Virus record (IMG/VR): IMGVR_UViG_3300044647_001411
Location: 1-25,035 of that record
Source: a virus
DNA: 25,035 nt
Reading direction: 5' to 3' (one strand)
Part shown: positions 1 to 25,035 of the stretch, piece after piece
How the letters are laid out: the number at the start of each line of letters is the position of its first letter
Numbering within the stretch: position 1 is the stretch's first letter
Program-made: the position numbers and the translations under genes
The notes under the pieces: model-generated
What the model saw: the letters and a program-made list of their open reading frames with translations, nothing else
What the model was told of the DNA's origin: nothing
Databases searched by the model: none

Positions 1-1917
1 ACTTTAACCTCTAACGCTCAGAATACAATGACACTTTCCTTCCAAGAGCAAGACATTGCTGTTAGCGTAACAAACACACTTCCCCAGTTTTCTGAGAGCG
101 ATAGCTATGTAAGAATGGATGGAGGTAATGGTTGGGGGTCTACCGCTACAAGAACTAGAAGATTTTCAAATGTTCGTGATAATCTAGGAACGGCTGTTAC
201 AATAAATGATTCGGCAACAGATGGAACGATATTTGTTATCAAAGAAGCCGGACTTTATGATTTAAGCTATAGTGATAGTTTTTCTGGCGCTGTTGACATG
301 GCAATAACTAAAAATTCATCAAATCCAGCCGGTGCGCCATCTACCTTAGCTCTCGGAGAGTTACTTTGTATATCTTCTTCTGCTACGGCATCTTATGTTG
401 AAACAACAAGTACTCAGGCTTATTTAAATGTTGGGGATTTAATCAGATGTCAAAGTTCTTCTGCTTCTGCGGGGGTATCTTATGGACCTAGAGTTTCAAT
501 CTCCAAAGTCGGCAAGCCTAATGTAACGGGCGTGAATGTAACTCCTTTCGTTAATATTCCACAGCCTGAAAATGAAGTTATTACATTTAAAGGTACTGAT
601 ACTTCAATGTTGAGTACAAGTACAATCAAGTTCCCGTCATCGGTAAGCACAACTAATAAAGGGATTTTACGTTTCGATAATACTAACGCAGACTCTCGCT
701 TTTATGCATTGAAGAGATGTACGGTGGATGTAAGTTTTCAAGGCTATACCAATAACCAAAATAGACAAATTCAGGTAAATAAAAACGGTTCTATTTATGT
801 TGGAGGAGTGTCTGGCTACTCTGCAGGTTCTTCTACTTACGTATCAGCTCAAGTTCAACTTGAAGTTGGTGAGTATGTATCTTTATCAATGGGAAGTCCC
901 GCAGTTCTTACTACTGGAGATGTTCTCCTATCTATTATAGCAACAGCCCTCTCCGACCAAATCCTAACAGCTCCAGAAACCTTCAGCACAGATACGGCAT
1001 CCTTGCAGTATGCCTCATCAGCAGCTTACACGCTTGCTACGCTTAACACGGCTCCTGTAGGCACGTACATTACATTCACTTACGCAGCGAATACAAATAC
1101 TAGAACGCAGACTACGACACGACCAACGCAAACTGATGCGGATATGAATGCTAACGGTTTACTCGTATACACTCGTGCATATAACGCTGCAAGCACGAGT
1201 GGGAACCCGAGTGCCATTGCCATACAGATTGGAAAGGGATTGAAGGGTAAGAGCTTAGATTTGTATAAGAGTGTTGGAAAAGTTACTGCAGGAAGTACTG
1301 ATGTTTTATGGGCAGGTAACGCAAATATAGGAATAAGTAACAAAGACTATAACGAAAACACTGGAATTCTAGTCATTGACTGCGGATATAATTGGTCAGC
1401 AACCACTACAACCGCAGGTTTCCTATTCTCAGATACTACAACACAAAACAACGGCTACCTCGTAATTAATGCAAGCAAGAACGTTTCGCTCACCGGGTTT
1501 GGCTTGAATAGAATTGCTATGAGAGCTACAAGTACAGCAGGTGGAGCTATTGGTACAACAGCTACACTCCAGAGCTTTGCAGAAGAGACTTTTGATACAC
1601 ACGGAGCTTGGGATGGTACGACATTTATTGCGCCAGAAAATGGGTATTATCAAGTTAACGCAACTATAGGAACTGCAACTGTTACTTTGTCAACTACTCA
1701 AGCTGCTCTTATTTATATTTATAAAAACGACATTCTGTATTCAGGTTCAGCACAACGAGGTAATGGTGCGGCTACTGGTTATTTTATTCAAATTTCTGAT
1801 AGTGTTTACCTTAATAAGGGAGACACTATTAAAATCTATGCTAATAGCGCCGTAGCTACAACACAAAATACAGGAGCTGGATTTAATACTATATCTATTT
1901 CAAAAGTGAGTGTATAA
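1..1917 (+). CDS. Modular tail-fibre / receptor-binding protein with C1q/TNF-like domains (5' end outside window)
   Basis: The frame is open to the left edge: the codons before the ATG at 28 read TLTSNAQNT without a stop, so the gene is 5'-truncated and the ATG at 28 is probably internal. At least 638 residues are visible. Numbered from the ATG at 28, the protein is a chain of beta-rich modules: a C1q/TNF-like jelly roll at about 20-163, a second at about 180-310, a Thr/Asn-rich module at about 311-495 that resembles a module shared by aquatic phage tail proteins, and a final C1q-like domain at about 496-629 (key pattern GYYQVNA ... IYIYKNDILY ... LNKGDTIKIYA). Such folds usually trimerise and bind host surface glycans or proteins, so the role is inferred to be host recognition at the tail periphery. 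The downstream fibre-assembly-like gene supports this. Stop codon TAA 1915-1917 is followed directly by T-ATG of the next gene. Confidence 0.8.
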   Translation, partial: TLTSNAQNTMTLSFQEQDIAVSVTNTLPQFSESDSYVRMDGGNGWGSTATRTRRFSNVRDNLGTAVTINDSATDGTIFVIKEAGLYDLSYSDSFSGAVDMAITKNSSNPAGAPSTLALGELLCISSSATASYVETTSTQAYLNVGDLIRCQSSSASAGVSYGPRVSISKVGKPNVTGVNVTPFVNIPQPENEVITFKGTDTSMLSTSTIKFPSSVSTTNKGILRFDNTNADSRFYALKRCTVDVSFQGYTNNQNRQIQVNKNGSIYVGGVSGYSAGSSTYVSAQVQLEVGEYVSLSMGSPAVLTTGDVLLSIIATALSDQILTAPETFSTDTASLQYASSAAYTLATLNTAPVGTYITFTYAANTNTRTQTTTRPTQTDADMNANGLLVYTRAYNAASTSGNPSAIAIQIGKGLKGKSLDLYKSVGKVTAGSTDVLWAGNANIGISNKDYNENTGILVIDCGYNWSATTTTAGFLFSDTTTQNNGYLVINASKNVSLTGFGLNRIAMRATSTAGGAIGTTATLQSFAEETFDTHGAWDGTTFIAPENGYYQVNATIGTATVTLSTTQAALIYIYKNDILYSGSAQRGNGAATGYFIQISDSVYLNKGDTIKIYANSAVATTQNTGAGFNTISISKVSV

Positions 1918-1918
1918 T

Positions 1919-2428
1919 ATGATTAGAATTTCTATAAATAAAAATTCTCAAATTACTAACCAAGGACTTTTTCCAACAATGGAAGAAGCTCAAGCTTGGC
2001 TTGCTAAGCACGAAGGTATGAAAAGCTTTGGCGAACCAGCTCAAACAATTCAACAAGAAGTTGAGCTTTCTCCAGCAGTTTTAGAAACTCAACAAGTTCT
2101 TGTTAAAGAAGCTGAGTTAGACGAAGAAGGAAACGAACTCTCTCCTGCAGAGTATGAAGAACAAGAAGTTGTCATACAAGAAGCTGTTACAGAAATGCAG
2201 GAAGTGTATATTCCCGGCAGCTACGAAGTGGAAATCCTTGACGTAACTTCCCAACTTGAGCAAGAGGCGATTAACGCAGAAGCACAAGCTTTTCTTGACT
2301 CAACAGACTTCAAAGTAATGCGCCACATTAGACAGAAAGCTTTGGGACAAGAACTAAGCCTGTCCGAAGAAGAGTATTTGGCTTTAGAACAGCAGCGCTC
2401 AGATGCGGCAGCATCAATTGTAAAATAG
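1919..2428 (+). CDS. Tail-fibre assembly chaperone-like protein
   Basis: This is a 169-residue acidic protein. ATG 1919 is preferred over the in-frame GTG at 1910 because GTG 1910 lies inside the previous gene and ATG 1919 forms the TAATATG junction seen repeatedly here. The N-terminal half is Glu/Gln/Val-rich with alternating charged residues. The C-terminal part, with FLDSTDFKVMRHIRQKALGQ followed by LSEEEYLALEQQRSDAA, matches the 'STDW/F-x-V-x-R' pattern of phage tail-fibre assembly proteins (DUF4376-like C termini). In known phages these small proteins lie just downstream of a fibre gene and help the fibre trimerise. That position is exactly reproduced here, so the client is inferred to be the upstream C1q-domain fibre. 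The family match is by eye; a structural role cannot be excluded. Confidence 0.6.
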   Translation: MIRISINKNSQITNQGLFPTMEEAQAWLAKHEGMKSFGEPAQTIQQEVELSPAVLETQQVLVKEAELDEEGNELSPAEYEEQEVVIQEAVTEMQEVYIPGSYEVEILDVTSQLEQEAINAEAQAFLDSTDFKVMRHIRQKALGQELSLSEEEYLALEQQRSDAAASIVK

Positions 2429-2431
2429 GAG
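2428..2431 (+). promoter_or_regulatory. Ribosome binding site deciding GTG start at 2438
   Basis: GGAG overlaps the last base of the previous TAG stop and lies 6 nt before GTG 2438. It supports a real start for the short DUF3008-like gene, which begins with GTG and is easily missed. Confidence 0.6.
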
Positions 2432-2437
2432 TATACT

Positions 2438-2614
2438 GTGCCAATTAAGTCACGCCAGCAACAAAAACTCATGTATGCCGCCGCTAACGACCCTCAAGTA
2501 GCTAAAGATACTGGTGTATCTCAAAAGGTAGCTCGTGAGTTTATTAAGTCTACTCCAAAGAAACGCTTCAAAAAACTCAAAGAGAAACTCGGTTGCAAAA
2601 CTTGCGCTGAGTAA
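2438..2614 (+). CDS. Small DUF3008-like conserved phage protein (GTG start)
   Basis: This 58-residue protein reads MPIKSRQQQKLMYAAANDPQ, then VAKDTGVSQKVAREFIKSTP, ending KKRFKKLKEKLGCKTCAE. The start is GTG 2438, 9 nt after the previous stop and with a GGAG site. The pattern 'MPxKSxxQQxxMYAA ... PQVAKxxGVSQKVAREFIxxTPKKRFKxL' is a widely distributed family in phages and bacteria (DUF3008-like); its function is not established. The protein is small, very basic and has a C-terminal CxxC pair (C53, C56). It opens a block of small coupled genes ending at 4153, and its C-terminal KRFKKLKEK resembles motifs in the following small proteins. The large open frame that starts at GTG 2535 overlaps it in another frame, but its true start is downstream at 2625. 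Confidence 0.75.
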   Translation: MPIKSRQQQKLMYAAANDPQVAKDTGVSQKVAREFIKSTPKKRFKKLKEKLGCKTCAE

Positions 2615-2624
2615 ACGAGGATAT

Positions 2625-3203
2625 ATGGCAGACAGAAAAGAACTCCAAGCAGAAAAGAATCGTGTATTGGAGCTATACAACGCACAAAAAGTAAAGATGG
2701 AGAAAGCCGGTTCTTCTATTGAGCAGTTGTCACGATTGAACCAGCTAAAAAATAATAAAATCGAACAACTGGAAGAACAGTATGGAGACGCTTTAAATAA
2801 ACTCAACAAGGGTAAGAACGTAACTGTATCTGGCGGTACTACTAGCGGCATGGAGTTAAATCAATCCAAGCTTCCTGATGTGTCTAAACAAAAGGGACTC
2901 GGTAAAGAGTCGCTATTTAAACGTCTTAAAGGCGGCAAGGGCGCTCTTGTAGCAGGGCTATTAGGCGCAGGAGCTAGTGCTCTATTGCCCGAAGATAGCT
3001 ACGCAGCAGACGTAGCCGAACGTATCGGTAAAGCTTCCGAAGAAGTGGACCCAATGGCACAAGCTCAAAAGTTTAGTGAAGGTCTTGCGAGTCCTGAAGA
3101 TATTATGCAGAAAGCTGCTGAGCTTAAAGCACGTAAAGCATATGAGAAATCTCCTGCGTTTTCTAATCTTCGCAACAGACTACAAAAAAAGATGGGTCAA
3201 TGA
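2625..3203 (+). CDS. Coiled-coil protein with hydrophobic Gly/Ala segment, possible minor or internal virion protein
   Basis: The protein has 192 residues. ATG 2625 (MADRKELQAEK) is chosen because an ACGAGG site lies just upstream and the longer frame from 2535 would overlap the DUF3008-like gene. Residues 1-62 form a charged heptad-like coiled coil, 63-100 are a Gly/Lys/Ser linker with LFKRLKGGKG near 98-106, and 107-121 are a hydrophobic Gly/Ala stretch (ALVAGLLGAGASALL) that could insert in or pass through a membrane. The rest is helical. A similar layout of coiled coil plus Gly-rich hydrophobic segment is seen in the large ejection-type proteins at 18-24 kb, so a minor internal virion role is possible. 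I do not recognise a named family. Its TGA stop overlaps the next start (ATGA), which implies translational coupling. Confidence 0.65.
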   Translation: MADRKELQAEKNRVLELYNAQKVKMEKAGSSIEQLSRLNQLKNNKIEQLEEQYGDALNKLNKGKNVTVSGGTTSGMELNQSKLPDVSKQKGLGKESLFKRLKGGKGALVAGLLGAGASALLPEDSYAADVAERIGKASEEVDPMAQAQKFSEGLASPEDIMQKAAELKARKAYEKSPAFSNLRNRLQKKMGQ

Positions 3204-3391
3204 GATTTAAGAAACTTCGTGATAAAATACAAGGAAGAACAGCAGATGGCTCTGCACCAACAGACCAGAAGTTGTATTCTAGAGTTAAAAGCGAAGCTAA
3301 AGCAAAGTTTAAAGACGACTATCCCTCTGCTTATTCGTCTAGTTGGATCGTGAGACGATTTAAGAAGCTGGGCGGAAGGTACAGAAAATGA
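3200..3391 (+). CDS. Very basic small conserved phage protein (YPSAYSSSWIVRR motif)
   Basis: This 63-residue protein has about 20 Lys/Arg and about 6 Asp/Glu. The start ATG 3200 overlaps the previous stop (ATGA). The N terminus is MRFKKLRDKI and the C terminus RRFKKLGGRYRK, so the same RFKKL peptide occurs twice. The core LYSRVKSEAKAKFK then YPSAYSSSWIVRRFKK resembles the 'VKxEAKxKFKxYPSAYASGWIVKxYK(K/R)xGG' segment of small proteins I recall from marine myoviruses and other aquatic phages, where no function is known. The high charge suggests nucleic-acid binding or packaging in the virion, but this is inference. It is translationally coupled on both sides to small basic or coiled-coil proteins. 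Confidence 0.7.
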   Translation: MRFKKLRDKIQGRTADGSAPTDQKLYSRVKSEAKAKFKDDYPSAYSSSWIVRRFKKLGGRYRK

Positions 3392-3651
3392 GCGGGGGAT
3401 TAAAGAGGTGGTATCGGGAGCGTTGGACCAAAAAGGTCGGAAGCAAGTATGTCGAATGCGGTTCCGATGAAGGCAAAGACGATGCAAAGTGTCGCCCATC
3501 TAAACGCATCACAAGTGACACTCCTAAAACTTGGAAAGAATTAACTCCCGCGCAAAAGAAAAGCGCAGTAGCTGATAAAAACAAAGCTACAAGAGAGGGA
3601 AGACAATACGGAAACTTAAGATTTAAAAAGCTAAGGAAACGTGTAAAATGA
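3388..3651 (+). CDS. Very basic small conserved phage protein (CRPSKR...TPKTWKEL motif)
   Basis: This 87-residue protein has about 27 Lys/Arg against about 10 acidic residues. Its start overlaps the previous stop (ATGA). It begins GLKRWYRERWTKKVGSKYVE, carries two cysteines (C24, C35) around an acidic GSDEGKDDAK loop, then CRPSKRITSDTPKTWKELTP, and ends NLRFKKLRKRVK. The 'GLKxWFxExW(V/T)xx...CRPSKRVSSxTPKTWxEL' pattern resembles small proteins of marine T4-like phages and other environmental phages, often encoded next to, or fused with, relatives of the genes on either side. The function is unknown. The two Cys could contribute to metal binding or a disulfide. The C-terminal NLRFKKLRKR repeats the motif that opens the next protein (MKFKNLRETLK). 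Confidence 0.7.
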   Translation: MSGGLKRWYRERWTKKVGSKYVECGSDEGKDDAKCRPSKRITSDTPKTWKELTPAQKKSAVADKNKATREGRQYGNLRFKKLRKRVK

Positions 3652-3893
3652 AATTTAAAAACTTACGCGAAACTTTAAAGTGTAATAGCCCTCGTCGCAC
3701 TCCGGGTGAACGCAAAAAATTTGTAGTAAAAGCTTGCGAAAGTGGACAAGAAAAAATAGTGCGATTTGGTGATCCAAATATGCAAATAAAAAAACATATA
3801 CCAGAAAGACGTAAATCTTTTAGAGCACGACACAAATGTGATCAAAAAAATACTAAATTATCGGCTCGCTACTGGAGTTGTAAAAAATGGTAG
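3648..3893 (+). CDS. Very basic Cys-containing conserved phage protein (RRKSFRARHxC...YWSCKKW)
   Basis: This 81-residue protein has about 25 basic and 7 acidic residues. The start overlaps the previous stop (ATGA). The sequence runs MKFKNLRETLKCNSPRRTPG, ACESGQEKIVRFGDPNMQIK, then RRKSFRARHKCDQ and a terminal ARYWSCKKW. The 'CxxPRxTPGxxKKFVVKAC...KIVRFGDPxMxIKK...RRKSFRARHxC...ARYWSCKxW' signature is one I recognise from many marine T4-like phages and other large phages, where it is a conserved hypothetical. Four cysteines (C12, C30, C64, C78) and His50 and His62 could coordinate zinc. Together with the charge this suggests a nucleic-acid-binding protein, which remains inference. It overlaps the next gene by 7 nt. 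Confidence 0.75.
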   Translation: MKFKNLRETLKCNSPRRTPGERKKFVVKACESGQEKIVRFGDPNMQIKKHIPERRKSFRARHKCDQKNTKLSARYWSCKKW

Positions 3894-4153
3894 ATAAATT
3901 AAAAGAACACTTAAAATCATTACAAGAACAAGGTATACCTTTGTTGTTTATCAAAGATCCTTTGACAAAACAACCCAGTGTATCTCTTACTCTATTGCTT
4001 ATTGCTTTTGCACTAAGTGTATTTTCTCTTATAAATAAGTTTGCTAAAATAGTAGATGGTGTTGACGTAGACAATACACTCGAACTCTTGGTCGTATGCG
4101 CCTCTTTGTACTTTGGTCGATCTCTTTCTAAAAAAATGAACGATAAGGAATAG
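3887..4153 (+). CDS. Small two-helix membrane protein, holin candidate
   Basis: The protein has 88 residues. ATG 3887 overlaps the previous TAG by 7 nt. A charged amphipathic N terminus (MVDKLKEHLKSLQEQG) is followed by IPLLFIKDPLTKQPS, a strong membrane segment at about 32-50 (VSLTLLLIAFALSVFSLIN), a short loop (KFAKIVDGVDVDN) and a second segment at about 67-79 (LELLVVCASLYFGR), ending in a basic tail. The 'GIPLxxIxDPxTxxxSVSLT ... CAxLYFGR' pattern resembles a small membrane protein of unknown function in marine phages. Size and topology fit a class II holin, but no endolysin is nearby, so a role in virion-membrane contact is equally possible. It closes the small-gene cassette. Confidence 0.6.
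   Translation: MVDKLKEHLKSLQEQGIPLLFIKDPLTKQPSVSLTLLLIAFALSVFSLINKFAKIVDGVDVDNTLELLVVCASLYFGRSLSKKMNDKE
4145..4149 (+). promoter_or_regulatory. Ribosome binding site deciding GTG start at 4156
   Basis: AAGGA lies 6 nt before GTG 4156 and favours it over the internal ATG at 4168 as the start of the 1244-residue fibre. Confidence 0.5.
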
Positions 4154-4155
4154 TT

Positions 4156-7100
4156 GTGAATATAAAAATGGGTGTAAATAGACAGATAACATCTAGCGGT
4201 TCGTTAGGTTTATTTGATATTACTGACGATTTAGTTATTCGCGTTGTTACCGAAGGTGCTGGTCCTAGTAATGCTATTGTAGTAAGAGGACGCATTAAAG
4301 GTCAATCTGCGCTCAATACACTTCAAACAATTACTGGCTCTACCAGCACGACAGTAACAGTAGCTACTTACGAAGAAATTGAAATCGATTGTGCTATATA
4401 TGATCCCCTTGGTACAGAAGTTAAAGTAATTGTAACCTCATTCGACCAAGATATATCCTCTACTGCAGTTCCTATCGGCGCAGCAACCGCAGCCAGACAA
4501 GATACAGGAAATGCGAGCTTAGCTTCTATTGATGCCAAAACTCCTGCTCTTGTTGGTGGCAAGGTTCCGGTAGACATTAGCAGTATCAGCGGTACAGTCG
4601 AGATTACAAACGATGTTGGCAATGCCATACCAGTATCTGCTGCGTCTTTGCCACTCCCCTCTGGTGCCTCAACTGAAGCCAAACAAGATACTCAGGTTAC
4701 GAAGCTCACCTCAATTGACGATAAGACCCCCGCCCTAGTATCGGGTAAAGTTCCCGTAGATGTTGTGGCTTTGCCGTTACCCTCTGGAGCAGCCACTTCT
4801 GCCAACCAATCTACAGCTAACTCAAGTCTTTCTAGTATTGACGGCAAAGTGCCAGCTAACCTCACAGTTACGGCTACTCGCCTATTAGTAGATAATTCAG
4901 GCGTAACACAGCCTATAAGCGCAGCTTCGTTACCCTTACCAGACGGTGCTGCTACTTCGGCAAATCAAACCACAGCCAATTCTAGCCTTTCCAGCATAGA
5001 CTCAAAACTCAGTTCTTTGGGTCAAAAGACAATGGCTAGTTCTACTCCGGTTGTCATATCCTCAGACCAAACAGCAATACCAATAAGTGCTGCCTCTTTG
5101 CCTTTGCCTACCGGAGCTGCCAGCGAATCCACCCTATCAATCTTAAATACAAAAGTACCAGCAAACCTTACAGTAAACTCTACTAGACTTTTAGTAGACG
5201 GGTCTGGCGTTACTCAGCCAATCTCAGGCTCAGTAACTATCTCTAATTTTCCGACAACCCAAGATGTTGCTGTCACAAGTGCCCTTCCTTCTGGAACTAA
5301 TAATATCGGGGATGTTGATGTAGTAACATTACCAGTATCCTTCAATTCTGGTAACTCTGATGCAACAACTCAAAGAGTAGTAATTGCTACAAATCAATCT
5401 GCAATTCCAGTAAGTGGGACTATAACTACTACAATTACTGGCGTATCTACTGAAGCTAAACAAGACACCGGCAATACAAGCCTATCCTCCATTGACGGAA
5501 AGCTTCCGGCTCTTTCCGGAGGCAGAGTTCCCGTTGATATCGGAGGAAATGGCTCTATTACTATTACTTCCGGAACAATCACTGTTCAGAACGAAGTAGA
5601 AATAAGTAACGATACTGGCAATCCGGTTCCAATTTCAGCAAGCACCCTTCCTTTGCCAAGTGGAGCTTCTACAAGTGCTAACCAAACAAATGGCACTCAG
5701 AAAACACAAGTTGTTGATGGCTCTGGAAACGTAATTGGCTCTACCAGTAACGCCCTAGACGTTAACGTTAAGTCAGGGGTTGCTCTTTCTGTTGAGCTAA
5801 GTCAAAGCAGTGACTCTGTTGCTGTTTTTGGAAATGACGGAACTACAAATAGAGCACTTAAAACAGACGCAAACGGAGAACTTCAAGTTGACGTTCTTTC
5901 TAGCGCACTTCCTTCTGGAGCATCTACCTCTGCTCTACAAACCACAGGCAACAGTAGTCTCTCATCCATAGATACAAAATTAACTACCAGTGTTAATGGC
6001 TTAGTTGTTGACGGGTCTGCAGTCACGCAGCCTATCTCAGCATCTAGTCTTCCATTGCCAACTGGGGCTTCCACTGAAACTACGCTACTGGCGCTTAATA
6101 CAAAAGTCCCGGCAAACCTCACAGTAACCGCAACTAGACTTCTTGTCGATAACTCTGGAGTTACTCAACCAGTATCAGCTTCCTCGTTACCACTCCCAAC
6201 TGGCGCTGCTACTGAGACTACTCTTTCTAGTATAAACGGTAAACTCGGTTCCCTTGGTCAAAAAACCATGGCGAACTCAGCTCCTGTCGTAATAGCTTCC
6301 GATCAATCAGCTATACCAGCATCACAATCTGGTACATGGGACATTACAAACATCTCCGGTACAGTGTCTTTACCAACTGGTGCCGCAACGTCTGCACTTC
6401 AAACTACAGGAAATACATCTCTCACAGATATTGCGGGCGCAACTCTTGTAGATAATGCTTCCTTTACGGATGGCACAACTCGCGTTAATGCTGCCGGATA
6501 CGTTCTCGACGAAGTGGCAGGCACGGCATTAACAGAAAATGACATTGCTGCTGCTCGTATTGATAGCAAACGTGCTCAAGTTTTAGTAATAGAAGACGCT
6601 GCAACAAGAGGTCAAAGAGCCTCTGTCAGTGCCTCGGGTGCAATTAAAGTAGATAATTCTGCTGTAACTCAGCCAATAAGTGCAACAGCACTTCCTTTAC
6701 CAACTGATGCCTCCACTTCGGCATTACAAACCACAGGTAATACTAGCTTATCCAGCATAGATACAAAGCTACCATCTAACTTAACAGTAACTTCCACTCG
6801 TTTACTTGTGGATAATTCTGGAGTAACTCAGCCGGTAAGTGCCGCCTCCTTACCATTGCCAACTGGGGCTGCTACCGAAACCACTCTATCCGGAATGTCA
6901 GGCAAACTTCCAGCAACACTTGGTCAAGCAACTAGCGCAAATTCACTTTCAGTAGTGGTAGCGTCAGATCAGTCACCCTTGCCAATCTCCGGAACAATCA
7001 CTTCAACACAAGTAGCTGGAGTAGAGGATGCGGCAAATTCAAGCACCTCTCCTTTACTAGCTAATGGAGTATTTACTGGAACAGCATTCAATGTAACTGG

Positions 7101-7890
7101 GTATGTGGCAATTAACGTTAACGTAAGATCCGATGTAGCGTCTGCTACTGGAGGAGTAAGAGTTGAGTTTTCTCCAGATGGAACCAACTGGGACCACTCC
7201 CATTCTACTACATACACTGCAGCTTCAGGTGTAGGATACATTTTCAACGTTGAGTATAAGTTTGCTCGTGTAGTTTACACAAACAGCGGCACACCGCAAA
7301 CATTTTTCAGACTACAAACAATCTTCAAATCTACACTCACCAACTCTTCTTTGTACACGCTGAGTCAAACTGTTAATAGTAACATGTTTGCACAACTCAA
7401 TAGAAGCATTATTACAGGAGAAACCACTGGAGGAGGTGGAGGATACGTTAACGTAAAAGTTAATCCTTCTGGTGCGATGGTTACTGCCACTACCATTGAT
7501 AGCGCGTTACCTGCTGGTAATAATAACATCGGTAATGTTGATGTAGTTACCTTGCCCGTTTCGTATAATGCTGGCGTTACGGACGCTCAAACCCAGCGAG
7601 TAGTTGTTGCTAATGATCAAACGTTGCCAATATCAGCAGCGTCTTTGCCTCTGCCTACAGGAGCAGCAACGTCTGCTCTACAGACCACAGGAAACTCTGC
7701 TATATCGTCCTTTAGTGCCAAAACTGGCGCAAGTATGGTTGCTGTTGCACACGACGAAGTTGTGGTAACATATGTAGGAAGTTCGAATAGAATTTCTACA
7801 GTAACATATAAACTTGCAACGGCTACTGTTGCTACTTTAACTTTTGCTTACGATGGATCAGATAGATTAACTGGCGTTGTGAGGTCGTAA
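4156..7890 (+). CDS. Giant repetitive tail-fibre / appendage protein (LPLPxGA repeats)
   Basis: The protein has 1244 residues. GTG 4156 is used. Residues 1-105 form a unique beta-rich N-terminal domain. From about 155 to 1180 the chain is built of degenerate modules: SLPLPTGAAT, (S/T)ALQTTGNSSLSSIDxK, VPANLTVTATRLLVDNSGVT, QP(I/V)SAxSLPLP, sometimes with an LGQKTMANSAPVVIASDQSA insert. About a dozen LP(LP)xGA(A/S)T-type copies are visible. A jelly-roll-like insert spans about 978-1058 (VNVRSDVASATGGVRVEFSP, FARVVYTNSG). The C terminus (about 1190-1244) resembles a YD-repeat hairpin (TLTFAYDGSDRLTGVV). Such repeats occur in phage and environmental virion proteins and probably form an extended fibre shaft. 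The exact attachment site is unknown. It opens the fibre block and ends in the TAATATG junction. Confidence 0.75.
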   Translation: MNIKMGVNRQITSSGSLGLFDITDDLVIRVVTEGAGPSNAIVVRGRIKGQSALNTLQTITGSTSTTVTVATYEEIEIDCAIYDPLGTEVKVIVTSFDQDISSTAVPIGAATAARQDTGNASLASIDAKTPALVGGKVPVDISSISGTVEITNDVGNAIPVSAASLPLPSGASTEAKQDTQVTKLTSIDDKTPALVSGKVPVDVVALPLPSGAATSANQSTANSSLSSIDGKVPANLTVTATRLLVDNSGVTQPISAASLPLPDGAATSANQTTANSSLSSIDSKLSSLGQKTMASSTPVVISSDQTAIPISAASLPLPTGAASESTLSILNTKVPANLTVNSTRLLVDGSGVTQPISGSVTISNFPTTQDVAVTSALPSGTNNIGDVDVVTLPVSFNSGNSDATTQRVVIATNQSAIPVSGTITTTITGVSTEAKQDTGNTSLSSIDGKLPALSGGRVPVDIGGNGSITITSGTITVQNEVEISNDTGNPVPISASTLPLPSGASTSANQTNGTQKTQVVDGSGNVIGSTSNALDVNVKSGVALSVELSQSSDSVAVFGNDGTTNRALKTDANGELQVDVLSSALPSGASTSALQTTGNSSLSSIDTKLTTSVNGLVVDGSAVTQPISASSLPLPTGASTETTLLALNTKVPANLTVTATRLLVDNSGVTQPVSASSLPLPTGAATETTLSSINGKLGSLGQKTMANSAPVVIASDQSAIPASQSGTWDITNISGTVSLPTGAATSALQTTGNTSLTDIAGATLVDNASFTDGTTRVNAAGYVLDEVAGTALTENDIAAARIDSKRAQVLVIEDAATRGQRASVSASGAIKVDNSAVTQPISATALPLPTDASTSALQTTGNTSLSSIDTKLPSNLTVTSTRLLVDNSGVTQPVSAASLPLPTGAATETTLSGMSGKLPATLGQATSANSLSVVVASDQSPLPISGTITSTQVAGVEDAANSSTSPLLANGVFTGTAFNVTGYVAINVNVRSDVASATGGVRVEFSPDGTNWDHSHSTTYTAASGVGYIFNVEYKFARVVYTNSGTPQTFFRLQTIFKSTLTNSSLYTLSQTVNSNMFAQLNRSIITGETTGGGGGYVNVKVNPSGAMVTATTIDSALPAGNNNIGNVDVVTLPVSYNAGVTDAQTQRVVVANDQTLPISAASLPLPTGAATSALQTTGNSAISSFSAKTGASMVAVAHDEVVVTYVGSSNRISTVTYKLATATVATLTFAYDGSDRLTGVVRS
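4630..7700 (+). repeat. Degenerate protein-level tandem repeats (LPLPxGA module, about a dozen copies)
   Basis: The repeat core SLPLP(T/S)GA(A/S)T recurs, separated by SSLSSID-K and LLVDNSGVTQP blocks. It is conserved as protein but scrambled at synonymous positions in DNA. For example SLPLPTGAAT is written tct-ttg-cct-ctg-cct, tcg-tta-cca-ctc-cca or tcc-tta-cca-ttg-cca for its first five codons. Confidence 0.75.
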
Positions 7891-7891
7891 T

Positions 7892-8302
7892 ATGTCTACA
7901 ATGTTTGTATTTAATCCATTTACGAATAATTTTGACTTAGTTCAAGACTTATCGAATCTTCAGGCTTCTGCTGGTGATTTGGCGGAGTCGGGGTTTAGCG
8001 TAGCAAACAATCAGATATCCCCAGCCGACGTAACAGGGTTTGCGTTTGCTAATGGAGTTGTGAGAGGATTTACAGCAACCGCCACAGTATATGTGAACGC
8101 TACTGCGCCGCTGTACGAAAAGTTTCAATTAGACGCAATACAGAAAGGTTCTGACTGGTTTATGTCTATCAGCTCAGAAGGTGACAATTCTAATATAGTA
8201 TTCTCTATTACAAACACTGGACAAATACGTTATACAAGTGCTAACTATTCCGGCTTTGTTTCTGGTATAATTAAGTTTAGAGCTACGACAACTAGCGTAT
8301 AA
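7892..8302 (+). CDS. Small tail-appendage protein with FNPFTNNFDLV N-terminal motif
   Basis: The protein has 136 residues. ATG 7892 follows the previous TAA by one base (TAATATG), with GAGG at 7881-7884 as a plausible ribosome site. Residues 4-15 read MFVFNPFTNNFDLV, a motif common at the N terminus of aquatic phage tail proteins and repeated at 9294 (FNVFTGNFDIV). The rest is beta-rich (NIVFSITNTGQIRYTSANYS) without catalytic motifs. I infer a minor fibre or appendage component that docks through its N-terminal peptide. No named family is assigned. Confidence 0.6.
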   Translation: MSTMFVFNPFTNNFDLVQDLSNLQASAGDLAESGFSVANNQISPADVTGFAFANGVVRGFTATATVYVNATAPLYEKFQLDAIQKGSDWFMSISSEGDNSNIVFSITNTGQIRYTSANYSGFVSGIIKFRATTTSV

Positions 8303-8303
8303 T

Positions 8304-9293
8304 ATGATTAAAAACGAAAAAGCTTCATCATTAGATTACACAAATGCAATAACTTCCTCCCATAACGAGGAAGCAAAGGCGTTAAATGTAATTAATGTAA
8401 ACAGTCTAGTACCTACTCGATTTGGTAAAGTTGAAATAGATTATATTACTTCTGGATTTGGAGTAGGAGAAATCGGCACAGTCAGGTACTACTCTAACGG
8501 GGCTTATCAGGAAACTAAAGTAATTACTCGTGGAGATAAGCTCGGCACTGCCCACAAAACAACAATCAGCTTCATTAATCGCACCCCTGCTTCTTTAGCA
8601 GGCAAGGCGTTTATCCTATATGACAATGGTGGGGCGGTGAAAGTTTGGTTTAATGTAGACTTTGGTTCTACTGAACCCGCTGTAGCAGGCACCTATCGTA
8701 GCATTGAAGTAAACCTTTTATCTAGCAATGACCACGAAACCGTAGCTAAGAAAGCAGCCCTAGCCCTAAGCATGGATGCGCAGTTTTTAGCTGTTTATAG
8801 CCTCTATTACATCATTGTATCGAGTTCTACGGCAGGTAGTAAGTCTGACTCAAAAGACTTCAATACAAGCCTTTACATTAAGAATACAGCAGGCATCGAC
8901 CCTGTAACTTTGAATAATAAGTACTTTTACATAAACTCAGCCACAAATACTGAAGAGTACTATGTTTGGTACAATGTGAGCGGTGCAGGAACTAACCCCG
9001 CCATTTCAGGCAAAACAGGAGTAATGGTAGCAATATCAACAGGTTCCACCGCTCAGGCTGTTGCGCAAGCTACTAAAACTGCGTTAGATGCTCTCGGTGA
9101 CTTTATAACAAATATAGATAGCGACACCTTATTAATTACTAATAGTTTAATAGGAGTTACGGATTTGGCTCAGGATGTAAATGCGGGATTTCTCTTTTTT
9201 GTACAGAAAGAAGGACAGAGCAGAGATTTACTTGTTACCCTGAACCTTAGTTATAGCAACACTAATGATATTATCTCCGTAGAGAGACTTTAA
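8304..9293 (+). CDS. Tail-associated protein with duplicated beta domain
   Basis: The protein has 329 residues. ATG 8304 lies one base after TAA (TAATATG), with no Shine-Dalgarno in the preceding 20 nt, so expression may depend on reinitiation. After an N-terminal beta domain (about 35-95) there are two copies of one module. Copy 1 (about 98-180) contains AFILYDNGGAVKVWFNVD, then EPAVAGTYRSIEVNLLSSND and an AKKAALALSM helix. Copy 2 (about 202-300) contains KYFYINSATNTEEYYVWYNV, then NPAISGKTGVMVAISTG and an AVAQATKTALDAL helix. This 'YYVWYNVxGxGTxPAxxGKTGxxVxxxTG...A' module is familiar from tail proteins of uncultured phages; its role is unknown. It lies in the fibre block and is inferred to be a structural appendage protein. 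Confidence 0.6.
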   Translation: MIKNEKASSLDYTNAITSSHNEEAKALNVINVNSLVPTRFGKVEIDYITSGFGVGEIGTVRYYSNGAYQETKVITRGDKLGTAHKTTISFINRTPASLAGKAFILYDNGGAVKVWFNVDFGSTEPAVAGTYRSIEVNLLSSNDHETVAKKAALALSMDAQFLAVYSLYYIIVSSSTAGSKSDSKDFNTSLYIKNTAGIDPVTLNNKYFYINSATNTEEYYVWYNVSGAGTNPAISGKTGVMVAISTGSTAQAVAQATKTALDALGDFITNIDSDTLLITNSLIGVTDLAQDVNAGFLFFVQKEGQSRDLLVTLNLSYSNTNDIISVERL

Positions 9294-9569
9294 ATGAAAA
9301 CAGCATTTAATGTTTTTACTGGAAACTTCGACATAGTAGGAACATCGGGAGGAGGAGGCGGGAGTTCAAACGTGTTCGATCTTATCATGGGAGCACCAGA
9401 TAGAATCGCACTTTTTACTTACGCAGACTTTGGCACAAAGAACCAACGAGTTACGAACATTAACTATTCAAGCGCAACTTATGCGAGTTTTACTGTAAAT
9501 AGAGATTTTGCCTACACCTTGGTTGGTAATAGATACAGAAGAGACAGTGAAACTTGGTCATTAATTTAG
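9294..9569 (+). CDS. Short tail protein: FNVFTGNFDIV anchor, Gly linker, YTLVGNRYRRDS C-terminal domain
   Basis: The protein has 91 residues and ATG 9294 directly follows the previous TAA. An N-terminal FNVFTGNFDIV motif is followed by a flexible GTSGGGGGSS linker and a small beta domain that includes ALFTYADFGTKNQRVTNINY and a terminal AYTLVGNRYRRDSETWSLI. The N-terminal motif is shared with the 136-residue protein at 7892. The C-terminal hairpin is the same type of segment as the end of the 1244-residue fibre (FAYDGSDRLTGVV). It looks like an anchor plus a minimal tip and could be a genuine small adaptor or a shortened fibre. The frame is intact, so it is not called a pseudogene. Confidence 0.55.
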   Translation: MKTAFNVFTGNFDIVGTSGGGGGSSNVFDLIMGAPDRIALFTYADFGTKNQRVTNINYSSATYASFTVNRDFAYTLVGNRYRRDSETWSLI

Positions 9570-9574
9570 GAGAG
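9568..9574 (+). promoter_or_regulatory. Strong ribosome binding site for the 780-residue fibre gene
   Basis: AGGAGAG, starting within the upstream TAG stop, lies 6 nt before ATG 9581. It is one of the strongest Shine-Dalgarno sites in the fibre block. Confidence 0.6.
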
Positions 9575-9580
9575 AAATAA

Positions 9581-11923
9581 ATGAAATTGTTAGACGTAAA
9601 ACTTCTTGATTCAGTAGGTACATCCTACGATCAAACACGAACGACACTTGCTGGTCGCGTAACACAGCGTACCATTGACTCTAAGCCAGTGCTTGGACCA
9701 TCACCTACTCGATTCCTTGATGTGTTCTCGGACACTGCTGGTGCCTTCACACCGCTCACCACGATGTTTGCTACCGACAACGGGCGGGTGTTCATGATCG
9801 GCGCCATCGCGGGTGGTGCTCTTCCCGTTGTTTGCTATGAGATTAACCAAACCACCGGCGTTCATACCTACGTCGGGCGAGTCAACATCGCCGTGCCATC
9901 ATCTCCTGCGATTGTCCATACAGTGCGATCCATCAAAGTGATTGATAATGGTGTGTCTGGCTGGAAAATCTACATTATCGCTACCGGGACAGTTCTTTTC
10001 GGTGGATCTGGTGTATTGCTTGCGAATAACATTGCAAGAGCGGACTTCTCACAGGTCTCTCCCCCTACAATCCCCTTCGCTACCGGCAACAATCAGAAAG
10101 CTGTCTACCAACTTGGTCGTCTTGCCTCACTCGGCTCTCGTTCCATGACGATCACGCTGGGCGCACCCGTGAAGTTTAACTTCACCGCCCACGGTTTCAG
10201 CAACAACGATCAAGTCTACTTCACCTCTCAGGTTGGCTCTGCGTGGACATCTTCTACATTTGCTGTTAACACAAAGTATTTTGTTCGTAACGCAGGATTA
10301 AATGATTTCGAATTGTCGGCAACCTTTAACGGTCCATCTATCGGTGCTGCCGCCGGACCAACCTCTGTTGTCATGCAGCCACTAAACCAAGAGATTGATG
10401 CCTTTGGTGCAATCATTGACGTGGCAGCAAACCGCCTCTATACCCACGTGGGAACTGCCGCCAACCCACAGTATTTCGTGCGTGATACCTCAGTGGCTCC
10501 AACCTACTCAACCTTGACCGTTGACGTAACGGCGGGATCTCCCGCCAAGATCGGATTGGTCGCCCACGGCTTAACAGAGAACGAGCCCGTTCAATTCCTT
10601 GCTGGCACGCTGCCCGCTCCCTTTGCGCTCAATACGACCTATTTCGTGCGCGTTGTAACAGCAAACGACTTCGAGCTGTCCGCCACCGCTGGTGGTGCCT
10701 CGATTACCGCCGGGACAACCTCAGCGGGTGTGACACTTGGAAAAGCATTCGGCTACACCAATTCCCAGTGGTTGCACTCAACAAGCATTATGCCCGCTAT
10801 AACTGGTACACTTCTGACTACATCCGACGCTGAAGCCATCGCCACTCCAGTTAGTGCTCCACTAAACGGCTCACTCCTCAACGGACAAAAGTGTGCCTTC
10901 TTTGCGACATCAACCAACCTGTACCTTGGACGGCTGGATGAGCTGACTGCCGGTGCAACAACTTGGGCATCACTCACCACAGCGAATATGCTGGGACTTC
11001 CCTCCCAAATTGTTGCTCCGGTTGTGGTGACTGCTTCATGGTCCGATGCGCTTGATCACGCTATTGTGCTGATTGGTCAAGCCGCCACCAACGCATTTCG
11101 GTTCATGCTCAAAAAGGTTGAGAACAACAAACTGACCGCCTTGTTTGGCGACTCCTGCATGGAGTTCTACGAGACAACAACTAAAGAGGCGTATGAAATG
11201 CGCCCATCATTGCCATACCTCAACTTCACGAACAACTCTGGCTGGCTCTTTGGTCTATCTTCTGCAACTGGTCAGAGAGGTGTTTTTGCCTCTGATGTGA
11301 GATCGGACTCTTTGTTTGATCACAGTTACATCGTTTCAAAAGTTTTAACTCTTCCTCAAAATGCTGTAATAAAATCAGTAGACGTAGAAAAAGAACTTGT
11401 TAAAACTGGAGGAGACGTTAAGGTTGATTATCGGCTAAGTGGCTTCGGCTCCATTTCAGGTGGATGGATTGAGCTAGACCCCGACCAAGAGCTGTCTATT
11501 ATAGCTGGAACTCAAGTTCAATTCAAACTAAGCTTCAAAACACATACATTTGATAGAACAAGTCACGTTCAAATTTCTGACCTGTTGGTTGGCTACGACG
11601 CACTAGAAGAACTTTCTGACAACTGGGAATACTCTTACGACGATTCTTCTGCGGGATCTCCAACTCGCATTGGATTCCGCTTGAAGCAAGCATACGCAAC
11701 ATCAATCCCATCTACGCTTAAGTTTCAAGCTTCTGATCTTAGTGGGACAATTCTTGTAAGTAATACAATTACAGCTAATCCGACTAATTTCCAATATTCT
11801 ACGGATGGCGGAACGACTTGGCTTAATCTTGGGACAATTCCTAATACAGTGGGGACGCTTGTAAGATACACCTTCACAAGCCCTCCGGGGACAGATATTC
11901 GTCCGAGCTTGAAGGATAGTTAA
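9581..11923 (+). CDS. Large mosaic tail-fibre protein with two 'HGF/HGL' modules
   Basis: The protein has 780 residues from ATG 9581 with a strong AGGAGAG site. Residues 40-180 and 390-570 look like repeated beta-strand blades (VVCYEINQTTGVHTYVGRV; LYLGRLDELTAGATTW). Between them are two related modules: about 190-265 (FTAHGFSNNDQVYFTSQ, FAVNTKYFVRNAGLNDFELS) and about 313-388 (LVAHGLTENEPVQFLAGTLP, FALNTTYFVRVVTANDFELS). This module is frequent in environmental phage tail proteins. The C terminus (about 580-780) is a different beta-rich region with FQYSTDGGTTWLNLGTIP. Codons for roughly residues 20-570 are GC-rich (about 47-63% in sampled 60-nt lines) while both ends match the AT-rich neighbours, which suggests an exchanged central part. 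The role is inferred as a fibre or host-contact protein. The stop overlaps the next start (TAATG). Confidence 0.65.
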   Translation: MKLLDVKLLDSVGTSYDQTRTTLAGRVTQRTIDSKPVLGPSPTRFLDVFSDTAGAFTPLTTMFATDNGRVFMIGAIAGGALPVVCYEINQTTGVHTYVGRVNIAVPSSPAIVHTVRSIKVIDNGVSGWKIYIIATGTVLFGGSGVLLANNIARADFSQVSPPTIPFATGNNQKAVYQLGRLASLGSRSMTITLGAPVKFNFTAHGFSNNDQVYFTSQVGSAWTSSTFAVNTKYFVRNAGLNDFELSATFNGPSIGAAAGPTSVVMQPLNQEIDAFGAIIDVAANRLYTHVGTAANPQYFVRDTSVAPTYSTLTVDVTAGSPAKIGLVAHGLTENEPVQFLAGTLPAPFALNTTYFVRVVTANDFELSATAGGASITAGTTSAGVTLGKAFGYTNSQWLHSTSIMPAITGTLLTTSDAEAIATPVSAPLNGSLLNGQKCAFFATSTNLYLGRLDELTAGATTWASLTTANMLGLPSQIVAPVVVTASWSDALDHAIVLIGQAATNAFRFMLKKVENNKLTALFGDSCMEFYETTTKEAYEMRPSLPYLNFTNNSGWLFGLSSATGQRGVFASDVRSDSLFDHSYIVSKVLTLPQNAVIKSVDVEKELVKTGGDVKVDYRLSGFGSISGGWIELDPDQELSIIAGTQVQFKLSFKTHTFDRTSHVQISDLLVGYDALEELSDNWEYSYDDSSAGSPTRIGFRLKQAYATSIPSTLKFQASDLSGTILVSNTITANPTNFQYSTDGGTTWLNLGTIPNTVGTLVRYTFTSPPGTDIRPSLKDS
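9640..11290 (+). other. GC-rich mosaic segment inside fibre gene
   Basis: Sampled 60-nt lines here are about 47-63% G+C (for example 62% at 9781-9840 and 63% at 10561-10620, counted by hand). Flanking lines at 7081, 11281 and 11701 are about 38-42%. The change is abrupt near 11290 and falls within one open reading frame. Confidence 0.7.
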
Positions 11924-13011
11924 TGGCTAATCTATTATTCGCGGGGGGAGCTGTCGTACAAGGCACAACCCTCAGCGGCATATTCGGTAATCAACTTGTG
12001 ACAGGAGGGGCATTTCAGCCCTCCTCACAAGCTTGTATTGTCGATTTAACGCCTCCTACCTTTAGTGGAATTAACTTTCTTACTAGAGGAGCTTTGGGAC
12101 AACTTAGAGCTGCGTGGTTTACTGCATCAGATACATCTTCTCCAATTAGGTATGAAGTTTATGTTCAAGCGGAACCAGCTTCAAATCTTTTCAACACAGC
12201 AAACATAGCATTAATTACAACGAGCTTACAAGCTGATGTATTTGCTTTAGCTGACGGCTCTCTCCTTCAGTCTGGAGTAAAGTACTTCGTCGGAGTACGG
12301 GCAGTTGATGCAGTTGGCAACAGAGATAGTAACATCGTAAGTCTCTCACAAACAACTCCGGGCATTACAGGTGCAACAAACGCTAAAATCAATGGCGTAT
12401 TCGCTGTGAATAATAGTAATCAACTTATTGCTAGTTTCTGGGTAAACGATAACGATGGTGTTATTGATGACCCAGCTCGTCTTGGACTAGCTAGTTATGT
12501 AATTTATGACCAGAATGGAAATCTTGTTCCAAGTATGAGTCAGAATAACATTTCTGCTGACTCAGAAGGTTTTTACGAAATCACCCCAGTGCCTTCTGTT
12601 CTTGACTTAGACAATACTTTTTATACAGTAAAGGTTACTATTTTTGTAGATGGCATTGCAATTGTCTATAACCTACCAATTACTTATGCAGAAGCTGGTC
12701 CTCAATACGAACCAAGAGCTGTATTCTCAATTGATGCAGCTAACCAGCTACAAGCTACCATTTGGATTACTAAGAATGGAGAACAGATTAGTACCAATCT
12801 TGGAACTGCTTCTTACGCAGTCTATAACAAAGATGGAGCAGCTTTAGGAATATCCCAGTCTGGCATTGTGGCAGATGTTAATGGATTATTTAAAACAACT
12901 CCAGTACTGGCAGTAGCTTTAACAGACTTGACTCACTATACTGTAATATTTAACATAACTGCCGACGGAGCCATAAGAAAAGGCGCAGTTGGTATTACGG
13001 TGGCGGAATAA
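11923..13011 (+). CDS. Tail protein with fibronectin III-like domain and tandem beta repeat
   Basis: The protein has 362 residues. ATG 11923 overlaps the previous TAA (TAATG). After an N-terminal segment (MANLLFAGGAVVQGTTLSGI), residues about 42-148 resemble a fibronectin type III domain (TPPTFSGINFL, RYEVYVQAEP, VKYFVGVRAVDAVGNRDSN). Two homologous copies follow. Copy 1 (about 155-262) has NNSNQLIASFWVNDN, YVIYDQNGNLVPSMSQNNIS and YTVKVTIFVDG. Copy 2 (about 265-362) has DAANQLQATIWITKN, YAVYNKDGAALGISQSGI and YTVIFNITADG. Fibronectin III domains are common surface adhesion modules on phage tails. The protein lies between the fibre and the adaptor genes, so it is probably a tail appendage or tail-tip part. 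Confidence 0.6.
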   Translation: MANLLFAGGAVVQGTTLSGIFGNQLVTGGAFQPSSQACIVDLTPPTFSGINFLTRGALGQLRAAWFTASDTSSPIRYEVYVQAEPASNLFNTANIALITTSLQADVFALADGSLLQSGVKYFVGVRAVDAVGNRDSNIVSLSQTTPGITGATNAKINGVFAVNNSNQLIASFWVNDNDGVIDDPARLGLASYVIYDQNGNLVPSMSQNNISADSEGFYEITPVPSVLDLDNTFYTVKVTIFVDGIAIVYNLPITYAEAGPQYEPRAVFSIDAANQLQATIWITKNGEQISTNLGTASYAVYNKDGAALGISQSGIVADVNGLFKTTPVLAVALTDLTHYTVIFNITADGAIRKGAVGITVAE

Positions 13012-13012
13012 T

Positions 13013-13558
13013 ATGGCAAGTAGACGAGTTATGATGCTAACAAATAACCAGTATGTGCAGCCACTTAAGTTGTCATTTAATAACAAAAAAGTTATTACGC
13101 CAAATGCGGCATACAACTCTATTGTTACTAAAGTTGATTTTCAAAAACCACAGAATAAAGATTTTAAAGTTAAGGCGTGGTTGAGATTTAACTCAAACAC
13201 GTTTGACGGAGTTCAGTTAGTAGGTTCTCTTGTAAGGGGTAAAGATACTAAGACAATCGCAGGCTGTACGTTTAAAGTGTACTCTATAGATTTAACAGAT
13301 TCGTGGGTGGAAACCCTTCGCACAACAGTATCTGGAACTGCCATATCGGGGAATAGATTTTCTGCAAATGTTTTAGAGGCAGCTTTGGCTCCTGCGGATT
13401 TGACTGGAGAGATAACCTACAAGATTGAAGTCACCGTTACAAGGCTTGGAAAATCGTACTCTGACGTATTTTACTTTAATCACTTAGGAATTTACGATAG
13501 TTTTATTCGACTTAAGAATGATGTAGAGTTTTTGGACATTACAAAGAAAGATTTATAA
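13013..13558 (+). CDS. Small beta-rich tail protein (FYFNHLGIYDSFIRLK C terminus)
   Basis: The protein has 181 residues. ATG 13013 (MASRRVMMLTNNQ) is preferred because it makes the TAATATG junction with the preceding TAA; the longer in-frame start at 12989 would overlap the previous gene. The body is beta-rich (VKAWLRFNSNTFDGVQLVGS, YKIEVTVTRLGKSYSDVF). The C-terminal FYFNHLGIYDSFIRLKNDVE then FLDITKKDL resembles a conserved ending of phage tail proteins I recall as 'NHLGxYDSxxRLxxxVEFLxxTKxD'. The function is unknown, but placement at the end of the fibre block suggests a protein connecting an appendage to the tail. A 36-nt gap with a hairpin follows. Confidence 0.6.
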   Translation: MASRRVMMLTNNQYVQPLKLSFNNKKVITPNAAYNSIVTKVDFQKPQNKDFKVKAWLRFNSNTFDGVQLVGSLVRGKDTKTIAGCTFKVYSIDLTDSWVETLRTTVSGTAISGNRFSANVLEAALAPADLTGEITYKIEVTVTRLGKSYSDVFYFNHLGIYDSFIRLKNDVEFLDITKKDL

Positions 13559-13562
13559 TAAC

Positions 13563-13578
13563 GTAAGCGTGGGCTTAC
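13563..13578 (+). promoter_or_regulatory. Intergenic stem-loop between fibre block and tail/adaptor block
   Basis: A perfect inverted repeat GTAAGC-GTGG-GCTTAC (6-bp stem, 4-nt loop) lies in one of the few real gaps of the + strand run. It is followed by TTAAAGGGGAAAGG, not a T-run, so it is not a classical intrinsic terminator. It may be an RNA-processing or stability element next to the ribosome site, or chance. Confidence 0.35.
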
Positions 13579-13594
13579 ATTAAAGGGGAAAGGT

Positions 13595-13978
13595 ATGATG
13601 GACGAATTTATGAAACTACTGGCAAAAAAAGCCAAAGACCAAAAAGGACCAATGCATGGTCCAAAAATGGACGCTAAAGCGGCAATGGCAAAAGAGCTTT
13701 CTGACTCTCTTGGTTCGGACATTATGGACGGAATTAAAGACATGAAGAAAGTTACAGTAGCTTCGGACTCTGAAGAAGGACTTAAAGAAGGATTGGAGAA
13801 AGCTGAAGATATTCTTGGAAAGTCCAAAATGGAAGATTCTGAAGATGAATCTGAAGAAGAGTCTGACGATGAAAGTGAAATGGAAGACGAAGAAGAGTCT
13901 CCTGATCTTGAGTCCGAAATTATGAAGCTTGAAAAAGAACTAGAAGATAAGAAAAAAGCTCTAAAACTTAAGAGATAA
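13595..13978 (+). CDS. Acidic coiled-coil phage protein of unknown function
   Basis: The protein has 127 residues from ATG 13595 with a long purine Shine-Dalgarno region (AAGGGGAAAGG, 13583-13593). The N terminus is basic and Met-rich (MMDEFMKLLAKKAKDQKGPM). The central part, KKVTVASDSEEGLKEGLEKA then EDILGK (about 51-76), looks like a conserved core. Residues 80-107 form a Glu/Asp/Ser tract, followed by a short coiled coil (LEKELEDKKKALKLKR). The layout recalls small acidic phage proteins encoded just before the tail adaptor, but I cannot name the family. Possible roles are an assembly or scaffold-like chaperone, or a binding partner of basic virion proteins. It stands first in the adaptor-nozzle block. 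Confidence 0.6.
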   Translation: MMDEFMKLLAKKAKDQKGPMHGPKMDAKAAMAKELSDSLGSDIMDGIKDMKKVTVASDSEEGLKEGLEKAEDILGKSKMEDSEDESEEESDDESEMEDEEESPDLESEIMKLEKELEDKKKALKLKR

Positions 13979-13980
13979 CA

Positions 13981-14982
13981 ATGATTAGTTCAGTAAAAGC
14001 TGGGCTAACTACTTCTGCCATTTTAAAATCAATTAAACGCAGAACGTTAGTTCCGGACAATCAAAACACCTTTAGCGATCAAGACTTCATTGATTTAATG
14101 AATGAAGAGATGATGATTGGCATTGTACCTTCTGTTTTACAAACGAAAGAAGAGTACTTTATTTTTAAGCAAATTGTTCCTCTTGTACCAGATAAGTCAA
14201 ATTATCCGATACCAGAAAGAGCATTGGCTAACAAACTTCGCGAGATTTGTTTTAGAGATACTGCCAGTACGAACTTCAATAATGAATATGAGATGACTCA
14301 AATCGCTATTGATGATCGATATACAGGATTGTCAAATGGTACTGGCTCAAGCGATTTTACTGGATTTAGACGCTTTTACGTAATGGGAAGTGATATTGTG
14401 CTTCATCCAAACGTAGGACCAACTCCTTATGGTGCTTTAGCTTTTTATTATTATCTTAGACCAAATAGCTTGGTAAAAGACAGTCAAGTTGCGAGTATTG
14501 TAGCTATTAATAGGACAACAGGAGAACTATCGTTATCGAGTATCCCCGCTGGATATACGCTATACTCTGCTGCATCTAATAACGTTCTATTAACTGGATA
14601 TGATTTTGTTAAAGCCAAGTCGCCTCATAATATTTTAAGTATTGACGTTGCTGCTATAAATATTAATAATACAACTAAAGTTATTACTGTAAATCCTGCC
14701 TCTATACCAAAAGATTTAGAGATTGGGGATTATATGACTTTGGCTGGACAAACCTGCGTTCCTAACATTCCAACAGAACTTCACATGGTGTTAGCTCAAA
14801 GAGTAGCTCAGAGAGTTTTAGAAGCAATTGGCGACACGGAAGGTCTTAATAACGCTACAGCAAAAGTTGCAGAAATGGAAAATAAGTTATCTACGATGAT
14901 GGACAATCGCGTAGAAGGTGCTCCGCGCAAAGTTGTCAATAGGGCACTAATGACCGGGGTTGCTAGAAATAGACGGAGGTAA
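13981..14982 (+). CDS. Head-tail adaptor, tail tubular protein A-like
   Basis: The protein has 333 residues and ATG 13981 lies 2 nt after the previous stop. The N terminus (about 14-92) has ILKSIKRRTLVPDNQNTFSD, then DFIDLMNEEMMIGIVPSVL, KEEYFIF and YPIPERALANKLREICF, a pattern I recognise in adaptor / tail-tubular-A proteins of environmental podoviruses. The middle contains FYYYLRPNSLV and a beta-rich insert. The C-terminal helices (about 258-325) include VPNIPTELHMVLAQRVAQRV, EAIGDTEGL and DNRVEGAPRKVVNR, also typical. In T7-like and P22-like phages this protein (T7 gp11, P22 gp4 analogues) forms a dodecameric ring under the portal, onto which the nozzle docks. The next gene is the expected nozzle, which strengthens the call. 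Confidence 0.7.
   Translation: MISSVKAGLTTSAILKSIKRRTLVPDNQNTFSDQDFIDLMNEEMMIGIVPSVLQTKEEYFIFKQIVPLVPDKSNYPIPERALANKLREICFRDTASTNFNNEYEMTQIAIDDRYTGLSNGTGSSDFTGFRRFYVMGSDIVLHPNVGPTPYGALAFYYYLRPNSLVKDSQVASIVAINRTTGELSLSSIPAGYTLYSAASNNVLLTGYDFVKAKSPHNILSIDVAAININNTTKVITVNPASIPKDLEIGDYMTLAGQTCVPNIPTELHMVLAQRVAQRVLEAIGDTEGLNNATAKVAEMENKLSTMMDNRVEGAPRKVVNRALMTGVARNRRR
14975..14980 (+). promoter_or_regulatory. Ribosome binding site deciding GTG start at 14985
   Basis: GGAGGT lies 4 nt before GTG 14985 and overlaps the upstream stop region (TAA 14980-14982). It supports the GTG start of the nozzle gene. Confidence 0.6.
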
Positions 14983-14984
14983 TT

Positions 14985-17822
14985 GTGGCTAATCAAATAG
15001 TAAATCTAAAAGCTGCAGGACTTCAAACTTACTTCCAAACACTCATGGAGATATCTCCGGGCGCACTTCTTAAAGCTAATAATACAGTAATTAATAGAGA
15101 TGGCGTCATTGAACCAAGAAGAGGAATCAAAGCTTACGGTTCAAGTTTTGGAACATCCTCTGATCGATGTAAACAGCTTCTCGAATACAAAGGCAGAATC
15201 ATTCGTCACGTTGGGAATAAGCTTGCTTACGATAATGGAGTTGGAACATTCACTAATTTTTCGGGAGACTATCTAGAGCCTATTTCTGGATTTAGAATTA
15301 AATCAGCAGAAGCTAAAAGTAATTTTTATTTTACTACTAGCGATGGAGTTAAGAAAATATCAGCTCGCTCTGCTGCAGATTTAAGTTTATCAAATGTAAT
15401 ACAAAACACTGGCGGTCCAAAAGCTATTTCCGGAGCATTGTCATTAAATGGTGCTAGTGGATTCCTGTTAAATGGAGACACTGTAGCATATCGAATCCTT
15501 TGGATTTATACTGACAGAAATCAAAATCTAATATTTGGTGCTCCTTCTGCGTCTATGCTTATCAGCAATACATCAGGAGGAACACGCAATGTTCAACTTG
15601 ATTTTCAAATACCTTATGATGTAACCTCTACGGACTACAAATATCGTATATACCGTTCCGAGATGTCAGCATCTGGAACTCCCTCTGACGAACTATATCA
15701 AGTATACGAAGATAGTCCAACAACTGGGGAAATTACCGCAGGACAAATTAGTGTTGTTGATTCCTTAGCAGAGTCTCTGCGTTTAGGAGGAGTGCCTCTT
15801 TATACAAATCAATATAGTGGAGAAGGTATTCTTAAGTCAAACGAACCACCTCCTGCTGCCCGTGACATTGCACTATTTAAAGGTCATATGTTTTATGCTA
15901 ACACCCGCACAAGACACTCTACACAATTTACTATTTTGGACCTTTCATCCTTTGTTGCAGGAACAAGCACTTTTGTAATTGGAACAACATCTCCTGCTGT
16001 TTCTTTTACATATACATTTAATACAACAGAAAATATAGCAACAAGAACGGTTGAACTTGATCCCCTTAGTATTGAAGATACAGCTAAATCACTCGTAAGA
16101 GTTATCAATGGTAATAGCGCAGAAATTGTCACAGCATACTATCTTTCTGTAGTTGGAGAAGCTCCGGGCAAGATTCTTTTACAAAGAAAGACTTTAGCAA
16201 ACAACACTTTTTATATCGGCACAACACACGCGGCAATTGCTACAGCGTTTAATCCAGAACTTGGAACTGGCGGAACGCTCACTACAAAAGTACTAAGTAC
16301 AGTTGAAGCGATTGGTAATAGATTGTACTATTCAAAATATCAGGAAATCGAAGCTGTTCCTCTTTTGAACTACATCGATATCGGATCAAGAGATCAAGAA
16401 ATATCTCGCATTATTTCACTACGAGAATCTCTGTTTGTCTTTAAGGGCGATGGAGTATATCGTTTAGCTGGCGATCCGGGCGTTAATCCTATATGGGATA
16501 TTGGAGCATTCGATCTCACTTCGATAATTAAAGCTCCGGATACAGCAACTACCTTAGCTAATAATTGTTACTATTTCAGTAATCAAGGGATTATTAAACT
16601 CAACGAGTCTACTCTTGAGCCTATTTCCCGTCCAATTGAAGATAAGCTTATTCCGTTTATTTCTACCAACCCAAACTTAGAGAACGTATCTTTTGCTGTA
16701 GGGTATGAATCCGACAGAGCACTTTTAGTTTGGACGGTAGCGACAAAGAACGACACTATTGCTACCGTTTGTTACAGATATAGCGTTGTTACAAATGCAT
16801 GGACTGAATGGAAGATACCTAAAACTTGCGCAGTTCTAAATAGTCACGAAGACAAGCTATACTTTGGTTCAGGTAATGATAATTATGTCGAAGTAGAACG
16901 AAAAGACTTTGGGCGATTTGATTATGCTGACAGAGAACTTCCGTTATCTTTCTCATCAAGCGGTCTATCAGGAAATGTAATTAAACCATCGGGGTTTTTT
17001 TCTATTGCTCTGGAGGATGTACTTCTACAGGAACAATATGTCACAATACATCAGTATAATACATTACTAAGACACCTTGATCTCGATAATGGTTTAGTGG
17101 TTCGTAATTTCTACAACGAACTTAAAATGGTAGCAGGGGATAACCTTACGTTTATAATGTCCCAGCTTGTAACGAAACTCAACATAGCCGATCCAACAAC
17201 AAACTATAGTTTACTATGGACCAACCCCGCTGCATTTAACACTATTCAGACACAATTCAACGCGATTGTTACAGCATTAAATGCTTCAAGCGGAGCTATC
17301 CTAACTAACTACGTACAGTCTACCGGCACAATTAAGTATGAAGCTATTGTGACCGCATTAGATTCGATTAGACAAGAAGTAACCCTCAATGCTGTGCCGC
17401 CCTTCATGGTGGGTCCATTAACGCTTTATAAGGGAATTAAGACCGAAATAGAGTACGCTCCTCAACATGCAGGAGATCCGGCAAGCTTTAAGCAATATTC
17501 GGTTGGCACGTTCATGTTTGAAAGAAGGTCTTTCTACACCGCACAAACTGCATATAAGAGCGACATAAGTGATAGTTATGAAGAGATCTCTTTTCAACCA
17601 AATGCTGCTGGTACTTTTGGAACTAACACTTGGGGAGATAGTTCTGCCTTTGGCGGACAAGGTGATCAAGGGCAAATACGTACCTATATTCCATTAAAAA
17701 AACAGAGATGTCGTTTTCTTGGCTGTAAGTTCACACACGGAGTAGCATTAGAATCCTATCAACTTTACGGACTCGCTTTATCTGTACGACAATATGCTAT
17801 ACCAGACAGAGATTACAAATAA
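14985..17822 (+). CDS. Tail nozzle protein, tail tubular protein B-like
   Basis: The protein has 945 residues from GTG 14985 with a GGAGGT site. The N terminus (QIVNLKAAGLQTYFQTL, NTVINRDGVIEPRRGIKAYG) matches the start of nozzle-type proteins, where the chain begins with 'NRDGVIExRRG'. Blade-like repeats follow (YKGRIIRHVGNKLAYDNG; YRILWIYTDRNQNLIFGAPS; ESLFVFKGDGVYRLAGDPG near 482-500; NNCYYFSNQGIIKLNE; RYSVVTNAWTEWKIP near 605). This fits the beta-propeller of T7 gp12 / P22 gp10-like nozzles, which form the hexameric tube under the adaptor ring. The length fits larger members. The adjacent adaptor gene and downstream ejection proteins agree. An insert at about 320-430 resembles modules of tail fibres. 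Confidence 0.7.
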   Translation: MANQIVNLKAAGLQTYFQTLMEISPGALLKANNTVINRDGVIEPRRGIKAYGSSFGTSSDRCKQLLEYKGRIIRHVGNKLAYDNGVGTFTNFSGDYLEPISGFRIKSAEAKSNFYFTTSDGVKKISARSAADLSLSNVIQNTGGPKAISGALSLNGASGFLLNGDTVAYRILWIYTDRNQNLIFGAPSASMLISNTSGGTRNVQLDFQIPYDVTSTDYKYRIYRSEMSASGTPSDELYQVYEDSPTTGEITAGQISVVDSLAESLRLGGVPLYTNQYSGEGILKSNEPPPAARDIALFKGHMFYANTRTRHSTQFTILDLSSFVAGTSTFVIGTTSPAVSFTYTFNTTENIATRTVELDPLSIEDTAKSLVRVINGNSAEIVTAYYLSVVGEAPGKILLQRKTLANNTFYIGTTHAAIATAFNPELGTGGTLTTKVLSTVEAIGNRLYYSKYQEIEAVPLLNYIDIGSRDQEISRIISLRESLFVFKGDGVYRLAGDPGVNPIWDIGAFDLTSIIKAPDTATTLANNCYYFSNQGIIKLNESTLEPISRPIEDKLIPFISTNPNLENVSFAVGYESDRALLVWTVATKNDTIATVCYRYSVVTNAWTEWKIPKTCAVLNSHEDKLYFGSGNDNYVEVERKDFGRFDYADRELPLSFSSSGLSGNVIKPSGFFSIALEDVLLQEQYVTIHQYNTLLRHLDLDNGLVVRNFYNELKMVAGDNLTFIMSQLVTKLNIADPTTNYSLLWTNPAAFNTIQTQFNAIVTALNASSGAILTNYVQSTGTIKYEAIVTALDSIRQEVTLNAVPPFMVGPLTLYKGIKTEIEYAPQHAGDPASFKQYSVGTFMFERRSFYTAQTAYKSDISDSYEEISFQPNAAGTFGTNTWGDSSAFGGQGDQGQIRTYIPLKKQRCRFLGCKFTHGVALESYQLYGLALSVRQYAIPDRDYK

Positions 17823-18226
17823 TGAAACTTCAATCCATCCGCATAAAAAGTTCCGACTTTCCAGAGGAGCAGAAAGAACTTGCTGATTCTCTCGGAGGGC
17901 TACTAAATCCGTTCATTGACAAGCTTGTAATTGGATTTAATAAGAACTTTACTGTAGATGATAATCTTCCATTTGAATTTAAGACGTTAGATACTAAAGT
18001 CAACGGTAGCGGAGTTCCTCAGATAAATGGAGCAATTAGTACTAATCTAAGAAACTTAAAGGGTTATATTTGTATTAATGTTATCAATCTCGACGGCACT
18101 ACAGTATACCCAACAGCCACACCTTTCTTAAGCGTTGAAGTTAATACAAACATTGTAAACATACGTCATATCGCAGGGTTGCCAGCTAATACCAACTACA
18201 GGCTAACTCTTCTCGCTATAAGTTAA
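17822..18226 (+). CDS. Small conserved virion-associated protein next to nozzle
   Basis: The protein has 134 residues. ATG 17822 overlaps the nozzle stop (TAATG), so translation is coupled. The N-terminal helix (ELADSLGGLLNPFIDKLVIGFNKN, given here as its extent, about residues 20-42) is followed by FTVDDNLPFEFKTLDTKVNG. The C terminus has PFLSVEVNTNIVNIRHIAGL then NTNYRLTLLAIS. The layout 'LNPFxxxxVxxxNKxxTxxDN ... I.I..IxGLPANTxYxLTLLxI' is that of a small protein found beside the nozzle in many podovirus-like environmental genomes. The function is unknown, but it is probably a structural component of tail or capsid. Confidence 0.6.
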   Translation: MKLQSIRIKSSDFPEEQKELADSLGGLLNPFIDKLVIGFNKNFTVDDNLPFEFKTLDTKVNGSGVPQINGAISTNLRNLKGYICINVINLDGTTVYPTATPFLSVEVNTNIVNIRHIAGLPANTNYRLTLLAIS

Positions 18227-18259
18227 TAATAACAAATATTTAATGAGATAGAGGAAATA

Positions 18260-20383
18260 ATGAAAATCAAAATTAAAAAGCCTAAAATTAAAGTTTCAGC
18301 ACCAAAAGCGGTAACTAAAGCTATCAGTGCTGTAACAAAACCTCTTGAGACTGTGGCTAAGGGTGCTGTTCAATCAACCGGAGACATAGCTAGTTCTGCT
18401 TTAAAAGGTGATATTAAAGGTGTTGCTGGTGGAGCATTGGGCGCAGTTCAAAGTTTAAAGGACGCAGGTAAGCAACTTGCTTCTGGACAACTTTCTTTAG
18501 GAGCTGACGTGTTGGGCGCTGCTGGAGGATTAACTGGAAGCAGAGATATCTCCAGTCTTGCAGGCAACATTGAACGTGAAGGTCTGAAAGGCATCGAACA
18601 ATATGGTGATACTGCCATGGATATCGGAGCCAATGTAGCCACCGGAGGAACTTATGGTGCTGCCCAAGCTGCGACACAGAGCTTAGCTTCTGGTGGTTTA
18701 AAAGGTCTTCTCAGCGGTAAAGGATTGCAGGACGCGGCACTACAAGCTGCGGGTTCTTATGCCGGAGTTGATCCTAACATGCTACAAGCAGGTCTATCAG
18801 CAACACGAGGTGATTTAAGGGGTGCTGCTTTACAAGGACTCGGTTCTTATGGCGGATTCGATCCTAAGCAATTACAAATGGGGATGTCTGCTATTACGGG
18901 AGACAAAGCCGGAATAGCTTCTGGTCTGGCTTCGCAATTTGGTGCAGGAGATACTGCGTCTGGTATGATTGGTAAGTTTGCTGGCGGAAGAGGAGCAAGA
19001 GAAGTTATTTCAGATCAAGCTGGGGCTTACGCTAATGATGAAATGAATCAAGCGCTAGATGCGCAAATGGGCAGAGCTGGCGTAAGTAGAGAAAAACTTA
19101 AAGATATAGAAGCTAAAGTCGGCAAAGTTAAAAATGTTCCTGCTAAACTTAAAGATATTGCAAAAAATAAAATAGCAAGTATTGATCCTGAATATAAAAA
19201 ATGGGAAGCAGCTCAGGTAGGATATATTGGAAAAGAAAAAAAAGCAGCAATGCAACGTCTTTTACAAGATAAAAATAACATGTCTTCAGACGATTTTACT
19301 ATAGCTCAGGCTCAAATTTCTGAAGGAAAAATTCCCGATAAGTATAAGATGCAGCCAAGTAATTCTACCGCTACAAAAGAACCGGGAATGTTGGATAAAT
19401 TTAAAGGGTTTGTTGCTGGAAATAAAACAGGATTAGGTCTTGGGGCAGGAGCACTTGCTGCTGGTGCTGGATACGTGGCGGGAGAATCTGCTAGAGATGA
19501 AGCCAAGAAACTAATGAGCCAACAACTCGGTGATGTACAAGCTGCTGGTAGAGAATTTCAGGGAATGAAATATGATCCCGAAAGATATAAGCAAGAACGT
19601 GAGTTTATACAGCAACGTATTGCTGGTGGAGGAATCACTCCTCAAGAAAAGAAAATGCAACAAGAAGGCGACATTCGCGCAGCAAGAGCTGCCGCAGCAC
19701 AACGTCTTTCTGGTATGGAGCAACAAGCTCGCATGGGGGCAGGTGCTACTGGTGCAGGAGCTTCGTTGGCTGCATCGTTGGCTGGAGGACAGGCAGCAAT
19801 GTCAGAACAGTCTTCAGCTAACTTAGCTAGAGAAGCGTCTGCTAGTCAGAGATTGGAACAAGACATTCAGAGACAGACAAATCTTGCTCGTCAACAAACA
19901 GCAGAAGAAGCAGATCTGTCTCAACAGCAAGGTCAGTTTGGATTATCGAGAGCAGGGCAAGCTGCTGGGGCAAGAACTGCATTGGGTAATTTGGCTTTAG
20001 CTAGAGGAGAAGCTTTAACTAAATTAGCTACAGAAGGAAGAGATTTAGCTGTACAAGCAATTGAAGGAGTGCAGCAACCGGCGCAGCCTTCTCAGCCGCA
20101 GCAACAATCACAACAGCAACCTTCGGTACCAAAGGCTAAAGTGGGAGGCGCTAGACGATTAGCACAAAGAACCTCAACTCCGCCTCCAAAACAAACCCCA
20201 AAACCGGCAATACAACAATTTAATCAACAGAATGCTCCACAGCCCGGTCAAGGTCAAGGATTTGGCGTATTAGCTCCAGTAGGGCAAGCTGTACAGCAAG
20301 TGCAGAGTACTGTTGATCAAGCAAAGAAAAAAGCGGAAGAATTTAAAAAGAATCCACTCGGTTCGTTGGGAATCAAATTTTAG
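18260..20383 (+). CDS. Large internal virion / DNA-ejection protein candidate (Ala/Gly/Gln-rich)
   Basis: The protein has 707 residues from ATG 18260 with GAGG upstream. The N terminus is very basic (MKIKIKKPKIKVSAPKAVTK). A long Gly/Ala/Ser/Leu-rich region (about 40-245) contains repeated LKG-D-GAALQ(G/A)xGSYxGxDPxxLQ(A/M)G units; two or three are visible near 155-220. A lysine-rich helical part follows (about 275-330). A hydrophobic segment at about 391-409 (GLGLGAGALAAGAGYVAG) could span a membrane, then come long Gln/Glu/Ala helices (420-590). The C-terminal linker (605-680) is rich in Pro and Gln, and the end is basic. This composition and position after the nozzle are those of podovirus internal core/ejection proteins (P22 gp7, gp16, gp20 or T7 gp14-16 analogues), which leave the capsid ahead of the DNA. 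Sequence homology was not tested. Confidence 0.6.
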   Translation: MKIKIKKPKIKVSAPKAVTKAISAVTKPLETVAKGAVQSTGDIASSALKGDIKGVAGGALGAVQSLKDAGKQLASGQLSLGADVLGAAGGLTGSRDISSLAGNIEREGLKGIEQYGDTAMDIGANVATGGTYGAAQAATQSLASGGLKGLLSGKGLQDAALQAAGSYAGVDPNMLQAGLSATRGDLRGAALQGLGSYGGFDPKQLQMGMSAITGDKAGIASGLASQFGAGDTASGMIGKFAGGRGAREVISDQAGAYANDEMNQALDAQMGRAGVSREKLKDIEAKVGKVKNVPAKLKDIAKNKIASIDPEYKKWEAAQVGYIGKEKKAAMQRLLQDKNNMSSDDFTIAQAQISEGKIPDKYKMQPSNSTATKEPGMLDKFKGFVAGNKTGLGLGAGALAAGAGYVAGESARDEAKKLMSQQLGDVQAAGREFQGMKYDPERYKQEREFIQQRIAGGGITPQEKKMQQEGDIRAARAAAAQRLSGMEQQARMGAGATGAGASLAASLAGGQAAMSEQSSANLAREASASQRLEQDIQRQTNLARQQTAEEADLSQQQGQFGLSRAGQAAGARTALGNLALARGEALTKLATEGRDLAVQAIEGVQQPAQPSQPQQQSQQQPSVPKAKVGGARRLAQRTSTPPPKQTPKPAIQQFNQQNAPQPGQGQGFGVLAPVGQAVQQVQSTVDQAKKKAEEFKKNPLGSLGIKF

Positions 20384-20404
20384 TATAATATAATAGAGGA
20401 CAAT

Positions 20405-21922
20405 ATGGCTAGAGGGTATTACAAAACTCCAGAAGAAATTGAAGCAGAGCAATTGCTTCAAGCCGAACGATATCCAGAACAAGTAGATCAAACTAACGTT
20501 GATCCTACGCAAGCAAATAGAGATGCACTTAAGAGATTAATGCGAAAAGCACCCGCAGCTCAATCTATTATGGAACCGCCCTCAGATCCGGAAACTTTTG
20601 AGATATCTCCTGAGATAAAAAGATACGGCTACAATCTGTTTGGAATGGACCAGCTTGCTCCCAGTGATGTTCAGATTCCTTTCCCTGTAGGTCAAGAACC
20701 GGAGGAAGAAACGCAGCCCGAGAGAGCGCCTGCTGCAGTCGAAGCTCCAGAAGTTGAACAAGCTCCTGCGCAAAAAATAGAACCAGCGGCACAAGAAGTA
20801 CAGGCAGCTCCAGCAGTCTCCAGCAGTCTCCAGCAGTCTCCAGCACAACAAGCTGTGCCTAAAGAAGCACAAATGGCAACTTCAGATGTTGACAAAATGA
20901 TTCAGCAAGCTACCGAAGAAGAAGATAGAGCGGCACTTTTAAAACAGGCGGCTAAATTTGGAAGCGCGGTTATGGGAGCAGGACTTGGAAGAGTTCTTCA
21001 AACAGACACAAGTTTATATGAAGACCTTGAGAAACGCGCTCAACGCCCAATGAAGAACTTTCTCCTTAAGCAAGAGCTGGACGATAAGAAAGCCAAAAGT
21101 GATCCTAATAGCGAAATCTCTAAGCTAATAAGGAAGTCTCTTGAAGATTTAGGAATGAATATGCAAGGACTCGAAGGGGTTCCGTATGCTCAATTAGAAA
21201 AGCTCTATCCTTCTCTCACTCAAGCTCTGTACACAAAGATTGCGGCAGATGCTAAAAAAGAAGAAGCGGAAGCTCGTCGATATGATAAGCGAGCTGATAG
21301 AGAGCGCAGGGCTGACGTTAAAGAAAAAGAAAACTACTTCAAGGTACAATCCGGCATAGACCGGCAAGTTCAACAATTAAGAACTAGCAAAGCATACATT
21401 GGCTACCAGCAAGCAAATCAAGCGAAACAGTTATTAAACGAAGCAATCAATTCAAAAGATCCAGTTGTGAAAGTTCAGAATGCTGCAGCTTTTATGAATT
21501 ATGCAAAAACCGCACAAGGAGACGATTCAGTTGTTCGCTCCGAGGATATGAAAGTACTCGCTGGTCAACTTGGATTCAATAGTCCATCTGAGCTTCTTAG
21601 TAAGCTTTCTTCCAGAGCAAAGGGAACTTCTTTTACTCCAGCAGAATTAAACATGATGACTAAAGTTATCGGCACTATCCAATCTACAAAAAGAAAACAA
21701 CTACAAAGTCAACTCAATCCTATTATAAGCAGAGCAGAAAGTAACGCTTATCCTATTTCTGAAAGTTTAGATCCTGATTTCATAAGAGAAATCCAAGAAG
21801 AGCCAACTGTACAAGAGACTTACTCTCCTAAACAAGAAGCCGGAATAAAGGCATATATGAGCGCCAAGGGTCTGTCCAGAGAAGAGGCTATTCAAAAATT
21901 AAAAGCAGCAAAGAGACTGTAA
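20405..21922 (+). CDS. Internal virion / ejection protein candidate with Pro/Ala/Gln linker
   Basis: The protein has 505 residues from ATG 20405 with AGAGGA upstream. The N terminus is helical and acidic (YKTPEEIEAEQLLQAERYPE). Residues about 98-155 form a Pro/Ala/Glu/Gln linker that contains a DNA-level 10-bp tandem repeat. Residues 155-460 are helical and charged, with a long Lys/Glu/Arg coiled coil near 280-320 (AADAKKEEAEARRYDKRADR). The end, AGIKAYMSAKGLSREEAIQK then LKAAKRL, is a helix-turn-helix-like tail that I recall as a recurring C-terminal motif in phage virion proteins. It lies between two other ejection-type proteins, so an internal core function is inferred. No enzymatic motif such as lytic transglycosylase is seen. 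Confidence 0.55.
   Translation: MARGYYKTPEEIEAEQLLQAERYPEQVDQTNVDPTQANRDALKRLMRKAPAAQSIMEPPSDPETFEISPEIKRYGYNLFGMDQLAPSDVQIPFPVGQEPEEETQPERAPAAVEAPEVEQAPAQKIEPAAQEVQAAPAVSSSLQQSPAQQAVPKEAQMATSDVDKMIQQATEEEDRAALLKQAAKFGSAVMGAGLGRVLQTDTSLYEDLEKRAQRPMKNFLLKQELDDKKAKSDPNSEISKLIRKSLEDLGMNMQGLEGVPYAQLEKLYPSLTQALYTKIAADAKKEEAEARRYDKRADRERRADVKEKENYFKVQSGIDRQVQQLRTSKAYIGYQQANQAKQLLNEAINSKDPVVKVQNAAAFMNYAKTAQGDDSVVRSEDMKVLAGQLGFNSPSELLSKLSSRAKGTSFTPAELNMMTKVIGTIQSTKRKQLQSQLNPIISRAESNAYPISESLDPDFIREIQEEPTVQETYSPKQEAGIKAYMSAKGLSREEAIQKLKAAKRL
20808..20845 (+). repeat. 10-bp tandem repeat, about 3.8 copies, inside coding sequence
   Basis: CAGCAGTCTC is perfectly repeated at 20811-20820, 20821-20830 and 20831-20840, followed by CAGCA; the three bases before also fit the period. 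The period is not a multiple of three, so successive copies are read in different frames (PAVSSSLQQSPA). Gain or loss of one unit would shift the frame of the 505-residue protein. Confidence 0.9.
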
Positions 21923-21923
21923 T

Positions 21924-23885
21924 ATGATTAAAAAAAATCAACAAGAAGACGACTTCTCGGCTTTTGATGATGTAATGAGTAGACCAGATGATGAGTTTGC
22001 TTCATTTGATTCTGAAGTTAAACAAGAAGACTATACTCCAGAAACTTCTATGTTAGAAGCAGGGCTGCGGGGTGCTGCACAGGGTGCTACATTTGGCATG
22101 GCAGACGAACTTACTGCCAGAGCAGAATCTCTCTTAACTGGAAAACCATATGATCAGGCGCTTCAAGAGTCTAGATCGGAGTATAAAATGGGAGAAGAGG
22201 AGTATCCCATTACTTCTGCCCTCGGAGAGGTAGCAGGAGGTGTTGGTCAGGCTGTAGGTTTGACAGCTTTAACTGGAGGGGCGGCTGCTCCTGCTGCCGG
22301 AGCTTCTGCTCTTGGTAGAATTGCTAGACTCGGACAATTGGCTAAAAACGTATTAGTCCCAACGACCAAAGCTGGCGCAGTTAAGAATATTGCAACAGCA
22401 GCTCGCACTGGTGCTGTAATGGGAGGACTAACTGGCATTGGTAAATCAGAAAAAGAAGGAATGGAGTCTTTAAAAGATGCCCCTTCTGCAGCTCTTGCTG
22501 GAGGAGTTGCTGGTGGAGTACTAGGTGGGGCAAGTGAAGCACTTAAAGCAGTAGGGGGGAAAGCAACACAAGCTATATCGAAAGCTGTTGAAGAGAGAAA
22601 GCTCCCGCAAATGGCTAGGATGCTTGTATTCGGTGCAGGAAAGGGATTAAAAGGTGAAACCTTTATTTCTGAAGGCGCAAAGGATAAAGCCAAAAAGCAG
22701 GTAGTAGACACTGCTAGGGATGTTATCGATAGCATGGATAGCGAATTATCCGATGCTAAAGATGTCCGAAATTTTATTGTAGATAACTCCATTAGCAAGT
22801 TTGGAGTTTCCGATATTTTAGACACTTTAAAATCAAAAGTATCTGAGGTTACTGATGTAGAAGCTAGCCCCATACTACAAAGATTGAATTCTGATATTAA
22901 AGTAATTATGAAGACTCCTAAAAAAGGAGTTCCGCAATTGTTAAATGCACAAGGAATTCCTATTAAGCAGTCGGCGGATGTTAATCCTAGACAAGCATAT
23001 AATATTGTAAAGTCAATAAGAAATGAATTAAATGACGAAAAGCTTCCGGAGCCACTAAGAAAACCACTAAGTGACGCAGTTAAAGAATTAAAAGAAAGAA
23101 TAAATGGTTCTGTTAGTGAAGAAGAAATACAAAACCTTCTTTCTAAGAATGAATCTTTGTTAAGTAAATATAACATTCTTAGATCGGATGCTACTGATGA
23201 TGTTGTATCCACTTCCGGCGAAGCAATATCAGGTACAAGGAATCTTCCAACGCTTCAAATGTTGGATAGCAAGATGAATAAAATCCTCTCTTCTGCAGAG
23301 ACGATGGGTATTAATCCATCAAAAACTGGGCTGGCTGATAAGTTCTCTGATGAGAGAAAGCTATCGCAATTATTCTTTTCATTATCCAAAGACACTCAAA
23401 GTGGAATATTGGGCGAAGCTAATTTTGATGCAGCAATGAAAGAATTAGGGAAAGCCTCACCCAACTTAGCTCAAAAAATTAAAGCATCAGTAGACCCCGT
23501 TGTAAAGGTTAACGAGTATTTACGCTACACGGAAGGTCAAGCTGGAGCTGGTCCCAGAACCACCGATAGAGGTCTTATTGGTGGCGTGATTAGTGATATC
23601 GGAAAATACGGGGTAGAAGGCGCTAATCTAGCTGCATACTTAGTATCTAGGCAACCAATACAGACCACTCTTCGTCCAACGGTAGCAACTCTAAATACAT
23701 TTAAAACAAAATTAGATCAAAAGCTAATAGCTAATCCGGATAATAAACCAGTACAGATGTTTGCTGGCATGGTCAAGAATGCGCTAGATCAGCAAGATGA
23801 GAGCAGAAGAGCTGCTATGCTGAATACTTTAATGCAATATAAATCTTTTAGAGACATGTTCAAAGACGAATTTCCAGAGGAATAG
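21924..23885 (+). CDS. Internal virion / ejection protein candidate with GxxxG-rich membrane segments
   Basis: The protein has 653 residues. ATG 21924 follows the previous TAA by one base (TAATATG). The N terminus is acidic (DDFSAFDDVMSRPDDEFASF). It is followed by MLEAGLRGAAQGATFGMADE at about 42-62, a pattern frequent at the start of phage ejection-type proteins ('LRGAxQGxTFGxxDE'). Residues about 93-135 and 160-205 are Gly/Ala-rich and hydrophobic with many small-residue pairs (GEVAGGVGQAVGLTALTGGA; AALAGGVAGGVLGGASEALK), suited to membrane insertion. The rest is mostly alpha-helical with a Lys/Glu coil. It is the last of three large helical proteins after the nozzle, as in podoviruses where three core proteins form a channel across the cell envelope. 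The role is inferred from composition and order. Confidence 0.6.
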   Translation: MIKKNQQEDDFSAFDDVMSRPDDEFASFDSEVKQEDYTPETSMLEAGLRGAAQGATFGMADELTARAESLLTGKPYDQALQESRSEYKMGEEEYPITSALGEVAGGVGQAVGLTALTGGAAAPAAGASALGRIARLGQLAKNVLVPTTKAGAVKNIATAARTGAVMGGLTGIGKSEKEGMESLKDAPSAALAGGVAGGVLGGASEALKAVGGKATQAISKAVEERKLPQMARMLVFGAGKGLKGETFISEGAKDKAKKQVVDTARDVIDSMDSELSDAKDVRNFIVDNSISKFGVSDILDTLKSKVSEVTDVEASPILQRLNSDIKVIMKTPKKGVPQLLNAQGIPIKQSADVNPRQAYNIVKSIRNELNDEKLPEPLRKPLSDAVKELKERINGSVSEEEIQNLLSKNESLLSKYNILRSDATDDVVSTSGEAISGTRNLPTLQMLDSKMNKILSSAETMGINPSKTGLADKFSDERKLSQLFFSLSKDTQSGILGEANFDAAMKELGKASPNLAQKIKASVDPVVKVNEYLRYTEGQAGAGPRTTDRGLIGGVISDIGKYGVEGANLAAYLVSRQPIQTTLRPTVATLNTFKTKLDQKLIANPDNKPVQMFAGMVKNALDQQDESRRAAMLNTLMQYKSFRDMFKDEFPEE

Positions 23886-23888
23886 AGG
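23884..23888 (+). promoter_or_regulatory. Ribosome binding site deciding GTG start at 23894
   Basis: AGAGG overlaps the upstream TAG stop and lies 5 nt before GTG 23894. The same short context contains TTGTTG, but only the GTG has proper spacing and frame. Confidence 0.5.
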
Positions 23889-23893
23889 TTGTT

Positions 23894-24223
23894 GTGGATA
23901 AAGACAGACTCATCCGTATTGAAGAAAAGTTAGATGCGCTGAACGATAAGCTTCAGGAAACTAACATTACTCTGGCTGAGAATACTCAGTCTCTTATTGT
24001 TCACGAAAAGCGCACCGATCTTGCTGAAAAGAAACTCGAATTAGTAGAAAAACGATTAGAACGACAAATTGAAAAAGATCACGAATTGCTAGAAAAACTT
24101 GACGTTAAGCTCAGACCTATTGAAGAACATGTTAACTTGATTAGTGTTGTCTTTAAATACGTTATACCAACTCTAGCTACTATTCTTCTATTCCTTGTCA
24201 AACTTGAAGTTATCAAACTTTGA
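23894..24223 (+). CDS. XhlA-like coiled-coil protein with C-terminal membrane helix
   Basis: The protein has 109 residues from GTG 23894. Residues 1-76 form a continuous heptad-patterned coiled coil (RLIRIEEKLDALNDKLQETN; KKLELVEKRLERQIEKDHEL). A short PIEEHVNLIS linker is followed by a single hydrophobic segment at about 87-108 (FKYVIPTLATILLFLVKLEV). This layout is that of phage XhlA / haemolysin-like proteins, which assist holins in some phages; a membrane-anchored spacer or spanin-like role is also possible. There is no signal peptide, so the coiled coil is probably cytoplasmic. It is the last + strand gene, and its final 36 nt overlap the 3' end of the convergent - strand gene. Confidence 0.6.
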   Translation: MDKDRLIRIEEKLDALNDKLQETNITLAENTQSLIVHEKRTDLAEKKLELVEKRLERQIEKDHELLEKLDVKLRPIEEHVNLISVVFKYVIPTLATILLFLVKLEVIKL

Positions 24224-24769
24224 TAATAGCATTTTTCCATAATTAGACTGAGCCATCTTCCTATCGTCAGCACACTTAGGATTAATACACTTTAAGTAAT
24301 CTTCGTACATTTCCTTAACAACACTCATCTCAAATTCTTCACTGTCCCCGTTAAACTGATCGTAAACGTAATCACTAAAACAGTTAACTCCATCAACCAT
24401 AGCATCTGCGTCTGTGAGAGAGTCCATAAAGCCCGTAATATCATCGGAGCGATAGGTTTGACCCGTTGCGTTAGATATGGTAAGCCCACAGCGATTACGA
24501 GTATTATTGCGTGTATAACACTCTCTACGTTCCTCCACCGTTTGGTGTAAGTTTTCTTCGCTATATTCACCTTCGGTAGTCTTTTTGAAAGCCCCACTTA
24601 CATACTCTCCCATAAATCGGTTAAGGTACTCTAAATCTGATTTACCCAGTTTTTTTAAGTAATCCATATCCAAAACTTCAAAACGAGTCTTGGCGTTTAG
24701 TCTTGGGTTTAACGCCGGATACTTTTCTAAGTCTCTCTTCTTTTTGCTTTTCTCTTTCTTTTTTGACAT
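24188..24769 (-). CDS. Conserved phage protein of unknown function (NPRLNAKTR...RNNTRNR)
   Basis: The protein has 193 residues on the - strand. The start (CAT at 24767-24769) has AGGAAA upstream on that strand. Residues 1-13 are almost all Lys/Ser/Glu/Arg. A conserved-looking region follows: YPALNPRLNAKTRFEVLDMD, YLKKLGKSDLEYLNRFMGEY, then HQTVEERRECYTRNNTRNR (about 75-93). I recognise 'NPRLNxKTRxExxDxDYLxxL...LxxFxEEY...RxxCYxRNNxRNRD' as a family of phage proteins without known function. The C-terminal half is acidic with extra cysteines (NCFSDY; DYLKCINPKCADD). It overlaps the upstream - strand gene by 92 nt and the + strand XhlA-like gene by 36 nt. The - strand location separates it from the virion operon and suggests a different expression class. 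Confidence 0.7.
   Translation of the reverse strand: MSKKKEKSKKKRDLEKYPALNPRLNAKTRFEVLDMDYLKKLGKSDLEYLNRFMGEYVSGAFKKTTEGEYSEENLHQTVEERRECYTRNNTRNRCGLTISNATGQTYRSDDITGFMDSLTDADAMVDGVNCFSDYVYDQFNGDSEEFEMSVVKEMYEDYLKCINPKCADDRKMAQSNYGKMLLSKFDNFKFDKE
24210..24226. terminator. Possible bidirectional stem-loop at convergent gene ends
   Basis: TTATCAAA-C-TTTGATAA is a perfect inverted repeat at the meeting point of the convergent genes; it includes the TGA stop of the + strand gene. It is followed on the + strand by TAGCATTTTT, which could act as a weak T-tail. The stem is A/T-rich, so termination would be weak. Confidence 0.35.
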
Positions 24770-25035
24770 AGTTTCCTATTAATTCGTCTAAGTTTAAGTT
24801 ACACATATCTTTGTTTATGTAGACCGAAGTTCTATCTTTTCTATTTAATTTTAACATATCTTGGAACGCATTCAAACCGATTGGGTCAACTGACCACGTT
24901 TTATAATGCGAATAAAGATGATTTACGAATACTCTGTATTCTCCATCAAATAGACAGAACCTATCTTGATAATAACCAACATCGTGCCTATCGTCATCGT
25001 CAAGTTCCGTAGTTTGTTTAGCAAGCTCAATGAGT
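24678..25035 (-). CDS. Unidentified phage protein, 3' part (5' end outside window)
   Basis: Reading the - strand inward from the right edge, the frame is open to the border with no stop. About 118 residues are visible, beginning LIELAKQTTELDDDDRHDVG, then FDGEYRVFVNHLYSHYKTWS, DPIGLNAFQDMLKLNRKDRT, VYINKDMCNLNLDELIG and a basic end KEREKQKEERLRKVSG. The gene therefore starts beyond the window; the TTG at 24875 is internal. No family is recognised. Amino-acid use in the upstream part looks like a real globular protein (mixed charged and aromatic). The final 92 nt are also read in another frame as the N terminus of the 193-residue gene, and both products are Lys-rich there. Confidence 0.55.
   Translation of the reverse strand, partial: LIELAKQTTELDDDDRHDVGYYQDRFCLFDGEYRVFVNHLYSHYKTWSVDPIGLNAFQDMLKLNRKDRTSVYINKDMCNLNLDELIGNYVKKEREKQKEERLRKVSGVKPKTKRQDSF
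24772..24777 (-). promoter_or_regulatory. Ribosome binding site for the 193-residue - strand gene
   Basis: AGGAAA on the - strand, followed by CT and the ATG, supports the start at 24769 even though it lies 92 nt inside the upstream gene. Confidence 0.5.

Follow-up and report, generated by a model that had tools for sequence, protein, structure and literature searches.

How a single gene with an intact reading frame comes to carry two base compositions is the question raised by a virus record of IMG/VR (IMGVR_UViG_3300044647_001411). The stretch analyzed here, referred to as a whole as the window, has a length of 25,035 bases and encodes on its plus strand a protein of 780 residues (9581-11923). 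An initial annotation had described a GC-rich central segment of this gene at about 9640-11290, with an abrupt edge near 11290 and an unbroken frame, and had proposed that the host-contact part of the protein had been replaced by recombination with a phage of higher GC content.

A scan of GC content and codon usage, which had been suggested along with that proposal, was performed and the break was clearly seen. In sliding windows of 300 bases the GC content was 0.49-0.56 from about 9601 to about 11250, about 0.39-0.41 ahead of 9601 and 0.40-0.44 beyond about 11290. The GC3 values were 0.25 for the first approximately 20 residues (9581-9640, plus strand), 0.53 for residues 21-570 (9641-11290, plus strand) and 0.33 for the C-terminal approximately 210 residues, 571-780 (11291-11923, plus strand), and the GC contents at the three codon positions were 0.535, 0.505 and 0.529 in residues 21-570 and 0.49, 0.438 and 0.329 in residues 571-780. 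The other listed genes have GC3 values of 0.22-0.40, with 0.29 overall for the rest of the window. For a synonymous test, the number of GC-ending codons to be expected was calculated with the amino-acid sequence unchanged and codon frequencies taken from the window itself. In residues 21-570, 276 of 535 codons were GC-ending, where 142.7 were expected (z = 13.2), and the z values of residues 571-780 and 1-20 were 1.2 and -0.8, respectively. All 112 control stretches of 550 codons, slid across the other genes, fell between -3.2 and 3.0. Amino-acid content could be ruled out as the cause of the GC rise, since the z value of 13.2 was obtained with the amino acids fixed. The 3' edge is sharp, GC3 falling from 0.47 in the 30-codon block starting at 11201 to 0.23 in the block starting at 11291, and the 5' edge is softer (about 9640-9780); the breakpoints were placed inside 9640-9780 and 11230-11310. 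The segment, its abrupt edge and the intact frame were thus all confirmed.

Relatives of the gene were found in a scan of viral contigs, which yielded 46 loci, 36 of them with the whole gene. These 36 relatives are co-linear with the window protein over residues 1-779 or 1-780, with identities of 47-92% in the best segment. Together with the window they gave the 37 sequences of the codon analysis; the 10 other loci, with partial genes, were dropped. No match was obtained with tblastn of the 780- and 362-residue proteins against 50,697 phage records at 1e-3 or with megablast of positions 1-25000 of the window. Two scans of bacterial and archaeal genomes returned 24 and 31 pattern matches and zero relatives, and therefore no host or prophage can be named.

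The GC-rich tract and the remainder of the gene have different closest relatives. Residues 21-570 are 93-94% identical in protein and 87% and 84% in DNA to the loci L005 and L006, to which residues 571-780 show only 72-74% (protein) and 65-66% (DNA). DNA identities to L001 and L004, both from AT-richer phages, are 86% and 81% in residues 21-570 and 90% and 89% in residues 571-780, where the protein is 92-94% identical to L004 and to the three loci L001-L003. The first approximately 20 residues are L004-like (98% nucleotide identity), and over the first 30 codons the window is matched at 90% by L004 and at 68% by L001. There are 476 informative positions, at which the window agrees with either L004 or L005 but these two do not agree with each other. 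In the best stretch (9781-11230) 168 sites match L005 and 53 match L004, as compared with 34 and 221 outside it, and none of 2000 shuffles of the sites scored as high. The corresponding score for L001 versus L005 is weaker and spans codons 74-230 only. Synonymous third-position identity to L005 was 0.80, 0.76 and 0.61 in three stretches of the tract and 0.39 beyond residue 566; for L004 the values were 0.50, 0.72, 0.49 and 0.82.

Trees were calculated for codons 30-560 and codons 580-780 from 30 sequences, 7 near-identical ones having been dropped. The two trees were mutually rejected in AU tests (p = 2.8e-7 and 8.5e-77; delta lnL 620 and 755), a significant conflict between the phylogenies of the two parts, as in a mosaic gene. 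In the first tree the window groups with L005 and L006, with bootstrap values of only 78% and 65%, and in the C-terminal tree with L001 and L004 (97%). The 780-residue gene is a recombinant, and its tract stems from a higher-GC lineage according to composition, site pattern and tree conflict, which bears out the proposal that the central part was replaced by way of recombination with such a phage. The tract itself is patchy: over the 30-codon patch of residues 401-430 (approximately 10781-10870), DNA identity to each of the 20 relatives shown is no more than 62-79%. This patch may come from another donor or form a fast-evolving loop. In a changepoint scan of pairwise divergence (253 non-independent pairs of 23 close sequences, 7 more distant ones having been dropped) the peaks lay at residues 21-40 and 561-580 (13/164 each), followed by residues 681-700 (12/164), a modest sign that exchanges stop near domain borders.

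The ends of the gene had been described as native, which holds for their composition (z = -0.8 and 1.2) but is weakened by the C-terminus and the next two genes being shared with other backbones. Moreover, homologues with a uniform composition and a co-linear gene, which had been named as an observation against an exchange, do exist, yet they represent the two parental types, with high GC in L005, L006, L017 and L019 and low GC in L016, L025 and L027. Separate searches with the tract and with the C-terminus, for which shared peptides were needed, returned mostly the same records as the whole-gene scan and no phage combining the window-type C-terminus with an unrelated middle, or the reverse.

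The lineage from which the tract came is marked by its base composition. For L005 and L006 the backbone GC3 values are 0.58 and 0.55 and those of the tract-homologous region, named propeller below after its predicted fold, are 0.57 and 0.51; the window propeller (0.54) lies far above its own backbone (0.29). Since backbone and propeller are alike in L005 and L006, the composition of the tract is that of their lineage, and a shift in composition thus coincides with the donor lineage, as is typical for a mosaic gene. With best relatives at 93-94% in protein and 84-87% in DNA, L005 and L006 are only related to the donor, neither being the donor itself, and the tract, diverged by 13-16% in DNA from them, is not recent. 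A GC-rich propeller of this kind (0.53) is likewise present in the loci L001-L003, on backbones with GC3 values of 0.23-0.29, and L004, used as a proxy for the recipient, also has a partly GC-rich one (0.44). Because L001-L003 combine a GC-rich propeller and the window-type C-terminus on a third backbone, the exchange may have occurred in a different phage and predate the arrival of the cassette in the window's phage. Propeller GC3 exceeds that of the own backbone by at least 0.08 in 12 of the 37 sequences and lies at least 0.11 below it in 4 of the 37, so that traffic seemingly runs both ways. In these four (L014, L023, L024 and L040) the propeller is 0.11-0.17 below a GC-rich backbone, which suggests that AT-richer phages were the source here and GC-richer ones the recipients.

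The gene is part of a cassette with the order small adaptor gene, 780-residue gene, 362-residue gene and gene for a protein of about 180 residues. In the window, all on the plus strand, the adaptor gene occupies 9294-9569, directly upstream of the 780-residue gene, the 362-residue gene (family 2) 11923-13011 and the last gene, here of 189 residues (family 3, GC3 0.34), 12989-13558. According to the neighbour maps these genes are the same in most relatives, and the surroundings beyond the cassette differ between loci. The gene or genes 3' of the 780-residue gene are 88% identical to those of the window in L001 and 76-96% in L004. For the 362- and approximately 180-residue partners no Pfam match above the cut-off was obtained. 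Several backbones carry an insert (family 9) between these two partner genes, which in its complete form comprises three genes for proteins of approximately 149, 606-616 and 205 residues (L027, L036, L037) and is partial in L016 and L035.

From the gene maps 32 of the 37 loci were sorted into backbone groups, the 5 unassigned loci being left out of the pair counts. The cassette occurs on at least five backbones (A-E), carrying tape-measure, tail-sheath or SU10-adaptor genes. Group A consists of the window, L027 and also the partial locus L029 and has an SU10-type adaptor gene; group B, with L005, L006 and L011 among its members, encodes a tape measure along with a phrog_267 major head protein; a tail sheath is found in group D, which includes L001-L003; and groups C (with L004 and L037) and E have terminase and portal genes. 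Aligned over 82%, the tail sheath of one group D locus (L002:209-2359) and the sheath of Myxococcus phage Mx1 are 45.5% identical. Flanking gene families were compared between loci with families 0-4 omitted, family 4 being a broad cluster which includes tail-like genes. Pairs sharing any flank family numbered 0/28 for A-B, 0/28 for A2-B, 1/112 for B-C, 1/56 for B-D, 4/8 for A-D and 5/16 for A-C. Within groups, sharing was 89/91 for B and 28/28 for C, which is circular due to the fact that the groups were assigned from the same maps, so that only the between-group counts serve as evidence. Groups A (in the record of L029) and C have portal and major head proteins from the same PHROG families and are thus not fully unrelated. 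The window propeller is 93-94% identical to those of two group B members (L005, L006) despite the absence of shared flank families in all 28 A-B pairs. A syntenic module in otherwise unrelated flanks is therefore what the cassette order on backbones A-E and the between-group counts describe. As judged from the marker genes tape measure phrog_1535 (L011), tail sheath phrog_279 (L002) and SU10 adaptor PF24175 (window), the carriers differ in tail type.

The place of the cassette varies with the backbone. In L011 (group B) the genes for terminase and others, one of them in portal position, are followed by those for the major head protein (8568-9446), the adaptor (9652-9984) and the fibre protein (10001-12337), with the tape measure at 16732-19449 downstream of the cassette. 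In L037 (group C) it lies between the portal and major head protein genes, and in group A behind the major head gene and several fibre-like genes (record of L029) and ahead of the SU10-type adaptor gene (window). The latter, a short-tail marker of the backbone at 13981-14982 (plus strand; Pfam PF24175, E 2.4e-6, above the cut-off), follows right behind the cassette region. Two cassettes (L052:11729-16518 and L053:15316-16645) were seen in the 95.6 kb record of L045, a divergent one with a 684-residue protein between the portal and major head protein genes and a window-like one behind the major head protein and fibre-like genes.

The small adaptor gene immediately precedes the 780-residue gene in 43 loci, including the window. 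Its last approximately 64 residues (in the window 9375-9569 with the stop codon, plus strand) are conserved in the cassette across backbones and align throughout the 43 loci, with some divergent members. The N-terminal approximately 27 residues (9294-9374, plus strand), in the window an FNVFTGNFDIV-type tag with a glycine-rich linker, vary between backbone groups as read by eye. Ten group B loci have the SGT.RD type and most of group C the LD..QVL type; the five group D loci all have MAIERKLGLVSP, and the FN...T type is shared by the window, L027, L029 and a few loci of group B. BLAST clustering of the N-termini merged groups through short low-complexity matches (28/42 in one cluster), and for this reason the association of anchor and backbone rests on the N-termini as read. 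From these sequences the adaptor would combine an N-terminal virion anchor typical of the backbone with a common C-terminal connector to the propeller protein. The window additionally encodes a protein of 1244 residues (4156-7890), built from repeats around 'SLPLPTGAATS', which clusters in the adaptor family; as its C-terminal end resembles the adaptor connector, the connector domain may terminate several virion proteins.

A structural model of the 780-residue protein was generated from 30 aligned sequences with medium confidence (mean pLDDT 73.9). It matches many kinds of beta-propeller from residues 24-39 to residues 555-581 (approximate limits) at Z of about 16, the matches being spread over unrelated propellers at tied Z. 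Residues 21-570 are therefore predicted to form a beta-propeller, and the exchanged tract covers this predicted domain almost exactly. In the alignment two stretches (approximately 190-265 and 311-390) resemble each other and constitute related repeats inside the predicted propeller; both also have matches among the PHROG families. Phage endosialidases and Photorhabdus lectins were among the better Foldseek matches, with low TM-scores; for the endosialidases 3gvk and 4hiz the Z values (16.3 and 16.0) are tied with those of many unrelated propellers, at identities of only 6-13%. Pfam gave nothing above the cut-off for this protein, and PHROGs matched it with three families only, in two stretches each and best within residues 268-385, among them phrog_9370 (tail fiber protein, residues 268-383). 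The C-terminal part was modelled alone as all-beta with low confidence (mean pLDDT 65.4), and neither Foldseek (best E 2.7e-3) nor VIA-align (best Z 6.2) assigned a confident fold to this model. That the tract is the host-contact part, as had been assumed, is a guess; what is predicted for it is a beta-propeller.

Taken together, the locus is best explained, with a probability of about 0.88, by a virion-attached adhesin whose propeller was swapped in frame from a higher-GC lineage inside a mobile cassette. The protein would begin with a short N-terminal segment, continue with a beta-propeller that spans about residues 24-39 to 555-581 and contains two inserted repeats, and end in a C-terminal part rich in beta structure. 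The propeller-coding DNA of an ancestor was exchanged without loss of the frame, probably by homologous recombination, for that of the corresponding gene in another phage, a higher-GC one from the tape-measure-type lineage of L005 and L006, with both edges of the exchange near predicted domain borders. Recombination probably took place in co-infected cells through the shared cassette. Because the cassette is carried by many unrelated phages, those with no detected homology of structural genes elsewhere can recombine there, and because the adaptor joins a backbone-typical N-terminus to a shared connector, the same propeller protein may fit different virions. The phage would probably benefit by acquiring a binding surface that already works on a shared host or surface polymer. 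Both receptor binding and virion location of the propeller protein are inferred.

An assembly artefact, in which reads from the related cassettes of two phages were fused where the gene is conserved, would be conceivable in that the similarity of the gene between phages is high enough to mislead an assembler, and in that the window is a fragment for which no near-identical second record was found. The same GC-rich and GC-poor layout with the same 3' edge was seen in L001-L003 from three metagenome datasets, though, and this shared break speaks against a chimeric assembly. These three loci, nearly identical among themselves, differ from the window by about 8% in protein and have another backbone, and the tract is only 84-87% identical in DNA to its donor-type relatives; a chimera is consequently very improbable. 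Still less credible is a rise of propeller GC in place through selection on synonymous codons or mRNA structure. The 12 sequences with elevated propeller GC3 would suit it, but no rise occurs in L027 (0.19, backbone 0.22), L025 (0.24, 0.28) and L016 (0.28, 0.24), the difference is reversed in GC-rich backbones (L014 -0.17, L023 -0.14, L040 -0.11), and the tree conflict and site pattern need recombination. A more serious possibility, though one judged unlikely, is that the cassette had already become recombinant in a third phage, with its propeller taken from the lineage of the tape-measure type and its C-terminus from another, before the window's phage received it whole, in a single block; the tail-sheath type seen in L001 would be an example of such a third phage. 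L001 does share the GC-rich propeller (92%), the C-terminus (94%) and the next gene (88%) with the window; against this, its first 30 codons agree at 68%, compared with 90% for L004 (98% over the first 20), and the synonymous identity of residues 31-230 is higher to L005 (0.80) than to L001 (0.65), pointing to at least one further exchange in the line of the window.

The function of the propeller and its position on the virion are separate matters. A structural propeller like the nozzle or muzzle of T7, SU10 or crAss phages, instead of a host-binding fibre, has labels of structure matches in the viral library on its side (P22 Gp10 DNA-stabilising, stabilization protein and tail tubular protein B), and the crAss muzzle and SU10 nozzle are described as seven-bladed propellers with inserted domains (PMC10172136, PMC9509320). 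It is nevertheless improbable, as the cassette is present in phages with tape-measure or tail-sheath genes, phrog_9370 is a tail fiber family, and phage endosialidases and lectins are among the propeller matches. In addition, the window has another nozzle candidate, a 945-residue structural backbone gene (14985-17822, plus strand; phrog_3287, E 9.6e-10) behind the SU10-type adaptor gene, ahead of which the 780-residue gene lies, so that the role of nozzle need not fall to the propeller protein; the name of this candidate is inferred. Tentatively, the cassette might be a plug-in adhesin common to a community of unrelated short-tailed, long-tailed and contractile phages, in which small adaptors with interchangeable virion anchors present a single shared propeller protein, perhaps attached to capsid or neck and not to the tip of the tail, and in which the propeller recombines as a unit across all these phages. 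A capsid or neck site is suggested by the tape-measure backbone, where the cassette lies directly behind the major capsid gene and ahead of the tail genes. The frequent place near capsid genes is compatible with a capsid or neck appendage, although gene order is no proof; head fibres which bind cell surface polymers are known, e.g. in a gene transfer agent (PMC7296036).

The swapped-propeller adhesin can be compared with systems in which host recognition is modular. The Alteromonas phages A5 (a schitovirus), V22 (a myovirus) and P24 (siphoviral) are reported to share a host-recognition module, and the authors also cite a few other cases across morphotypes (PMC10579305). Like the module described there, the present cassette is syntenic in phages of different morphotype with otherwise unrelated genomes. 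For the Alteromonas module, cell binding by the tail fibre was demonstrated, and the fibre has a chaperone; the propeller cassette differs from that description in its propeller protein with an upstream adaptor, its larger number of backbones and a compositionally marked exchange inside one gene. As in the modular receptor-binding proteins described for Klebsiella phages, with an N-terminal anchor and an exchangeable specificity part (PMC8262889, PMC6872550), attachment and specificity parts would evolve apart; unlike in those descriptions, the attachment part seemingly resides in a separate small gene, and the middle was exchanged instead of the C-terminal end. With the endosialidases of K1F (endoNF) and phi92 and the Photorhabdus lectins the link is a beta-propeller predicted from fold comparison, a generic match at 6-13% identity. 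With the nozzle or muzzle of T7, SU10 and crAss001 the protein would have in common a propeller with inserted beta domains, but its gene moves among phages whose tail machinery differs, and another nozzle candidate is present in the window. No published description of the propeller cassette was found in the open-licence literature.

Sharing of host-recognition modules across morphotypes is thus already documented, and the present case is an unusually clear exchange at the level of a domain. The documented cases of such exchange between tail types are few, and here one family occurs on at least five backbones, with a base composition that directly marks the lineage giving the middle domain. Direction, edges and frequency of gene flow across morphotypes thereby become measurable in public metagenomes. 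The locus further suggests that a short shared cassette suffices for homologous recombination of unrelated phages, and the adaptor layout, if true, would explain how one binding protein fits different virions.

With regard to the host, a weak hint was obtained from the freshwater Silvanigrella aquatica phage CP017838. It is the best named relative in the phage collection both for the nozzle candidate of the window, with 29.9% identity over half the length of the 945-residue product, and for the major head protein of the backbone (L051:5921-7144, 28.5%).
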